From NCBI RefSeq assembly GCF_008831505.1, contig NZ_CP044507.1:2480001-2544000 (forward strand): a DNA stretch of 64,000 nt, in the 5' to 3' direction. Below the pieces are notes generated by a model. That model was not told the DNA's origin. It made no database searches and saw only the letters and a list, made by a program, of their open reading frames with translations. Made by a program: the position numbers and the translations under genes. Shown one piece after another: positions 1 to 64,000 of the stretch; position 1 is the stretch's first letter; every line of letters begins with the position of its first letter. Origin of the DNA: Chryseobacterium sp. (GTDB taxonomy: Bacteria; Bacteroidota; Bacteroidia; Flavobacteriales; Weeksellaceae).

Positions 1-528
1 CAGTCCCAGCTCCTTATAAACATCGGCTGTGGGTCTTCTTTCGCCATTATAAAAAACCTCGCCTTCACCAATAAGCACCAGTGCCAGGTGGGCAAGCTGT
101 ACAAGGTCGCCGCTGGCTCCTACCCCACCGTGCTCAAAGATAAGTGGTGTAACATCCTGATTTATTAGCTCGGTAAGCAACAGAATCACAGAAGGATGAA
201 CAGCAGACTTTCCCTGCGAAAGCGTATTGAGACGCGCCAGCATAGAGGCCTTAGCCGCGGCAGGTTTCAGTGGAGTACCAACTCCGGAAGCGTGGCTTCT
301 GATCAGGTTGTACTGAAGTTGGTATTTATCGTTTTCGGGAATTCGGTACTGAGCCATGGGCCCAAAACCGGTATTGACTCCGTAAATGACTTTTTTCTCC
401 GAAAACTCCTTTAAAAACTGAAAACTCTGCTCCACCCTACTTACCAGGGATTCGTCCAGTTCAACCTTTTCATTTTCAAAAATCACCTTCTGGAAGTCTT
501 CAATCTTTAAATTATTGACTAGTCTCAT
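1..528 (-). CDS. Tyrosine/histidine ammonia-lyase family protein (partial, N-terminal 176 aa)
   Basis: N-terminal part of an aromatic amino acid ammonia-lyase; the rest lies beyond the left edge. Family members remove ammonia from tyrosine (giving 4-coumarate) or histidine using a self-made MIO cofactor. Visible here are YGVNTGFG (residues 49-56), the SH pair at 78-79 and the MIO-forming A138-S139-G140 in GVGASGDL. From memory the sequence is very close to the tyrosine ammonia-lyase of Flavobacterium johnsoniae, which argues for tyrosine over histidine; the SH pair alone does not separate the two. ATG at 526-528 is preceded by an in-frame TGA, which fixes the start. It diverges from the halogenase-like gene at 606 and probably supplies the coumaroyl starter of a flexirubin-type pigment. 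Family is certain, substrate is inferred. Confidence 0.9.
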   Translation of the reverse strand, partial: MRLVNNLKIEDFQKVIFENEKVELDESLVSRVEQSFQFLKEFSEKKVIYGVNTGFGPMAQYRIPENDKYQLQYNLIRSHASGVGTPLKPAAAKASMLARLNTLSQGKSAVHPSVILLLTELINQDVTPLIFEHGGVGASGDLVQLAHLALVLIGEGEVFYNGERRPTADVYKELGL

Positions 529-569
529 TCAATATTGTCTTAAAAAAATAAAAAATAGCCTATTTTGAC

Positions 570-577
570 TAAATTTG
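570..577 (+). promoter_or_regulatory. Bacteroidetes -7 element (TAAATTTG) before the halogenase-like gene
   Basis: TAAATTTG matches the Bacteroidetes -7 consensus TAnnTTTG and lies 28 bp before the ATG at 606. No good TTTG -33 element is seen at the usual spacing, so only the -7 half is supported. Confidence 0.45.
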
Positions 578-605
578 TCGCAAAGATATTAAAACTATAC
601 AAATC

Positions 606-1853
606 ATGGATAACGAAGTTGTGGACGTATTAGTGATTGGTGCAGGCCCTTCAGGCTGTGTTTCTTCGGCCTGGCTGCACAATAATGGTTTAAAAGTTAA
701 GGTGGTTGAAAAAACCAGATTTCCGCGCTTCGTTATTGGTGAAAGCCTGATTCCCAGGGTGATGGATCATTTTGATGAGGCTGGTCTTCTGGAAGCACTG
801 AAAAAACAGAACTTCGAGATTAAGCCCGGTGCCAGGTTCATCAGAGGTGAAGAAGTTTGCGTCTTTGATTTCAGCGATAAATTCGGTGAAGGATGGGACT
901 GGACCTGGCAGGTACCACGTGCCGATTTTGACAATGTGATGGCTCAGGAAATCATCCGAAAAGGTGTGGATCTTGAGTTTGAGTCGGAAGTCACCGGAAT
1001 CAGGTTTGACGGAAGCAATTCCATTACCACTGTAAAAGACAAAAACGGCGAATGCAAAGAAATCCACGCCAAGTTCGTCATTGACAGCAGCGGTTACGGA
1101 CGCGTACTCCCCCGCCTGCTGGATCTGGAAAAACCATCCACACTGGAACCCCACTCTTCCATTTTCACTCATGTAAAAGACACTACCCGTGTGCCGGGAC
1201 AGGAAGGAACACTCATATCTTTCGACATCCTGGAAACTGAGGTTTGGCTTTGGGTTATTCCTTTCTCCAACGGAAATACGAGTGTAGGTATCGTAGGTCC
1301 AACTGAATACATTGACCAGCTTTCGGCCACCGGCAACACTGCTGAAGCGCTGCGGAATGCCATCAATAAATCGGACTATTACCGTGAACGTTATGGTGAT
1401 CTGGAATTTCTTTTCGAACCCAGACGGCTCACCAATTATTCCTGCGCAGTAAAGCAACTTTACGGTGAGGGTTATGCACTAACCGGGAATGCCGCCGAAT
1501 TCCTGGACCCCGTTTTCTCCTCAGGAATGGCTTTTGCCACAGAGTTGGGCATGCTGGCGGCGAAACTGGCCAAAAGACAGATTGAAGGTAAAACTGTTAA
1601 TTGGGAACGCGATTATTCAGACTACATCCTTTCGGGAGTACGTGTATTCTCCACTTATGTAAAGGAATGGTATACCGGCAACCTTCAGACCCTGTTCTTC
1701 CATCAGCCTGAAAACCCGGATATCAAAAGGAAAATATGTGCTGTATTGGCAGGATACGTATGGAACAAGGACAATCCCTTCGTGAAAAAACATGATCATG
1801 TAATCCGCAATCTGGCTTACATGATTGAGAGCGAAAAGGAAATAAAACTTTAA
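606..1853 (+). CDS. FAD-dependent halogenase-like monooxygenase
   Basis: 415-aa flavoprotein of the tryptophan/phenol halogenase-like group. It has a Rossmann FAD motif GAGPSG at residues 12-17, the FPRFVIGESLIP stretch typical of phenolic halogenase-like enzymes (39-50), the halogenase signature WxWxIP as WLWVIP (214-219), and FLDPVFSSG (299-307), which fits the Fx.Px.Sx.G motif of flavin-dependent halogenases. A separate flavin reductase would be needed to supply reduced FAD. It sits between an ammonia-lyase and a PaaK-like ligase, so a role in chlorinating or hydroxylating a flexirubin-type aryl polyene is likely. Halogenation against plain hydroxylation cannot be decided from sequence. 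Ends in an intrinsic terminator shared with the convergent ligase gene. Confidence 0.8.
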   Translation: MDNEVVDVLVIGAGPSGCVSSAWLHNNGLKVKVVEKTRFPRFVIGESLIPRVMDHFDEAGLLEALKKQNFEIKPGARFIRGEEVCVFDFSDKFGEGWDWTWQVPRADFDNVMAQEIIRKGVDLEFESEVTGIRFDGSNSITTVKDKNGECKEIHAKFVIDSSGYGRVLPRLLDLEKPSTLEPHSSIFTHVKDTTRVPGQEGTLISFDILETEVWLWVIPFSNGNTSVGIVGPTEYIDQLSATGNTAEALRNAINKSDYYRERYGDLEFLFEPRRLTNYSCAVKQLYGEGYALTGNAAEFLDPVFSSGMAFATELGMLAAKLAKRQIEGKTVNWERDYSDYILSGVRVFSTYVKEWYTGNLQTLFFHQPENPDIKRKICAVLAGYVWNKDNPFVKKHDHVIRNLAYMIESEKEIKL

Positions 1854-1887
1854 GCAGGCTACCGTTTCTTCACCTAAGGGACAGATT

Positions 1888-3255
1888 CTAAAGCCGTAAA
1901 TCCAGAAAATGTAAGGGTTTACGGCTTTTTGGATTATGAACCTGCAGCGTCAGTTCCTCCGAGGGTATAACTTCAATCTTAGGACTAACGCGTAGCTTTG
2001 CCCGGAAACGGTCTTTCACTTCATTTAATAAATCCTCTCTTTTTTCATCCGTACTGATTTTTACGATAATTTCATCCGTACCGATACTGTTGGTGCGAAT
2101 TACAATCTGGTAAACTGTAATTCCATCAAAGTCATTCAGTATATCATTCAGAGCCGGTGGGTAAAGCGTGGTTCCGCGGTATTTTATCATATGCTGTTTC
2201 CTGCCTACCACAGGCCCCAGCCGCATAGTGGTTCTGCCACATCCGCAAGGCTCATGATGAGCAGTCACAAGATCGCCGGTCTTAAATCTCAGCAAAGGTA
2301 ACGCTTCAACTCCCAGGGTAGTAACAACCAACTCTCCGGTTTCTCCTGGCAGCACGGGCTCCCCATTTTCGTCCAGAATTTCCGTGATGATAAGCTCCGG
2401 ATGCTGATGGCCTCCCTGCTGCAATCCGCATTCAGCGAAGGCAGTACTCATCTCTGTGGATGCGTAAGTAGAAAACAATCTGATACCCCATTTTTCACCG
2501 ATTTTTCTGGAAAGCGCAGAGTCTGTGAAATCCTGCTCACGCAGACTTTCACCAATGCACACAGCACCGTAAACAGAAGAGTTCCTGTAATCGATTCCAT
2601 GATTTTCAGCAAATTCAATCATTTTAAGCAGGAAAGAGGGCACCGTAATCAGCCATTTTGGTTTATAGCGCAGAATGCTGTCCCACTGCAGTTCCGGAAT
2701 ACCGGGCCCCATCCTGATGACACCCGCTCCCATCTTCCGAAGTCCGAGGAAATAAGCCAGACCTGCCATAAACCGCTTGTCTACTGTAGTCATCATCTGC
2801 ACCAGATCACCTTCTTTAATGCCCGCACAGGCGAAAGAAATGGCCTCGTTATAAGCCAGCCGCTCCAGATCGCTGTCGGACAGGCCGAAGGTAACCGGAT
2901 CACCCAGGGTTCCCGAGGTCGTGCTGTAATCCACGATCTTATGACCTGGAACACAGAAAAAATCATGATTATACTGCTGAAGATCCGATTTGGAGGTGAG
3001 GGGCAACTGTTGCAGGTCTTCCAGTTTCCTGATATTTTCAACATTGATCCCATTCGCAGAAAACATGCGTTGGTAGAAAACCGAATGATCCTGCAGGTAT
3101 TTCAGAAGTTCTGCCAGCTTTTGCTCCTGCAGCGATCTTATTTCTGCCGGCGATGCATATTCAATAGATGGAAATAGGTTCAAATTGGTATCTTTAGGAA
3201 AAATGTGTTCAAAAATACATTTTTTTACGCTGAACAGGGCTAAAAACCTGCACAA
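1888..3255 (-). CDS. PaaK-like adenylate-forming enzyme (phenylacetate-CoA ligase family)
   Basis: ANL-superfamily enzyme of the phenylacetate-CoA ligase branch, expected to activate a carboxylic acid as an acyl-adenylate and pass it to CoA or an ACP. The phosphate-binding loop is STTSGTLGDP (residues 111-120), and a C-terminal lid domain follows FKTGDLV. A Cys-rich EPCGCGRT segment is typical of the PaaK family. There is no in-frame ATG near the N-terminus: the frame opens at a TTG at 3255, and another TTG at 3183 starts LNLFPSIEYAS, which fits the usual family N-terminus better. The true start is uncertain. Beside an ammonia-lyase producing an aryl acid, it is a good candidate for loading that acid in flexirubin-type pigment synthesis. 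Substrate is inferred. Confidence 0.8.
   Translation of the reverse strand: MCRFLALFSVKKCIFEHIFPKDTNLNLFPSIEYASPAEIRSLQEQKLAELLKYLQDHSVFYQRMFSANGINVENIRKLEDLQQLPLTSKSDLQQYNHDFFCVPGHKIVDYSTTSGTLGDPVTFGLSDSDLERLAYNEAISFACAGIKEGDLVQMMTTVDKRFMAGLAYFLGLRKMGAGVIRMGPGIPELQWDSILRYKPKWLITVPSFLLKMIEFAENHGIDYRNSSVYGAVCIGESLREQDFTDSALSRKIGEKWGIRLFSTYASTEMSTAFAECGLQQGGHQHPELIITEILDENGEPVLPGETGELVVTTLGVEALPLLRFKTGDLVTAHHEPCGCGRTTMRLGPVVGRKQHMIKYRGTTLYPPALNDILNDFDGITVYQIVIRTNSIGTDEIIVKISTDEKREDLLNEVKDRFRAKLRVSPKIEVIPSEELTLQVHNPKSRKPLHFLDLRL
1890..1930 (+). terminator. Intrinsic terminator overlapping the end of the convergent ligase gene
   Basis: Arms 1890-1903 and 1915-1928 pair over 14 bp with one G-U, followed by a T run at 1926-1930. 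It serves the plus-strand halogenase-like gene. The whole hairpin lies inside the last codons of the minus-strand ligase. Confidence 0.7.
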
Positions 3256-3335
3256 TACCCGTCAATTTTACGTCAAAAAACGCTATATTCGCAAACTTAA
3301 ATTAATTAGGATCATTCTAATTGAACTTACTGAAA

Positions 3336-6300
3336 ATGAAGAAGTTTAACGAATATAAAAACCTGGACCTCACTGCTGTCGCTTCGAGTGTTTCGGAGTA
3401 CTGGAATCAACATGAAACTTTCAGAAAATCAGTGCAGATTCGTGAAGGACAGCCTGAATATGTTTTTTATGAAGGTCCACCATCAGCGAACGGAATGCCG
3501 GGGATCCATCATGTGATGGCCCGCGCCCTGAAGGACATCTTCTGCCGTTACCAGACCCAGAACGGAAAACAGGTTTTCCGCAAGGCGGGTTGGGACACCC
3601 ATGGATTACCCATTGAACTTGGCGTTGAAAAAGAACTTGGAATTACCAAAGAAGACATAGGCAAGAAAATTTCGGTTGAGGACTATAACCAGGCCTGCCG
3701 GGATGCCGTAATGCGCTACACGGATGTTTGGAATGACCTTACGGAAAAAATTGGCTATTGGGTAGATCTTGATGATCCTTACATTACCTATGAACCCAAA
3801 TACATGGAAACGGTATGGTGGCTCCTTAAGCAGCTCTACACCAAAGACCTGCTCTACAAGGGCTATACCATACAGCCCTATTCACCAGCTGCCGGCACCG
3901 GTCTTAGTTCACACGAACTTAACCAGCCCGGAACGTACCGGGATGTAAGTGACACAACAGTAGTTGCTCAGTTTAAGGTTAGGAAACTTTCGGAAAAGGC
4001 AGCGCTGAAAATAGGTGAAAGTCAGGTATCCATTGATACGGGTGAAATTGCCGGCGCAAGTTGTGGCGGCGCCCTTCACTGGGAAGAATTTGACAAGGAA
4101 AATTCAGAAATCCAAACAGACATTCACATCCTGGCCTGGACCACCACGCCCTGGACTTTGCCTTCAAATACAGCATTGGCTGTTGGAAAAGACATTGAAT
4201 ATGTTTTGGTGAAAACCTTCAACCAGTATACTTTTAAGCCTGTTAATATTATTCTGGCCAAAGTACTTCTGCAAAAGAATTTCGGTAAGAAATATGCCGA
4301 AGGAACTGATGAGGATTTTACCAGTTATACTTCTGAAAGTAAAACTATTCCTTATAAAATCATCGCTGAACTAACCGGTGAAGATTTAGCCGGAACAGAT
4401 TACGAACAGTTGATTCCATGGTTTTTACCCGCTGAAAATCCGGAAAATGCTTTCAAAGTTATTGTTGGAGATTTTGTGACCACCGAAGACGGTACCGGAA
4501 TCGTGCACATCGCGCCGACTTTCGGTGCTGATGATGCACGTGTAGCGAAGGAAAACGGAATTTCGCCGATGCTGGTGAAGGATGAAAACGGCAATTCAGT
4601 TCCGCTGGTAGATCTTCAGGGAAGATTTATTGAAGGCGGCCAAACGCCGGAACTTTTTGCAGGTAAATACATTAAGAACGAATATTACGAGGCCGGAACC
4701 GCTCCCGAGAAATCCTGGGATGTAGAACTCGCTATCCTTCTAAAGACTGAAAACAAAGCCTTTAAGGTGGAGAAATATGTTCACAGCTATCCACACTGCT
4801 GGAGAACCGACAAACCGGTGCTTTATTATCCGCTGGATTCCTGGTTTGTGAGAATGACCGCCGTTAAAGACCGCCTGGTGGAACTGAACCAGTCCATCAA
4901 CTGGAAGCCTAAGTCCACCGGTGAAGGGCGTTTTGCCAACTGGCTGGAGAATGTTAATGACTGGAACCTGTCGCGCTCAAGATATTGGGGCATCCCCTTG
5001 CCTATCTGGAGAACTGAGGACCTGAAAGAAGAAATCATTATAGGTTCTGTAGAAGAACTGATAAATGAAATTCAGAAATCCATTGAAGCCGGATTTATGG
5101 ACAAAAACCCTTTTGAAGGTTTCGAAACAGGAAATATGTCGGCAGAAAATTATGCTAAGATTGACCTTCATAAGAACATTGTAGATGAAATCGTTCTGGT
5201 TTCAAAAACCGGTAAGCCGATGAGGCGTGAAGCCGATCTAATCGACGTATGGTTTGATTCAGGCTCAATGCCTTATGCACAACTTCATTATCCTTTCGAA
5301 AACAGGGAACTGATTGATGACAGGAAAGCCTTCCCGGCTGACTTTATTGCTGAAGGTGTGGACCAGACGAGAGGTTGGTTTTACACACTTCACGCAATTG
5401 GAACAGCAGTTTTCGATTCTGTAGCATATAAAAATGTGATGTCCAACGGTCTGGTTCTCGATAAAAACGGGCAGAAAATGTCCAAGCGTTTGGGCAATGC
5501 GGTGGATCCTTTTGAAACTCTTCAGAAATACGGTCCCGATGCAACCCGTTGGTACATGATTGCCAATGCAAATCCCTGGGAAAACCTGAAGTTCGACGTT
5601 GAAGGAATTGACGAGGTGAGAAGAAAATTCTTCGGTACACTCTACAACACCTATTCATTCTTTGCGCTGTATGCCAATGTAGATGGATTTACCTATTCTG
5701 AAAAAGACATTGAGAACCGTCCGGAAATTGACCGCTGGATCCTATCGGAACTAAACCTTCTGGTAAAAGAAGTTACTGAATTTTATAATGACTACGAACC
5801 CACTAAGGTAGCCCGTGCCATCAATAATTTTGTCAATGACAACCTGAGCAATTGGTACGTGAGGCTTTGCAGGAGACGTTTCTGGAAAGGAGAATATTCT
5901 GAAGATAAGATTTCAGCCTACCAAACTCTTTATACCTGCCTGGAAACGGTAGCCAAAATTTCAGCTCCAATTGCACCGTTCTTTATGGACAGGCTTTATC
6001 AGGACCTGAACCGCAGCACAGGCAGGAACACGGCTGAGTCGGTACATTTAACTGATTTCCCAACAGCCGACCAGAATCTTATTGACCAGGATCTTGTTGA
6101 AAAAACCCACCTGGCGCAGCAGATCACGTCAATGGTTTTCTCTCTTAGAAAAAAGGAGAATCTGAAGGTTCGCCAGCCACTCCAAAAAGTGATGGTACCG
6201 GTCCTGGATGCCAAGAGCGAAACACAGATCCAGGCGGTTTCGGAACTGATTAAACAGGAAGTAAATGTAAAAGAACTGGTATTGATAAACGCTGAGGAAG

Positions 6301-6824
6301 CATCACATCTGATCGTGAAACAAATTAAGCCCAATTTCAAAACACTTGGAGCCAAACTGGGCAAGGACATGAAAGCGGTTGGATCACAGATCTCGGCCAT
6401 GACTTCAGAACAGATAGCCACACTGGAGAAGGAGGGAAAGATGAACATTGAAGGTCATGAAATCATGCTGGACGATGTGGAGATCTTCACCAAGGACATC
6501 CCCGGCTGGACCGTGGCGAGCGAAGGAAAACTGACTGTAGCCCTGGACCTTACGCTTACGGAGGAGCTTAAAGCCGAAGGAGTTGCGCGTGAATTCATCA
6601 ACAGGATACAGAATCTGAGAAAAGATAAGAATTTTGACCTAACCGACAGGATTACAATCCAAATTGAAGAGAATTCACCGTTTGAAGCTGAACTTATTAA
6701 CAATAATCAGTATATTTCCGAGGAAGTATTGTCAGATAAAATAGAAATTGTAAATTCACTTTCGAATTTCAATGAAATTGAGATTGATGACATAAAATTT
6801 AAAGTATTTGTAAACAGGATTTGA
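3336..6824 (+). CDS. ileS: Isoleucyl-tRNA synthetase
   Basis: Class I aminoacyl-tRNA synthetase charging tRNA-Ile, 1162 aa, as long as other IleS proteins. The HIGH motif appears as PPSANGMPGIHH (residues 48-59) and the KMSKS loop as KMSKR (714-718). Between them lies the CP1 editing domain with TTPWTLPSN. The frame opens at a TTG at 3321, but the ATG at 3336 gives the expected start MKKFNEYK and follows an A-rich stretch typical of flavobacterial starts. It is divergent from the PaaK-like gene; TATATTCG at 3284-3291 is one mismatch from a -7 element. Short spacing to the DksA-like gene downstream suggests co-transcription. Confidence 0.98.
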   Translation: MKKFNEYKNLDLTAVASSVSEYWNQHETFRKSVQIREGQPEYVFYEGPPSANGMPGIHHVMARALKDIFCRYQTQNGKQVFRKAGWDTHGLPIELGVEKELGITKEDIGKKISVEDYNQACRDAVMRYTDVWNDLTEKIGYWVDLDDPYITYEPKYMETVWWLLKQLYTKDLLYKGYTIQPYSPAAGTGLSSHELNQPGTYRDVSDTTVVAQFKVRKLSEKAALKIGESQVSIDTGEIAGASCGGALHWEEFDKENSEIQTDIHILAWTTTPWTLPSNTALAVGKDIEYVLVKTFNQYTFKPVNIILAKVLLQKNFGKKYAEGTDEDFTSYTSESKTIPYKIIAELTGEDLAGTDYEQLIPWFLPAENPENAFKVIVGDFVTTEDGTGIVHIAPTFGADDARVAKENGISPMLVKDENGNSVPLVDLQGRFIEGGQTPELFAGKYIKNEYYEAGTAPEKSWDVELAILLKTENKAFKVEKYVHSYPHCWRTDKPVLYYPLDSWFVRMTAVKDRLVELNQSINWKPKSTGEGRFANWLENVNDWNLSRSRYWGIPLPIWRTEDLKEEIIIGSVEELINEIQKSIEAGFMDKNPFEGFETGNMSAENYAKIDLHKNIVDEIVLVSKTGKPMRREADLIDVWFDSGSMPYAQLHYPFENRELIDDRKAFPADFIAEGVDQTRGWFYTLHAIGTAVFDSVAYKNVMSNGLVLDKNGQKMSKRLGNAVDPFETLQKYGPDATRWYMIANANPWENLKFDVEGIDEVRRKFFGTLYNTYSFFALYANVDGFTYSEKDIENRPEIDRWILSELNLLVKEVTEFYNDYEPTKVARAINNFVNDNLSNWYVRLCRRRFWKGEYSEDKISAYQTLYTCLETVAKISAPIAPFFMDRLYQDLNRSTGRNTAESVHLTDFPTADQNLIDQDLVEKTHLAQQITSMVFSLRKKENLKVRQPLQKVMVPVLDAKSETQIQAVSELIKQEVNVKELVLINAEEASHLIVKQIKPNFKTLGAKLGKDMKAVGSQISAMTSEQIATLEKEGKMNIEGHEIMLDDVEIFTKDIPGWTVASEGKLTVALDLTLTEELKAEGVAREFINRIQNLRKDKNFDLTDRITIQIEENSPFEAELINNNQYISEEVLSDKIEIVNSLSNFNEIEIDDIKFKVFVNRI

Positions 6825-6897
6825 CCGCTTCCGGGGTATGGTTATTAATTGAATACACCCCGCAGTCCCGGAGGAAGAAACGTAAAAAAAGAACATA

Positions 6898-7278
6898 ATG
6901 GCAGAAGAAAGACAACGTTATAGTGACGCAGACCTGAAGGAGTTTAAAGAACTTATTCAGCAAAAAATAGAAAAAGCAGAAAAAGATTTAATGCTCATCC
7001 GCGAGAGCTTCATCAACGACCAGAATAACGGCACTGATGACACCTCGCCCACTTTCAAGGCTTTTGAAGAAGGAGCAGAGACACTCAGTAAAGAGCAGAA
7101 TGCAATTCTGGCAGGCAGACAAGAGAAATTCGTTCGCGATTTGAAAAATGCGCTTATCCGTATCGAGAACAAGACTTACGGAATCTGCCGTGTTACAGGT
7201 AAACTCATTGGCAAGGAGCGTTTGCGGGCTGTACCGCACGCCACACTGAGCATTGAGGCAAAAAATCTGCAGAGGTAA
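6898..7278 (+). CDS. DksA/TraR-family protein with a degenerate zinc finger
   Basis: 126-aa protein with the DksA/TraR layout: a charged helical N-terminal half with KEFKELIQQKIEKAEKDL, then the C-terminal finger region. Family members bind the RNA polymerase secondary channel and modulate transcription, often with ppGpp. The finger normally reads C-x2-C then C-x2-C. Here C97 remains, but the other three positions read T100, S118 and A121, with the surrounding scaffold (YGIC, RLRAVPHAT) intact. Zinc binding by the usual four cysteines is therefore not possible. This form is familiar in Bacteroidetes, so it is probably a working lineage variant and not decay. It lies 73 bp after ileS. Confidence 0.85.
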   Translation: MAEERQRYSDADLKEFKELIQQKIEKAEKDLMLIRESFINDQNNGTDDTSPTFKAFEEGAETLSKEQNAILAGRQEKFVRDLKNALIRIENKTYGICRVTGKLIGKERLRAVPHATLSIEAKNLQR

Positions 7279-7302
7279 AACAAGTTTTCTGATAATTAAC
7301 CG

Positions 7303-7346
7303 AATAGGTTTGTAATGTGAAATAAACGGTACATTATAAACCTATT
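7303..7346. terminator. Long hairpin between the DksA-like gene and the next gene
   Basis: Arms 7303-7318 and 7331-7346 pair over 16 bp with a single G-U. Only a weak T run follows, so termination is plausible but not certain. The left arm contains TAGGTTTG at 7305-7312, a match to the -7 promoter element TAnnTTTG, so the hairpin may also overlap a promoter for the gene at 7368. Confidence 0.45.
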
Positions 7347-7367
7347 TCAATTTAAAAATAATACTGC

Positions 7368-7610
7368 ATGCCGGAAGCCATATTGATTATTGCCGCACTT
7401 GCACTTATCATTTATTGCTTCAGGAAATACTCCACAAAACAATCCGGTGTCCGAAGTGAGAAATTCACTTCTATAGACGACCGATTTAATGCAGAAAGAA
7501 GAGCGCGGGAGCTGGAAATTGACCGGTTACTGAATAAAATGGGTAAAAACGGCGCCGCAGATCTCTCCAAAAAAGACAGACAGAGTCTGGAGGAACTGTC
7601 AAAAAAATAA
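7368..7610 (+). CDS. Small membrane-anchored protein with a DUF6576-like tail
   Basis: 80 aa. Residues 3-18 (EAILIIAALALIIYCF) form one transmembrane helix, followed by a basic stretch and a helical tail IDRLLNKMGKNGAADLSKKD ending in LEELSKK. That tail resembles the short domain found after some Bacteroidetes rhomboid proteases (DUF6576). The soluble part should face the cytoplasm. It lies directly before the DUF2683-like gene and lspA, so it likely belongs to the same transcript. Function unknown. Confidence 0.7.
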   Translation: MPEAILIIAALALIIYCFRKYSTKQSGVRSEKFTSIDDRFNAERRARELEIDRLLNKMGKNGAADLSKKDRQSLEELSKK

Positions 7611-7617
7611 AAATAAA

Positions 7618-7818
7618 ATGGAATCACTAATCGTTCACCCGAAGAACCAGATGGAACTGAACGCGCTGAAAAGCGTGATGAAGGAAATGGGAATCAAATA
7701 CGAAAAATTTCATAACCGGACACTGAAACCGCGTGCGGCTTCCGAGGGCAGATCAGGAGAAAAAAAATCCGGCAGACCATCCGGCAGCTTCCGGGATAAA
7801 CCAAAGACAGGGGAATAA
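7618..7818 (+). CDS. Small DUF2683-like protein
   Basis: 66 aa. The N-terminus MESLIVHPKNQMELNALKS matches a Bacteroidetes family of short proteins (DUF2683) in which MEALIVHP-type starts and LKALMKAL-type helices are typical and which are sometimes annotated as antitoxin-like. The C-terminal third is basic, Gly/Ser/Arg-rich and probably disordered. No toxin partner is adjacent. It overlaps lspA by one base (TAATG), so the two are probably translationally coupled. Confidence 0.65.
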   Translation: MESLIVHPKNQMELNALKSVMKEMGIKYEKFHNRTLKPRAASEGRSGEKKSGRPSGSFRDKPKTGE

Positions 7819-8456
7819 TGAAGAAGATCGCAATCATCACCATCATCATCCTTTTAATTGACCAAATTTCCAAGTTCTATATCAAAACCAACTTCCACCT
7901 GGGTGAAAGCGTAGATGTAATGCCCGGGTTTAAACTCACTTTTGTAGAGAACCCCGGGATGGCATACGGATTCCACTTCGGCGGACTCCTGGGAAAATAT
8001 TTACTCGTGCTGATCCGTATTTTCCTGATTGGCGGAATGGTATACCTGTTCCGGAAATGGCTGAAGCAGGGCGCCTCCAACTATCTACTGATTCCAATGT
8101 CAATGATCTTCGCGGGAGCCATTGGTAACCTTATAGACGGTATGTTCTACGGACTGATCTTTGACAGCGGTACGGTTTATGACGAAAGTGTGCAGCGCTG
8201 GATCGATTATGGCGGAATTTCGAAAGTGGTAGAATTCGGCCAGGGATATTCCACCTTTATGAAGGGATGTGTGGTGGATATGTTTCACTTCCCACTTGTA
8301 GACTGGTATGTACCTGCCGACTGGCCTTTAATTGGAGGCAAACATATTGAGTTCTTCAAATACATCTTCAATGTGGCCGATTCGGCAATCACAGTCGGCG
8401 CCCTTCTCCTGCTGATATTCCGCAAGAAGGCCTTTCCCGAGGGTCTGGACTTCTAA
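7818..8456 (+). CDS. lspA: Lipoprotein signal peptidase (signal peptidase II)
   Basis: 212-aa inner-membrane aspartyl protease that removes signal peptides from diacylglyceryl-modified prolipoproteins. Four hydrophobic segments are visible. Signature boxes are present in order: FVENPGMAYG, GNLIDG, VVDMFHF (first catalytic Asp) and FNVADSAI (second catalytic Asp). Bacteroidetes versions are longer than the E. coli enzyme because of the insert between GNLID and VVDM, as here. The start codon overlaps the stop of the preceding small gene. Many lipoproteins in this window (BamD, LptE, PEGA protein, prolyl oligopeptidase) would be substrates. Confidence 0.97.
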   Translation: MKKIAIITIIILLIDQISKFYIKTNFHLGESVDVMPGFKLTFVENPGMAYGFHFGGLLGKYLLVLIRIFLIGGMVYLFRKWLKQGASNYLLIPMSMIFAGAIGNLIDGMFYGLIFDSGTVYDESVQRWIDYGGISKVVEFGQGYSTFMKGCVVDMFHFPLVDWYVPADWPLIGGKHIEFFKYIFNVADSAITVGALLLLIFRKKAFPEGLDF

Positions 8457-8495
8457 ACGGCTCACATTTAATTATCAATCTTAATTACTGTTTCA

Positions 8496-9464
8496 ATGTC
8501 ACGAATCCTAACCGGAATCCAGGCTACCGGAACGCCTCATCTGGGCAATTTACTCGGAGCAATTATTCCAGCTATTGAACTCTCCAAAAAAGCGGACAAC
8601 GAATCTTTTCTGTTTATCGCCAATATGCACTCACTGACACAGATAAAAGATGCTGAGGAACTGAAAAGGAATACCTATGAAATCGCAGCCGCCTGGCTGG
8701 CCTGCGGCCTTGATACGGACAAGACCTACTTCTACCGCCAAAGTGATATTCCCGAGGTCTGCGAACTTTCCTGGTATCTTTCCTGCTTCTTTCCTTACCA
8801 GCGGCTTACTTTGGCTCACTCCTTCAAAGATAAGGCCGACCGCCTGGCCGACGTGAATGCCGGACTGTTTACCTATCCTGTACTGATGGCCGCAGACATA
8901 CTGCTTTACGATGCCGAAGTGGTACCTGTAGGCAAAGACCAGCTGCAGCACCTGGAAATGGCCAGAGATATGGGCGCACGGTTTAATAATCAGATGGGTG
9001 AGGTCTTTGTACTTCCCCAGGCAGAACTGCAGGAAGACACCAAATATGTTCCCGGCACTGATGGCCAGAAGATGTCCAAGTCCAGAGGGAATATTATCAA
9101 TATATTCCTGCCGGAGAAGCAGCTTAAAAAACAGATCATGGCCATTGAAACAGATTCCAGAACACTGGAGGAGCCTAAGGACCCCGAAACGGACAAAGTT
9201 TTTGCCATCTATAAGTTAATCGCAACAGCTGAGGAAACCTCTGAACTGGAAGAAAAATACCTGGCCGGTAATTTCGGTTACGGACATGCTAAGAATGCGC
9301 TGCTGGAACTGATCCTCACCAAATTTTCGCGGGAGCGCGAACTTTTTGCGTATTATATGGACAACCTGCCGGAACTGGACCAGAAACTGAAGGAAGGTGC
9401 TGAAAAAACAAGGAAGATTGCAGCCAATACGCTTCTGAGGGCCCGAGAAAGCCTTGGAATGTAA
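8496..9464 (+). CDS. trpS: Tryptophanyl-tRNA synthetase
   Basis: 322-aa class Ic synthetase charging tRNA-Trp. The HIGH-type motif is TPHLGN (residues 12-17) and the KMSKS loop is intact in DGQKMSKSRGN. Length is normal for bacterial TrpRS. It follows lspA by 39 bp and may share its transcript. Confidence 0.97.
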   Translation: MSRILTGIQATGTPHLGNLLGAIIPAIELSKKADNESFLFIANMHSLTQIKDAEELKRNTYEIAAAWLACGLDTDKTYFYRQSDIPEVCELSWYLSCFFPYQRLTLAHSFKDKADRLADVNAGLFTYPVLMAADILLYDAEVVPVGKDQLQHLEMARDMGARFNNQMGEVFVLPQAELQEDTKYVPGTDGQKMSKSRGNIINIFLPEKQLKKQIMAIETDSRTLEEPKDPETDKVFAIYKLIATAEETSELEEKYLAGNFGYGHAKNALLELILTKFSRERELFAYYMDNLPELDQKLKEGAEKTRKIAANTLLRARESLGM

Positions 9465-9520
9465 GCGGCAGATGCTTGCAGACTAACTTTAAAATAATAC
9501 AAAACAATAATTAAACCTTG

Positions 9521-9895
9521 ATGAAAAAAAGAAATCTACCTATTCTGATCTTAATTGGTATGTCTTCCGTATCCTGTGCCACTATATTGACAGGTACAAG
9601 TGATGATGTTACCTTCACCTCCAATCCCTCAGGAGCCAGCGTATTTGTAAAAAACGTTGAAAAGTGCAAAACTCCTTGTAACGTAACGGTGCAGCGCACC
9701 TTGTCCAAATCCACCGCAGAGCTTAAACTTGACGGTTATCAGGATCAAAGTGTTAAATTGGAAAAGACCTTCAATCCCGTAAGCCTTGTAAACATCCTCA
9801 TAGGTGGAGCAATTGGCGTTGCAGTTGATGCGGCAACAGGCTCTCTAACAAAATATCAAAAGAAAACCTACGAAGTAGAGCTGGAAGCAAAATAA
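9521..9895 (+). CDS. PEGA-domain lipoprotein
   Basis: 124 aa. A short signal peptide (KKRNLPILILIGMSSVSC) ends in Cys, a lipobox-like site with Ser and Val before the Cys. It is followed by a PEGA-type beta domain: FTSNPSGASVFVKN, a CKTPCNV loop with two cysteines, then LKLDGYQDQ. A glycine-rich hydrophobic segment (LVNILIGGAIGVAVDAATG) near the end may be membrane-active. Such proteins are surface or periplasmic lipoproteins of unknown role. ATG 9521 is preferred to the TTG at 9518. It ends in a strong bidirectional terminator. Confidence 0.75.
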   Translation: MKKRNLPILILIGMSSVSCATILTGTSDDVTFTSNPSGASVFVKNVEKCKTPCNVTVQRTLSKSTAELKLDGYQDQSVKLEKTFNPVSLVNILIGGAIGVAVDAATGSLTKYQKKTYEVELEAK

Positions 9896-9910
9896 AAAAA
9901 TTGTTGCTAA

Positions 9911-9945
9911 AAAATATCCTTACGCAGTGAAGGATATTTTTTTTG
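9911..9945. terminator. Bidirectional intrinsic terminator
   Basis: Perfect 10-bp stem between 9911-9920 and 9931-9940, flanked by A and T runs on both sides. It separates the convergent PEGA lipoprotein and HAD phosphatase genes and serves both strands. Confidence 0.85.
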
Positions 9946-9947
9946 TT

Positions 9948-10643
9948 TTAAAGCAACTGTTTCAGCTCAGATAGATGTCGGATGACATCAACACCTTCTG
10001 CAGTATATTTGTCATCAAAAACATCAAAGAAAACGACCTTTAGGCCAAACGCTTTTCCTCCCTCCACGTCGGCCACCCAGTCATCACCGATCATCACAGA
10101 TTCTCCTGCGGCAGCACCGGCTTTCTGCAGTGCATGTGCATATATTTCAGGGTGCGGTTTACGGATGTTAAGCTCATCGGCACTGGTGATTGTCGCGAAA
10201 TAGTTCTTTATGCCGGACAGTTCACACTTTCTGTAGGTCACTTCTTCAAAACCATTGGAAAGGATATGGAGGGTATATCCCTTATCTGCGAGATATTCCA
10301 AAAGTTCAAAAGCCCCATCTACAAGCTCGTTATAATTCAGGATTTCGTCCAGGAAGTTGTGCTCGAATACCTGAGCCAGCTCAAAATCATCAATTCCAAA
10401 AAACAGGAATGAGTCGTAGAAGCGATGCTTTCGGAGAAATTCTTTATCAATCTCCCCATCACGGATCTGCGCCCAAAGCCTTTCATTGATGGTAAAATAT
10501 TCCTTATGGAATTCTTCGAAACCTATGCCGTAGCGCTCCTGCGCCCTTTCGCGCGAATAAATCTCCCGCAGGGTTAGATAGGCGTTCCTGCGGTGGTCCC
10601 ACAGAGTATTGTCCAGGTCAAAAAAAATGTGCTGCATTTTCAT
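9948..10643 (-). CDS. HAD-family hydrolase, YjjG-like pyrimidine nucleotidase
   Basis: 231-aa phosphatase of HAD subfamily IA. Motif I is FFDLDNTLWDH, motif II the LSNG segment, motif III the Lys of RKPHPEIY, and motif IV GDDWVADVEG. The cap is helical. The layout matches YjjG-type 5'-nucleotidases that clear non-canonical pyrimidine nucleotides, but substrate cannot be read from sequence. ATG 10643 is used; the frame also opens at a TTG at 10652 and at an internal ATG at 10637. It lies 25 bp after the 44-aa small ORF and may be in the sigma factor transcript. Confidence 0.9.
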   Translation of the reverse strand: MKMQHIFFDLDNTLWDHRRNAYLTLREIYSRERAQERYGIGFEEFHKEYFTINERLWAQIRDGEIDKEFLRKHRFYDSFLFFGIDDFELAQVFEHNFLDEILNYNELVDGAFELLEYLADKGYTLHILSNGFEEVTYRKCELSGIKNYFATITSADELNIRKPHPEIYAHALQKAGAAAGESVMIGDDWVADVEGGKAFGLKVVFFDVFDDKYTAEGVDVIRHLSELKQLL

Positions 10644-10668
10644 ACAGCACAAAATTAGGTTTTTGAAA

Positions 10669-10803
10669 TCAGTTTTGCGAAACGGCCACTACTTTAGTTC
10701 GAGTTTTAAGAACAGTGATGCTCTTGGAGAAGTTAAGCAGTAAACTGACCGTGGATTTTCTGGGTTTCAATAGTTTGGCGTTTAAGGTGTCATTTTTTTT
10801 CAT
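10669..10803 (-). CDS. Small basic protein (44 aa) downstream of the ECF sigma factor
   Basis: ATG at 10801-10803, TGA at 10669-10671. The peptide begins MKKNDTLNAKLLKPRKST, has a short hydrophobic stretch VSLLLNFSKSITVL, and is rich in Lys and Arg. I recall similar roughly 45-aa proteins with an LNAK-L-PKxST-LLNFSKS pattern in other flavobacteria, but this was not checked. It lies 50 bp after the sigma factor stop and 25 bp before the HAD gene on the same strand. Function unknown. Confidence 0.6.
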   Translation of the reverse strand: MKKNDTLNAKLLKPRKSTVSLLLNFSKSITVLKTRTKVVAVSQN

Positions 10804-10853
10804 AGGCTGAAGATTTGGTTTACCTGAAAAACGCCGTATTTTTAAAAATATTG

Positions 10854-11444
10854 CTACCTCGTGAGAATAATCCTGTTTTCCTCCATGATTTTTCTCAGGT
10901 TGATGAGCGCATACCTCACCCTTCCCAGAGTGGTGTTGATGCTGCTGTCAGTCTGGTCAGCAATTTCCTTGAAGCTTAGCCCGTCAAAGAAGCGGAGTCT
11001 GATTACCTCCTGCTGGTTTTCCGGCAAAAATTCCAGCAGTTTGAAAAGGTCACTGTGGATTTGCTGTGTTACAAGGCGCTCTTCTATATTCTCCTCCTGC
11101 TCCCGGATCAGGTCGAAGATGGAGAATTCCTCGTTATCATAGGAAGTTTCTGAAACTTTATTGTGCTTGGCTTTTAACCTGTAATGATCGATGATCAGGT
11201 TGTGCGAGATCCGCTTCGCCCAAAGTATAAATTTGCCTTCCTCATTATACTTTCCGCTTTTCAGCGTGACAATGATTTTCATGAAAGCATCCTGAAAAAT
11301 GTCATTAGCCAGATCCGAGTCCATTACCTTATAAAATATATAGGTATATAATTCGTTCTGATGTCTTTCGATAAGTACAGCAAGCGCTTTTTCGTCACCT
11401 GACTGATACTGTGATATTAGTGAACTGTCCGATTTAGATTTCAT
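10854..11444 (-). CDS. RNA polymerase sigma factor, ECF subfamily
   Basis: 196 aa. Region 2 covers about residues 20-95 with LANDIFQDAFMKII and WAKRISHNLIIDHYR. Region 4 covers about 135-190 with LPENQQEVIRLRFFDGLSF then KEIADQTDSSINTTLGRVR, a helix-turn-helix for -35 recognition. An acidic linker (EEFSIFDLIREQEENIEE) joins them. No anti-sigma factor follows, unlike many ECF operons; instead there is a 44-aa ORF. ATG at 11442-11444 gives MKSKSDSSLI. A housekeeping or stationary-phase ECF of flavobacteria is more likely than a FecI-type one, since no TonB receptor is nearby. Confidence 0.93.
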   Translation of the reverse strand: MKSKSDSSLISQYQSGDEKALAVLIERHQNELYTYIFYKVMDSDLANDIFQDAFMKIIVTLKSGKYNEEGKFILWAKRISHNLIIDHYRLKAKHNKVSETSYDNEEFSIFDLIREQEENIEERLVTQQIHSDLFKLLEFLPENQQEVIRLRFFDGLSFKEIADQTDSSINTTLGRVRYALINLRKIMEENRIILTR

Positions 11445-11614
11445 AATTACTTCAATATTGCAGCCAACAGCCCTTACCCAAAGAGGACCGCGGTTTTTTT
11501 GTTAATTTAAAGAAGTAAAATTTTATCTATAGGCGCTGTTATGATGTTGTAAATATAAAAATTATTTCATTATGATTCCAAATTTACACGAAATGAATCC
11601 AATCTGTTGATAAT

Positions 11615-12103
11615 TCAGTTCAGAAGATCGTGTATCAGAACCGTAGGTATGTTAAGGGCTACATTGATGTTCAACCCTTTCATCTCCTTTCCGTTCAGCC
11701 CTTTAGTTACTAAAGGGAAAGCATAGCCGCCACTGAGGTCCAACAGTCCGAAGAAGCTCACTCCAACCTTTGGGGCTATATACTTGGTGGTCACCTCGGC
11801 ACCACTCAAAAAATAATAGGAGTGATAAAGGTCCACATTCCTCTCAAAATTCACCAGCACATCACCCTGCACTTTAGGCATCGCGGCAAACTTCCCGTTC
11901 ACAGCGCCCAACAGGGCACCGGCACCTACGCGGAAAATAAAGTCATCATTTTTAAGGAAAAGCAACTTGCCGCCTACCTCTCCAAAACTTCCGTTCTGAT
12001 ACACATATCCTGCGTTTACAAGCTTGTGCACGGTAAACTGAGCTTTATACAGACCGGTGCAGAGCAGAAGCAAGAGTAACGAACCGAAGATCTTTGATTT
12101 CAT
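11615..12103 (-). CDS. Secreted hypothetical protein, beta-rich
   Basis: 162 aa. A clear signal peptide (KIFGSLLLLLLCTGLYKAQ) is followed by alternating hydrophobic, Gly- and aromatic-rich strands (AGYVYQNGSFGEVGGKLLF, FRVGAGALLG, VSFFGLLDLSGGYAF). This resembles a small outer-membrane barrel or surface protein. The C-terminus is DLLN, without the classic terminal aromatic residue. The family was not recognised. A TAACTTTG -7 match at 12126-12133 suits its promoter, just past the metK terminator. Confidence 0.6.
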   Translation of the reverse strand: MKSKIFGSLLLLLLCTGLYKAQFTVHKLVNAGYVYQNGSFGEVGGKLLFLKNDDFIFRVGAGALLGAVNGKFAAMPKVQGDVLVNFERNVDLYHSYYFLSGAEVTTKYIAPKVGVSFFGLLDLSGGYAFPLVTKGLNGKEMKGLNINVALNIPTVLIHDLLN

Positions 12104-12130
12104 AATATAGATTGTAAGCGGATGGCAAAG

Positions 12131-12170
12131 TTAAAAAAAACTGCTTCAATCATCCGACGAAGCAGTTTTT
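12131..12170 (-). terminator. metK intrinsic terminator
   Basis: 12-bp perfect stem, 12136-12147 with 12159-12170, followed in the minus direction by a run of eight T (A run at 12133-12140 on the plus strand). It lies 13 bp after the metK stop codon. Confidence 0.88.
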
Positions 12171-12182
12171 ACTCTTAAGAGA

Positions 12183-13466
12183 TTATTGGAGTTCGAATTC
12201 CTTTTTAATATCGTTCACTCGGTCCAGTTTTTCCCAAGTGAAGAATTCCAGGTCCTCTATTATCTTTTCGTCTTTACGGCCTTTATTGAAGACGCGCGTC
12301 GCTGTAAAAGGTTCACGTCCCATATGTCCGTAAGAAGCTGTTTCCTGATAGATGGGGTTACGAAGCTTCAGATTATGTTCTATTGCATAAGGGCGCAGAT
12401 CAAACAAGGTTTGTACCCGTTGGGCGATCTCGCCATCTGTTAAATTCACTTTCGAGGTTCCGTATGTATTGATGTACAGACCACAAGGCTGGGCAACGCC
12501 TATTGCATAGGAAACCTGCACAAGTACTTCATCGGCCACACCGGCAGCTACCAGGTTCTTTGCAATATGGCGCGTGGCATATGCAGCACTGCGGTCTACC
12601 TTTGAAGGATCTTTCCCGCTGAAGGCCCCGCCTCCGTGAGCCCCTTTGCCGCCATAGGTATCAACAATGATTTTACGGCCTGTCAAACCGGTATCACCAT
12701 GTGGCCCTCCGATTACAAACTTGCCGGTTGGATTTATATGGTATTTGATCTGGTCGTTAAAGAGTTCCTGGATTTCGCGCTTCTGCTTATATTTCACCTT
12801 CGGTATAAGTACATCAATCATATCCTTGCGGATTCTGGCCAGCATTGCTTCGTCGCTGCCAAATTCGTCGTGTTGGGTGGAAATGACAATACTGTCTATA
12901 CGGATGGGTTTATGGTCGTCCGAATACTCTATGGTGACCTGTGATTTTGCGTCAGGTCTCAAATACGAAACTTCAGATCCTTCGCGGCGCATTACAGACA
13001 GTTCTTTCAGGATGGAATGTGCCAGATCCAGCGCAAGCGGCATGTAGTTATCAGTTTCATTGGTGGCATAGCCAAACATCATTCCCTGGTCGCCGGCTCC
13101 CTGCAGGTTGGCACGGGTTTCAAAATCCGCCTCCTCATTAGTCCTGTCTACACCTTGGTTAATATCGGGAGACTGCTCATGGATCGCCGAAATCACTCCG
13201 CAAGAATCACCGTTGAACATATACTCGCCTTTGGTATATCCTATACCGTTAATGACGTCGCGGGCTATGGTCTGAACATCAAGATAAGCCTCAGATTTCA
13301 CCTCACCAGCCAATACCACCTGACCGGTAGTTACAAGAGTTTCACAGGCCACCTTCGACTGTTTATCGTAGGCCAGAAAGTTATCGATCAGTGCATCTGA
13401 GATCTGATCCGCAATCTTGTCGGGATGTCCTTCGGAAACCGATTCAGACGTAAATAAATAAGACAT
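12183..13466 (-). CDS. metK: S-adenosylmethionine synthase
   Basis: 427 aa. Makes SAM from methionine and ATP. Signature boxes are [14 protein letters not shown] near the N-terminus, [12 protein letters not shown], and [19 protein letters not shown]. The length matches the Bacteroidetes form, slightly longer than the E. coli enzyme. It is a single-gene unit with its own promoter (13572-13601), a leader of about 100 nt carrying a 10-bp hairpin next to the start codon, and its own terminator. Its product feeds MiaB and the radical SAM protein encoded in this window, among many other enzymes. Confidence 0.98.
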
Positions 13467-13470
13467 ATTT

Positions 13471-13522
13471 TGTGTGTTTTACTGTATTAATAAATAGAGG
13501 TTAATCTGAAAGAAAACACACA
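13471..13522 (-). promoter_or_regulatory. Hairpin in the metK leader
   Basis: TGTGTGTTTT at 13471-13480 is a perfect inverted repeat of AAAACACACA at 13513-13522, giving a 10-bp stem with a 32-nt loop. In the mRNA the downstream arm ends four bases before the metK AUG, so pairing would bury the initiation region. It may be a translational control element. I could not match it to a known SAM riboswitch class. Confidence 0.5.
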
Positions 13523-13571
13523 GAAAAAGAGAAATTCTGTTTTAGCATTTTTTTCTGAGGTAGCAATCAGT

Positions 13572-13601
13572 CAAATTTATCCTCCCTTAAAGTGCTGCAA
13601 A
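13572..13601 (-). promoter_or_regulatory. metK promoter
   Basis: Read on the minus strand: TTTG (13598-13601), 18-bp spacer, TAAATTTG (13572-13579). This fits the Bacteroidetes housekeeping consensus TTTG-N17-23-TAnnTTTG. The expected start site near 13565 leaves a leader of about 100 nt. Confidence 0.75.
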
Positions 13602-13655
13602 TTTACGACTATTTCTGAGAGCAAAAAGACATTTGCCCAAAAATGGAGATCACCT

Positions 13656-14603
13656 CTACTGTGGTTTAACGTTCACAAAATCTGCGGGTGCTTTGGTGAA
13701 GTTAAGCTTTGCCTGCATAGAATCACGTATGGCAGCAAGAAGCTCATCAATGATTTTCTGTTTGTAGGTAGGTTTATAATAAATGATGCTGATCTCACGA
13801 TACGGAAAGGGCTTTCGGAATCGCGACACCTTCTGCGCCTGTTCATCCGTGAGCTGCAGAACAGCCAGTTCCGGCAAGATGGAAATACCGCCTACCTTAT
13901 CTACCATTTGTACAAGTGTACTGATATTGGAAGCTTTAAAGTCCAGATTTTTGGGTTTCAGAGCATTCTCCTTAAGGTGGCAGATGTTTTCAAACTGGGT
14001 CCGGAGACAGTTACCTTCCTCCAAAAGCCAAACTTTCTCTACATCGATTTCTTCCGGCACTACGAAACTGTCACTTTTTTCCGGCACGTCTGAAGCATAG
14101 AGCATAAGTTCCTCATTAAACAGAAACTCCTGATAGAATTCGTTGGCACCGTCGTATGGCGTCGCAATGATTCCTGCATCCAGTTCACCGGACTTAAGTG
14201 CTTTGATAATATTATCCGTGGTCATTTCCTTTACAGCCATCTCTACTTTCGGATTCTCTTTCAGGAAAGAAAATATCTCAACCGGAATAACATAAGTGGA
14301 GACGGTAGGTATAATTCCTAGATTGATCTTGCCTCCAAGGACATTATTCAGTAAATCAGCTTTGTTGCGCAGTTCATTAACCGAATCAATGATACTTTTG
14401 GCGTGGGCCACCATCTGAATGCCTACATCTGTAGTTCGTATGGGGTGGCTTGTGCGGTCAAAGATTTTAACATCCAGCTCATCTTCAAATTTCTGGATCA
14501 TGGCGCTCAGCGTAGGCTGCGTAATAAAACAAGCCTGCGCTGCCTTTCCAAAATGTTTATATTTATCTACTGCGATTAAATATTCTAGTTGCTGAATGTT
14601 CAT
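13656..14603 (-). CDS. oxyR: Hydrogen peroxide-inducible LysR-family activator
   Basis: 315-aa LysR-type regulator. The N-terminal helix-turn-helix (about residues 1-60) begins MNIQQLEYLIAVDKYKHFG. The C-terminal domain holds GNCLRTQFENICHL with cysteines at 199 and 208, the same positions and spacing as the redox pair of E. coli OxyR, so peroxide sensing by disulfide formation is well supported. The frame extends upstream to 14723, but ATG 14603 gives the standard LysR start and the upstream part overlaps the divergent promoter region. It is divergent from the catalase homologue, the usual target arrangement. Confidence 0.95.
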   Translation of the reverse strand: MNIQQLEYLIAVDKYKHFGKAAQACFITQPTLSAMIQKFEDELDVKIFDRTSHPIRTTDVGIQMVAHAKSIIDSVNELRNKADLLNNVLGGKINLGIIPTVSTYVIPVEIFSFLKENPKVEMAVKEMTTDNIIKALKSGELDAGIIATPYDGANEFYQEFLFNEELMLYASDVPEKSDSFVVPEEIDVEKVWLLEEGNCLRTQFENICHLKENALKPKNLDFKASNISTLVQMVDKVGGISILPELAVLQLTDEQAQKVSRFRKPFPYREISIIYYKPTYKQKIIDELLAAIRDSMQAKLNFTKAPADFVNVKPQ

Positions 14604-14623
14604 TTTAAGACTTTTACCTAGGA

Positions 14624-14697
14624 CAAATATACATTGTTTTTCATTACATCCCGGGGTGGCTTGCGCAAGTCCTACAAACCGTAATTTAGTAAATTTG
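14624..14697. promoter_or_regulatory. oxyR-katA divergent promoter region
   Basis: TATATTTG on the minus strand (14624-14631) is a -7 match for oxyR, and TAAATTTG on the plus strand (14690-14697) is a -7 match for the catalase-like gene. Between them is a perfect 10-bp palindrome, CTTGCGCAAG, at 14660-14669. There is also an inverted pair TAGGAC (14619-14624) and GTCCTA (14669-14674). Either could be an OxyR site, but no consensus test was done. Confidence 0.5.
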
Positions 14698-14715
14698 TAA
14701 AGCAAAATATTGAAT

Positions 14716-16131
14716 ATGGACACAATACATAACCATCCGGAACCGCAGTTGCCCTCTGCCGTAGGCCAGACCCATCCTCTAAGCGGAATTTCAATTCAGT
14801 TACTGCAGGATTATATCCTGCGTGAAAATCTGGCGCACCATACCACGAAAGGGATTGCTGAAAGGAATTTTGGAGCGAAGGGATCGGGATTATACGGAAC
14901 ATTTACCGTAACCCATGATATTTCAGTATTATCAAAAGCGCAGATATTTTCAGCACCAGGTAAGAGCTGCCGCGTCTTTGCACGTTTCTCCGGATTCACG
15001 GGGGAAAAGGGAACAGCCGATGCAACGCGCGACCTTCGCGGTTTCGCGCTGAAGTTCTACACAGAGCAAGGCAATTGGGACATTGCCGGCAGTAATTTAC
15101 CGGTATTCGCCGTAAAGGATCCCGAAAAATTCCCCGCCCTTATTCTGGCACAGAGCAGAGATGCGACCACCAACCTGAAAAGCGTCACGGCACTGTGGGA
15201 TTTCTGGAGTCTAAATCCCGAAAGCCTTCACTATCTTCTTATGCTGATGTCTGACCGTGGGAACCCACGCAGCTACCGTTTTATGCACGGCTATGGAAAC
15301 CATACCTTTTCGCTGGTCAATGATGCAGCGCAACGGGTATGGGTGAAATTCCACTTCAGGAGCGAACACGGGATCCGGAACCTTTCGGAGCCGGAACTGG
15401 ATGAAACAGTTGTCCCTAATCCCGATTTTTTCCAGGAAGATCTTTGCCATTCCTTACAAAACGGCAAATTCCCGAAATGGAAAATGTACATTCAGGTAAT
15501 GACAGAAGATCAGGCAAAATCCTTCCGCTGGAACCCTTTTGATGCAACAAAGGTATGGTTCCATGACGAATTTCCCCTACAGGAAGTAGGAATTCTGGAG
15601 TTCAGTGAAATGCCGAACGATTACTTTAATCATGTAGAGCAGGCCGTCTTTTCGCCAGCCAATCTGATTGAGGGGATAGGTCTTTCACCGGACAGACTGT
15701 TGCAGGCCCGCCTGTTCACCTATGGAGACGCACAGCGGCACAGGGTTGGTCTTAACGCCACACAGCTGGATGTAAACCGCTGCCCTTTTCCAGGTGCCGG
15801 GCAGCAAACAGCCGGCTCAGCAGAATGCAGGAATTTAGAACCTGAGATGTTTGCTGAATACAGCCGTAGCGAAAATGAAGATGATCACTATACCCAACCC
15901 GGACTGTTTTATTCGAAAGCATTGAAAGGCGTGGACAGAGATTCTCTCGTACAAAATATCGTGAACAGCATGAGACAGATTTCCGGACTCCGCAGGGCGG
16001 AGATCATCAACCGGCAGCTTTGCCATTTTTTCCGTGCGAATGTTGAGCTGGGGATGCGGATTGCCGCGGGACTGGACGTGGAAATAGATGCAGCTATGTT
16101 TACACACGGAAAGGAAGGTCCTGCACAATAA
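14716..16131 (+). CDS. Catalase homologue lacking the distal catalytic histidine
   Basis: 471 aa, full-length monofunctional heme catalase fold (small-subunit type). The proximal ligand is kept: RLFTY with R332 and Y336. The distal Asn is kept (N127 in GSNLP). However, the segment that normally reads VVHAKGSG reads NFGAKGSG at residues 51-58, so the essential distal His is Gly53. Nearby pocket residues also differ: FFIRDP is FAVKDP and RHMHGFGSH is RFMHGYGNH. The reading frame is intact and strongly conserved on both sides, so this is not a frameshift. Normal catalase activity is doubtful; a heme sensor, peroxidase or other oxidative role is possible. ATG 14716 chosen over TTG 14710. Divergent from oxyR. 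Confidence 0.9.
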   Translation: MDTIHNHPEPQLPSAVGQTHPLSGISIQLLQDYILRENLAHHTTKGIAERNFGAKGSGLYGTFTVTHDISVLSKAQIFSAPGKSCRVFARFSGFTGEKGTADATRDLRGFALKFYTEQGNWDIAGSNLPVFAVKDPEKFPALILAQSRDATTNLKSVTALWDFWSLNPESLHYLLMLMSDRGNPRSYRFMHGYGNHTFSLVNDAAQRVWVKFHFRSEHGIRNLSEPELDETVVPNPDFFQEDLCHSLQNGKFPKWKMYIQVMTEDQAKSFRWNPFDATKVWFHDEFPLQEVGILEFSEMPNDYFNHVEQAVFSPANLIEGIGLSPDRLLQARLFTYGDAQRHRVGLNATQLDVNRCPFPGAGQQTAGSAECRNLEPEMFAEYSRSENEDDHYTQPGLFYSKALKGVDRDSLVQNIVNSMRQISGLRRAEIINRQLCHFFRANVELGMRIAAGLDVEIDAAMFTHGKEGPAQ

Positions 16132-16202
16132 ACAAAAGAGTTACGGCACCAATATTCTTAAATTATTCGTAATTTGCAATCCATTGACGATTTTAACGAT
16201 AA

Positions 16203-16976
16203 ATGATTATGAATTACGAAAATATTGCGGTTTCTACAGAAGGAAAGACAACTGTAATCACCATATCCCGGCCACACGCGCTAAATGCACTTAATGCAGC
16301 AACTATTTCCGAACTTGGAGATGTCCTGAACCGTCTTGATTCTGATGCATCATGCAGGGTGGTTATTATTACAGGAAGCGGCGACAAATCCTTTGTTGCT
16401 GGTGCAGATATTAAAGAATTCAGCGATTTCGGCACCGCAGAAGCGGAAGAACTTGCCCGGAACGGGCAGCGTACCCTCTTCACCAGAATAGAACATATGA
16501 CCAAACCGGTGATTGCTGCCATAAACGGATTTGCACTGGGCGGTGGTCTGGAACTGGCACTGGCCTGTCATATTCGCTATGCCTCGCAAAATGCAAGGTT
16601 AGGTCTGCCGGAAGTAACTCTGGGTCTTATTCCGGGTTACGGAGGAACCCAAAGGCTTCCAAAACTCATTGGAAAAGGCCTTGCCAACGAAATCATTTTT
16701 TCGGCTAAGATGATCAGTGCGACACGTGCTGCCGAGATTGGCCTAGTAAACGAAGTTTTCAGTTTGGAAGAGTTGCTTCCGAAAGCGCATGAACTGGCTG
16801 CATCTATTGCAGCAAACTCGCCAATGGCCATTGCGGAAGCCATCAATGCAGTGAATCTTTCTGATACGGACCGTGGGTATGAGGCAGAAATTAAATCCTT
16901 TGGGGTATTGTTTGAAAAGGAAGATAAAAAAGAAGGGGTCACCGCTTTTCTGGAAAAAAGGAAACCGAATTTTTAA
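16203..16976 (+). CDS. Enoyl-CoA hydratase/crotonase family protein
   Basis: 257 aa. Crotonase fold with the oxyanion-hole segments SFVAGADIKEF (residues 63-73) and INGFALGGGLELALAC. Both catalytic glutamates of classical hydratases are present, E117 in GGGLELAL and E137 in LGLPEVTLGL. It therefore likely hydrates enoyl-CoA or crotonyl-CoA in fatty acid or branched-chain degradation. ATG 16203 and ATG 16209 (MNYENIAV) are both possible starts. It heads a run with dCMP deaminase, xerD and Nudix, which are not functionally related to it. Confidence 0.93.
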   Translation: MIMNYENIAVSTEGKTTVITISRPHALNALNAATISELGDVLNRLDSDASCRVVIITGSGDKSFVAGADIKEFSDFGTAEAEELARNGQRTLFTRIEHMTKPVIAAINGFALGGGLELALACHIRYASQNARLGLPEVTLGLIPGYGGTQRLPKLIGKGLANEIIFSAKMISATRAAEIGLVNEVFSLEELLPKAHELAASIAANSPMAIAEAINAVNLSDTDRGYEAEIKSFGVLFEKEDKKEGVTAFLEKRKPNF

Positions 16977-17010
16977 CATTCCTGCTCCGAACCATCTAAG
17001 CTGAACTGCT

Positions 17011-17442
17011 GTGACACTTAATAAATTTGATATTGCCTATTTACGGATGGCCAGAGAGTGGGCCCGACTCTCCTATTGCCACCGGAAACAGGTTGGGGCT
17101 CTTATTGTAAAGGACAGAATGATTATCTCGGACGGCTATAACGGGACGCCTTCCGGATTTGAAAATACCTGTGAGGATGCCGAGGGAAAAACACACTGGT
17201 ATGTTCTACACGCGGAGGCCAATGCAATCCTGAAACTGGCTGCATCCACCAACTCGGCGAAAGGTGCCACTTTATATTTAACGCTTTCACCCTGCAAGGA
17301 ATGCAGTAAACTGGTACTGCAGGCCGGGATCAGACGCCTTGTTTACATTAGCGAATATTCAGACGGAGAAGGTATCTCTTTTCTGCGCAATCATGGGATA
17401 GATATTCTGCAGATTGCTGAAGAAAACCTGCAACTAAATTAA
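17011..17442 (+). CDS. Deoxycytidylate (dCMP) deaminase
   Basis: 143 aa zinc deaminase making dUMP from dCMP for thymidylate synthesis. The zinc and catalytic site is H67-A-E69 in LHAEANAIL and C95-x2-C98 in SPCKECSK. The start is GTG at 17011; no upstream ATG fits and the resulting N-terminus (KFDIAYLRMAREWARLSYC) is normal for the family. It lies 34 bp after the crotonase gene and 15 bp before xerD. Confidence 0.93.
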   Translation: MTLNKFDIAYLRMAREWARLSYCHRKQVGALIVKDRMIISDGYNGTPSGFENTCEDAEGKTHWYVLHAEANAILKLAASTNSAKGATLYLTLSPCKECSKLVLQAGIRRLVYISEYSDGEGISFLRNHGIDILQIAEENLQLN

Positions 17443-17457
17443 TCAGAAACACAAGAC

Positions 17458-18363
17458 ATGAGCTGGACAGAAAAGATTAAAGATTTTGAAAACTTCCTGA
17501 AATTTGAAAGGAATTTTTCCGACAATACACTGGATGCCTATCTGCGGGACATACGGAAACTGCAAACCTATGCCGAGAGCCATCTTGCAGATACCGCACC
17601 TGAAGATATTTCCTTTCCACAACTGCAGGAGTACCTTTACCAGCTCTCCAAACAGAAATTCAGTGAACGTTCGCAGGCAAGGTGGGTCTCGTCCATCAAG
17701 GCCTTCTTCAAATATCTTGTTGAAGACGAAATCCGTACAGATAACCCGGCGGTTCTGCTGGAAGGGCCCAAGCTGGGGCTTTATCTGCCGGACACCCTCT
17801 CGTTTGATGATATTGAACGAATAATCACCGCCATAGATGTATCAACAGACCTGGGCAAACGTAACCAATGCATGATCGAAGTTCTGTATGGATGCGGATT
17901 ACGGGTATCTGAACTTATTGATATTAAGATATCCAATATCAACTTTAAGGAAAATTACCTGAAAGTGGACGGTAAAGGGGACAAATCAAGGTTTGTACCT
18001 CTGGCCGACTATACTACAAGACTTATCCGTGATTATATCAGGAATGTACGGTCACAGTACAAAATCAACAAAAAATTTGAAGACGTACTTTTTCTGAACA
18101 GCCGGGGGTCTGCCATGTCCAGGGTAATTGTTTTCATCATCATTAAAGAACTTACGGAAAAGGCCGGCATCAGCAAACGGATCTCTCCGCATACCTTCAG
18201 GCATTCCTTTGCTACACATCTGCTCCAGAACGGCGCAGACCTTCGCTATATACAGGAAATGCTGGGACACTCAAGCATTACTACCACTGAAATCTATACA
18301 CACCTGAAGACCGAGGAGCTTCGGGATGTCATCTTAAATTACCATCCAAGGAACATTACATGA
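17458..18363 (+). CDS. xerD: Tyrosine recombinase XerD
   Basis: 301-aa site-specific recombinase that resolves chromosome dimers at dif. It has the N-terminal SAM-like core-binding domain (about 1-95) and the catalytic domain with R149, H245-x2-R248 (HTFRH), H271 (LGHSS) and the nucleophile Y280 (EIYTH). The C-terminus ends soon after, as in XerD and unlike phage integrases. No att-like repeats flank it, so it is taken as the housekeeping enzyme. Its stop overlaps the next start (ATGA). Confidence 0.95.
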   Translation: MSWTEKIKDFENFLKFERNFSDNTLDAYLRDIRKLQTYAESHLADTAPEDISFPQLQEYLYQLSKQKFSERSQARWVSSIKAFFKYLVEDEIRTDNPAVLLEGPKLGLYLPDTLSFDDIERIITAIDVSTDLGKRNQCMIEVLYGCGLRVSELIDIKISNINFKENYLKVDGKGDKSRFVPLADYTTRLIRDYIRNVRSQYKINKKFEDVLFLNSRGSAMSRVIVFIIIKELTEKAGISKRISPHTFRHSFATHLLQNGADLRYIQEMLGHSSITTTEIYTHLKTEELRDVILNYHPRNIT

Positions 18364-18869
18364 ACGCTTCCCTGAAATACTGTCCCAATTGCGGTACAGA
18401 AACCCTGGAATGGACTGAAGATAAGAAATGGTCCTGTGACTGCGGATTTGTTCTGTACCATAATGTGGCGTCTGCTGTGGCAGTTATAATCCGTCATGGT
18501 AACGAACTTCTCTTTACGCGCCGCAACCGGGAGCCCCAGAAAGGGAAACTGGACATGGCGGGCGGTTTTGTGGATCCCCACGAATCTGCTGAAGACACCT
18601 GCTGCCGTGAACTGTTTGAGGAACTGGGTCTTCTGATTGATATAAGCCGGCTGAAGTACCTTGCCTCCTTACCCAACATTTACAGGTTCAAGGACATCAG
18701 TTATAATACTCTGGACCTCTTTTACGAATATGAAGTTGACGAAAAATTCCAAGTGGAACTGGAACTTTCAGAAATTTCAGAAACACTCTGGATAGACCGC
18801 ACCAAAATTGACCTTGAAGAACTTGCCTTTGAATCGCAGCGCAAATTCCTTTGGGACTATTTGCGTTAA
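18360..18869 (+). CDS. Nudix hydrolase with an N-terminal zinc ribbon
   Basis: 169 aa. A zinc ribbon (C8, C11, C26, C28) precedes a full Nudix box at residues 69-91: G, E75, R83-E84-x2-E87-E88-x-G90. This arrangement resembles NADH pyrophosphatase (NudC)-like and ADP-ribose-type enzymes of Bacteroidetes, which split nucleoside diphosphate derivatives. Substrate is not determined. It overlaps xerD by 4 bp and is convergent with the ABC transporter gene 12 bp away. Confidence 0.9.
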   Translation: MNASLKYCPNCGTETLEWTEDKKWSCDCGFVLYHNVASAVAVIIRHGNELLFTRRNREPQKGKLDMAGGFVDPHESAEDTCCRELFEELGLLIDISRLKYLASLPNIYRFKDISYNTLDLFYEYEVDEKFQVELELSEISETLWIDRTKIDLEELAFESQRKFLWDYLR

Positions 18870-18881
18870 AGAAAAATCAAG

Positions 18882-19598
18882 CTACAAAACTTCCTGTCCT
18901 CCTCCTGAGAAAAAGGCTTCAAGCTCCCGCAGCGTCTCCGGACTGGTAGCAATATCCCTGACAATTTTTCCCCGGTTTAAGACCACAATCCGGTCGCTTA
19001 CCTCAGTAGTATGGGCCAGATCATGACTGGAGATCAGGAAAGTGACCTGGTGAGTCTGAGACCAGCTACGGATCAGCTTCTTAAGTTTGAACTGTGTGCT
19101 TGGATCCAGATTGGCAAAAGGTTCGTCCAGAATAATAATTTCCGGCGTTCCTATGAGAGCACCCACAATTCCCACCTTCTTTTGGTTTCCTTTGGAAAGG
19201 TCGCGAACATATTTCTTTCCATCCAGGATCTCACCGTTAAAGAAATCCGTGAACTGCTGCAGAAACAGGTCGACTGCCGCTCTGTTTTGCCCCCGCAGTT
19301 CACCCAGAAAATAAAAATATTCTTCGGGTGTAAGGTAACCTATCAGGAAAGAATCATCTATAAATGCAGAAGTAAGTGTTTTCCAGTTCTCACTTTCTGC
19401 CACATTCTCACCTGCTATAAGTACTTTGCCGGAGGTGGCTTCAATTAGGTCCAGCAGCAGCGAAAAAAGCGTCGTTTTGCCCGCGCCGTTATTTCCTACC
19501 AAACCGAAACTTTCACCCTTGGTGATTTCCAGAAAAGGCACATTTAAAACCTCAGTACTGCCATAGACTTTCGAAATATTCTGAACTGTTATCATCAT
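18882..19598 (-). CDS. ABC transporter ATP-binding protein
   Basis: 238-aa ATPase of an ABC exporter. Walker A is GNNGAGKT (residues 35-42), the signature loop is DLSKGNQKK, Walker B is IIILDEPFANLD, and the switch His follows in LISSHDL. The signature reads LSKGN instead of LSGGQ, as is common in DrrA/CcmA-type exporters. It lies two bases downstream of the DUF5687 permease and the pair forms one transporter. Substrate unknown. Confidence 0.93.
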   Translation of the reverse strand: MMITVQNISKVYGSTEVLNVPFLEITKGESFGLVGNNGAGKTTLFSLLLDLIEATSGKVLIAGENVAESENWKTLTSAFIDDSFLIGYLTPEEYFYFLGELRGQNRAAVDLFLQQFTDFFNGEILDGKKYVRDLSKGNQKKVGIVGALIGTPEIIILDEPFANLDPSTQFKLKKLIRSWSQTHQVTFLISSHDLAHTTEVSDRIVVLNRGKIVRDIATSPETLRELEAFFSGGGQEVL

Positions 19599-19600
19599 TA

Positions 19601-21070
19601 TTAGTTTTCTTTTTTAAAGGCTTCGAGTGTGGAATATTTTTGGGTTTTGTACACATTCACAATAAAATCAAAAATATAGTTCCGGAGCATAAAACCGGCC
19701 GCTCCCAACAGACCCAATGCCGCTACAGCCGCGTACATACCAATAAAGTATTTTACTGTGGCAAAGACGGCCATAGGCAACACCATTTGGGGTATTGCAA
19801 TAAGCAGAACCTTCATATTGAAACTGTTCTTTCCTCCACCAAAACTTTTTGCTGTGGAATTCAGATCAATTGCCTGCTTATTATAGGCACCCGCAAGTAA
19901 GGTGAGGTAGGAATTTACACCAAGATTATAAAGTCCTGCTCCCAAAATTGTTAGATAGGTTTCCCAGCCGAAGTACAGATACGCTGTGGACAGAATCATA
20001 CCTATGAATATGCTGAGAATGATAAGTGACCATTTAGCCATAAGAAACTTCTTATAAGGAACCTGTTGCGTCATCATAAGCGGATAGTAGGATGAGTCCC
20101 AGGCAGGCACACGTTGGCCGAACATCATCATAAATCCTCCGGTTACGAATATGGCTGCAAAAAGTTTCATAAAATCAGACTGGTACATATCATTGAAGAA
20201 CAGCAAACCATAAAAGAGAAAAGCAATACTCATATACAGTGTAACCTTAGCTGCTTTGCTTCGCTTCAGCAGGCGGATGTCATTGTTAATGAATGTCCCG
20301 GTGGTACCAAAACGCTGCAGGTATTTGATATCCTCCGTCTTACCTTCCGCCTTTTCCAGCTCAAGGCCTTTGTCAAGGTAGAAATTACCGAGGATAGCCC
20401 GGTAACACAGATAACTCACAACTGCAGCCAGGACTACCGTAATCAGGAACGCGCCAGGAATCTCATAAAACGAATAGAACAAAGCCTCCGAATAGGATGA
20501 AAAAGGTACAAAACCGTAGTAATCGAGGGCACCCAGTCCTATAACCAACGCTGCAACGGAGAACAGAACCGCATTTTTTTTGTTCAGCAGAATGTTGAGA
20601 AAGTTATTGAAATAGAAGACCGCCATAATGCCCAGCAAAAACATGAGTACGCCGGGAACCGAATAACCTCCATGAAAAATAAGCAGAGCACAGAACGGCA
20701 GCATAAAAAGGAGATAACCCCAGTTGAAGAAATGCAGGAAAATCCGGAGAACCGTGTAATTTACAAGTTGTTTTTTGCTGATGTTCTGGGCCAGGAAGGG
20801 TTTGATATTCTGCGTAGGCATTTGCTGCAGGAAATACCGGACAACCAGATCCAGGACTGCATAATAAAGAAAATATTTTGAAAAAATCCTAAGCGGATCC
20901 TGGCCTCCTTCTTCTTTGGCTATAAAATAAAGGCCGAATGCCATTCCCACAAACATGGCCCCTATCCAAAAATAGGTAAATGCCATGAGCAGTTTCATAA
21001 CCAGGTTTACTCCAAACTGCGGATTGCGGAGAAAATGCTTCAATTCCAGCGATAGTAATTTAAAATACAT
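19601..21070 (-). CDS. DUF5687 family ABC permease
   Basis: 489-aa polytopic inner-membrane protein with roughly 11-12 hydrophobic segments in two halves, separated by a charged cytoplasmic loop around residues 230-270 (LDKGLELEKAEGKTEDIKY). It matches the Bacteroidetes DUF5687 family, always paired with a CcmA-like ATPase, as here. It is probably the membrane half of an ABC-2 type exporter. A conserved-looking feature is the motif QRVPAWDSSYYPLM. Ends two bases before the ATPase start. Confidence 0.85.
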   Translation of the reverse strand: MYFKLLSLELKHFLRNPQFGVNLVMKLLMAFTYFWIGAMFVGMAFGLYFIAKEEGGQDPLRIFSKYFLYYAVLDLVVRYFLQQMPTQNIKPFLAQNISKKQLVNYTVLRIFLHFFNWGYLLFMLPFCALLIFHGGYSVPGVLMFLLGIMAVFYFNNFLNILLNKKNAVLFSVAALVIGLGALDYYGFVPFSSYSEALFYSFYEIPGAFLITVVLAAVVSYLCYRAILGNFYLDKGLELEKAEGKTEDIKYLQRFGTTGTFINNDIRLLKRSKAAKVTLYMSIAFLFYGLLFFNDMYQSDFMKLFAAIFVTGGFMMMFGQRVPAWDSSYYPLMMTQQVPYKKFLMAKWSLIILSIFIGMILSTAYLYFGWETYLTILGAGLYNLGVNSYLTLLAGAYNKQAIDLNSTAKSFGGGKNSFNMKVLLIAIPQMVLPMAVFATVKYFIGMYAAVAALGLLGAAGFMLRNYIFDFIVNVYKTQKYSTLEAFKKEN

Positions 21071-21089
21071 CTTCTAAATTTAATAAAAA

Positions 21090-22739
21090 TTATTTCATAA
21101 GCAGCCTGGCCTGCTCCATCGCGGCTTGTGTTACTTTGGTGCCGGACAAAAGCTGGGCAATCTCCTGAAGTTTTTCCAGGTCGTCCAGAGGCCTGATTGA
21201 ACTTTGGGTCCGACCGGAAACTTCCTCCTTATGAACTTTAAAGTGATTGTCTCCTTTAGCAGCCACCTGCGCCAGATGTGTGATTACGACCAGCTGCATA
21301 TTCTGCGACATCTCACGCATCACATTGCCCATTTCCTCAGCAATTTTGCCCGAGACACCGGTGTCAATTTCGTCCAGGATCAGGGTAGGCAGTTCGGCGT
21401 TCTCGGCCATCAGTTTCTTTATTGAAAGCATAACTCGTGAACGTTCACCACCGGAAATTGCCGTTTCAACCGGTTTAAGCGGAAATCCACTATTTGCCTG
21501 AAAAAGCAGTCGTATATTCTCATTTCCAAACCGTCCAAAATCTGGCCGTGGTGTAAGTTCTACTTCAATCCTGGCCTTTTCCAGACCCAGTTGTTTAAGC
21601 AAGGCTTCCATTTTTGCTTTAAATACAGGAGCCGCTTTTTTCCGGTTTGCGGCAAGCAACGCCGCCAAACGGGCGAGATTTCTCTCCTTTTCCTTAATCT
21701 CGGTCTGTGTAGCCTCAATAAGCTGCTGAAGCTCTTCCATACCCGTTTGCTCGCCGGCCAGTGCATCACGAACTTCTATAAGCTCGGAGACAGTTGCGGC
21801 CTGATGCTTCAGGAATAGTGCATTCAGGCTGTTAACCCTCTCATTAAGCCTTTCCAGAACCCCGGGATCCGTTTCAATCTTCTCGGCTTCATTCTGCAGG
21901 TCAAACACAATATCCTTGAATTCCACGATATTTTCAGCCAGGCGTGTGTTCAGAAGTGTAAATTCATGCGAGAGGTCTGCGATCCGGTTCAGCCTCGATT
22001 TTACTTCATTTATAGTATCCAGCAAGCCAATCTGTTCCGCATCTAGTTTCAGAAAGATTTCCTTCAGGTTTTCGGTGATGGCATCTGCATTCTCCTGCTT
22101 TTTCAGTTGGCTCTGCAAATCTTCCCAATCCACATCGTCCAGGTTGGCCTCATTAAGTTCATTGAGCAGGAACTGCTTATAATCGGCCTCTCTGTTACCT
22201 TCGTGTAACCTGAGCATATAATGCTGAAGTTGAGTTTTCAGCGTACCAAAAGCTTCGAAGGCAGTCTTATATTCAGCGATAAGTGATTTATTCTCAGACA
22301 GACCGTCTACAATACTGAACTGGTATTCTTCATTAAAGAGATCAGAACTTTCAAATTGGGAATGAATGTCTATTAATTTGCCGGACAGTGATTTCAGGAC
22401 CTCCAGCGTTACTGGTACATCATTGATAAAAGCACGTGACTTGCCGCTTGGCAGCAATTCCCTGCGCACAAGTGTGTGGATTTCAAAATCAAGGTCATTA
22501 TTCAGAAAGAACGGCCGGTAAGAATCGTCCAGGAGAAATTCTGCTTCTACAACGCTTTTTGTGGCCGAATCCTGAATGGCTTTCACATCTGCACGCTCAC
22601 CCATTATAAGACGCAGTGCACCCAGGATAATGGATTTACCTGCACCCGTTTCACCGGTAATTACCTGCAGGCCTTTGTGCAGCTGAAGTTCCAGCGAGTC
22701 TATAAGGGCGAAATTCTTTATAAAAATTCGGTTCAGCAT
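21090..22739 (-). CDS. recN: DNA repair protein RecN
   Basis: 549-aa SMC-like ATPase for double-strand break repair. Walker A is GETGAGKS (residues 29-36), a long coiled coil spans about 150-370, and the C-terminal head holds ISGGERSRVMLSIKKL and LILDEIDTGVSGKIAEEMG. The length is normal. An intrinsic terminator just before its start codon separates it from porD. Confidence 0.97.
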   Translation of the reverse strand: MLNRIFIKNFALIDSLELQLHKGLQVITGETGAGKSIILGALRLIMGERADVKAIQDSATKSVVEAEFLLDDSYRPFFLNNDLDFEIHTLVRRELLPSGKSRAFINDVPVTLEVLKSLSGKLIDIHSQFESSDLFNEEYQFSIVDGLSENKSLIAEYKTAFEAFGTLKTQLQHYMLRLHEGNREADYKQFLLNELNEANLDDVDWEDLQSQLKKQENADAITENLKEIFLKLDAEQIGLLDTINEVKSRLNRIADLSHEFTLLNTRLAENIVEFKDIVFDLQNEAEKIETDPGVLERLNERVNSLNALFLKHQAATVSELIEVRDALAGEQTGMEELQQLIEATQTEIKEKERNLARLAALLAANRKKAAPVFKAKMEALLKQLGLEKARIEVELTPRPDFGRFGNENIRLLFQANSGFPLKPVETAISGGERSRVMLSIKKLMAENAELPTLILDEIDTGVSGKIAEEMGNVMREMSQNMQLVVITHLAQVAAKGDNHFKVHKEEVSGRTQSSIRPLDDLEKLQEIAQLLSGTKVTQAAMEQARLLMK

Positions 22740-22742
22740 AAT

Positions 22743-22772
22743 AAAAATGAGCTTTAAGAATTCCTAAAGCTC
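22743..22772 (-). terminator. porD intrinsic terminator, abutting the recN start
   Basis: 8-bp stem, 22749-22756 with 22765-22772, followed in the minus direction by ATTTTTAT and then the recN ATG at 22739. It lies 34 bp after the porD stop. Confidence 0.65.
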
Positions 22773-22806
22773 TACAAAAATATTGGTTAATAGTTGATGG
22801 CGCAAG

Positions 22807-23709
22807 TTATTTCCAGTTATTCCAGCGCGCTTCCGTATTCTTTGGAGAAAGCGTGATCATAAGCTGTTTAAGGTCATTCATGTTGACAGCTCCGTTATTC
22901 CGGGAATCAAAAATATTATAAATTTCAGCTGCTTTTGTATCCAGGAACAGATTAATGGCATAATTCTGCTGGAAGGAGTTTTCAAACTGCCTGAGTGCCA
23001 TCAGCGCATCTGCAATCACTTTCTTTGGGCTGGACTGGTCCTGGTTGTACATATTATCGAGTCCGGAGCGGTGATAGTTGTAAAAAACAATCCGAACCGG
23101 ATTGTACGAAGGTGCAATAATCCCGTCGATCAGGGCGCCTCTGGTGCGGGGACCTTCCACCACGGACCAGCCTTCGTAGCCTTTGTTCATGGCATTACGC
23201 GAAATTTGCTGCGCTTTTGTGAAATGGGGCTGACCGCCCATAGACTGAAAACTGTCGGCATCATAACCCAAAATCAGATAGACATAGAAACTGATGATGT
23301 CTGTGAGGTTTTTGCCGGAAAACTGACGCTCGTTGAAGATGAGGTTTTCGTTCTCAACATATTCAAAATCGATTTTGGTGTCATTAACATTCATAAGCGG
23401 CGACTCATATGTGGAGTTAAACACCGGTCTTACTGCCTGCACCACCAGGGTGCCGTTGAAACGGTTTCCTTCGCGGCCGGTAATGACAAAGGCGAAATTG
23501 GATTTCACTTTTTCAAAGTTCTGAAGCCTTTTTCCTGTCCAACTGGTTTTGTTGATGAAATCACGCACATTTTTCTCAAGTGTTCTGTATACCTGCTGGT
23601 TACTGCCGGAAAGTTGCTGCGCATTCACAGTTACATTAGCCATAATCTCCTGCGCGAAGGCAGAGCCGGAGAATAATAGCAATATGAATATAGAAAGGAA
23701 ATTTTTCAT
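22807..23709 (-). CDS. DUF4835 family secreted protein (type IX secretion PorD-like)
   Basis: 300 aa with a signal peptide (KNFLSIFILLLFSGSAFAQ). The body, with NVTVNAQQLSGSNQQVYRTL, LEKNVRDFINKTSWTGKRL and VYLILGYDADSF, matches the Bacteroidetes DUF4835 family, which databases label type IX secretion system protein PorD. Direct evidence for that role is limited, so the name is given with caution. Gene order porD-coaBC-rpoZ-bamD is conserved in flavobacteria. It lies 40 bp after coaBC in the same direction. Confidence 0.85.
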   Translation of the reverse strand: MKNFLSIFILLLFSGSAFAQEIMANVTVNAQQLSGSNQQVYRTLEKNVRDFINKTSWTGKRLQNFEKVKSNFAFVITGREGNRFNGTLVVQAVRPVFNSTYESPLMNVNDTKIDFEYVENENLIFNERQFSGKNLTDIISFYVYLILGYDADSFQSMGGQPHFTKAQQISRNAMNKGYEGWSVVEGPRTRGALIDGIIAPSYNPVRIVFYNYHRSGLDNMYNQDQSSPKKVIADALMALRQFENSFQQNYAINLFLDTKAAEIYNIFDSRNNGAVNMNDLKQLMITLSPKNTEARWNNWK

Positions 23710-23749
23710 TTAAAGTATTGTGTTTGAAAACGGAAAAATACTCAAATTA

Positions 23750-24952
23750 TTATAATGTTTCTTTCTGTATGAATTCCAGAATGTCGGCAGCAACGGCCTT
23801 TTTCGATTTCAGGCCGAATTCATATACAGCATCGGCAGTAATGAACTTCACCAAATTGGTGTCTTTGCCGAAACCTGCACCCTCATCGCTCAATGAATTC
23901 AGAACAATCATATCCAGATTTTTTCGCTGCAGTTTTCCACGGGCGTTTTCTTCTTCATTTTCGGTTTCCAGCGCGAATCCTACCAGAAACTGACTCTTTT
24001 TCCGAAGCCCCATTTCTCCCAGGATATCCGGATTCTTTACAAGCTCTATGGTAAGGTGCTCATCGGACTTCTTAATTTTCTGGGCTGCTACAGTTGCAGG
24101 GGCATAATCGGCCACTGCTGCACTGGCAATGGCGATATCAACATGATCATAGAATTTAAATACCTGTTCATACATCTCCCGGGCAGATGTAACCCTAACC
24201 AACTGAATGCGCTCATGCCTCACCTGCAGGGAGGTTGGCCCAGAAATCAGGATGACCTGAGCACCCCGTGCGGCCGCGGCTTCCGCAATGGAGAATCCCA
24301 TCTTACCTGAAGAGTGGTTGCCGATAAAACGAACGGGATCTATAGCTTCATAAGTCGGTCCTGCAGTAACAAGCACCGTCTTTCCGGAAAAAGACTCTAA
24401 ATCATTAAATATATTAAGATAATCAGTAATGGACAGAAGGATGCTTTCCGGCTCAGCCATCCGCCCTTCGCCTACCAGGCCACTGGCAAGTTCTCCCGTC
24501 TCAGCAGGAATAATCAGGTGACCGAAGTCCTCCGCCATCTCGAGATTTTGCCGGGTGGAAGGATGGGCGTACATATCCAGGTCCATTGCAGGTGCGATGA
24601 AAACCGGACACTTGGCTGAGAGATAGGTGGCTATAACCAGATTGTCGCACTGTCCGTGCATCATCTTAGCCAAGGTGTTGGCGGTACAGGGCGCAACAAG
24701 CATCAGATCTGCCCACAGGGCCAGGTCTACATGACTGTTCCAGGTACCGTTTTCTGAATAAAAATCTGAGTATACAGGTTTTTTGGATAAGGTAGAAAGC
24801 GTAAGTGCTGAAACGAAAGCCGAAGCTGCCGGTGTCATAATCACCTGAACCTCGGCACCTTCCGTAACCAACCGGCGTACCAGAAGGTTAATTTTATATG
24901 CTGCGATACCTCCGGTTACCGCGATCAGTATTTTTTTGTCCTGCAGAATCAT
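23750..24952 (-). CDS. coaBC: Bifunctional phosphopantothenoylcysteine decarboxylase / phosphopantothenate-cysteine ligase
   Basis: 400 aa. The N-terminal CoaC flavoprotein part joins MTPAASAFVS, catalytic His74 in HVDLALWAD and PAMDLDMY (121-128). The C-terminal CoaB ligase part has VTAGPTYEAIDPVRFIGN. Together they make 4'-phosphopantetheine in CoA synthesis. In CoaC the substrate-clamp motif usually has Cys (ACGD-type); here it reads ELASGLVGEGRM with Ser157 at that position. I believe several Bacteroidetes share a non-Cys form, so activity is still expected. Confidence 0.95.
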   Translation of the reverse strand: MILQDKKILIAVTGGIAAYKINLLVRRLVTEGAEVQVIMTPAASAFVSALTLSTLSKKPVYSDFYSENGTWNSHVDLALWADLMLVAPCTANTLAKMMHGQCDNLVIATYLSAKCPVFIAPAMDLDMYAHPSTRQNLEMAEDFGHLIIPAETGELASGLVGEGRMAEPESILLSITDYLNIFNDLESFSGKTVLVTAGPTYEAIDPVRFIGNHSSGKMGFSIAEAAAARGAQVILISGPTSLQVRHERIQLVRVTSAREMYEQVFKFYDHVDIAIASAAVADYAPATVAAQKIKKSDEHLTIELVKNPDILGEMGLRKKSQFLVGFALETENEEENARGKLQRKNLDMIVLNSLSDEGAGFGKDTNLVKFITADAVYEFGLKSKKAVAADILEFIQKETL

Positions 24953-24999
24953 TGAAAATGTTTGACCACTAAATTACCCCTTTTTTTGCTAAAATGCAT

Positions 25000-25027
25000 A
25001 AAAAATCACAGCGGAAAACCGCTGTGA
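25000..25027 (-). terminator. Intrinsic terminator of the bamD-rpoZ transcript
   Basis: 9-bp perfect stem, 25006-25014 with 25019-25027, and an AAAA loop, followed in the minus direction by TTTTTT. It lies 26 bp after the rpoZ stop and before coaBC, so coaBC and porD need their own promoter or read-through. Confidence 0.88.
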
Positions 25028-25052
25028 CAATGAGTTATGATGAAAAAAGAAC

Positions 25053-25376
25053 CTATGCTCTGTCTTCCGTTTTTCTGTAGTAGATTTCGCCGTCCAACCA
25101 CTCTTTTATAGCGATAGAAGTAGGTTTTGGCAGTTTTTCGTAATGTTTGGAAATCTCGATTTGCTCTCTGTTTTCAAAAACTTCCTCCAGGGTAGCATTG
25201 TGTACTGCAAACTCGTCCAGTTTTCCGTGCAGTTCAGTACGGATCTCAGCATTGATTTGCTCCGCTCGTTTTCCCATGATTACGATCGCTTCGTAGATAG
25301 AACCTACATTTTGCTCAATCTTGTCTCTGTCGTAAGTAATGGTATTCAGTTCAGCTCTTGTATCTTTTGCGCTCAT
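25053..25376 (-). CDS. rpoZ: RNA polymerase omega subunit (Rpb6-like)
   Basis: 107 aa. It corresponds to the small Bacteroidetes omega/Rpb6 family protein, recognised by SIYEAIVIMGKRAEQINAEI, which matches the conserved helix of omega (xxVxxRAxQI), and by its fixed place between coaBC and bamD. Omega assists assembly of the beta-prime subunit. It lies 41 bp after bamD on the same strand and ends in a strong terminator. Confidence 0.88.
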   Translation of the reverse strand: MSAKDTRAELNTITYDRDKIEQNVGSIYEAIVIMGKRAEQINAEIRTELHGKLDEFAVHNATLEEVFENREQIEISKHYEKLPKPTSIAIKEWLDGEIYYRKTEDRA

Positions 25377-25417
25377 TTTGAGAGAGTTATTTATAATTAA
25401 GGGTGCAAATATAGTGA

Positions 25418-26377
25418 TTATTTTTCAAGTGGTAAAGTCACTGCCGGTGGCGGTGTGCTCAGCTTCGCACTGTCTCTTAATGCCTGCTTCGTTTGCTTTT
25501 CCGCATCCGTGGCAGTACGTTCAGATTCACGCTGCTGTCTGGCAACCAGGGCAGCCTTCTGCGCTTCAAACTCTTTTTGCTGACGCGCGAAGTTTTCCTG
25601 CTCCTTCACAAGGCGGCTGCGGAGAGCCTGTGCAGTTTTGGCATTTTCAGTGCCGGGCATTTCCTTTTCCACCAAACGCGTGAAGGCCATTGCTCTTTCA
25701 ATACGCTCCTGTTTCAGACTGAACACGGAGTTCACCGCCAGTTCAAATCGTGATTTTAGGATATAATCGTAAATGGATGATCTAAGTTTCGTAGACGGAA
25801 AGTCTTCCAGCACATTTTCAAAAGCCACATCAGCAGCTTTATATTCACCCATCTTGAAATACTGACGTGCATTTTCATAGGCTTTGTACTCCAGTTTATA
25901 GCTTAACTCATCTGTAAGTTCGCTGATATTACGTGAACGCTCTGAGTTGGGATATTCGTTCAGAAAGTTCTGAAGTTCATTAATGGCCAGTTCGGTACTT
26001 GTCTGGTCCAGGTTATAATCCATGGAGCCTTCGTAATAACAAAGTGCAGACATATAGGCAGCTTCCTCCTTTCTGGGGTCCTGAGGGAACGTAACGGCGA
26101 AGTTTTTGAACTGATGCCCTGCCAGCTTATAGTTTTTATCGTAATAATTGGCATAGGCAGAGTTAAAAACCACATTGGGTGCGTCATCGGTACCGGCCAC
26201 AAGATTTGAAAGCCTTTCGTATAACGCAAGGGATTTGGCCCACTTCTTATTGGCAAAATGTTCATTGGCGACCTTCAGGATAAAATCCTTGTCTGCACTT
26301 TTAAGTGCCTGGTCGTGAACAGTATTACATGCCGTAACGAATATCGCTGTAAGAAGGATTAAAACAATTTTTTTCAT
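25418..26377 (-). CDS. bamD: Outer membrane assembly lipoprotein BamD
   Basis: 319 aa. Lipoprotein signal with lipobox FVTAC (Cys17), then TPR-type helical repeats from about 35 to 230 (ANEHFANKKWAKSLALYERL, FKNFAVTFPQDPRKEEAAYM, ELQNFLNEYPNSERSRNI). The last 70 residues are charged, Gln/Arg-rich and probably disordered (RQQKEFEAQKAALVARQQRE). BamD is an essential part of the BAM complex that inserts outer-membrane proteins. It is first in the bamD-rpoZ unit; TATTTTTG (minus, 26429-26436) is a likely -7 element. Confidence 0.92.
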   Translation of the reverse strand: MKKIVLILLTAIFVTACNTVHDQALKSADKDFILKVANEHFANKKWAKSLALYERLSNLVAGTDDAPNVVFNSAYANYYDKNYKLAGHQFKNFAVTFPQDPRKEEAAYMSALCYYEGSMDYNLDQTSTELAINELQNFLNEYPNSERSRNISELTDELSYKLEYKAYENARQYFKMGEYKAADVAFENVLEDFPSTKLRSSIYDYILKSRFELAVNSVFSLKQERIERAMAFTRLVEKEMPGTENAKTAQALRSRLVKEQENFARQQKEFEAQKAALVARQQRESERTATDAEKQTKQALRDSAKLSTPPPAVTLPLEK

Positions 26378-26482
26378 AGAATTTTCTCGTGCAGCTTACG
26401 TAGTTAAGACTGTAAGCCCGTCAGCCTGCAAAAATATAATATTTTTAGCAATACTTTCGGTTTTATGATTATTTAACTCGAA

Positions 26483-27112
26483 TTAATCCTGAACGAAACC
26501 CAAAAGTGCAAAAACAGTAAGCATCATATTGGCTTTCACCTTCTTCTCGGCTTCCTTCAGGTAACTTTGCTCGTCGCTGTGGCCCACATAAACTTCCATA
26601 AAATTTTTATTCCTGATAGAAAACAGAGTGGTTCCTAGGATTATAGAGAGAATATCTTCGGGCTTAGGGGCAAAGGTAAATACGCCGGAAGCAATACCCT
26701 TCTTCAGAACTTCGTCCAGCTTCTTCACACAAAACTGATAGAAGGCCAGCAGTTCCTGTTTTAAGGTTTCGTTGCGCCTCAATTCCTGTGAAACAAATCC
26801 GTGGAACTGACCGTACTTAAAAAGCTGACCTACAATATACTTTATAATCTCACGCATCTGCATCTCAGGCTTTCCGTCTTTTATGATGTCTGCAAATTCG
26901 GCAAAATGCTCGCGTGTGCGCTGAACCCTGTAATGGTACAGGTGATACATCATTTTTTCCTTGGAGCCAAAATAATAAGAGATCATGGCTACGTTTATAT
27001 TTGCCCGGGCCGAGATATCCCGGACCGAGGTTCCTTCAAATCCTTTCTGCGCAATTAATTCTTCAGCAATATTCAGAATATGCTTCTGTTTCTCCGTAAA
27101 CTTCTTTCCCAT
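26483..27112 (-). CDS. TetR-family transcriptional regulator
   Basis: 209 aa. N-terminal helix-turn-helix of the TetR/AcrR type (residues 5-55) with GFEGTSVRDISARANINVAM followed by ISYYFGSKEKMMYHL. The C-terminal ligand domain is not recognisable to a subgroup. It stands alone, divergent from the TatD gene 76 bp away. The target is unknown; autoregulation is the usual pattern. Confidence 0.93.
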   Translation of the reverse strand: MGKKFTEKQKHILNIAEELIAQKGFEGTSVRDISARANINVAMISYYFGSKEKMMYHLYHYRVQRTREHFAEFADIIKDGKPEMQMREIIKYIVGQLFKYGQFHGFVSQELRRNETLKQELLAFYQFCVKKLDEVLKKGIASGVFTFAPKPEDILSIILGTTLFSIRNKNFMEVYVGHSDEQSYLKEAEKKVKANMMLTVFALLGFVQD

Positions 27113-27188
27113 TCATGTGATTTTGAGTAAAATTAACATAATCTTAACAAATAAACAAGCGTTTAAACAAAGTAATCTATTTTTGACT

Positions 27189-27809
27189 ATGAATTATTTT
27201 GACTTCCATCATCATAACAGTCGCTGTAAAAACGGCATTTATAATCTGAATTTTCCTGATTTGCCAGCCGACAGTCTGTTCTCAGCCGGGATACATCCGC
27301 TGACGGTATCAGAAAGTACTGATGAAAAATGGGAATGGCTGCTGAAGGTAAGTCAGCATCTCAACTGTGCAGCAATCGGAGAATGTGGACTGGATGCAAG
27401 GGTAAGTGATGATGTACTGCAGAAGGAGATTTTCGGCAGGCAGACTGAGCTGGCAAACAAACTGCGGAAACCCATCATCATTCACTGTGTCCGCAGGTTT
27501 TCGGAGCTGCCCCATTTTAAAAGAAAGGTGAATGTGCCGATGGTGGTTCACGGATTCAACAAAAAACAGTCAGTGGCAAATGAACTCAGGAAACATGATT
27601 TCTATCTCAGTTTTGGAAAGTCACTGTTACAAAATGTAAATTTGCAGCTGCTGCTGAAGGAATTCCCGCTTGAGAAAATGTTTCTTGAGACTGATGCGGA
27701 AGAAGGCAGTATTGATGAACTGTACCGAACGGTCAGTTCCCTGAAGGGCATTTCCGAAGAAATGCTGATACTTCAAATTGAAAAAAACCTTAAGGCAATT
27801 TTGCCCTGA
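27189..27809 (+). CDS. TatD-family metal-dependent hydrolase
   Basis: 206 aa. Metal sites of the TatD deoxyribonuclease family are visible: FDFHHHN (H7 and H9 as HxH), GECGLD with the bridging Glu, IIHCVRR, and the final LETDAEEGS. It is shorter than typical TatD (about 260 aa), as is common in Bacteroidetes. The frame runs upstream to 26985, but that part overlaps the TetR gene, and ATG 27189 gives the right start. It lies 9 bp before tcdA. Confidence 0.88.
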   Translation: MNYFDFHHHNSRCKNGIYNLNFPDLPADSLFSAGIHPLTVSESTDEKWEWLLKVSQHLNCAAIGECGLDARVSDDVLQKEIFGRQTELANKLRKPIIIHCVRRFSELPHFKRKVNVPMVVHGFNKKQSVANELRKHDFYLSFGKSLLQNVNLQLLLKEFPLEKMFLETDAEEGSIDELYRTVSSLKGISEEMLILQIEKNLKAILP

Positions 27810-27818
27810 TTTTATTAT

Positions 27819-28544
27819 ATGGAAAAAAACTGGCTGGAACGTACCGAACTGCTGATTAAGGAAAAAGGGGCCCGGAAACTGCTGGAATCCAACGTACTCG
27901 TTATTGGGCTGGGTGGTGTAGGCTCCTTTGCCACCGAATTCCTGGCTCGTGCGGGCGTAGGTAAAATGACGATAGTTGACGGCGACACAGTGGACATTAC
28001 CAACATCAACCGCCAGCTGCCGGCACTTCACAGCACCATTGGACTTTCCAAAGCGGACCTCATGAATACCCGCCTGCTGGACATCAACCCCCAACTGAAA
28101 CTAACCCAGGTGAGCCGCTTTCTGGAACCTGAAGACATGACAGAGATCCTGGAGGCTGAAAAGTTCGATTATGTGCTGGACTGCATAGACAGTGTAACTC
28201 CTAAAATCACCCTTATAAAAGCGGCAAGACGAAAAAAGATTAAGGTAGTAAGCTGTATGGGTGCCGGTGGTAAGACGGATCCAAGTAAGGTAATGGTACG
28301 CGACATCAGCAAGACCCATAACTGTTTCCTGGCGAAACAGGTACGGAAGCGCCTGAAGAAAGATGGCATAAACAAAGGCATCCGCTGCGTATTCTCAAAT
28401 GAGATACAACAGGAAGACAGCCTGAAACTAACTGACGGGACCAATTACAAGAAGTCCTTCTATGGAACCATCAGTTATATTCCCGCAATGTTCGGTCTTT
28501 ACGCCGCGGCCGAAGTGATAAACCATCTCTTACAGAATGACTGA
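27819..28544 (+). CDS. tcdA: tRNA threonylcarbamoyladenosine dehydratase
   Basis: 241-aa E1-like ThiF-family enzyme that cyclises t6A37 to ct6A37 in tRNA. The ATP-binding loop is GLGGVGSFATE (residues 30-40), followed by VDGDTVDITNINRQ, the adenylation Arg/Asn stretch. LDCIDSVTPK and VSCMGAGGKTDP are typical of TcdA. It overlaps rnpA by 8 bp. Confidence 0.93.
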   Translation: MEKNWLERTELLIKEKGARKLLESNVLVIGLGGVGSFATEFLARAGVGKMTIVDGDTVDITNINRQLPALHSTIGLSKADLMNTRLLDINPQLKLTQVSRFLEPEDMTEILEAEKFDYVLDCIDSVTPKITLIKAARRKKIKVVSCMGAGGKTDPSKVMVRDISKTHNCFLAKQVRKRLKKDGINKGIRCVFSNEIQQEDSLKLTDGTNYKKSFYGTISYIPAMFGLYAAAEVINHLLQND

Positions 28545-28911
28545 TCCAGCAGCGGGCGACACGCGCTATCCCAAAGCCCTAAAACTGAAATCAAAGCGTG
28601 AGCTGGATTTACTTTTTGAAAAAGGCAGGTGGAAAACTGTGGGAAACCTTCGGATTGTTACCTATACCAGCCCCGACCTCACGGGCATTAAGATCGGGGT
28701 TTCCGTGTCCAAACGGTATTTTAAGAAAGCCGTGCACCGCAACCGCATAAAAAGACTTTTGCGGGAAGCTTACAGGCTGAATAAAAACAGTTTTTCGGAA
28801 GCTTTTGGTACGGAAGGTAATTTCATGCTGTTCTGGGTTTCACCAGTAATGCCCAAGGGTTATAACGAAGTACGGGAAGCTTTTCTGAAGCTTTGCGCAC
28901 CTAAAAAATAA
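28537..28911 (+). CDS. rnpA: Ribonuclease P protein component
   Basis: 124-aa basic protein that helps RNase P RNA process tRNA 5' ends. The RNR motif is AVHRNRIKRLLREAYR (residues 65-80). The start overlaps the end of tcdA by 8 bp, so the two are probably translated from one mRNA. It is not next to rpmH or dnaA, which is normal in Bacteroidetes. Confidence 0.95.
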   Translation: MTDPAAGDTRYPKALKLKSKRELDLLFEKGRWKTVGNLRIVTYTSPDLTGIKIGVSVSKRYFKKAVHRNRIKRLLREAYRLNKNSFSEAFGTEGNFMLFWVSPVMPKGYNEVREAFLKLCAPKK

Positions 28912-28935
28912 ATACCCCGGTAATTATCCTTTTCG

Positions 28936-28943
28936 TAAATTTG
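28936..28943 (+). promoter_or_regulatory. -7 promoter element for the DUF4126 gene
   Basis: TAAATTTG matches TAnnTTTG, 28 bp before the ATG at 28972. A -33 TTTG is not evident. Confidence 0.45.
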
Positions 28944-28971
28944 ATTGGTTAAATCAAATCAAAACTGCGAC

Positions 28972-29619
28972 ATGGCGGACCAAATTCCTTTCCTACCCTA
29001 CCTTCTAAGCGCCTTTATCGGCATTGGACTGGCCGCTGCGTCGGGCTTCCGCGTATTCCTGCCAATGTTTACGGTTAGTCTGGCCTCCTATATGGGCTGG
29101 ATTCCAATGAGTGAATCTTTTGAGTGGCTCGCGGGGCTTCCTACATTGATAACTACGGCGATTGCTATGATATTTGAAATCCTGGCTTATTATATTCCCA
29201 TTATTGATCATTTGCTGGACACACTGTCGGTTCCACTGGCCACACTTGCAGGCTCGGTACTCTTTGCAAGTCAGTTTGCAGATTTGGGCACATTTCCGCA
29301 ATGGGCACTTGCACTGATTGCAGGCGGCGGCACTGCAGCAGCCATAAGCTCAGGGTTTGCGGGCACACGGGCCGCATCTACGGCCACCACGGGTGGACTC
29401 GGTAATTCTGTAGTTGCCACCACGGAAACTGCCGGTGCAGGTATTATGTCCATATTGGCTTTGGCAGCGCCCATAATTGCAGCAATAGCAGCCATCATCC
29501 TGGTGATCACTGTTCTTGTACTAGGGAAAAAGTTGTGGAACAAGTTCAGAAATTTCAGATCGGACCGAAATTCAAAAGTAATTGATGTGGAAGTTGTAGA
29601 GCGTAAGAACCTGGAATAG
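28972..29619 (+). CDS. DUF4126 family membrane protein
   Basis: 215 aa. About five hydrophobic segments with many Gly and Ala, including FIGIGLAAASGFRVFLPMFT, which is the DUF4126 hallmark (ASGxRxFLP). A cytoplasmic basic tail follows. Function unknown; membrane channel or transporter-like. ATG 28972 is used because the upstream TTG at 28945 lies between the promoter element and the start. Confidence 0.8.
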   Translation: MADQIPFLPYLLSAFIGIGLAAASGFRVFLPMFTVSLASYMGWIPMSESFEWLAGLPTLITTAIAMIFEILAYYIPIIDHLLDTLSVPLATLAGSVLFASQFADLGTFPQWALALIAGGGTAAAISSGFAGTRAASTATTGGLGNSVVATTETAGAGIMSILALAAPIIAAIAAIILVITVLVLGKKLWNKFRNFRSDRNSKVIDVEVVERKNLE

Positions 29620-29630
29620 TCTGGAATCTG

Positions 29631-30266
29631 CTACTGTTTTTTTCGCAGTTTATAAAACAGCGGAATGAATCCCAAAGCAGTAATAAAGATGAGACCGTAT
29701 TTTAGGATCTTATTTTCCGATATCAGCCTTTTATTCTCTAAAAGTAATGTGTTCATTTTACGGTTGGAGCCCCAGTCCACAATTTCAACCACATTTTTAT
29801 CCACCTCCATACTGTCCTGATTTGCATTTTGAAATTCAGTAGTGAGCCTGCTTAAGATAGCCAGCTCCGACGTCGAAATTTGAGAGAATGCTTTTGTTGA
29901 CAGGCAATGGCTTGAATACACAAAATCGCTATCGGAATCGAAGAATCCGAAAATCAGGTGTTTCCCCAGCTCACTGAACGGGTAATCACATGTATCTAAG
30001 GAGGAAGAAAGTAAAGTTATCTCTCGGGTACGAAAAAAAGATGAATCAAATGGTGACTTATAACTTTTTACAAGCCTGGCTTTACTAAGGAGGATTGGAT
30101 TATTGGGCTGAATACCCGGAAATTCGTGAGCTGCACTGTAAATATCGGCAACAAACACAAAATCGGCAGTTTTAAAGGAACTTTCAATATCATGATGGCT
30201 GCATTTACATGCGAATGCCGCAGTATACATTAGCATAGCCAACAGGACCGTCCATTTCTGCACCAT
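29631..30266 (-). CDS. Secreted TIMP/NTR-like protein with a C-terminal anchor
   Basis: 211 aa. A signal peptide is followed directly by ACKCSHHDIESSFKTADFVF, the Cys-x-Cys start and alternating pattern of bacterial netrin/TIMP-like domains. Further cysteines sit at LDTCDYPF and SSHCLST. The C-terminus has one transmembrane segment (YGLIFITALGFIPLFY) and a basic end, so the protein is likely anchored with the domain in the periplasm. Inhibition of proteases is not shown for these bacterial domains. Its start overlaps the TauE stop by one base (TAATG). Confidence 0.65.
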   Translation of the reverse strand: MVQKWTVLLAMLMYTAAFACKCSHHDIESSFKTADFVFVADIYSAAHEFPGIQPNNPILLSKARLVKSYKSPFDSSFFRTREITLLSSSLDTCDYPFSELGKHLIFGFFDSDSDFVYSSHCLSTKAFSQISTSELAILSRLTTEFQNANQDSMEVDKNVVEIVDWGSNRKMNTLLLENKRLISENKILKYGLIFITALGFIPLFYKLRKKQ

Positions 30267-30643
30267 TATTTCTGAAAGAACATCTTAACCGCTACCACAA
30301 ACATCAATACGGCAAAGACTTTTCTGATCATATCCTGCGATAGCGAAATGGCCGTTTTACTGCCCAAATAACTGCCCAGCACGAAGCCACAGCACAGTAA
30401 TAGCGCGGTTTTAATGTCCACATTACCGGTTTTGTAGTAATTCATCACCCCAAAAAAGCCGACCGGCACCATAAGGAGCGCCAGTGTTGTACCCTGGGCT
30501 TTATGTTGGGTAAAACCAAACAGCAGCACGAGTACAGGAACCATTACTATACCGCCGCCTATGCCTACCAGGCCGCTTAGATACCCGGCCAACAGGCCAA
30601 GCAGGATAAGTCCGATCACTAATGTGGTGTTGTCCATCTTCAT
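30266..30643 (-). CDS. Half-size TauE/SafE family membrane protein
   Basis: 125 aa with four hydrophobic helices. It carries one TSUP repeat: LAGYLSGLVGIGGGIVMVP (the GxGGGxxxxP signature) followed by GTTLALLMVPVGFFGVMNYY. Full TauE/SafE proteins have two such repeats, as in the 266-aa protein at 44461. A homodimer is therefore likely. Transport of sulfite or other organosulfur anions is the family theme, unproven here. It lies 10 bp after the long acidic protein. ATG 30637 is an alternative start. Confidence 0.8.
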   Translation of the reverse strand: MKMDNTTLVIGLILLGLLAGYLSGLVGIGGGIVMVPVLVLLFGFTQHKAQGTTLALLMVPVGFFGVMNYYKTGNVDIKTALLLCCGFVLGSYLGSKTAISLSQDMIRKVFAVLMFVVAVKMFFQK

Positions 30644-30653
30644 TTGGGTTGGG

Positions 30654-32441
30654 TTACTGGAAATTGTTTCTCAAATCACGCACTTCCTTTACTTTCGATT
30701 TGAAATAGTCGGCTTTTTGCGGGTGCTTTTCGGCCAGGATGTGGAAAGCATGAATAGCCCGCGCGTAAAGTTTCTGTTCCACGTAAATATTGGCCAAAGT
30801 CTCTGTCATAAGGTGGGAAATATCACTTTTCTTTTCTTTGATGACAAAGTTTCCTTCCTCACGCAACTGCGAGATACGGGGGGCAGTTTCGATAAATTTT
30901 TCAATAATCTCTGTTTTCCTGTCCTCTTCCGGTACCGGCACAACTGGCGGAGCAGCTTCTTTGCGGTCGATTTTGAGCCAGTTTTGCCATGTATTGATAA
31001 ACTGAGGCACATTACTTTCGTCATCAGCAACGCTTTGTACTGGCTCTGTTACTTGATCCACTGATTTTGCCTCTATTCCTGAAGGTTGTTTCTGAATAAC
31101 AGGAACTTCCTCTACAGTTTTCATTTCTTCGGTCGCCTCTTGCGTAATTTCAAATTCTGCTTTAGGCAGCTGCTCTTCTGTTTTAAGCAGAGCATCAGGT
31201 GTATGCAAAGATACACTCATTGGTTTCCAGCCCGTTCTGACTGAGGCTTTAGATGCGTCAATTGTCCGGCTCTTATCAGTTTCACCGGCAGACGATGCCG
31301 GAACATCATCCATAGTCGCTGAATCAGAGCCGGAAACGGATTGACTTGGCTCTTCTTCCACAGTGGGAGGAGTTACAGGTGCAGGCGTTCCCGATTTCAC
31401 CAAAAAATCCTGAGTATCACTGAAACTGATTTCTGAACTTTGAGCTTCCTCTTCCAGCGGTGTCTTCTGTATCTGCGCAGCCTTTTTCTCCTTGATTTTC
31501 CTCTCCACTTCAGCGATCAGCCGCTGCATTTCTGCTTCATGTTTGTTCGATACCGATGCGGGAGGCACTGTGGTTTCATCCTTTTTTGGTGTTGCGGTAA
31601 TCTTTACTTCGGGCAGGAACGGAGCGATACCGTGGAAACTAACATCGGCGGCTGCCGGTTCCTCCCCGTATGCTTCCGGCGATATCTGAATATCTTCATG
31701 TGTTTCCGTTTCAGGGGCAGCATCTGAAACTGCTTCTTCCTCAGCTTCAAAAACTTCATCTTCCCTGGCAGCCAGCTCATTAACCGGTGCCGATTCTTCA
31801 CTGAAAACCTTTGGTGCGGCCACATTTGCATCTGCGATCACTAACTTACCACTTTCCGCAGAGGCCTCCTTATCAATCACCGGAGTAGCCTGTTGCAGAA
31901 AGTCTTCTTCACCTTCAAATAAGATTCTGTTCAGTTCTCCATTTACATAAATGGGCTTTGCAGCACTGGTTTCGGCAGGTGTGATTTTTGTAAATATCTT
32001 CTCTTCAGCCTTTTCTGCCAGCCCGGGGGCATCCTCAACCGCAGTCGTGTTGTCTGTTTCTGCATTCACAGGCCTGCCGGCGGGAAGGTTGGCCGCTATA
32101 TCTGCAACAACATCATCAACTTGTGACTTTTCGTCAGTATCATGGGTTGATCCGGACTGTTCCGCAGAAACCGCAGGAGTTCCAGCTTCCCCAGCCACGG
32201 TAAGGGCTGTAGTTCGACCATTTACAAGCTGAAACAGAATCTTTTTATCTGTAGTATAGGCGGCGGTTCTTGAAAGAACATTGCGGTAATCTTCAGGATC
32301 GAAGCGTGAGGCAGCAAGCAGTGCGAGCGCACGCAAACTCTGCACGTAAGGCGTGGCCTTGATCTGCTCATTCAGCAGTTTAAGATCATCCGCCTGTAAA
32401 AGATTTGGGTTTTCTAAAAGGTCCAGTATACGCGTGTTCAT
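30654..32441 (-). CDS. Long acidic protein with a TPR-like C-terminus
   Basis: 595 aa. The N-terminal 80 residues are ordered (LLENPNLLQADDLKLLNEQI, PYVQSLRALALLAASRFD). The middle, about 85-520, is a low-complexity acidic region rich in Glu, Ala, Pro, Ser and Thr. The last 70 residues form a TPR-like helical hairpin (LMTETLANIYVEQKLYARAI, HAFHILAEKHPQKADYFK). No signal peptide, so cytoplasmic. Similar proteins follow lptE in other flavobacteria, with varying linker length. Function unknown, possibly scaffold. It starts two bases after lptE. Confidence 0.7.
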   Translation of the reverse strand: MNTRILDLLENPNLLQADDLKLLNEQIKATPYVQSLRALALLAASRFDPEDYRNVLSRTAAYTTDKKILFQLVNGRTTALTVAGEAGTPAVSAEQSGSTHDTDEKSQVDDVVADIAANLPAGRPVNAETDNTTAVEDAPGLAEKAEEKIFTKITPAETSAAKPIYVNGELNRILFEGEEDFLQQATPVIDKEASAESGKLVIADANVAAPKVFSEESAPVNELAAREDEVFEAEEEAVSDAAPETETHEDIQISPEAYGEEPAAADVSFHGIAPFLPEVKITATPKKDETTVPPASVSNKHEAEMQRLIAEVERKIKEKKAAQIQKTPLEEEAQSSEISFSDTQDFLVKSGTPAPVTPPTVEEEPSQSVSGSDSATMDDVPASSAGETDKSRTIDASKASVRTGWKPMSVSLHTPDALLKTEEQLPKAEFEITQEATEEMKTVEEVPVIQKQPSGIEAKSVDQVTEPVQSVADDESNVPQFINTWQNWLKIDRKEAAPPVVPVPEEDRKTEIIEKFIETAPRISQLREEGNFVIKEKKSDISHLMTETLANIYVEQKLYARAIHAFHILAEKHPQKADYFKSKVKEVRDLRNNFQ

Positions 32442-32442
32442 A

Positions 32443-32976
32443 TTACCAGTTGGCTACAATATCGTTAAAAATCTTATTGATGATCCGCTCATTAACCAGT
32501 TTAACCTGTGAGGCTTCAATGGCATTTATGTCCAGGTCGCTGCTGAATACAGCTTCGTCTGAAAATGTCCTGTCAAAACTTTTATCGGGTTCAATCCTGT
32601 TTTCGTAATGCACTTTTACAGAGATGGTGAGCTTATTCTGGGCCGCCTGGATATTTCCTCCTGCTGCATCAACATTTGATGAGATTGTAGTGGGCGAAAT
32701 ACTGTAGTCGGTAATCTCGCCTTCAATAAGCAGATCAGGGTTCTCCTTTGTACCTTTCAGTGTGGTACGCTGCAGGAAGCGGTTCTGGATATCAGTGGAG
32801 AACTGCTGCGCCAGGGTAGGATTAACGAGGGGTGCATTGTTGATGAATTCGTTGATCTGTACGGTCTTTATTTCAGGGCTCAGCGAGGATCCCGTGAACG
32901 TATAACAGGACTGCAGCAACCCGCCAGCAAGCATTGCCAATACGAGGAAGGTGTTTAAAATTCGGTTTATTTTCAT
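32443..32976 (-). CDS. lptE: LPS assembly lipoprotein LptE
   Basis: 177 aa. Lipoprotein signal ends at Cys24 in LLQSCYTFTG, matching the Bacteroidetes LptE start, followed by SLSPEIKTVQINEFINNAPL and the LptE-like beta pattern. LptE plugs the LptD barrel in the outer membrane to deliver LPS. It lies one base after the sigma-54 regulator and one base before the next gene, a tight operon. Confidence 0.88.
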   Translation of the reverse strand: MKINRILNTFLVLAMLAGGLLQSCYTFTGSSLSPEIKTVQINEFINNAPLVNPTLAQQFSTDIQNRFLQRTTLKGTKENPDLLIEGEITDYSISPTTISSNVDAAGGNIQAAQNKLTISVKVHYENRIEPDKSFDRTFSDEAVFSSDLDINAIEASQVKLVNERIINKIFNDIVANW

Positions 32977-32977
32977 A

Positions 32978-34258
32978 TCAATCTTCCAGGTTATACTGTT
33001 TAATTTTTCGGTAAAGGGTACGCTGGGAAATACCCAGCTCGTCCGCGGCTTTATTCCGGCGGCCCTTATGTTTTTCCAGTGCCTTCACGATAAGTTCACG
33101 TTCATTATTCTGCAGAGACAGTGAATGACTTTCTTCAATTTCAATATCCTCCACATCATCATACTCGCCGCTGGGTTCAGTATAAATAGAGGCACGGCTA
33201 GTGGGGTTTTGATTTCCATTTTCAAAATAAAGCAGTGAGTTCTGATTCTGAGAATTGCTTTCTCCCGTAAATACGCGGTTAATCAAATTCTTTTCCTGAT
33301 TGCTGAGGTCTTCGCTGCCACGGTTTTTAATCAGTTCCGAAGTAAGTGACTTAAGGTCATTAAGGTCGTTACGCATATCGAAAAGGATTTTGTACATAAT
33401 TTCCCTCTCAGAATGAAACTCAGAACTGGATACATGACCGGGACCGGATTTCTGAACCACGGCAGGGAGATGCGCGTTCATCGGAATATACTCCGCCAGT
33501 TTGGTGGAATTTACGGTCCGGTTTTGCTCTACCACTGTCATCTGTTCTACAAGATTACGGAGCTGGCGCACATTTCCGGGGAAAGCATAATTTTCCAGAT
33601 AGTTCACCGCATCGTCGCTAAGTACAAGTTCCGGCATTCTGTACTTTTCAGCAAAATCAATAGCGAACTTCCTGAACAGCAGGTGCACATCGCCCTTTCT
33701 TTCGCGCAGCGGCGGCATGTCAATCTGGACTGTGTTCAGACGGTAATAAAGATCCTCACGAAAACGACCGTCTTCAATAGCTTTAAGCATATTTACGTTG
33801 GTGGCAGCTACAATTCTCACGTTGGTTTTCTGAATTTGGGAGGAACCTACCTTCATAAATTCCCCGCTTTCCAGGACCCTAAGCAAGCGCACCTGAGTTT
33901 GCAGCGGCAATTCGCCCACTTCATCCAGAAAAATCGTTCCACCATCAGCCACCTCAAAATAGCCTTTTCGGGTAGCGGTGGCTCCTGTAAAAGCTCCTTT
34001 TTCGTGGCCAAAAAGCTCAGAATCAATTGTACCTTCAGGGATGGCTCCACAGTTTACAACAATATAGGGCTGATGCTTACGGCGTGACTCTCCGTGTATA
34101 ATTTTCGGAATAAACTCCTTGCCCACACCGGATTCACCTATCACCAAAACGGAAATATCGGTCGGAGCTACCTGAATGGCCTTTTCCAGCGCACGGTGCA
34201 GTGCCGGAAAATTACCAATGATCCCAAAACGGGTCTTTATGGATTGTAGGTCTGTCAT
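32978..34258 (-). CDS. Sigma-54-dependent Fis-family transcriptional activator
   Basis: 426 aa. AAA+ domain with Walker A GESGVGKE (residues 41-48), the sigma-54-binding loop GAFTGA (88-93), Walker [13 protein letters not shown] and the Arg-finger region. The C-terminal Fis-type HTH is [20 protein letters not shown]. There is no N-terminal receiver or sensory domain: the AAA+ part begins almost at once, so regulation must come from elsewhere. It sits between miaB and lptE, a flavobacterial gene order, which hints at envelope-linked control. Confidence 0.94.
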
Positions 34259-34304
34259 TTTAAATCAAAATTTTATGATTATAGAAGTCCCGGCGGGAAT
34301 CTGT

Positions 34305-35738
34305 CTATTCGCAGGCCCCTAAAAGTGTACCCTGCGTATTTCCGTATACCAAAACGGTCACAATGTCTCCAGGTTTCTGCCCCGGTTTTTTATCGAACAC
34401 ACAAACTGCATTCTGGGAGTTACGGCCCTTCCATTGATTTTCATTTTTCTTGGAAACACCTTCAATAAGCACCTCATGCTCACGGCCCACATAACTCTCC
34501 ATCCGCTTTCGCGAGAGTTGACCCTGCAGTGCGATCACTTCTGAAAGCCTTCTCTGCTTAACTTCTGCCGGAACATCGTCCTCCATCTTTTTATGTGCTG
34601 GAGTACCGGGCCTTTCGGAATAAGCGAACATATAACCATAATCGTATTCCACCTCTTTCATGAGTGAAAGAGTCTGCTCATGGTCGGCTTCGGTTTCACC
34701 GCAGAAACCGATAATCATGTCCTGGGAGAATGCAATTTCAGGAACAATTTCCTTTGCCTTCCTGATAAGTTCAAGATATTCCTCACGTGTATGCTGGCGG
34801 TTCATGCGCTCCAGAATCCTGTTGCTGCCGCTCTGTACAGGCAAATGAACGTATTTACAGATGTTCTTATGCTTCGCCATTACGGTGAAGACATCCATGG
34901 TCATATCATGCGGATTGGAAGTAGAGAAGCGAATACGCATCTCCGGTACCGCTACAGCTGCCATATTCAGGAGCTGTGCAAAATTGACCGCGGTAAGCTT
35001 CTGCATCTCCGTTGCATTCCTGAAGTCCTTCTTGGCTCCACCGCCATACCAGAGGTATGAATCCACATTCTGACCCAGCAGGGTAATTTCCTTATAACCG
35101 CTGTTCCAAAGTTCCTGACATTCAGAAATGATGGAGTGCGGGTCACGGCTGCGCTCCCGGCCGCGTGTGAAAGGGACAACACAGAAAGTGCACATATTGT
35201 CGCAGCCTCTTGTGATCGTTACAAATGCTGTAACACCGTTTCCGCCCAAACGGACCGGATTGATATCTGCATAGGTTTCCTCTTTCGAAAGAATGACGTT
35301 TATGGCGTCGCGTCCTCCTTCTGTTTCCTTCAGGAGATTGGGAAGGTCGCGGTAAGCGTCCGGGCCCACCACCAGATCTACCAGTTGCTCTTCCTCCAAA
35401 AATTTAGTTTTCAGCCGTTCTGCCATGCAGCCAAGCACCCCTACTGTTAAACCGGGTTTGGCTTTTTTAAGGTTTTTGAACTGCGAAAGGCGCATCCTTA
35501 CCGTTTGCTCGGCTTTTTCGCGAATGGAACAGGTATTCAGCAGAATAAGATCTGCCTCATCCTGGTTTAGTGTCGTGTTATAACCCTGCTCATTCAGGAT
35601 GGAGGCTACAATCTCTGAATCAGAGAAATTCATCTGGCAACCGTAACTTTCCAAAAAGAGTTTCTTGGAATTGCTGGGTTTTTCGGCTATGGCAAAGGCT
35701 TCGCCCTGCTTTGTTTCGTCTATATATTTATCCTGCAC
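34305..35738 (-). CDS. miaB: tRNA-2-methylthio-N6-dimethylallyladenosine synthase
   Basis: 477-aa radical SAM methylthiotransferase acting on i6A37 of tRNAs. The N-terminal UPF0004 domain has three cluster cysteines in SYGCQMNF (C34), NTCSIREKA and LGCMAE. The radical SAM motif is [22 protein letters not shown] domain ends the protein ([20 protein letters not shown] and after). TATCTTTG on the minus strand at 35796-35803 is a -7 match, so miaB likely has its own promoter apart from the secreted-protein array upstream. Confidence 0.96.
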
Positions 35739-35795
35739 AGTAGTCGTTATTAGATTAAATTCAGGTAAAGCGCTGAATTCACTTCAATTAAAGTG

Positions 35796-35803
35796 CAAAG
35801 ATA
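35796..35803 (-). promoter_or_regulatory. -7 promoter element for miaB
   Basis: TATCTTTG on the minus strand matches TAnnTTTG and lies 57 bp before the miaB ATG. No clear -33 element was found. Confidence 0.4.
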
Positions 35804-35827
35804 AGAATTATTGTGACAGAATGGCAG

Positions 35828-36619
35828 CTAGAAAGTAGATCTGTGCATGCCGCGCTGAAACATGGGATTGATATGAGGCTGATTTTGCGGAGCTTCACTT
35901 TCACGCGCAAACTCCAATTTAATTGGGAGTCGGAACCGAGCGCGGACCGGCAAACCGTTGAATGTAGCAGGCACCCATTTGGCTTTGATCTTGTCTATAG
36001 CCCGGTGCGCTTCTTTTATCAGCTGCTTATCATTGCCGGCGATATTTACATCTTCAATTATGCCTTGCTGATTTACCACAAAACCTATTTCAATAGAAAC
36101 TGCGCGACCACCTCTTCCTATGGCAGATAGATCGAAATGATTTGCAAACTCCCTTCTGAAGGCCCGAATCCCACCGGGAAACTCTGCATTAGTAGGCGAT
36201 TTAATCACTAACCCATCCACGTAATTCTCAAATAAAACGCTGGGTAAAAAAGGAATTTTGGCAATAGCCTGTACCGGCTGGCCCTGTACAGATGCGGGCT
36301 TCCAATTCTTTAGATGCGGGAGAACCTTTCTAAACATGTCGTAGGCACACTTATTGGCCTCTATAGTTGCGGAGTCAAAATCTTTAACAAAACGAACCTT
36401 AGAATTTTCTGTAATTAGGACGGAAGCTTCATAACTTTCAGACTCTGAACAGTTAGTGAATTTCTGATCCTTCAATATCTGGTGCATTTCCCTATATAAC
36501 TGAGGTTTCCCACCAGAGTAATAATCCTGATCCTGAGGAAATTCAAAAATTGAAGGCTGTTCCTGCGCCACAACATTGGAAAACAAAACAACAGCTATAA
36601 GAAGTAAATAGTTATTCAT
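35828..36619 (-). CDS. Secreted protein with two TonB C-terminal-like modules (array member A)
   Basis: 263 aa, last gene of a five-gene array. After a signal peptide (cut near residue 18), module 1 has DYYSGGK (32-38), C57, VRFVKDFDS (75-83), NKCAYDMFRKVLPHLKNW (C91) and PASVQGQPVQ. Module 2 has EFPGG (146-150), VNQQGIIEDVNIAG (182-195), then KWVPATFNGLPVRARFRLPI, the classic end of a Bacteroidetes TonB domain. No N-terminal membrane anchor or proline-rich spacer is present, so it is not an ordinary TonB. Residues 1-120 align without gaps to member B, including both cysteines, which may form a disulfide. Confidence 0.75.
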   Translation of the reverse strand: MNNYLLLIAVVLFSNVVAQEQPSIFEFPQDQDYYSGGKPQLYREMHQILKDQKFTNCSESESYEASVLITENSKVRFVKDFDSATIEANKCAYDMFRKVLPHLKNWKPASVQGQPVQAIAKIPFLPSVLFENYVDGLVIKSPTNAEFPGGIRAFRREFANHFDLSAIGRGGRAVSIEIGFVVNQQGIIEDVNIAGNDKQLIKEAHRAIDKIKAKWVPATFNGLPVRARFRLPIKLEFARESEAPQNQPHINPMFQRGMHRSTF

Positions 36620-36693
36620 AGTAAAAGTTTTTGTACAAAAAAATTACAAGCTAAGACTGAAAATTATTCCTGATAGTTTTTTACCTATAAATT

Positions 36694-37410
36694 TTAGCGA
36701 AACCGCATGGATATTGGTAGCCGCATGCTTGCTTTAACAGCTTTACCGTTCACCTCCGCCGGTTTCCACCGCATAGTTATCCGTTGAACTGCAGCTACTG
36801 CAGCTACAGCCAAATCCCAGTTGTGATCTCCTGTTACTTTGATATTCTCCATTTTACCCAACTCATTAACATCAAAGGAAACCTGAATCGATATTGTCTT
36901 GGCATCTGAATCTACTGACTTTGTATTAAAGTTTTTTCCAAACTCTTTCTGAAAGGCGGCAAATCCGCCGGGAAATTCCGGTTGCTTAGTAAATTCGTTT
37001 GGATGAAACCTTTTCTCTTCAAAATGATCTGCCGGAATAAACCGCACCTCTGCAATGGCAGCTGTGGGCTTCCCGCCAACTTCCGCTGGCACCCAACCTT
37101 TTAAATGTGGCAGGACTTTGCGGAACATATCGTACGCACATTTGTTTCGGGCAACGTTGGCGCTATCAAAATCCTTCACGAAAAACGCGGTGCCATCCTC
37201 CCGGACAAGAACCGAAGCTGTATAAGACTGGTCATCTTCGCATGGCTGCAAATTGTAATCTTTCAGCAGCTTTTGGATTTCATCATCCAACATTGTTTTG
37301 CCGCCACGATAGAATTCCTGTTCCGAAGGGGAGATTACGTAATCAGCCAGGCCCTGTGCATTAACTTTTACAAAAAGGCTGAGAATAGAAAAAAGAAAAA
37401 TTTTACGCAT
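36694..37410 (-). CDS. Secreted protein with two TonB C-terminal-like modules (array member B)
   Basis: 238 aa, the closest relative of member A. Signal peptide to about residue 18. Module 1: EFYRGGK (32-38), C57, FFVKDFDSANVARNKCAYDM (C91), then LPHLKGWVPAEVGGKP. Module 2: PEFPGGFAAFQKEFGKNF (144-161), the strand VSFDVNELGKMENIKVTG, and RWKPAEVNGKAVKASMRLPI. The FPGG and W-x-PA-x-NG motifs are those of TonB domains in Bacteroidetes. It lies 74 bp upstream of member A and 42 bp downstream of member C. Confidence 0.75.
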   Translation of the reverse strand: MRKIFLFSILSLFVKVNAQGLADYVISPSEQEFYRGGKTMLDDEIQKLLKDYNLQPCEDDQSYTASVLVREDGTAFFVKDFDSANVARNKCAYDMFRKVLPHLKGWVPAEVGGKPTAAIAEVRFIPADHFEEKRFHPNEFTKQPEFPGGFAAFQKEFGKNFNTKSVDSDAKTISIQVSFDVNELGKMENIKVTGDHNWDLAVAAVAAVQRITMRWKPAEVNGKAVKASMRLPISMRFR

Positions 37411-37452
37411 CAGATAAAAGTCTTAAATAACAAAAAGGTCATCTTGGTTTGC

Positions 37453-38250
37453 CTAGCGGATCTTTTGAAACAATCTATAATTGTCCCAGTGAAAGTTTGG
37501 ACTACGGCTGTAACGAAAGTTCTTTTTTCGGGAATCCATCGGCACTATCACAACCCACTCGAAGGGCATGCTGTTCATTGTTGCTGGCGCCCAGTCGCCG
37601 GGAATATTTTTCAGTTTAGATGCAGCTTTGTGGATACTATTTGCGTCCGTACCTCCATACACCAACGCAGCATCCGTAAGTTGTCCCTTATCACTTATCA
37701 AAAAAACAACAGCAAGCGGTTCATCGGTATTTCGCAGAATATCATTGGTCAGCACCAGAGATATCTTTTTGTTTAATACCTCCAGGCCATCCGAAAAAGT
37801 AGCCGGTGTGAACACGTTTTCCGCCGGATTAAGTTTTGAGTATGAAATAAAAAATGGCTGTACAGTAAATTTTGCGATGGCTTTCACCCTACTTCCATCT
37901 ACAACAGCCGGCATCCAGCCCTTTAGGTGCGGAAGCAATGCTTTGCTGAAGTTATAGGCACATTTATTCGCAGCAATGGTTAGTGAGTCTTCATCTTTAA
38001 CAAGATTAATTTTTCCATCCGGATAAACCAGCACAGACGGAGAGTACACTTCCTTGCGGTCCTTACATCTGGGAATATTGTGTTTTGCAGCAATATTGAT
38101 CATTTCTGCTGTAAGCGCGGATTGGCCACCTTCATAAAAATGCTGTCCGGAAGGATACCTTGCGTGTACCTGTGCGAACAGCTGTAGCTGCCCGGCTGCC
38201 AAAAAGAATATAAATATAGCCAAAAAGCTGCGGTTTTTATAAATACTCAT
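37453..38250 (-). CDS. Secreted TonB C-terminal-like protein (array member C)
   Basis: 265 aa from ATG 38250; the frame opens at 38307 but that would overlap member D, while ATG 38250 starts a clear signal peptide (KNRSFLAIFIFFLAAGQLQLF). Module 1: HFYEGGQ (37-43), C62, INLVKDEDS, NKCAYNFSKALLPHLKGW (C97), PAVVDGSRVKA. Module 2 is diverged: no FPGG, but VVFLISDKGQLTDAALVYGG and DWAPATMNSMPFEWVVIVPM keep the strand order. It begins one base after the member D stop codon, so D and C are surely co-transcribed. Confidence 0.72.
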   Translation of the reverse strand: MSIYKNRSFLAIFIFFLAAGQLQLFAQVHARYPSGQHFYEGGQSALTAEMINIAAKHNIPRCKDRKEVYSPSVLVYPDGKINLVKDEDSLTIAANKCAYNFSKALLPHLKGWMPAVVDGSRVKAIAKFTVQPFFISYSKLNPAENVFTPATFSDGLEVLNKKISLVLTNDILRNTDEPLAVVFLISDKGQLTDAALVYGGTDANSIHKAASKLKNIPGDWAPATMNSMPFEWVVIVPMDSRKKNFRYSRSPNFHWDNYRLFQKIR

Positions 38251-38251
38251 A

Positions 38252-39037
38252 TCAGAAACCCCGGTAATCTGGCATACTTCTATGTTCACTCTCTCTCTCC
38301 ATATCAAAATTAAAATCCTGCTGAAAGTTCATCAACAACGTGTATCGAACGGGAATTCCATTAACCGATCCGGGCCGCCAAACCCCTTTAATCGATTTTA
38401 TTGCGGCTGCTAATTTATTATTGTTGATTTCGGACAACTGCGTATTTCTGATCTGTACGTCATCAATTTTCCCATCAGGAGAAATCACAACCGCAAGTTC
38501 AACCTTTCTCCGGTCTACATTATAAGCCAGGGAACTCTCCAGAATATGCTTTACCTGAGAATGGAAATTACCGTTACCTTTTTTATAATTCGGCTCTATA
38601 ATAATATCCGGCGTCACTTTTCTGGTTTCACTAAATATAACATTCGGTACAATGTTCACCATCGCCACAGCCTTAACCGGCTTTCCGTCCACCGTAGCAG
38701 CTCTCCAACCCTTCAGATGGGGGAAAAGTTTTCTGCTCATTTCGTAAGCGCACTTATTTCTTTGGATGTTCAACGTGTCAAAGTCTTTTATGAAACGGGC
38801 GCGTCCATCAGGATTTACGAGCACTGCCATTGGGTAACGCTCCCCTGTTTCCGCGCAGGGCTTCAGACTTTGAGCCCTTGCGATCTCCTTCAGTTCTTCA
38901 TTCAACCGGTTTAATCCACCATCATAAAATCCCTGGCCATAGGGGTATTTTTCCAGTATCTGTGCGGCGGTAATTACAGGAAAAAGGAAGACGAGGCTAC
39001 AAAGGAGTGCAGATAGACAGCGAAAGCGGAAAACCAT
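38252..39037 (-). CDS. Secreted TonB C-terminal-like protein (array member D)
   Basis: 261 aa. Signal peptide rich in Leu, Val and Phe ends near residue 25. Module 1: GFYDGGL (37-43), C61, ARFIKDFDT, NKCAYEMSRKLFPHLKGW (C96), AATVDGKPVKA. Module 2: LAVVISPDGKIDDVQIRNTQ and VWRPGSVNGIPVRYTLLMNF, without FPGG. Followed after one base by member C. Confidence 0.72.
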   Translation of the reverse strand: MVFRFRCLSALLCSLVFLFPVITAAQILEKYPYGQGFYDGGLNRLNEELKEIARAQSLKPCAETGERYPMAVLVNPDGRARFIKDFDTLNIQRNKCAYEMSRKLFPHLKGWRAATVDGKPVKAVAMVNIVPNVIFSETRKVTPDIIIEPNYKKGNGNFHSQVKHILESSLAYNVDRRKVELAVVISPDGKIDDVQIRNTQLSEINNNKLAAAIKSIKGVWRPGSVNGIPVRYTLLMNFQQDFNFDMERESEHRSMPDYRGF

Positions 39038-39093
39038 ACTAAAAGTTTTTATTGGCAGATTGCATTGCGCAATAGTACAACATTTAGTTTAGA

Positions 39094-39576
39094 TTACATA
39101 TCAAAACTGTCTGTCCGGAAATTAATTTTTTGGCGTATGCGGGAATCCACAGGTATTCCATTGCAGGTTGCGGGCGTCCAGGAAGGGTTCATATTCCTTA
39201 AAGCTAGTTCCACATCACGTTCCAGAAGATGTCCGTTGGTAACTTCAGGTTTTAACTGAAAACGCTGCAGCGAACCGTTTTTTCCTATAAAGAGAATAAG
39301 CTCAAAGGTGCCGTTTACGGTGTAAAGACCTGTATCCAGAAATCCTTTCATCTGCCGGCTGATATTCTGCTTGAAAATACTTTCACCACCGGTAAACCGG
39401 GCATAGACCGGCGAGCCGCACTTCAGGCGGTAATACTCCGTGGGATGATCAAGCTCATAGGAGATGGCAACACGAACAAATTCTTCAGAATTTTCAGAAA
39501 TCTCGCTGTCCTCAATCAGGGTTTGCGCCTGCACAAAAGCACCAGTAAACAACAGAATGAATATAAGACGCATCAT
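39094..39576 (-). CDS. Secreted single-module TonB C-terminal-like protein (array member E)
   Basis: 160 aa, first gene of the array. Signal peptide (RLIFILLFTGAFVQA) then one module: RFTGGESIFKQNISRQMKGF (60-79, the FPGG-type segment), the strand ELILFIGKNGSLQRFQLKPE, and PSWTPATCNGIPVDSRIRQK. Cysteines at 53 and 138 differ in place from the other members. It lacks the module 1 hallmark NKCAYDM. It may be a reduced copy or resemble the founding unit. Upstream is the lysA gene on the same strand, 119 bp away. Confidence 0.7.
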   Translation of the reverse strand: MMRLIFILLFTGAFVQAQTLIEDSEISENSEEFVRVAISYELDHPTEYYRLKCGSPVYARFTGGESIFKQNISRQMKGFLDTGLYTVNGTFELILFIGKNGSLQRFQLKPEVTNGHLLERDVELALRNMNPSWTPATCNGIPVDSRIRQKINFRTDSFDM

Positions 39577-39695
39577 GATGTTAAATTTTTACAAAGTTAA
39601 GGCATAATAGAGATCTGTGCTGCTTATTTTTAAAATCAATAACACACGAGATATTTTCCAAAAACGCGGCACGCCACTTCGGCAAGAGTTACCAT

Positions 39696-40895
39696 CTACA
39701 GTACCTCGATCTGGTTGCGCAGCAAGTCCTCAAATTCATCCCGCTTTCTGATCAGATGCGCTTTACCGTCCATAAAAAGTACTTCGGCGGGTTTCAAACG
39801 GGAATTGAAGTTGGAGCTCATCTCAAAACCGTAAGCTCCGGCATTTCTGAACACAAGCACATCACTTTCCCGCACTTCGTTAAGTTTGCGGTCCCAGGCG
39901 AAGGTATCCGTTTCACAAATATTGCCGACTACAGTGTAAATGCGCTGTGCGCCTTTAGGATTGCTGAGATTTTCGATATGGTGATAGGAATCATAGAACA
40001 TGGGCCTTATCAGATGATTGAAGCCTGAGTTGATACCACAGAATACAGTTGCTGTGGTTTGCTTGATCACATTGGCCTTTACCAGAAAATGACCACTGTT
40101 TCCCACCAGAAACTTCCCGGGTTCAAACCACAGCTGGAATTTCTTGCCGGTCTCCTTCTGATAAACCGAAAGCGCTTTCTCCACCTTTTTCCCCAGAGTC
40201 TTCACATCTGTTTCCAGATCACCTTCCTGATAGGGAATTTTGAAACCACTGCCCATGTCCAGATATTTCAGGTCCGGGAAATGTTCCGCAAGTTCAAACA
40301 TGATTTCCAGACCCTGCAGGAATACATCCGGGTCTTTGATCTCACTTCCGGTATGCATATGAAGCCCCTCAACCAAAAGATTCGTGGATTTCATTACCCG
40401 CTCAATATGCCTGAGCTGATGGATGGAGATTCCGAACTTGGAATCAATATGTCCGGTTGAGATCTTATGGTTTCCGCCTGCATAAATGTGCGGATTGATC
40501 CTTATAAAAATTGGATAAGAAGATCCATATCTGTTGCCAAACTGCTCCAGAATGGAGATGTTGTCTATATTGATATGCACCTTAAGTTCCATTGCATCTT
40601 CAATTTCCTTCAGGTCTACGCAGTTGGGCGTAAACAGAATACGGTTATGAGTGAAGCCTGCACGCAACCCCAGTTTCACTTCATTTATTGATACACAGTC
40701 CAAACCCGCACCCAGTTTTTCAATATATTTAAGGATATTGATGTTGGTTAGCGCCTTGGCGGCATAAAAAAAACGGGTATGTCGGTGGAATGATGAAGTA
40801 AGTTTTTCGTACTGAATTTTTATACTTTCCGCATCATACACATATACCGGGGTTCCGTACTGTTCTGCAATCTTAAGCAAGTCTTTGTCTGTCAT
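39696..40895 (-). CDS. lysA: Diaminopimelate decarboxylase
   Basis: 399-aa PLP enzyme that makes lysine from meso-diaminopimelate. PLP Lys47 is in FYAAKALTN. Other family boxes are GAGLDCVSINE, HMHTGSEI, MGSGFKIPY (glycine-rich phosphate site), WFEPGKFLVGN and CETDTFAWDRKL with the active-site Cys. Length and order are standard for the alanine racemase-like fold III group. It lies 67 bp after the exonuclease gene. Confidence 0.95.
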   Translation of the reverse strand: MTDKDLLKIAEQYGTPVYVYDAESIKIQYEKLTSSFHRHTRFFYAAKALTNINILKYIEKLGAGLDCVSINEVKLGLRAGFTHNRILFTPNCVDLKEIEDAMELKVHINIDNISILEQFGNRYGSSYPIFIRINPHIYAGGNHKISTGHIDSKFGISIHQLRHIERVMKSTNLLVEGLHMHTGSEIKDPDVFLQGLEIMFELAEHFPDLKYLDMGSGFKIPYQEGDLETDVKTLGKKVEKALSVYQKETGKKFQLWFEPGKFLVGNSGHFLVKANVIKQTTATVFCGINSGFNHLIRPMFYDSYHHIENLSNPKGAQRIYTVVGNICETDTFAWDRKLNEVRESDVLVFRNAGAYGFEMSSNFNSRLKPAEVLFMDGKAHLIRKRDEFEDLLRNQIEVL

Positions 40896-40962
40896 TATTT
40901 TATTTCGTCTTTATTGAATATATGCAGCCCATCATATACGTGGGCAACACTCTAACTTCGGC

Positions 40963-42186
40963 TTATGCCGGTACCTCCTGAATCTCGCAGTCACCTTTCA
41001 GCAGCAGGAGCCGGAGATCATTCTGCAGATCACCGGTAGGCTTGGAAAGGTCAATCTTAATCTTAGAAATCTTGCTCCAGGTCTGAATCTGCGTATAGAG
41101 ATCATAAAAACCATAGGAGGTTATTTTTCCTTCTTTCAGGATAATAAATGCCTTTTCGCCGCGGGTACGGCCTTCGCAAATCCACATTTCGCTTCGGTCC
41201 TGAAGAGACAACAGTTTTATTAATTCGTCTGCATTCTGAAACTCCTCACGGGATTTAATAAAACTCGCCACTTTAAGACCCTGTGTAAAAGATTTAAACC
41301 TTAGAATGGGCAAACTTTCTTCCCGGGGATTAATTTTCTCCACCACGTATTTTCCGTTCCGGAAGAAAAGACCAAATGGAAGACTTTCTTTCCTGTACAG
41401 TCCTTTGGTGCGCATCATGAGCCTCGCCAGCACATCATTTCCGGTAAGCTCGTAATGAATCTGTTTTACATCGTCCTGAATCTGTTTCCATTTTTTCAGC
41501 TTGGAGATGAAAACACTTTTCGCAAATTTGCGAAGGTCATCTGTAAAATCGGAATAGATGATTTTCCCGTCTTCATTCTGAAAATATATAATTCCTCTTT
41601 CTGAAGGCAAATCCTGAGTAAGGTCGCGGATTTTGTTCAGATAGGTATCTGCATTAAGGTGCTCATGCTGCTGCTGAATGATTTCGGAATCTTTATCCTT
41701 GATAATCAGAAGCTTAAAAAGGTCTAATGTAGCTCTGGCATCACCTGCTGCACGGTGATGGTCTACTAACGGAATTCCGAGTGATTTTACCAGTTTTCCC
41801 AGCGAATAACTCTCGGCTTCCGGAATTAATTTTTTAGCTAAAGGGATGGTATCCAGTGTGTTGATACGATAGTCATAACCCAGGCGTTTAAACTCCTGTC
41901 TCAGCATACGGTAGTCGAATTCGATATTGTGTCCAACAAGCGTTGTACCGGCTGTCATTTCAACCACCCTTTTGGCAATTTCATGAAAACGCGGTGCTGT
42001 ACGCACCATTTTGGGTGTAATACCGGTAAGTTTCTGTACAAAAGGCGTTATATCACTGTCCGGATTAACTAGGGACATGAACTGATCCACAATTTCGTGT
42101 CCGTCATACTTATAGACCGCGATCTCAATGATGCTCTCTTTCCGGAATCCGGCGCCGTTACTTTCTATGTCTATTACTGAATACAT
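40963..42186 (-). CDS. DEDDh exonuclease fused to a degenerate GIY-YIG-like domain
   Basis: 407 aa. Residues 1-165 are a DnaQ/epsilon-type 3'-5' exonuclease with D6-I-E8, HNIEFD (D91) and H144 with D149 in HHRAAGDARATLD, all DEDDh metal-site residues present. Residues about 194-280 resemble the UvrC-type GIY-YIG domain: SERGIIYFQNEDGKIIYSD then LRKFAKSVF. GIY reads GII-Y and YIG reads YSD, so this nuclease site is probably inactive. The rest is of unknown fold. Similar fusions occur in Bacteroidetes and in Actinobacteria with UvrC-like parts, suggesting DNA repair. It lies 18 bp after the HerA-like gene. Confidence 0.85.
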   Translation of the reverse strand: MYSVIDIESNGAGFRKESIIEIAVYKYDGHEIVDQFMSLVNPDSDITPFVQKLTGITPKMVRTAPRFHEIAKRVVEMTAGTTLVGHNIEFDYRMLRQEFKRLGYDYRINTLDTIPLAKKLIPEAESYSLGKLVKSLGIPLVDHHRAAGDARATLDLFKLLIIKDKDSEIIQQQHEHLNADTYLNKIRDLTQDLPSERGIIYFQNEDGKIIYSDFTDDLRKFAKSVFISKLKKWKQIQDDVKQIHYELTGNDVLARLMMRTKGLYRKESLPFGLFFRNGKYVVEKINPREESLPILRFKSFTQGLKVASFIKSREEFQNADELIKLLSLQDRSEMWICEGRTRGEKAFIILKEGKITSYGFYDLYTQIQTWSKISKIKIDLSKPTGDLQNDLRLLLLKGDCEIQEVPA

Positions 42187-42204
42187 TTCTAAAATTTCCC
42201 TGTC

Positions 42205-43728
42205 TTATCTTCTCCGTTTCAGCCCGAACATCCCCAGGATCGCCCGGGCACCTTCGCGCATCAGCGTATTTGTGAACGTTCGGCCGGCACTGGACTTCAT
42301 TACTGTTTCAAACATTCCCGGCTCTTCCTTCACCGGCTTTGCCTTCTGCCCCGGCACGGCTTCTGCAACGGCCTGCTCCATCCGCGAGGTAAGCATCTCG
42401 TATGCTGAATCTTTGTTTACGGACTGCTCATATTTAGCCACCAATGCAGAGCGGGAGGTCAGTTCAGCAACCTCAGCATCTGTCAACACATCCATGCGGC
42501 TTTCCGGTGAGATCAGATAGGTATGGACCAAAGGAGTAGGAATCCCTTTTTCGTCCAGTGCTGTAACAAAAGCCTCGCCAATACCCAGATTCTGAATCAG
42601 CTGGCCGGCGTCATAAAATTCAGTAATCGGGTAATTCTCCACCGCCTTATTGATTTCCTTTCTGTCTTTTGCCGTAAAACCCCGCAAAGCATGCTGAATT
42701 TTAAGCCCCAACTGACTAAGCACGTTTTCCGGCACATCGCCCGGAATCTGTGTGATAAAGTAGATTCCGACACCTTTGGAACGGATCAGCTTCACCATAG
42801 TTTCAATCTGATTAAGCAGCGTTTTGGACGCTTCCTTGAAGATTAAATGTGCTTCATCAATGAACAAGACCAGTTTGGGTTTACCGGTATCGCCTTCTTC
42901 CGGAAAAGTAAGATATATCTCGGCAAAAAGTGACAGCATAAATGTTGAAAAAAGCTGGGGCTGGCTTTGGATGTTTCCCACACGCAGGATATTTACTACC
43001 CCTTTACCATTCTTTTTATGCAGCAAATCCTCTACATCAAAACTCGGTTCGCCAAAAAACTCTGCCGCACCCTGCTGCTCCATGGCAACAATGGACCGCA
43101 GGATTGCACCTAACGAGGCCGAAGAAACTGAACCGTAGTTATTAGAAATATCGGCCTTACCCTGAGGCGTATCGGTTACATATTTGAGCACCTTCTTAAG
43201 GTCTTCAAGATCAATTAAAGGCAGGCCTTTATCATCACAGTACTTAAAAACGATGGACATAATACCCGTTTGGGTTTCATTGAGGTCCAGTATTTTTGAA
43301 AGCAGCAGGGGTCCGAACTCCGTAACCGTGGCCCGTAGCTTCACTCCCTGCTCCCCGGAAATGGTCATCAGTTCTACGGGAAAATCCTGCGCATTCCAGC
43401 TAAGTCCTGTCTTGGCATAACGCTCTTCTATTATGGCATTTCTCTCGCCGGCGCGGGAAATCCCTGAAAAATCACCTTTAATATCGAGTACAAGTGACGG
43501 GATTCCGGCATGTGAAAGCTGCTCGGCGAACACCTGTACCGTCTTGGTTTTACCTGTGCCGGTAGCACCGGCTATAAGTCCGTGGCGGTTAATGGTCTTC
43601 AGAGGCAGCATTACATCCACTTCTTTTACCACTTCGCCATCCAGGATCCCCTTTCCCAGGATAATATGTTCTCCTTTGGGTACATAGCGCGCATTAAGGT
43701 CCTGTATAAATTTTGCCCGGTTATCCAT
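42205..43728 (-). CDS. HerA-like ATPase (DUF853 family)
   Basis: 507 aa. Walker A is GATGTGKT (residues 54-61); Walker B is LVLFIDEAHLIF; further conserved are LVLDIKGDFSG and FITQIPGDVPENVLSQLGLK. This is the bacterial DUF853 branch of the HerA/FtsK superfamily (YjgR-like), often called helicase HerA-like protein. Substrate, DNA or other, is unknown. The C-terminus is basic (GLKRRR). Its neighbour on the same strand is the exonuclease gene, which suggests, but does not prove, a shared DNA-processing role. Confidence 0.92.
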   Translation of the reverse strand: MDNRAKFIQDLNARYVPKGEHIILGKGILDGEVVKEVDVMLPLKTINRHGLIAGATGTGKTKTVQVFAEQLSHAGIPSLVLDIKGDFSGISRAGERNAIIEERYAKTGLSWNAQDFPVELMTISGEQGVKLRATVTEFGPLLLSKILDLNETQTGIMSIVFKYCDDKGLPLIDLEDLKKVLKYVTDTPQGKADISNNYGSVSSASLGAILRSIVAMEQQGAAEFFGEPSFDVEDLLHKKNGKGVVNILRVGNIQSQPQLFSTFMLSLFAEIYLTFPEEGDTGKPKLVLFIDEAHLIFKEASKTLLNQIETMVKLIRSKGVGIYFITQIPGDVPENVLSQLGLKIQHALRGFTAKDRKEINKAVENYPITEFYDAGQLIQNLGIGEAFVTALDEKGIPTPLVHTYLISPESRMDVLTDAEVAELTSRSALVAKYEQSVNKDSAYEMLTSRMEQAVAEAVPGQKAKPVKEEPGMFETVMKSSAGRTFTNTLMREGARAILGMFGLKRRR

Positions 43729-43951
43729 AGTTTGTGAATTGAATTGTTAAAGGTAATTTTTTTTGAATGAAAATTAAAATGCTGTGCCGTGCAGGGCCGG
43801 CGCAATGTGTTTAATATGGAACAACGCTTAAAAGAGACAAATAATACGCAAAAGGTGTGCATGAAAATCTAGTTACAAAAAACCTGATAAAATGCATAAA
43901 TAAGGTCAATTTTTATGGTGAGCTATTAGTTATTAAACATCTTTATTTCCC

Positions 43952-43959
43952 TATATTTG
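43952..43959 (+). promoter_or_regulatory. -7 promoter element for the GreA-like gene
   Basis: TATATTTG matches TAnnTTTG and lies 22 bp before the ATG at 43982. The rest of the 250-bp gap between the HerA-like and GreA-like genes shows no further gene or repeat. Confidence 0.5.
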
Positions 43960-43981
43960 GTACATTTATAAACCAAGAGTA

Positions 43982-44425
43982 ATGAAAAGAGAAGAGATAC
44001 TCTCCAGAATTCTGGAAGAGCAGTACAAGGTAATTTCGAACCTGCAAAATTCTGTAAACCTGTATAAGAAAGAATCGGATAAGGATGAGGACGATACTTC
44101 TGACCCCGACGATTATGCCCGTCAAACTGAAGCAAAAGACATGCAGCTGAGATTTGAGAAAATGCTCAATAAAGAAAAGGCTGATCTGAACTTTGTACTT
44201 GGTGAAAAAGATAAGAATTATGCTGTGGCCGAACATGGAGCACTGGTTGAAACTGAAAACAACTATTTTTTCCTGGGTGTGGCCTTACCTGCATTTAAGT
44301 ATAATGATAAAGATGTTTACTGCATCTCTCCGGAAGCACCTATCTACGCTAAAATAAGAGGAAAAAAGCAGGGTGACTCCCTTCAGATGGGTGACCGCAC
44401 CCTTGAAATAATCGGCATCTCCTAA
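43982..44425 (+). CDS. GreA/GreB-like protein with an acidic coiled coil
   Basis: 147 aa. The N-terminal half is a charged helical region with DKDEDDTSDPDDYARQTEAK, typical of the Gre-factor acidic coiled coil. The C-terminal half matches the GreA/GreB FKBP-like domain: HGALVETENNYFFLGVAL, CISPEAPIYAKIRGKKQGDS, then DRTLEIIGI. The ISPEAPIYAKIRGKKxGD stretch corresponds to the Gre signature (SPLGxALLGKxxGD). Databases sometimes call this flavobacterial protein 3-oxoacyl-ACP synthase, which has no support here. A role at RNA polymerase is inferred. Confidence 0.75.
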   Translation: MKREEILSRILEEQYKVISNLQNSVNLYKKESDKDEDDTSDPDDYARQTEAKDMQLRFEKMLNKEKADLNFVLGEKDKNYAVAEHGALVETENNYFFLGVALPAFKYNDKDVYCISPEAPIYAKIRGKKQGDSLQMGDRTLEIIGIS

Positions 44426-44460
44426 TTCCAAATTACAGAAAAACATTAAAAATTATCATC

Positions 44461-45261
44461 ATGCACGTTCTGGGGTATTTCTTTGCAATCGTTATTGGGC
44501 TCGTTATGGGCCTCATAGGCGGTGGCGGAAGCATCCTGAGCGTGCCCGTTTTTGCCTATATCTTTAAAATTGACGCCATAACAGCCACTACGCTGTCGCT
44601 TTTTGTTGTAGGAGTCACCAGTTCAGCAGGTTCTGTGGGCTTCCTCAGACAGGGCAGCATCAATTTTAAGACTGCATTTATGTTTGGCCTGCCTTCCGTC
44701 CTGGGGATTCTTTTCTCCCGGCGCGTGGTACTGCCGCATCTGCCGCCATTTATTATCAACCGCTGGGGCATCACCATTACAAAAGAGATGTTCATCCTGG
44801 TACTCTTCGCGTTACTGATGCTGATTTCAGCCTTTAAAATGATCAGCAAAACAGACCGGCAGCGCATCAGGAAATCAGAAGATGTAAATTACACCCTGCT
44901 TATCTCACAGGGGCTGCTGGTAGGAATCATTACCGGATTCATAGGTGCAGGCGGCGGATTTCTGATTGTGCCGGCCCTGGTCATGCTTCTGGGCGTGTCT
45001 ATGAAACAGGCAGTTGCGACTTCACTTTTCATCATCGCAATCAATTCAATGATTGGCTTCGTATCATCGCTGGATAAAGTGGATGTTGACTGGCCTTTTC
45101 TGCTCTTATTCAGTGCACTGTCCGTGTTGGGTATTCTTATAGGAGTTCAGCTGGCGAAACGCATTGAAGGCCGTAAACTCCGGCCGCTGTTCGGCTGGTT
45201 TGTCCTGGCGATGGCGGTCTTCATCATCCTGAATGAACTTTTTCTGAAGCAGATTGTATGA
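44461..45261 (+). CDS. TauE/SafE family sulfite/organosulfonate exporter
   Basis: 266-aa inner-membrane protein with about eight helices in two repeats. Repeat one has GLIGGGGSILSVPVFAYIF, repeat two GFIGAGGGFLIVPALVMLL, both with the TSUP G-GGG-P signature. It lies 35 bp after the GreA-like gene and 78 bp before a persulfide dioxygenase fusion that would release sulfite, so export of that sulfite is a reasonable role, as in staphylococcal cst operons where tauE and cstB are neighbours. Confidence 0.9.
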   Translation: MHVLGYFFAIVIGLVMGLIGGGGSILSVPVFAYIFKIDAITATTLSLFVVGVTSSAGSVGFLRQGSINFKTAFMFGLPSVLGILFSRRVVLPHLPPFIINRWGITITKEMFILVLFALLMLISAFKMISKTDRQRIRKSEDVNYTLLISQGLLVGIITGFIGAGGGFLIVPALVMLLGVSMKQAVATSLFIIAINSMIGFVSSLDKVDVDWPFLLLFSALSVLGILIGVQLAKRIEGRKLRPLFGWFVLAMAVFIILNELFLKQIV

Positions 45262-45339
45262 TAAAAGTAAGCACATCTGGTGAGGCAGCAACATATAAAA
45301 CTAAAACACCGAAATTTGCAACCATCAATTTATAAAAAA

Positions 45340-46752
45340 ATGAAGATAGAACAGATATATACAGGATGCCTGGCACAGGGAGCATATTATATTGTTTCCG
45401 GCAAGGAAGCCGCGATAATAGATCCATTGCGCGAAGTGCAGCCCTACCTGGACCGTCTGGAAAAAGACGGAGTTACATTGAAATACATTTTTGAAACCCA
45501 CTTCCACGCCGATTTTGTTTCCGGACATCTGGACCTGAGCAGAAAGACCGGCGCTCCCATTATTTTCGGACCTAATGCCGAGGCGGAGTTTGAAACCATC
45601 ATTGCGGAAGACGGTGAAATTTTCAACATCGGCGATATTCTGATAAAAGCCCTCCACACTCCAGGGCACACGCTTGAAAGCACGACCTACCTACTGCTTG
45701 ACGAAAAAGGCAGTGAGCACGCCATATTTTCCGGCGACACTCTTTTTTTAGGCGATGTTGGAAGGCCGGACCTTGCACAGAAGTCTGCCAACATGACTCA
45801 GGAGGAACTGGCCGGGATGCTGTACGACAGCCTTCAAAGCAAAATACTTCCGCTGCCTGATGAAATCACGGTTTATCCAGCTCATGGTGCGGGTTCTGCG
45901 TGCGGAAAGAATATGCAGAAGGAAACTGTGGACACGCTCGGAAATCAGAGAAGGACCAACTATGCCCTGCTGCAGCCTGACCGGGAATCCTTTATTGAGG
46001 CGGTCCTGGATGGACTTCCTGCCCCGCCGAAATACTTCGGAATGAACGTAGCTATGAATAAAGGCGGATATGAAAGTTTTGAAGAAGTGATGAACAATGG
46101 TATGAAACCCATTGCACCGCAGGATTTTGAATCTGTTGTGGAACAGACGGGAGCCCTTATTCTGGATACCAGAAGTGCAGCCGATTTTCATCAGGGTTTT
46201 GTACCCAACTCAGTCAATATCGGCCTGAAAGGAGATTTTGCGCCATGGGTAGGTGCAATGATCGTTGATGTAAAGCAGGCCATTGCCCTGGTGTGTGAGC
46301 CCGGCACTGAGGAAGAGGCCATCACGCGGCTGTCACGTGTCGGATTCGACAAAGTAATCGGTTATCTGGAAGGAGGTTTTGAAAAATGGAAAGCTGAGGG
46401 ACTGGAGACCGATAGTGTCAACCGTATTACTCCGGAGGAATTTGCCGGGCGGTTTTCAAAGGATGCGAAAGTGATTGACGTACGTAAGGAAGCCGAATTT
46501 GCGGCAGAACACATTGAAGATGCCTATAATGCACCTCTGGATGGAATTGCCGGATGGGCTGGTAGCCTCGCCGAAGAGGAGGGTCATTTCTTCCTGCACT
46601 GTGCCGGTGGTTACCGAAGCATGATTGCAGCCAGCATCCTGAATTCCCGGGGAATACGCAATTTTACCGAAATAGCAGGCGGTTTTAACGGGATAAAGAA
46701 AACCTCCATACCGACTTCTAATTATATCTGCCAAAGCAAGACCTTAAAATAA
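45340..46752 (+). CDS. Persulfide dioxygenase-rhodanese fusion (CstB-like)
   Basis: 470 aa. Residues 1-250 are an MBL-fold ETHE1-like persulfide dioxygenase with THFHADFVSGH (H54, H56, D58), LHTPGHTLES and FSGDTLFLGDVGRPDL, which supply the iron ligands. Two rhodanese domains follow. The middle one (from ILDTRSAADFHQGF) has a Cys in LVCEPGTEEEAI but not the standard loop. The last (VIDVRKEAEFAAEHI) has the active-site Cys in LHCAGGYRS. Such proteins turn low-molecular-weight persulfides into sulfite or thiosulfate. ATG 45340 is chosen over the frame opening at 45280. Confidence 0.92.
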   Translation: MKIEQIYTGCLAQGAYYIVSGKEAAIIDPLREVQPYLDRLEKDGVTLKYIFETHFHADFVSGHLDLSRKTGAPIIFGPNAEAEFETIIAEDGEIFNIGDILIKALHTPGHTLESTTYLLLDEKGSEHAIFSGDTLFLGDVGRPDLAQKSANMTQEELAGMLYDSLQSKILPLPDEITVYPAHGAGSACGKNMQKETVDTLGNQRRTNYALLQPDRESFIEAVLDGLPAPPKYFGMNVAMNKGGYESFEEVMNNGMKPIAPQDFESVVEQTGALILDTRSAADFHQGFVPNSVNIGLKGDFAPWVGAMIVDVKQAIALVCEPGTEEEAITRLSRVGFDKVIGYLEGGFEKWKAEGLETDSVNRITPEEFAGRFSKDAKVIDVRKEAEFAAEHIEDAYNAPLDGIAGWAGSLAEEEGHFFLHCAGGYRSMIAASILNSRGIRNFTEIAGGFNGIKKTSIPTSNYICQSKTLK

Positions 46753-46758
46753 AAAGTG

Positions 46759-47070
46759 ATGAATATCTTAAAATACACCGATTTCCTGCTGCACAAGCCT
46801 TCTGTCTTCCAGATCAAGAAAACAGATCACATCCAGCAGTTTGCAGTGGCTCTGGGACAGGAAACCGTTCTTGAAAAACACACCACCGCTGTTCCCGCCA
46901 CACTTGTGGTACTGAAAGGAGCTTTAAAATTTAATCTGCCGGACCTGCAGCTGGACCTGCAGGAACTTGACGTTTATGAGATTCCTGTGGATGTGGAACA
47001 CAGTGTACAGGGGATGATGGAGAAAAACCTCTTTCTGATTACGAAGGAACTCAATCCCGACAGCGAATGA
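46759..47070 (+). CDS. Small cupin-domain protein
   Basis: 103 aa. A single cupin barrel: EKHTTAVPATLVVLKGALKF, LQELDVYEIPVDVEHSVQG, LFLITKE. The typical metal-binding His set of motif 1 is incomplete (only H of EKHTT), and motif 2 keeps one His (VEHSV), so metal binding is uncertain. It lies 6 bp after the persulfide dioxygenase fusion and overlaps the next gene by 4 bp (ATGA), so it belongs to that operon. Confidence 0.8.
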   Translation: MNILKYTDFLLHKPSVFQIKKTDHIQQFAVALGQETVLEKHTTAVPATLVVLKGALKFNLPDLQLDLQELDVYEIPVDVEHSVQGMMEKNLFLITKELNPDSE

Positions 47071-47300
47071 CAGACGGACTGAACTCACAGATCCTGGTAG
47101 AGATATGTACGGACAAGATGCCCTTTGGCAAATACAAAGGTGTCACCATCGCCGATTTGCCCATTTCCTATCTGGAATGGTTTCAGGGCCAGGGAATGCC
47201 ACCAGGAAAGTTGGGAATGCAACTTTCGACGATTTATGAGATAAAACTGAACGGACTTACAGAACTTCTGATCCCAATTAAAAAAAGGTTGAGAGGTTAA
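47067..47300 (+). CDS. DUF3820 family protein
   Basis: 77 aa. It matches DUF3820 by MPFGKYKGVTIADLPISYLE, WFQGQGMPPGKLG and a C-terminal YEIKLNGLTELLIP. The MPFGKYKG segment recalls the nucleic-acid-linked family found beside exonucleases, but function is unknown. Start overlaps the cupin stop (ATGA). It ends at a bidirectional terminator. Confidence 0.82.
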   Translation: MTDGLNSQILVEICTDKMPFGKYKGVTIADLPISYLEWFQGQGMPPGKLGMQLSTIYEIKLNGLTELLIPIKKRLRG

Positions 47301-47316
47301 CCTAACGAACTTAATA

Positions 47317-47350
47317 AAATAGGCTTTCACACCGGAAGCCTATTATTTTT
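47317..47350. terminator. Bidirectional intrinsic terminator
   Basis: 9-bp perfect stem, 47318-47326 with 47336-47344, then ATTTTTA on the plus side; an A-rich stretch gives a weaker T run on the minus side. It separates the sulfur operon from the convergent prolyl oligopeptidase gene and overlaps that gene's last codon. Confidence 0.8.
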
Positions 47351-49463
47351 ACTTATTTATTTCGCGGAAACCCATTTCATAAAGGGCAAAACTCAAGAGG
47401 TCGGTATTCTCAGCAATCACCTGATCCGTACTCCGGCCGGCACCATGACCGGCATTGACCTCGATACGTACCAAAACAGGATTCGCGCAGGACTGTTTTT
47501 CCTGAAGTTCCGCTCCAAATTTAAAGGAATGCGCAGGAACTACCCTATCATCATGGTCGCTTGTAATGATCATTGTGGAAGGATAGCAAACTCCTTTTCT
47601 TACATTATGTACCGGTGAGTAGGACTTCAGATACTCAAACATCTCTCTGGAGTCTTCGGCAGTACCGTAATCGTAGCTCCAGCCAGCGCCGGCGGTAAAT
47701 TTGTTATACCTCAGCATGTCCAGCACACCAACCCCCGGGAAAGTTACTTTGGCCAGATCCGGACGCATAGTCATTACAGCGCCTACAAGCAGACCACCGT
47801 TGGATCTTCCCGACAAAGCCATATATTCCGGCGATGTGTAACCTTTCTGTTGAAGGTATTCACCAGCAGCGATGAAGTCATCAAAAACATTCTTTTTCTG
47901 CATTTTGGTGCCTGCATCATGCCATTTCTTACCGTATTCGCCGCCGCCACGGATATTGGGCACTGCGTAGATACCACCGTTGTCCATCCAGACCGCATTC
48001 ACCACAGAGAAAGCCGGCTGCAGGCTGATGTTAAAACCTCCGTATGAATATAATATGGTCGGATTTTTACCATCGAGCTTAGTGCCTTTACGGTAATTGA
48101 TCATCATCGGTATACGTGTGCCGTCCTTGCTTGTGTAAAATACCTGTTCCGAGACATAGTCCGCCGGATTAAATTTCACATTTGGCTTCTGATACACCTC
48201 CGACTTGCCGGTTTTCGGATCGAATTTGTAAATGGTTCCGGGAGTGATGTAGTTGGTGAAGGAATAATAAACTTCAGCAGCTTCATCCTTGCCTCCAAAT
48301 CCTACTGCGGTACCAATTCCAGGCAATTCTACGGTCCGGATCAGTTTTCCGTCATAATCAAACTGCTTTACAGACGTAACCGCATCTTTCATATAGCGAG
48401 CAAAAATATAACCAGCACCGGTGGAGACACTCAGCACATTGTCGGATTCAGGAATTACATCCGTCCACACGTCCGGTTTGTCTATATGGAACTTCACAAG
48501 CCGCATGTTCGGTGCGTTTTTATCCGTAAGGGCATAGATCCAGTCACCTTTGGAGTCTATGAAGTCCGTATTGTAGTCGTAGCCTTTCTGTACAGCGACA
48601 AAATCCTTATGTTTTTTCGGATCTTTGATATAAAGCTCGTTACCGTTCGTTGCTTCTGAAGCGCTCAGAACCTGGAAACGCCCGTCATCGGAAACCCCGA
48701 CACCCATATATCTTCTTTTAAAGGACGGCCCGCCAATCACCAGCCGATCCGCACTTTGCCTGGTTCCAAGTTTATGAAAGTACACTTTGTGAGTGTCGGT
48801 TTGCGCAGAAAGTTCGCTGCCTTTCGGTTTATCATAACTTGAGTAAAAGAATCCCTCATCACCCAGCCAGCTGGCACCGGAAAATTTAACATCAACGATA
48901 GTTTCATCGATGATCTCTTTGGTAAGGGCGTTCATAATGATGATCTTATTCCAGTCACTGCCCCCTTCGGAAATGGAATAGGCTACCAGATTTCCCTTCT
49001 TGTTAAAGGAAACACCGGCCAGGGAAGTGGTTCCCTTCTCCGAAAATTTATTTGGATCCAGAAAAACTTCAGTTTTGCCGTTGCGGTCTGTACGGTAAAG
49101 TACCGACTGAGCCTGCAGACCGTCATTCTTATAAAAATAGGTATAGTCTCCTTCTTTAAAAGGTGCGCCGATTTTCTCGTAGTTCCAAAGATCCTTCAAT
49201 TGTGTGCGGATCTGCTCACGAAAACCGATTCTTGAAAGATAGTCCTGGGTGAACTTTACTTCGCGCTGTACCCAATCTTTGGTATCTTCGGCACGGTCGT
49301 CTTCCAGCCAGCGATAGGGATCGGCCACTTCCGTTCCGAAATAACTATCTGTATGTGAAACCTTCCTGGTTTCAGGATATTTAAGAGGCTTGTTCATTGT
49401 TTGAGTGGCGCACGAAGCCAGGAATACTACGGCGGCAGACTGTATAACAGCTTTAATTTTCAT
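47349..49463 (-). CDS. Prolyl oligopeptidase family lipoprotein (S9A)
   Basis: 704 aa. Lipoprotein signal with lipobox LASC (Cys17), then the prolyl oligopeptidase start YPETRKVSHTDSYFGTEVADPYRWLEDD, the beta-propeller (about 70-420) and the alpha/beta hydrolase domain. The triad is Ser in SGRSNGGLL, Asp in SDHDDRVVP and His in NAGHGAGRS. It cleaves after proline in short peptides, here in the periplasm or at the cell surface. The frame runs upstream to 49772, but ATG 49463 begins the signal and the rest overlaps the 64-aa gene on the other strand. Confidence 0.93.
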   Translation of the reverse strand: MKIKAVIQSAAVVFLASCATQTMNKPLKYPETRKVSHTDSYFGTEVADPYRWLEDDRAEDTKDWVQREVKFTQDYLSRIGFREQIRTQLKDLWNYEKIGAPFKEGDYTYFYKNDGLQAQSVLYRTDRNGKTEVFLDPNKFSEKGTTSLAGVSFNKKGNLVAYSISEGGSDWNKIIIMNALTKEIIDETIVDVKFSGASWLGDEGFFYSSYDKPKGSELSAQTDTHKVYFHKLGTRQSADRLVIGGPSFKRRYMGVGVSDDGRFQVLSASEATNGNELYIKDPKKHKDFVAVQKGYDYNTDFIDSKGDWIYALTDKNAPNMRLVKFHIDKPDVWTDVIPESDNVLSVSTGAGYIFARYMKDAVTSVKQFDYDGKLIRTVELPGIGTAVGFGGKDEAAEVYYSFTNYITPGTIYKFDPKTGKSEVYQKPNVKFNPADYVSEQVFYTSKDGTRIPMMINYRKGTKLDGKNPTILYSYGGFNISLQPAFSVVNAVWMDNGGIYAVPNIRGGGEYGKKWHDAGTKMQKKNVFDDFIAAGEYLQQKGYTSPEYMALSGRSNGGLLVGAVMTMRPDLAKVTFPGVGVLDMLRYNKFTAGAGWSYDYGTAEDSREMFEYLKSYSPVHNVRKGVCYPSTMIITSDHDDRVVPAHSFKFGAELQEKQSCANPVLVRIEVNAGHGAGRSTDQVIAENTDLLSFALYEMGFREINK

Positions 49464-49565
49464 ACGTTTACTTTTTTCAAATTTAGCAAAATTTAACTGG
49501 TTGTTAATGTCAGAACATTTTAAAAGGTACAGGATTTGCTCGTGAATTTTAAATATTTGATCAGT

Positions 49566-49760
49566 ATGAAAACAGGAACGGGGATTATTTTGGCCGGAAC
49601 CGTCGGAATTATTATAGGTTTGGGAATTTACGGATTCCGCAGGATGATGCGTAAGAAAGGCAGAGAATATGATGATTATTACTCTGATTTTCATCGCCAT
49701 TTTGACAAAAGATATCGGGATGAGGCACACCATGGTGTAGAATATCTCTCTGCGCTTTAG
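49566..49760 (+). CDS. Small membrane protein
   Basis: 64 aa. One Gly-rich transmembrane helix (GIILAGTVGIIIGLGIYGF) is followed by a basic, then Asp/Tyr/His-rich tail (YDDYYSDFHRHFDKRY). The shape recalls YtxH-type small membrane proteins, but no family was recognised. ATG 49566 is chosen; upstream TTG 49536 is less likely. A short hairpin follows. Confidence 0.55.
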   Translation: MKTGTGIILAGTVGIIIGLGIYGFRRMMRKKGREYDDYYSDFHRHFDKRYRDEAHHGVEYLSAL

Positions 49761-49784
49761 CATCGTATTCATAGTAAAGTACAG

Positions 49785-49809
49785 ATCCTGTTATAAAGCA
49801 GGATTTTCG
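49785..49809 (+). terminator. Weak intrinsic terminator
   Basis: ATCCTG (49785-49790) pairs with CAGGAT (49799-49804), followed by TTTCGTTTTTG. It fits the end of the 64-aa gene, just before the radical SAM gene. Confidence 0.5.
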
Positions 49810-49830
49810 TTTTTGTCAAAGATAGAGTTT

Positions 49831-50871
49831 ATGGATGGTAATTTCAGGAAAGGCCAGGGAGCTCAGCGCAACGAATTAAACCGGTTCGAAAGATATACTT
49901 ATGAGCCGGAAGACGACTTTGAAGAGAATGTAAAAGTTACATTCACAGAAGTATTTCCGAAAACAGTAGTTAACAAAATCACCAGTCCGGACCTTTTCAT
50001 GGAATATTCCCTAAACCCGTATCAGGGTTGCGAACATGGCTGCTCTTACTGTTTTGCCCGCCCCACTCATGAATTTTGGGGTTACTCTGCAGGTACCGAT
50101 TTTGAAAGGAAAATAATGGTGAAGAAAAATGCACCGGAACTTCTTGAGAAATTCTTCAGAAAAAGAAATTATACTCCCAAAACCCTGTCGCTGTCCGGAA
50201 ACACAGACTGCTACCAGCCTGCTGAAAGAAAATTTGAGATTACCCGGAAAATCCTGCAGCTGTGTCTGGATTACAGACATCCGGTAAGCATACTCACCAA
50301 GAATGCACTGGTCCTGCGGGATCTGGATCTCCTGACCCAACTCGCGGAAAAAAATCTGGTATCTGTTTCTTTCAGCATTCCCACCGTTAACGAAGAAATC
50401 CGCCGTAAGATGGAACCCCGGACCTCCTCGGTAAGCAATAAACTGAAAGCCATACAGGTGCTTTCTGAAAACAATATTCCCACGGGTGTGATGGTTGCTC
50501 CGGTAATTCCCGGCCTAACTAGTGATGAGAGCCTGAGCATCCTGAAAGCCGTGTCCGAAGCGGGTGCGAAGAGTTTCGGATACATCATTGTACGGCTTAA
50601 TGATACCGTGGAGCCTGTGTTCATTAACTGGATCAATGCTGCTTTCCCGGAGCGTGCGCAGAAAGTCCTCAATTTAATCCGGTCTATGCGTGGTGGAAAA
50701 CTGGGAGAGAAAAGATTCCATGAACGGTATAAGGGCGAAGGAAATATTGCAGAGATGATTCACAACACTTTCGCATTGGGCGAAAGGAAATATTTTCCCA
50801 ATCAGGAAAGGCGGCAACTTTCTACGGAGCATTTCACCGGTTCGCGTGACCAGCAACTGCGCTTATTTTAA
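49831..50871 (+). CDS. Radical SAM protein of the SplB-like/PA0069 family
   Basis: 346 aa. The cluster motif is C67-x3-C71-x2-C74 in NPYQGCEHGCSYCFARPTHE, and the SAM-binding segment includes LSLSGNTDCYQPAE. Length and the opening VVNKITSPDLFMEYSLN agree with the PA0069 family, related in sequence to spore photoproduct lyase but of unknown substrate. The C-terminus has KYFPNQERRQL, of a type seen in this family. ATG 49831 is chosen over TTG 49813. Confidence 0.88.
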   Translation: MDGNFRKGQGAQRNELNRFERYTYEPEDDFEENVKVTFTEVFPKTVVNKITSPDLFMEYSLNPYQGCEHGCSYCFARPTHEFWGYSAGTDFERKIMVKKNAPELLEKFFRKRNYTPKTLSLSGNTDCYQPAERKFEITRKILQLCLDYRHPVSILTKNALVLRDLDLLTQLAEKNLVSVSFSIPTVNEEIRRKMEPRTSSVSNKLKAIQVLSENNIPTGVMVAPVIPGLTSDESLSILKAVSEAGAKSFGYIIVRLNDTVEPVFINWINAAFPERAQKVLNLIRSMRGGKLGEKRFHERYKGEGNIAEMIHNTFALGERKYFPNQERRQLSTEHFTGSRDQQLRLF

Positions 50872-50897
50872 AAGTAAAAGGCGAACTTTCGTCCGCC
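50872..50897 (-). terminator. Intrinsic terminator of the 2OG-Fe(II) oxygenase gene
   Basis: On the minus strand a 7-bp stem with one mismatch (50880-50886 with 50891-50897) is followed by CTTTTACTTTT. It lies 9 bp after the stop of the convergent oxygenase. Confidence 0.55.
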
Positions 50898-50906
50898 CTG
50901 TTGTCC

Positions 50907-51857
50907 TTATATCTTAATCAGACCCAGTTCTACTAGTCTCTCGTGCAGAAATTCGCCCGCTGTTGTATCCTCATAGAGTTTAGGATGATCTTCATCAACC
51001 GTATTTTCCAGCGCGTTAAGCGGCATTTCGCTTACCGGATGCATGAAGAACGGTATGGAGTAACGGGAAGTGCCCCAAAGCTCACGCGGCGGGTTCACCA
51101 CCTGGTGAATGGTTGATTTCAGCTTATTATTGGTAAGCCTGGACAGCATATCGCCCACGTTAATCATAAGTTCGTCCGGTTCAGCAATGGCATCTACCCA
51201 TTCGCCGTCATGATTCATTACCTGAAGTCCTTTGCCCTGTGCTCCCATCAGCAGGGTAATGAGGTTAATGTCGCCATGGGCTGCCGCTCGGACAGCATTA
51301 TCCGGCTCTTCAGTAATTGGCGGATAATGGATAGGTCTCAGGATTGAGTTTCCTTCCTTAACAAACCTGTCAAAATAGAATTCATCCAGACCGAGATGCA
51401 GTGCCAGTGCCCGTAAAACATAAATTCCGGTTTTTTCCAGCATCTTGTACGCCTCCTTACCTACTTTATTGAATTCAGGAATTTCAGCTACCTCCACATT
51501 ATCCGGATAAACAGATGCATATTCAGATCCGTCTTCAAGGTACTGCCCAAAATGCCAGAATTCCTTCAGATCACCTTTCTTGAACCCTTTTGCAGTTTCT
51601 TTTCCGAAACCTACATAGCCGCGCTGGCCGCCGATTCCCGGAATTTCGTACTTCTGCTTGGACTCCACGGGTAAATCAAAGAAATTTTTAACCTCTTCAT
51701 AAAGATTCTTTACGAGTTTGTCATCCAGGAAATGGCCCTTCAGGGCTACAAAACCGATTTCTTCGTATGCTTTTCCGATTTCATTTACAAATTTCTGCTT
51801 GCGTTCCGGGTCACCCGAAAGGAAATCACGCAAATCCACACTGGGAATCTGTTTCAT
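50907..51857 (-). CDS. Isopenicillin N synthase-like 2OG-Fe(II) oxygenase
   Basis: 316 aa. It has the N-terminal DIOX_N region (IPSVDLRDFLSGD and GFVALKGHF) and the jelly-roll oxygenase domain with the 2-His-1-Asp iron triad: HGD in AAAHGDINLITLL and His in STIHQVVNPP, then RYSIPFF with the Arg-x-Ser that binds 2-oxoglutarate. Iron and cosubstrate sites are complete. The substrate is unknown; plant-type and fungal relatives act on small molecules. It is divergent from menD but no link is evident. ATG 51857 chosen over 51884. Confidence 0.88.
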   Translation of the reverse strand: MKQIPSVDLRDFLSGDPERKQKFVNEIGKAYEEIGFVALKGHFLDDKLVKNLYEEVKNFFDLPVESKQKYEIPGIGGQRGYVGFGKETAKGFKKGDLKEFWHFGQYLEDGSEYASVYPDNVEVAEIPEFNKVGKEAYKMLEKTGIYVLRALALHLGLDEFYFDRFVKEGNSILRPIHYPPITEEPDNAVRAAAHGDINLITLLMGAQGKGLQVMNHDGEWVDAIAEPDELMINVGDMLSRLTNNKLKSTIHQVVNPPRELWGTSRYSIPFFMHPVSEMPLNALENTVDEDHPKLYEDTTAGEFLHERLVELGLIKI

Positions 51858-51881
51858 AGATTTTATATTAAGTATGAACTG

Positions 51882-51930
51882 CAAATTTAGAAGAATTTAA
51901 AATATTAAGATTTAATTATCAGTAAATTTG
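51882..51930. promoter_or_regulatory. Divergent -7 elements of the oxygenase gene and menD
   Basis: TAAATTTG on the minus strand at 51882-51889 and TAAATTTG on the plus strand at 51923-51930 both match TAnnTTTG. The second lies 59 bp before the menD ATG, and the menD leader has a short hairpin at 51932-51950. Confidence 0.5.
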
Positions 51931-51989
51931 CGCGGTTTCAGATTCACCGCCCAAAATGAGATGGCCGAAATGAAAATTTGATCTTCCTA

Positions 51990-53654
51990 ATGAAACAATA
52001 TTCTTCCAAACACAGCATACAGATTTTAGCCCACCTCCTGAAGGAATACGGAATTAATAACATCGTGATTTCCCCCGGTTCGCGTAATGCACCGCTGGCC
52101 ATACATTTCTCGGAAACCGACGGCTTCAACTGTTACAGCATCACCGACGAGAGGAGTGCGGGTTTTGTAGGTCTGGGAATGGCCAAAACCGAAAAGATGC
52201 CTGTAGCCGTAACCTGTACAAGTGGATCTGCCGCAGCCAATTATTACCCTTCGGTTACAGAAGCTTTTTATCAGAACATTCCTTTGCTGGTCCTTACAGC
52301 CGACAGACCGTCTGATTATGTTGATATTTTTGACGGACAAACCATCCGGCAGAAAGAAATTTTCAGTCAACATTCTTACGGGGATTTTCAATTGCTGGAA
52401 GATGACCGTGAAAACGCAGACGATGAAAATTACAGCCTGATAAAAAAGGCCATTGAAATCTGTTTTGAAAAGCAAGGACCGGTTCATATTAATATACCGC
52501 TGGCTGAACCACTTTATGAACTGGTACCGGAAATCCCGGTTTATCCTTCGGTGGAGAAAACCCTGCAGCGTAAAGCCTTTGACCTTTCGCCGGCTTTAGT
52601 GGCCGGATGGAACCTTGCACGCCGCATACTGATCCTGGTGGGTACGCGTGACTATAGTGAAGAACTGCAGATGCAGCTGAGCCAGCTGGTGAAAAACCAC
52701 AGTGCGGTGGTTCTGACAGAAGCAAATTCCAATCTGAACAATGAAAAATTCTTCAGCCATATAGACCGGTATGTGTTTAAATTTGACGAAGAGGACTTTA
52801 AGAAATATGCACCCGACCTGCTGATTACAGTAGGGCAAAATGTAGTTTCAAAAAAAGTAAAGCAGTTCCTCAGGAAAGCCCGCCCGCAAAATCATTGGCA
52901 TATTGATGCCGTTTGGCAGCCCGACACCTATTTCTCACTTACTCAGAAGGTGGTAACACGCGCTGAGGTATTTTTCGGGAAACTTCTGAACCATGTAAAT
53001 CTGGAACCCCAGGCCTATTACAACCTTTGGGATGTACTGCGCGATAAACGTGATATAAAACATGAGCAATACTGTGCAGACGCTCCATTCTCGGATTTTA
53101 AACTTTTTGAAATACTTTCTTTAAAGATACCCAACAACTACCACGTTCACATCAGTAACAGTTCAGCTATCCGATATGCGCAGCTCTTTAATTTCCAGCA
53201 ATTCAGGATTCACTGCAACCGCGGGACAAGCGGCATAGATGGAAGCACAAGTACAGCCATGGGATATGCAATGCGCAGCAAGAGCCCTACGCTGCTGATT
53301 ACAGGCGAGGTAAGCTTCATGTATGACATCAATGGGCTCTGGAACCAATATATCCCGCCTTATACGAGGATCATTATCTTCAATAACGGCGGTGGCGACA
53401 TCTTCAGGATCATTCCGGGACCGGGTTCAACCAATGCACTGGACGAATTCATCCTGACCAAACATCACAAAAATGCCGAACTTCTGGCGAAAAACTTCGG
53501 ATTTGCCTACACCAGAGTAGATGAGGAAGACACGCTGCTTCGCGTGCTGGATAATTTCTTCAACCCCGACAGCAAGCCAAAAATCCTGGAGGTGGATACG
53601 TCCCAAATCGGGAACGCGGAAATCCTGAAAAGCTATTTTGAGTTTCTGGCTTAA
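51990..53654 (+). CDS. menD: 2-succinyl-5-enolpyruvyl-6-hydroxy-3-cyclohexene-1-carboxylate synthase
   Basis: 554-aa ThDP enzyme of menaquinone synthesis that joins isochorismate and 2-oxoglutarate. The N-terminal Pyr domain has VISPGSRNAPLAIHF and the activating Glu in TDERSAGFVGLG. The C-terminal PP domain has GTSGIDGSTSTAMGYAM and GEVSFMYDINGLWN with FNNGGGDIFRIIPG. Start ATG 51990 gives MKQYSSKHS; the frame opens at a TTG at 51978. It ends against the convergent pabC-like gene with a 4-bp overlap. Menaquinone is the main respiratory quinone of flavobacteria. Confidence 0.97.
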   Translation: MKQYSSKHSIQILAHLLKEYGINNIVISPGSRNAPLAIHFSETDGFNCYSITDERSAGFVGLGMAKTEKMPVAVTCTSGSAAANYYPSVTEAFYQNIPLLVLTADRPSDYVDIFDGQTIRQKEIFSQHSYGDFQLLEDDRENADDENYSLIKKAIEICFEKQGPVHINIPLAEPLYELVPEIPVYPSVEKTLQRKAFDLSPALVAGWNLARRILILVGTRDYSEELQMQLSQLVKNHSAVVLTEANSNLNNEKFFSHIDRYVFKFDEEDFKKYAPDLLITVGQNVVSKKVKQFLRKARPQNHWHIDAVWQPDTYFSLTQKVVTRAEVFFGKLLNHVNLEPQAYYNLWDVLRDKRDIKHEQYCADAPFSDFKLFEILSLKIPNNYHVHISNSSAIRYAQLFNFQQFRIHCNRGTSGIDGSTSTAMGYAMRSKSPTLLITGEVSFMYDINGLWNQYIPPYTRIIIFNNGGGDIFRIIPGPGSTNALDEFILTKHHKNAELLAKNFGFAYTRVDEEDTLLRVLDNFFNPDSKPKILEVDTSQIGNAEILKSYFEFLA

Positions 53655-54283
53655 TTAATTTCAGCCTCAACAGAGTTTTTGCCGGGAAGGTTAGGGATTC
53701 GCGAAAGCGGATAAGCCAGCGCATCATCAAAATCATTCAGTGCATTAATCAGCTTGAAGTGTGAATATTCTCTCAGGTTATTGGGGGATATGTCAGCGGT
53801 TGTGATTTTTCCGGACTGAAGCAGTTCCTGACGCTGCACACCGTTCAGCAGAAAAGCGGACGGGGTGAACCACACGTTATCTTTCAGAAAAATCAGATTG
53901 GAAAAGGACGTATCGGTTATATAATTATCCTTTACGATGATGATTTCGGCTCCGTTCGCCCCGGCTTTCATCGCTTCAAATCCTTTACGGTCTTCAAACT
54001 TGAAAGGGTAATTAATTTCATCATTCACCACAAGCAGAAATCTGCTGATTTCGGAGCGTTCATACGGAATCAATTCAGTTCTGCACATGCTATCCAAACT
54101 GTATGAAATGCGGAATTTGTACAGGCCTTTTGATGGGACGGATATACTTTTCAAAATACTTTCAAGATCAATAAAGTTTTCTTTCCCAAAGCAGGCAAAA
54201 GTGTCATTTACCCTTTTTTGATGGTGTTTAAGCAGGAAGGCCTGGCCGTCTGACACCTTTATACTTTCAAGAAACCGGTACAT
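53651..54283 (-). CDS. pabC: Class IV aminotransferase, 4-amino-4-deoxychorismate lyase-like
   Basis: 210 aa PLP fold-type IV protein. The PLP Lys is probably in KGLYKFRISYS, the conserved ETSFSNLIF-like segment reads ITDTSFSNLIFLKDN, and GVQRQELLQ follows. It directly follows pabB with a 17-bp overlap, so it most likely releases p-aminobenzoate from aminodeoxychorismate for folate. It is shorter than the E. coli enzyme (269 aa), as in other Bacteroidetes. Confidence 0.82.
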   Translation of the reverse strand: MYRFLESIKVSDGQAFLLKHHQKRVNDTFACFGKENFIDLESILKSISVPSKGLYKFRISYSLDSMCRTELIPYERSEISRFLLVVNDEINYPFKFEDRKGFEAMKAGANGAEIIIVKDNYITDTSFSNLIFLKDNVWFTPSAFLLNGVQRQELLQSGKITTADISPNNLREYSHFKLINALNDFDDALAYPLSRIPNLPGKNSVEAEIN

Positions 54284-55241
54284 AAATCTTGTTTTTCATT
54301 TCCTCATATTCATCTTCCAATTGGCTTAGGTGGGTGATGCCACCACCGCTTTTAAAGTATATTTTATCCTCTTCCTTTTGCATAAACCGGATCATGACGC
54401 AGGAATCCAGATTGGCCCCGTCGAAGAAGCCACAGACACCTGTATAAAAGCCACGGTCATAGTTTTCGGCTTCAAGCAGAACTTCCAGCGTTTTTTTCTT
54501 GGGAGCACCCAATATGGATCCGGCAGGAAGCAGAGTTTTCAGGATGCTGCCCATTTTACCGATATATTCAGGCTTCAGCTTACCCGAAATCTCAGAACTC
54601 ATGGCAAAGAGATTTTTTTGTTTGGTTTTCAGAAAGTCAATCCGCTGAAATTCGTCCAGCTGCACTTCATCGGCCACCATGCTGAGGTCGTTACGGAGCA
54701 AATCTACAACGGTGTAATGCTCTGCCCTCTCCTTTGTATCGTTCTTCAGCGTTTCTGCCGCATTAGGAAGTGAAGCATCAATTGTTCCTTTCATTGGATG
54801 GGTGAAAATGCAGTCATCCTGGATTTCGATAAAGGTTTCGGGGGAAAAGAAGACGAATTGATCCCTGTATAAAACCTTATATTTTGCTTCGGAGAAACTG
54901 AAAATCTCACGTAAAGTGCGGTTTACCGTAATTTCAGTTTTGCGCGTATAATTCATCAGGTATGAATTCCCGATTTTCAGATGATGCTGTACAATATCAA
55001 AGCCCCGTTGGTACGCTGCAAGAGATTCGGGGAATGACTGCATATCCAGATCCGACTCTGCTTTTTCAGCCGGTCCGTAAGAGAATTTTGGGAAACGTAT
55101 TGATATACGGTCACCGGCCAATTCATCCACGGTAAAAACCTCAACAGTCTGCATTAAAAAATCGGTTATAAAAAAAAACGGAACACCCTGCCGGGAAAGC
55201 TTGTCCATTTTATCGAAATTAGGGTGAAAAGGCAGCATCAT
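54267..55241 (-). CDS. pabB: Aminodeoxychorismate synthase component I
   Basis: 324-aa chorismate-binding enzyme of folate synthesis. It has the family core FTHPMKGTID, HYTVVDLLRNDLS, LPAGSILGAPKKKTLEVL and FYTGVCGFFDG, then YFKSGGGITHLSQLEDEYEE. Compared with E. coli PabB it lacks most of the N-terminal domain, normal for this lineage. Two ATG codons in tandem, 55241 and 55238, are the likely starts; the frame opens at 55277. The minus-strand TACTTTTG at 55246-55253 is a -7 match immediately before it, with TTTG 23 bp further up. Confidence 0.9.
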   Translation of the reverse strand: MMLPFHPNFDKMDKLSRQGVPFFFITDFLMQTVEVFTVDELAGDRISIRFPKFSYGPAEKAESDLDMQSFPESLAAYQRGFDIVQHHLKIGNSYLMNYTRKTEITVNRTLREIFSFSEAKYKVLYRDQFVFFSPETFIEIQDDCIFTHPMKGTIDASLPNAAETLKNDTKERAEHYTVVDLLRNDLSMVADEVQLDEFQRIDFLKTKQKNLFAMSSEISGKLKPEYIGKMGSILKTLLPAGSILGAPKKKTLEVLLEAENYDRGFYTGVCGFFDGANLDSCVMIRFMQKEEDKIYFKSGGGITHLSQLEDEYEEMKNKIYVPVS

Positions 55242-55245
55242 AGGG

Positions 55246-55280
55246 CAAAAGTAATTTTTTTTACCCTTACTTTGCACAAA
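55246..55280 (-). promoter_or_regulatory. pabB promoter candidate
   Basis: Minus strand: TTTG (55277-55280), 23-bp spacer, TACTTTTG (55246-55253). The spacing is at the long end of the range, and the start site would fall nearly at the start codon, so a leaderless or near-leaderless mRNA is implied. Confidence 0.4.
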
Positions 55281-55292
55281 ACAGAAAAGTTC

Positions 55293-56018
55293 ATGCAGCA
55301 GAATTACCCCCAGAAAAGTGATATTTCCTATATATTAAAACAGGCCTTTTTTTACTGGAGCAAGACCCTTGGTTACCAGATCATGTACAGTTTGATTTAC
55401 CTCTCCGTACTCATTACTGTTTGGTTTCTTTTTGCAGAGCATTACGGCATTCTTAATGATTACTTAAAAACCGTCGAAATGGTAAATTCCGGATCTACCT
55501 ATGCGCAGGCTCAGGAAGTGCTGGTTTCAAATCCAAATTATATCACTTTTTCATGGATTACCATCGGTACGTTCATTTTCCTGTACCCCCTTAATTTGGG
55601 CCTGCTGAAAATGTACAGAAAAACAGACCTGGGAGAGAAGATAAATGTTCACGACCTCTTTGCCGGTTATATGGGAGTTAATTTCTTCATTTACATCAGC
55701 TATTATGTATTCTGGTTCATGGTTTTCCTATACATGGCGCCCACCGTTATCCTAGCCGGCTTGTGGATTGCGTTAACAGTTTTCACTGCGCCACTGATGT
55801 TTTTTATGAACAGGAAAATTTTCGAAACCTTCCGCTATAATATACGTGTCTGGCGAAACTTCTTTCCTGCTATGCTGGTAGGTCTTCTGGTGGCGGCTGT
55901 TTTTAAATATGCAGGCATGCTTACGATAATCGGACTGCCGTTCACAATGGCTTTCCCAACGGCAATGATTTACGCCCTTTATTCGTCTCTGTTTAAAGAG
56001 CATGAAGAAGTGCAGTAA
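55293..56018 (+). CDS. Predicted integral membrane protein
   Basis: 241 aa with about five hydrophobic helices after a soluble N-terminus (QQNYPQKSDISYILKQAFFY). Residues such as FPAMLVGLLVAAVFKYAGML near the end mirror the second gene downstream, which has a similar layout; the two may be distant paralogues. Some databases label such flavobacterial proteins beta-carotene 15,15'-monooxygenase, which has no support in the sequence. ATG 55293 chosen over the frame opening at 55224, which overlaps pabB. Confidence 0.6.
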   Translation: MQQNYPQKSDISYILKQAFFYWSKTLGYQIMYSLIYLSVLITVWFLFAEHYGILNDYLKTVEMVNSGSTYAQAQEVLVSNPNYITFSWITIGTFIFLYPLNLGLLKMYRKTDLGEKINVHDLFAGYMGVNFFIYISYYVFWFMVFLYMAPTVILAGLWIALTVFTAPLMFFMNRKIFETFRYNIRVWRNFFPAMLVGLLVAAVFKYAGMLTIIGLPFTMAFPTAMIYALYSSLFKEHEEVQ

Positions 56019-56059
56019 GAATGAGAAAAAAATGATATTTTAGATTTTTAAAAAAAACT

Positions 56060-56830
56060 ATGGAAAATTTCAGCGAATTTGATTTAAAGGGAACTGCTCC
56101 CCAGCGCAATTTCAGCGACATTATCGGTCACGCATTCAATAATTATATGAAAATTATTGGGTGGAGTATTTTGGTTACATTACTGACTTTTGTAGTAAGC
56201 ATCCTGATATCAAGCCTTACAGGACCGTTGGTGGGATATAACGCACTGGAATCACAGGCCGAGATGGAAGAACTGATGAAAGACGGCTCTTTTGCTGACG
56301 GCAGCATCGTTACGCGTATGTTTCAGATTCCGGGATACCTGGAAAGCATGCTTCTTTCCGGAGTCCTTGGTTTGCTTATGTACCCGGTATATGCCGGATA
56401 CGTGTATGCCATGCACCGTGCGAATACAGGCCAAACGGTTTCTTTGTCTGATTTTTTCATAGGATTCCGCCAGAACGCCTTACAGTATATTGTCTATGGG
56501 CTGATAATGGGAATCGCTGTTATGATAGGTTTTATGCTGTGTGTGCTGCCGGTATTTTTTATTATCCCCTTTTTTTTCCTGGGGATTCCCTTCATCCTCT
56601 TTGAAAATGCGAGCGGCATAGATGCGCTGAAGAAAAGTTTCAGTACTGGCGGCTCCAATTACGGTACCATGCTGGCAGTAAGTTTCATCTCAATAATCAT
56701 CACAATAGCAGGTATTATTTTGTGCGGTATCGGAATTCTGCTTACGGCACCATTTTTCTATGCAGCCATGTATTCTGCATACTGTGCCTACATCGGGGTT
56801 CCGCGGGAAATCCAAAACCCCTCCCATTAA
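56060..56830 (+). CDS. Predicted integral membrane protein, paralogue-like to the gene at 55293
   Basis: 256 aa. The N-terminus NFSDIIGHAFNNYMKIIGWS precedes about six hydrophobic segments, including PFFFLGIPFILFENASGIDA with KKSFSTGGSNYGTMLAVSFI. This pattern resembles DUF975-type or glycerophosphoryl diester phosphodiesterase membrane regions. Function unknown. It lies 41 bp after the first membrane protein and ends in a strong terminator. Confidence 0.6.
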   Translation: MENFSEFDLKGTAPQRNFSDIIGHAFNNYMKIIGWSILVTLLTFVVSILISSLTGPLVGYNALESQAEMEELMKDGSFADGSIVTRMFQIPGYLESMLLSGVLGLLMYPVYAGYVYAMHRANTGQTVSLSDFFIGFRQNALQYIVYGLIMGIAVMIGFMLCVLPVFFIIPFFFLGIPFILFENASGIDALKKSFSTGGSNYGTMLAVSFISIIITIAGIILCGIGILLTAPFFYAAMYSAYCAYIGVPREIQNPSH

Positions 56831-56856
56831 GCGCGACAACTAATAAAATTTATAAC

Positions 56857-56888
56857 AAGGGCGGCAGTAAACAACACTGCCGCCTTTT
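56857..56888. terminator. Intrinsic terminator
   Basis: GC-rich 9-bp stem, 56860-56868 with 56876-56884, extended by A-T pairs, and a TTTT tail on the plus strand. It closes the membrane protein pair before the AI-2E family gene. Confidence 0.8.
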
Positions 56889-56903
56889 AATACCCTTCCC
56901 CAA

Positions 56904-57989
56904 ATGCCTAACAAAAAGCATCAGATCAGTGGAGTAAAGATCAAGCAGGTTTTCCTGATCCTTATCATTACCGCGTTACTTGCACTTATAGTAAGCAATC
57001 TCACTCTCTTTATACCGTCGCTGCTGGGTGCTGTTACACTTTATATTGTGTGCAGGAGATTAAACTTCTATCTGCAGGAAGAAAAAGAATGGAAACCGGT
57101 ATGGTCTTCAATGCTGATCATCCTAATCTGCGTAGTTGTATTAGTGATACCGGTATACCTTATAGGTGACATGATCATTGAAAAACTTGGTGACTCCAAA
57201 GAGTACATGAAAAAATTTAATGTGTTTCTGGATAAAATTCACGATTACGTGTATTCCAGAACCAAATTTGATATTCTGAGCCGGGACAACCTCACTAAAG
57301 TGAAAGATTATGTGGGTCGGATTTCCACTTCGGCGGTTAGCAGCACTTTCAATACGCTATCCATAGTGCTTTCCATGTTTTTCATGCTGTATTTTATGCT
57401 GGAGAAACCAAGACTTTTTGAAAGACTGGTTGCTTCGGCAGCACCATTGAAGAAAGCCAACATTAATCTGATTGCCGAAAAGTTCAGGAAACTGGTTATA
57501 GCAAATGCAGTCGGAATTCCCGTAGTAGCTCTGGGACAGGGACTTGTAGCATTAATCGGGTACTATATATTTGATGCGCCCAGTCCTATGCTCTTATTTG
57601 CACTTACTGCCGTAACGTCGATGATCCCAATCGTGGGCGGTGCCATGGTATATGTTCCTGTAGGAATATTTATGGTGGCAGAAGGTGATACCACGGGTGG
57701 AATTGGTCTACTGATCTACTGTATGATCGTTGTAGGCTTAACTGATAATGTACTGCGTTTTACGCTCCTAAAGAGACTGGAGAACATCCACCCGCTGAAT
57801 ACCGTATTTGGTATCATTATGGGAATGAACCTTTTCGGGTTTATGGGTCTTATTTTCGGTCCTATTTTGGTTTCTATGACTGTTCTTCTTATTCAGGTGT
57901 ACCGGGATGAATTCTCCGACGAAGACACTCCTGAACTGGAACTTCCGGAACCAAAGGAAATTGAGAAAAAAATTGACTTAACCATTTAA
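56904..57989 (+). CDS. AI-2E family transporter (PerM/TqsA-like)
   Basis: 361 aa with about eight hydrophobic segments and a central soluble region. The family pattern is visible in FFMLYFMLEKPRLFERLV, LGQGLVALIGYYIFDAPSPM, VGGAMVYVPVGIFMVAEGDT and MGMNLFGFMGLIFGPILVSM. Members may export small molecules or act as sodium-proton antiporters; no signal for AI-2 itself exists here. It is 11 bp before the thioredoxin gene, so the two likely share an mRNA. Confidence 0.88.
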   Translation: MPNKKHQISGVKIKQVFLILIITALLALIVSNLTLFIPSLLGAVTLYIVCRRLNFYLQEEKEWKPVWSSMLIILICVVVLVIPVYLIGDMIIEKLGDSKEYMKKFNVFLDKIHDYVYSRTKFDILSRDNLTKVKDYVGRISTSAVSSTFNTLSIVLSMFFMLYFMLEKPRLFERLVASAAPLKKANINLIAEKFRKLVIANAVGIPVVALGQGLVALIGYYIFDAPSPMLLFALTAVTSMIPIVGGAMVYVPVGIFMVAEGDTTGGIGLLIYCMIVVGLTDNVLRFTLLKRLENIHPLNTVFGIIMGMNLFGFMGLIFGPILVSMTVLLIQVYRDEFSDEDTPELELPEPKEIEKKIDLTI

Positions 57990-57999
57990 TTTTAGAAAG

Positions 58000-58308
58000 A
58001 TGTCACAGAAATTTCAGGAATTAATCCAGTCTGAACGGCCGGTGCTTATAGACTTCTTCGCCACATGGTGCGGCCCCTGTAAGGTTCAGTCTTCTGTTCT
58101 GACCACAGTAAAGGACAATATTGGCGAGGCGGCCAGAATCATAAAAATTGATGTAGACCAATATCCCGCCATCGCCGCACAGTATGGAGTCCGGGGCGTT
58201 CCCACACTTGCGGTCTTTAAAAAAGGCGAACTTTTATGGAAAGAAAGCGGTGTTCATGATGTAAACACCCTAACCCAACTGCTTACGGGGTTTGCCTCAG
58301 ACAATTAA
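58000..58308 (+). CDS. Thioredoxin
   Basis: 102 aa, the minimal cytoplasmic thioredoxin fold with the active site W23-C24-G-P-C27 in FFATWCGPCKVQS and the cis-Pro in RGVPTLAVFKKGE. There is no signal peptide. It is a disulfide reductase for cytoplasmic targets. It could be one of several thioredoxins of the organism, so trxA is not assigned. It overlaps the convergent amidase gene by 4 bp. Confidence 0.93.
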   Translation: MSQKFQELIQSERPVLIDFFATWCGPCKVQSSVLTTVKDNIGEAARIIKIDVDQYPAIAAQYGVRGVPTLAVFKKGELLWKESGVHDVNTLTQLLTGFASDN

Positions 58309-59057
58309 TCTTCGATTGCAAAACGGTCCCCATCATCCAGAAAACGGAAATGACTGCGAAAGTCTTGCAGTTCGGTTAGATTAAATTCTGCCGAAATAAT
58401 ATTGCCGTCTTTTGTACTCAGTTCCGTTCCATCGGCGAAAAAGGCATGTGAGCTTTCGGTGTAAACGAGGTCATTACCATCCTTACCGATCCGGTTCAGA
58501 CCAAAAACACCGGCCAGGTTTTCGATGGCACGGGCTTTCAGGAGGTGCTGCCAAGCGGCAACCCTTTTCTCCGGCCAGTTGGCAACATATAGAGCCAGGT
58601 CATAATCACCTTTATTCCGCGAAAACACAGGGAATCTGAGGTCGTAACAAACCTGCAGCAATATGCGGAAACCATTGTAGTTCACCACTACCCGCTCCTT
58701 CCCGGCTGTGTACACTTTATCCTCGCCTGAAAAAGAAAAGAGGTGTCGTTTGTCATACTTTTCCCAGGAACCGTCGGGTTTCACAAAATACATCCTGTTG
58801 TAGAATTTCCCGCTGTCCTCCACAGAGACGCTTCCGCACACCGCTGCGTCTTTATCGCGGGCAAATTCCTGCATCCACTTTAAGGTCTCCCCGTTCCTGT
58901 CGGCGATTTCAGCCGGCTGCATGCAGAAACCTGTGGCAAACATTTCCGGCAGAAGATAAATATCGGCCACAACATCACTGAATTGCTCCGTAATTTTTGA
59001 GAAATTCTCTTCTTTATTCTTCCAGCTGATGTCCAGATTCAAACCTGATATTTTCAT
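58305..59057 (-). CDS. Nitrilase-family omega-amidase (YafV-like)
   Basis: 250 aa carbon-nitrogen hydrolase. The Glu-Lys-Cys triad is E38 (LLPEMFATG), K103 (YDKRHLFSF) and C137 (QVCYDLRFPVF). The PVFSRN and YVANWPEKR segments place it in the YafV/Nit2-like omega-amidase group that hydrolyses 2-oxoglutaramate or 2-oxosuccinamate, with methionine salvage as one link. It stands alone, divergent from rseP. Confidence 0.9.
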   Translation of the reverse strand: MKISGLNLDISWKNKEENFSKITEQFSDVVADIYLLPEMFATGFCMQPAEIADRNGETLKWMQEFARDKDAAVCGSVSVEDSGKFYNRMYFVKPDGSWEKYDKRHLFSFSGEDKVYTAGKERVVVNYNGFRILLQVCYDLRFPVFSRNKGDYDLALYVANWPEKRVAAWQHLLKARAIENLAGVFGLNRIGKDGNDLVYTESSHAFFADGTELSTKDGNIISAEFNLTELQDFRSHFRFLDDGDRFAIED

Positions 59058-59144
59058 AAATAATTCTTTTAGGAGATGAATTCTTCAGGCAAAAAAGCCT
59101 GATGGGTAAGATAGGGAGAATTTAAGCAATATCAAAAGTTTCGT

Positions 59145-59175
59145 TTTGGCATGCCTTTGATAATTAGTACCTTCG
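59145..59175 (+). promoter_or_regulatory. rseP promoter candidate
   Basis: TTTG (59145-59148), 19-bp spacer, TACCTTCG (59168-59175). It is one base off TAnnTTTG with perfect spacing, 20 bp before the rseP ATG. Confidence 0.55.
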
Positions 59176-59195
59176 CAAATTAATAAAAATTTTTA

Positions 59196-60695
59196 ATGGA
59201 ATTAACGATTCAGATCTTTCAGTTTATCCTCAGTATATCCATTCTGGTGCTCCTTCATGAACTTGGGCATTTCCTGCCCGCCAGATGGTTCCGCACCCGC
59301 GCAGAGAAATTTTTCCTGTTTTTCGATCCTTATTTTTCACTTTTCTCCATGAAGAAAATCAACGGACAGTGGAAATTCAAATTTATTTCCCAAAACCTGC
59401 CGGATACCGAAACTGTCCTTATAAACGGAGAAAGAAAGGAAGTTCCCATTAATATAGAGGCACTGCCGGACAGCGACTGGCGCAAACATCCGGAGAGCAC
59501 TAAGTACGGCATCGGCTGGCTGCCATTAGGCGGTTATGTGAAAATCGCGGGTATGGTGGACGAAAGTATGGATACGGAACAGCTGAAAAAGCCGGCTGAA
59601 CCTTATGAATTCCGAAGCAAGCCGGCCTGGCAGCGTCTGATTATCATGTTAGGCGGAGTTACCGTTAATTTCTTTCTGGCCTGGTTAATCTATTCCTGCC
59701 TGAGTTTCTTCAACGGTGAAACCTACCGTGACCTTAATAAATTTGAGAACGGTATCGGCGTCATGGGTTCCGGACAGAAAATGGGCTTCCGCAACGGCGA
59801 TAAGATCCTTAAAGTGGACGGTAAACCGGTCGACAGATATGAAACCGCATCGCTGAATATCCTATTCAGTAATGAAGTTACTGTAGAAAGGGACGGCAAG
59901 GAACATACTTTTACTGTAGATGAAGACGGTATTGCCGAGGTGATCCGTCAGCGCGAGGCCAAACTGTATCTTACACCAAGGTTTAAGACGGTTGTAGACT
60001 CACTGCTGCCCAACAGCGCCGCCATGAAAGCAGGACTTCAGAAGGGCGACCAGATCGTTTCCGTAAATGGTAAGAAGACTGAGTATTTTGATGAAATGTC
60101 ACAAGAACTCAGCAACAATAAAGGTAAACCAGTAAGTCTGGGCATTGTAAGAGCCAATACTCCTACCCAGGTAACTGCCAACGTAACAAAAGACGGGAAA
60201 TTAGGTTTCGCCTTTGATGCTAATGAGCTTCAGAAAGCCGATGAGCTTGTTAAGGTAACCCGGGAATACAGTTTCTTCGAAGCGATTCCCCGTGGTTTTA
60301 CCAGAACCATAGACGCACTGACGACACAGGTGAAGCAGTTCAGAATTATCTTTAATTCCAAAATTCAGGGTTATAAAAGTGTGGGCGGACCAATTGCCAT
60401 CGTAAAAATGATGCCTGTAGAAACTGATGCAGATGGTAGTTTCAGTATTAACTGGCCTGCATTCTGGAGTTTTACAGCTATGTTTTCTGTATGGCTGGCT
60501 TTCCTGAACCTGATCCCTATTCCGGGTCTGGATGGCGGACATGTAATGTTTACCCTATGGGAAATCATCACTGGGAAGCCTGTACCGCAGAAAGTGCTTG
60601 AAAATGCGCAGATGATAGGCGTGATTTTCCTGCTGGGACTGATGCTGCTCATCTTCGGCAACGACATCTTCAAAATTTTTACCGGTAAAATTTAA
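59196..60695 (+). CDS. rseP: Site-2 protease (RIP metalloprotease RseP)
   Basis: 499-aa intramembrane zinc protease that cleaves anti-sigma factors and remnant signal peptides. The zinc motif HELGH is at residues 21-25, and the second motif is NLIPIPGLDGGH near the C-terminus. A central periplasmic part holds PDZ-like domains (VMGSGQKMGFRNGDKILKVD and NSAAMKAGLQKGDQIVSVNG), two copies as in E. coli RseP. The GLPARWFRTR-like stretch after HELGH is normal. There is a sigma factor gene at 10854 but no anti-sigma partner in this window. Confidence 0.93.
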   Translation: MELTIQIFQFILSISILVLLHELGHFLPARWFRTRAEKFFLFFDPYFSLFSMKKINGQWKFKFISQNLPDTETVLINGERKEVPINIEALPDSDWRKHPESTKYGIGWLPLGGYVKIAGMVDESMDTEQLKKPAEPYEFRSKPAWQRLIIMLGGVTVNFFLAWLIYSCLSFFNGETYRDLNKFENGIGVMGSGQKMGFRNGDKILKVDGKPVDRYETASLNILFSNEVTVERDGKEHTFTVDEDGIAEVIRQREAKLYLTPRFKTVVDSLLPNSAAMKAGLQKGDQIVSVNGKKTEYFDEMSQELSNNKGKPVSLGIVRANTPTQVTANVTKDGKLGFAFDANELQKADELVKVTREYSFFEAIPRGFTRTIDALTTQVKQFRIIFNSKIQGYKSVGGPIAIVKMMPVETDADGSFSINWPAFWSFTAMFSVWLAFLNLIPIPGLDGGHVMFTLWEIITGKPVPQKVLENAQMIGVIFLLGLMLLIFGNDIFKIFTGKI

Positions 60696-60711
60696 TTTTT
60701 CGCCGAAAAAA

Positions 60712-60742
60712 TTTGCGGCAAATAAAAATAGTGCTATATTTG
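60712..60742 (+). promoter_or_regulatory. tRNA-Asn promoter
   Basis: TTTG (60712-60715), 19-bp spacer, TATATTTG (60735-60742): an exact match to the Bacteroidetes consensus. The expected start site is about 20 bp before the tRNA. Confidence 0.85.
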
Positions 60743-60768
60743 CACACGCTTACAGCAAAGAGCAACAC

Positions 60769-60842
60769 TCCTCTTTAGCTCAGTTGGTTAGAGCATCTGA
60801 CTGTTAATCAGAGGGTCGCTGGTTCGAGCCCAGCAAGAGGAG
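60769..60842 (+). tRNA. tRNA-Asn (GTT)
   Basis: 74-nt cloverleaf. The acceptor stem is 60769-60775 with 60835-60841, the D arm begins AGCTCAGTTGGTTAGAGC, the anticodon arm TCTGA-CTGTTAA-TCAGA gives anticodon GTT, and the T arm is CTGG-TTCGAGC-CCAG. The discriminator base is G, and no CCA end is encoded, so a CCA-adding enzyme must supply it. Confidence 0.97.
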
Positions 60843-60843
60843 C

Positions 60844-60876
60844 AAAACCATCAGAATTTTCTGATGGTTTTTTGTT
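60844..60876 (+). terminator. tRNA-Asn intrinsic terminator
   Basis: 11-bp stem, 60844-60854 with 60861-60871, with an AATTTT loop and a TTT-G-TTTTTT tail. It begins two bases after the discriminator base. Confidence 0.9.
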
Positions 60877-60929
60877 TTTTCAGCCTATTTCCTTTCCATT
60901 TCTTTAGCATAGTTATTGCAAAGAGTTCC

Positions 60930-63248
60930 ATGATTTACACAGACTTTAAAGTGAATAACACCTACTGGCCACGGCTCCTGACAACTGCACTGCTTCTCCT
61001 TTCATTGTTTTCTGCAGCGCAGACAGATGAAAGACAGATGGACGAAATCATCCTCAAAAAAGGCAAAAAGGTTTATAAGAATAAGAAAGAAAACCCTGCC
61101 TATGCCATTATGCAGGAAGTCTGGAAGCGCAAACGCAACAATGGCCTTGATAAATTTGACACCTACTCCTTCCGCGAATACGAAAAGATCCAGTTCGATA
61201 TGGCCAACCTGGACAGTGCATTTATGAACCGCCGGATCTTCAGGAAACTCGATTTTATATTTGAGTATGCCGATTCTGCAGCCAACGGCAGACTGGCGCT
61301 CCCCCTCTTCCTTAATGAATCGGTATACACCAATTTAGGCCAGAACAATCCGTCCAAAAAAAAGAAACGGCTCCTGGTGGCCCAAAAGACTTCCGGCTTC
61401 GAGGATAACCAGATCGTTACCCTCACCGCGAAGAACCTTTACAGGGAGATCGACATTTATGACAATACGATCAATTACTTCGACATCGGTTTTCAAAGTC
61501 CTGTATCACGGGACGGGTTCAGCACCTATAATTACGAGCTTATGGATACCCTGACCATAAACGGGCAGGAGGTTTACCATATCCGTTACGAACCCCGCCG
61601 CTCTGATGTTCTCGCTTTTGAAGGACAACTTTACATTTCCACAGACCACTACGCCGTGACCCAGGCTACCCTGCGTTCCACCAAAAAGATGAGTGTAAAT
61701 TTCGTGAATGGGATATTCACCGAACTTGAATATGATAATCCTGACGACAGCACTTTTATCCCCAAAAAATACCGGACTGTACTTGATCTTTCAGCCTTTT
61801 CCAAAAATAAAGATGCCAAAAGCCTTACCGCCACCCGAAGTGTAGACTATACGGACTATAAATTCAATCCGGCGCTTACAAATGCGGACTTTGAAACCAA
61901 AGAAGAGGAGTTAAGCGAGGATTTTGTCCGTAAAGATGAGCAATATTGGGAGGCAGCCCGTACAGACTCTTTAAACCAACAGGAAAAAGGAATTTATGAA
62001 ATGCTGGAAAAACTGGAGGAAACACCACGCTTCCGTCGCATCACAAAAACCTATGAGACCTTTGCCTCCGGATATTATAATGTGGGAAATGCTGTTGATA
62101 TAGGCGATCTGTATTCTGTTTACGGCAACAATGAAGTGGAAGGCCACCGGATCCGCCTGGGCGGCCGAACATACTTCTCACAAAATGACGACTGGCGCAT
62201 CCAGGGTTATGGTGCCTACGGCTTCAAAGACCGAAAGTTCAAGTACGGTGCCGAGGCCAAATATATGTTCAATAAGGTAAACAGATTCACCCTGGGTGCA
62301 GGTACCCGCAGAGATGTGATGCAGCTGGGCGTACAGCTTACTACAGACGATGGAATTATGTCCCGGAGCTTTGCCTCGTCCTCTGTATTCGGAAGGGGTG
62401 AAAATGCCTCACTAAGCTCCGTAAACCAAACGAATGTATTTGCCGCTATTGATCCCTTAAAAAACTTAACAGTAAGGCTGGACGGCACGCTGCAAAGTAT
62501 AAAATCGGCCAATGAAGCAGGATTCAACCTCTACTACCATGATAATGACGGAATGCTGCGTAAAACAGTTAACGATTCCCATGTTACACTGAGCCTGATC
62601 GCCAGACCAGGCGCAAAATTCTCACAAACCGGTGTAGACCGTTATGAGCACAGCACGCTGGCACCCACCATTGTCCTGAAATACACCCGCGGGCTGGAAA
62701 ACCTCTTCAATGCTGACTACGGCTATAACAAACTACAGTTCATGTTTTTTAAACCCATGCTCATCGGCAGCTGGGGAAAATCCTTTATTAACCTGGAAGC
62801 CGGAAAGAATTTCGACCCTGTTCCGCTGGCGCTGCAGAATGTGATCCCCGGAAACCAGTCCTACAGTTTGGTGGCCAATACCTTTTCGCAGCTTAATTAC
62901 TATGAATTTGTAGCTGATACTTATACCACGGGACATCTGGAACACCACTTCAACGGGAAGATCCTTTCCTTTATCCCTTTAATCAAAAAACTGAAACTTC
63001 GCGAAGTCGCATTTATCCGCGGGGCGTACGGTACACTGAGCGAAGCCTCAAAGAATATTAACCTGGAAGGATATAAGTATTCAGCTCCGGACCGGAATAT
63101 CTATTATGAATACGGATTTGGGATTGAAAACATCGGCTGGGGCAACCTCCGGTTCCTGCGAGTAGATTTCAACTGGCGGGGCAATTACCTGACCAGGCCC
63201 GATGTACAAAAATTCGGAATCAAGGCGGGAATCCAGTTCTTTTACTAG
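60930..63248 (+). CDS. DUF5686 family outer-membrane protein
   Basis: 772 aa. A signal peptide (LLTTALLLLSLFSAAQ) is followed by the DUF5686 core with KENPAYAIMQEVWKRKRNN, TLTINGQEVYHIRYEPRR, then a C-terminal beta-barrel ending in the aromatic-tipped GIKAGIQFFY, an outer-membrane insertion signal. Most relatives carry an N-terminal carboxypeptidase-regulatory-like domain before this core; it is missing here. Function unknown. The frame opens at 60864 inside the tRNA terminator; ATG 60930 is the realistic start. Confidence 0.85.
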   Translation: MIYTDFKVNNTYWPRLLTTALLLLSLFSAAQTDERQMDEIILKKGKKVYKNKKENPAYAIMQEVWKRKRNNGLDKFDTYSFREYEKIQFDMANLDSAFMNRRIFRKLDFIFEYADSAANGRLALPLFLNESVYTNLGQNNPSKKKKRLLVAQKTSGFEDNQIVTLTAKNLYREIDIYDNTINYFDIGFQSPVSRDGFSTYNYELMDTLTINGQEVYHIRYEPRRSDVLAFEGQLYISTDHYAVTQATLRSTKKMSVNFVNGIFTELEYDNPDDSTFIPKKYRTVLDLSAFSKNKDAKSLTATRSVDYTDYKFNPALTNADFETKEEELSEDFVRKDEQYWEAARTDSLNQQEKGIYEMLEKLEETPRFRRITKTYETFASGYYNVGNAVDIGDLYSVYGNNEVEGHRIRLGGRTYFSQNDDWRIQGYGAYGFKDRKFKYGAEAKYMFNKVNRFTLGAGTRRDVMQLGVQLTTDDGIMSRSFASSSVFGRGENASLSSVNQTNVFAAIDPLKNLTVRLDGTLQSIKSANEAGFNLYYHDNDGMLRKTVNDSHVTLSLIARPGAKFSQTGVDRYEHSTLAPTIVLKYTRGLENLFNADYGYNKLQFMFFKPMLIGSWGKSFINLEAGKNFDPVPLALQNVIPGNQSYSLVANTFSQLNYYEFVADTYTTGHLEHHFNGKILSFIPLIKKLKLREVAFIRGAYGTLSEASKNINLEGYKYSAPDRNIYYEYGFGIENIGWGNLRFLRVDFNWRGNYLTRPDVQKFGIKAGIQFFY

Positions 63249-63381
63249 CAGATTTTTCTATTTCAATTCATTATCAAACACTTAACTGTTACATTTACAT
63301 AATTTCATTGTAGTTTTATAAGTCTGGCACGATTTTAAGTCCTAATTCAGTCAGAAGCCTATCAGGTCTTCACACACAGAA

Positions 63382-63579
63382 ATGACTGCAACTACATATA
63401 TGAAACAGATAGTAAGGATGATTCTTCTGGGAGCTGTAACTGTGCTCACGGGAGCGGGGATTATGTTCCGCGGAACAGAGGAGAGTGGGTTTATGTACAA
63501 TACAATAATGGTATCAGGAATACTGATAATGGTTTATGCCCTTTACCTGCTGTACGGTTTCAGGCGTCGCAACTCTTAG
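63382..63579 (+). CDS. Small two-helix membrane protein
   Basis: 65 aa. Two hydrophobic helices, IVRMILLGAVTVLTGAGIMF and MYNTIMVSGILIMVYALYLL, joined by a short polar loop and ended by GFRRRNS. The family was not recognised. ATG 63382 lies 21 bp before another ATG at 63400, which could also start. It has a hairpin terminator after it. Confidence 0.5.
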   Translation: MTATTYMKQIVRMILLGAVTVLTGAGIMFRGTEESGFMYNTIMVSGILIMVYALYLLYGFRRRNS

Positions 63580-63602
63580 CAGTTCATATTAACAAAGAAT
63601 AT

Positions 63603-63633
63603 ATTCCGGCTCATAAATGGGCTGGATTTTTTA
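63603..63633 (+). terminator. Intrinsic terminator of the small membrane protein gene
   Basis: An 8-bp stem with two G-U pairs, TCCGGCTC with GGGCTGGA around an ATAAAT loop, followed by TTTTTT. Confidence 0.65.
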
Positions 63634-63682
63634 TAACCATTCAAATGATCCCGGATATTGAGCAAGATCAATATGAACAGAC

Positions 63683-63718
63683 AAAAAAAATCCCCGACTC
63701 ATTAAGAATCAGGGATTT
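63683..63718 (-). terminator. rpmA intrinsic terminator
   Basis: 13-bp stem with two G-U pairs, 63688-63700 with 63706-63718, followed on the minus strand by eight T (63683-63690). It lies 33 bp after the rpmA stop. Confidence 0.85.
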
Positions 63719-63751
63719 ATATTTTATGCCGGTAAAACCGGAACGCTTTAC

Positions 63752-64000
63752 TTATGCGTTAGGCTCAACAGATACAAAAGATCTGTTGTTTTGCTTCTTT
63801 CTGAAGACAACCTTTCCGTCTACAAGTGCATGGAGAGTGTGGTCCTTACCAATACCCACGTTTTCACCCGGGTGGTGCTGAGTACCTCTCTGTCTTACAA
63901 TAATGTTTCCGGCAATCGCTGCCTGTCCTCCGAAAATCTTTACACCCAGTCTCTTGGAATGCGATTCTCTACCGTTTTTGGAACTACCAACTCCTTTTTT
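63752..64000 (-). CDS. rpmA: 50S ribosomal protein L27 (partial)
   Basis: 83 codons, minus strand, open at the right window edge. The translation starts [20 protein letters not shown] and continues [17 protein letters not shown], the L27 signature; only about three codons (MAH-type) are missing. It ends at TAA 63752-63754. L27 is a large-subunit protein near the peptidyl transferase centre, and rplU (L21) is expected just upstream, outside the window. Confidence 0.96.

Follow-up and report, generated by a model that had tools for sequence, protein, structure and literature searches.

The window, a stretch of 64,000 nucleotides from Chryseobacterium sp., contains five consecutive open reading frames on the minus strand (35828-39576), each of which encodes a signal peptide and one or two modules related to the C-terminal domain (CTD) of TonB. 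D1 (35828-36619, 263 amino acids) carries module 1 at approximately 36224-36547, module 2 at approximately 35906-36205 and a C-terminal tail of 25 residues. D2 (36694-37410, 238 amino acids) has module 1 at approximately 37015-37338 and module 2 at approximately 36697-36999, and is without a tail. D3 (37453-38250, 265 amino acids) and D4 (38252-39037, 261 amino acids) both consist of a signal peptide, two modules and a tail, the one in D4 having a YRGF end, and S5 (39094-39576, 160 amino acids) has a signal peptide and one TonB-CTD module. The listed reading frame of D3 is longer (284 amino acids, from a TTG at 38307, i.e. inside D4), and the ATG at 38250 was taken as the true start. A sequence-only reading of this DNA had described five consecutive minus-strand genes for proteins of 160-265 amino acids with signal peptides and TonB CTDs, and the reading frames, the leaders, the profiles and the fold all bear this out.

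From S5 to D1 the intergenic gaps are about 56, 1, 42 and 74 nt, the ATG of D3 lying 1 nt past the stop of D4. A putative promoter of the cluster, TAACTTTG (39592-39599, minus strand, 15 nt before S5), matches the Bacteroidetes -7 element TANNTTTG, and a putative separate -7 element of miaB, TATCTTTG, lies downstream of the cluster (35796-35803, minus strand). One further TANNTTTG match is found inside the end of D4. Such matches say little by themselves, as the window has 70 where 52.5 are expected; taken with the short gaps, however, their placement makes a single transcript from S5 to D1 plausible. The cluster is flanked by a miaB-like gene downstream (34305-35738, minus strand) and a lysA-like gene for a PLP-dependent decarboxylase upstream (39696-40895, minus strand), both conserved neighbours which we place outside the proposed function.

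All five proteins have a hydrophobic leader that ends in AQ (VVAQ, VNAQ, LFAQ, TAAQ, VQAQ). The Q-rule (PMC5837995) describes this ending as typical of Bacteroidetes proteins that are exported and cleaved by signal peptidase I, so the leaders fit cleavable-type signal peptides and the proteins are predicted to be exported. Inspection of the five sequences by eye revealed neither a second membrane helix nor a proline-rich stretch after the leader. A TonB energy transducer has an N-terminal anchor that engages ExbB/ExbD, and here there are only the AQ leaders with no later hydrophobic segment. It also has a periplasm-spanning spacer, usually rich in proline, and here module 1 starts shortly after the signal peptide; in S5 about 40 residues precede the domain and these are not proline-rich. 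No linked exbB or exbD was found near the cluster in any genome examined, which is a weak criterion, since many true TonBs are unlinked too. In other words, the five proteins are not energy transducers, as they have no means of transduction of their own, and the lack of an anchor and of a proline-rich spacer had been recognised correctly at the outset.

The two modules differ in how close they stand to TonB. The Pfam TonB_C model exceeds its cut-off only in module 2 of D2 (2.3e-9) and D1 (2.2e-8); D4 (9e-4) and S5 (6e-3) fall below it, D3 gives no TonB_C match, and module 1 has no Pfam match. At E <= 0.1 TonB_C matches 19 of 22 doubles, i.e. two-module proteins, and D3, D4 and S5 are clearly recognised only via the family's own profiles. 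With profiles drawn from an alignment of 22 family members, hhalign relates the two modules to each other (97.2%, E 3.7e-11) and S5 to both of them, with 96.1% and E 3.7e-9 for module 1 and 99.7% and E 7.9e-26 for module 2. To compare the modules with anchored TonB, a profile was made from 16 such CTDs of Weeksellaceae. Module 2 scored 95 bits against it in D1 and 77 bits in D2, the alignments reaching the last strand, which pairs with the TonB box in solved complexes. Module 2 of D3 (about 20 bits) and D4 (about 38 bits), S5 (about 19 bits) and all module 1 copies span 5-38 bits and, judged by these profile scores, are strongly diverged from anchored TonB. The divergence in D3, D4 and S5 means that the members need not all bind the same targets. 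The motifs listed in the sequence-only reading (FPGG, terminal LPI, FVKDFDS, NKCAYDM) were stated too broadly, as they are literal in D1 and D2 and occur only as variants in D3 and D4 (VKDEDS/IKDFDT, NKCAYN/NKCAYE, no FPGG). Loss of YPxxA was considered as a sign that receptors are not bound, and was dropped because the genome's own anchored TonBs are also without it.

The AlphaFold2 model of D2 (pLDDT 80.6, pTM 0.49) consists of two helix-strand-strand-helix-strand modules; with this pTM each module is confident, whereas their relative placement is not. Module 2 is predicted to have the TonB CTD fold: VIA-align superposed it on the Helicobacter pylori TonB CTD 5lw8 with Z 9.4 (rmsd 2.5, 85 residues) and on the FoxA-bound TonB 6i97 with Z 8.8. 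As a fold search with full D2 barely tests module 1, this module was folded alone (pLDDT 85.3, pTM 0.77). Its model matched TonB-family or TolA CTDs in each of the 20 best chains, with Z from 6.4 down to 3.4, ahead of a first unrelated chain at Z 2.9; the Z values are moderate, and the Foldseek E-values are all above 0.001. Profile and predicted fold jointly identify module 1 as a diverged TonB/TolA CTD. The claim that four of the five members are double is thus upheld, and structure prediction, where an unrelated fold would have spoken against the assignment, returned TonB/TolA-type folds for both modules.

In each of the four doubles module 1 carries two cysteines at a distance of 34-35 residues (57/91, 57/91, 62/97 and 61/96), just as had been noticed from the sequence. 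Both are present in 42/42 two-module homologues, where they are nearly always the sole two. A conserved pair is expected of an oxidising compartment and was counted toward export; on this pattern module 1 is probably stapled by a disulphide.

The cluster occupies a conserved chromosomal site in Weeksellaceae, between the lysA-like gene and miaB. In most genomes examined the order is HerA-like ATPase, exonuclease, lysA-like gene, none to two single-module and one to four double genes, miaB, sigma-54 activator and lptE. The usual content is one double, alone or accompanied by one or two genes with a single module. The S5-type gene is a conserved companion of the doubles, often directly upstream of them. 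In some genomes the double gene lies away from this locus. The module 1 profile (E <= 1e-6) found matches in 164 of 296 Weeksellaceae genomes, belonging to 16 of 33 genera, and 132 genomes are without it. Most carriers have one copy and several have two or three, the four in this genome being the largest number seen. The array is thus not the isolated oddity it had seemed; the survey of module 1 and its neighbours proposed with the sequence-only reading shows the locus to be occupied in many Weeksellaceae, and these genomes frequently encode secreted CTD-only proteins from other subfamilies as well.

Among 295 genomes of the class, strong module 1 matches occurred in two only, both Weeksellaceae. 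Twelve further genomes match weakly, and the weak hits beyond the family, with E from 7e-5 to 6e-4, proved to be generic TonB_C domains in other proteins, so by profile search module 1 is not convincingly present outside Weeksellaceae. D2 alone retrieved no relative from genome contigs. A profile retrieved three loci, i.e. the G003 array, a Bacteroidetes genome with one double and one single gene adjoining lysA (L050) and L051, which was rejected as an ordinary anchored TonB; viral contigs gave no match to the profile. In a maximum-likelihood tree of 42 doubles, D1 and D2 group with genes of congeners (98/94), D3 and D4 share a group of ten rows, drawn from several genera (97/93), and D3 pairs with a gene of another genus (100/100). 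These placements across genera indicate an old origin of the array, not a recent burst. A functional tie to miaB, lysA or LptE was set aside as synteny only, as homologues occur elsewhere too (L040, L046, L047, L113, L115).

Sequence comparison shows the cluster to change more rapidly than the housekeeping genes beside it. Across relatives the doubles are about 29-52% identical where miaB is 82-96% identical. In the closest genome no pair of doubles exceeds 47% identity and synonymous sites are saturated, whereas miaB is 96.2% identical (dN 0.027, dS 1.2). S5 is 84.4% identical to its orthologue there (dN 0.099, dS 0.82), and the resulting dN/dS of about 0.12 indicates purifying selection and no free drift. 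No evidence of positive selection was seen in S5 at this ratio or in the doubles with their saturated sites. A 595-amino-acid protein without a Pfam match is encoded three genes beyond miaB (30654-32441), syntenic after lptE. It is 63% identical where miaB is 96% identical, i.e. it changes about as fast as the cluster, so that speed alone is no sign of conflict.

The genome encodes two anchored TonBs (G000:C1:2312428 and 2178998), of which one belongs to an exbB-exbD-exbD-tonB-PBP operon and the other lies outside it, and 17 plug-domain receptor matches. Three more secreted TonB_C proteins (2461264, 2626199, 1564784) bring the anchorless proteins to 8 versus 2 anchored. Secreted CTD-only proteins are common in other genera as well, some in tandem. 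In one Weeksellaceae genome (G033:C15; L157:5520-9202) two secreted double-CTD genes, each matching TonB_C twice, follow exbB-exbD-exbD-tonB, a small membrane protein gene and PBP, whereas the other Weeksellaceae examined are without them in this operon. In a genome from another family of the class (G237; L055:1114-2609 / L171:5768-7263) two secreted single-CTD genes lie 11-12 nt behind an anchored, proline-rich tonB. Both cases are other subfamilies; they support a class of secreted CTDs and not the window locus directly.

The array shares with the TonB energy transducer (TonB_C, PF03544) the CTD fold and, in module 2 of D1 and D2, the sequence across the whole domain. It differs by its signal peptides, the missing anchor and proline-rich spacer, the tandem CTDs, the cysteine pair and the lack of an ExbB/ExbD gene nearby. 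TolA domain III is similar in fold class (Pseudomonas aeruginosa TolA 1lr0, Z 8.4 for module 2 and 6.4 for module 1), but the array proteins have no TolA anchor or helical domain and no tol-pal nearby, and their sequence is nearer to TonB. Other secreted CTD-only proteins of Bacteroidia (e.g. G000:C1:2461264, L137, L154:2584-3276, L055:1800-2192) likewise combine a signal peptide with one or two anchorless CTDs, sometimes in tandem, yet the module 1 signature with its two cysteines and a conserved locus of its own set the window family apart, while two other sets sit behind tonB. BlaR1/M56-type proteins of the same genomes have the same C-terminal domain but are integral, peptidase-like membrane proteins with several helices and are not secreted. 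We note that M56/BlaR1-like membrane proteins with a C-terminal TonB_C were seen in several Weeksellaceae (L122, L127, L134, L143, L146, L151). In other families of Bacteroidia an N-terminal zinc-finger anti-sigma-like segment is followed by a membrane helix and, at the C-terminus, a TonB_C-like domain (L057, L063, probably also L056, L062 and L064).

A characterised periplasmic family that would account for the modules was looked for and none was found to match; the doubles fall into no curated family beyond TonB_C or TIGR01352. Literature searches returned no description of anchorless, secreted or double TonB CTDs, a weak negative given the thin coverage of subscription journals. The domain is known, and its anchorless, tandem, Cys-paired form with a locus of its own appears to be undescribed.

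The CTDs of TonB and TolA bind their partner peptides through strand addition, and the anchor and the rod turn this grip into force (restated in PMC12204202). The array proteins may have derived from TonB through loss of the membrane anchor and spacer, four of them having gained a second, probably disulphide-stapled CTD copy in front. With the anchor removed the grip would stay, and the soluble CTDs could pair with an extended peptide strand in the periplasm. Such a strand would most likely come from TonB-dependent receptors (TonB box or plug extension) or from the Ton complex itself. Pulling would not be possible without an anchor, so the proteins would occupy, hold or hand over their target peptides, i.e. 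act as a competitor or adaptor of the two anchored TonBs on the 17 plug-domain receptors. We tentatively favour this reading, in which soluble, peptide-binding proteins act as competitors or adaptors on the Ton system or its receptors, at somewhat short of even chances. The sequence-only reading had proposed decoys, adaptors or inhibitors that may bind TonB boxes or plugs. It is consistent with the gene order in G033 and G237, the constraint on S5, the fold, the profile scores of D1 and D2 module 2, and export together with the cysteines. Against it, the window cluster is not near exbB, exbD, tonB or a receptor gene and its neighbours are housekeeping genes; furthermore, G033 and G237 represent other subfamilies, one of them in a 56%-complete genome, and could reflect only local tonB duplication. 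A more specific version, in which the family consists of dedicated, soluble, disulphide-stapled tandem TonB tips that regulate outer-membrane import by competing with the anchored TonBs or handing over receptors to them, as natural dominant-negative TonBs, seems to us rather unlikely. If free tips do bind receptors, TonB-dependent import in Bacteroidota would have an extra layer of control that is absent from current models, and tip-only proteins annotated 'energy transducer TonB' would be misnamed. To date the TonB tip has been viewed solely as the part of a motor-driven rod that does the work, and here tips without rods are in the majority. The Cys-paired double family is a compact and testable entry point to this question.

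The main alternative, which we consider a serious but less probable one, is that the CTD fold was kept as a peptide-binding scaffold or chaperone for another envelope partner (outer-membrane biogenesis clients, type IX secretion parts or peptidoglycan), unrelated to TonB-dependent import. The conserved housekeeping neighbourhood, which includes LptE and lies away from Ton genes, would fit such a role, although the proximity of LptE is family-wide synteny and need not be functional. TonB_C is also used in other settings, such as the M56 peptidase-like and zinc-finger anti-sigma-like proteins, but two other lineages have secreted CTDs within Ton operons. The sequences themselves are divided. Module 2 of D1 and D2 stands near the anchored TonB tips over its full length and thereby favours targets in the Ton system, whereas D3 and D4 module 2, S5 and every copy of module 1 have diverged and could have partners of another kind. 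It is on this division that the Ton competitor or adaptor is preferred.

An improbable third explanation is protection, where soluble CTDs would intercept the TonB boxes of Ton-hijacking bacteriocins or phage proteins from a fast-evolving immunity locus. A locus that stays in place while its doubles (1-4) and singles (0-2) vary in number and diverge fast would suit this, but the 595-amino-acid neighbour diverges at a similar rate, selection on S5 is purifying, the locus showed no mobile or defence genes, and PADLOC matched none of 22 members, although undescribed systems would escape it. Decaying TonB duplicates, kept by chance without a selected function, would explain the patchy presence of module 1 among the 296 genomes, the fast divergence and the long tree branches, but are very improbable given open frames in nearly all module 1 matches listed, the invariant cysteines of the doubles, the retained export signals, the dN/dS of S5 and the persistence at one locus across many genera.

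The C-terminal tails were also considered as C-terminal domains of type IX secretion, and this was set aside since about 25 residues are much too short. Tails of about 20-30 residues past module 2 occur in D1 and in members of the D3/D4 group (e.g. 38252-38310 in D4), and their last residues often form a motif of arginine and aromatic residues (YRGF, or NNRYR in relatives).
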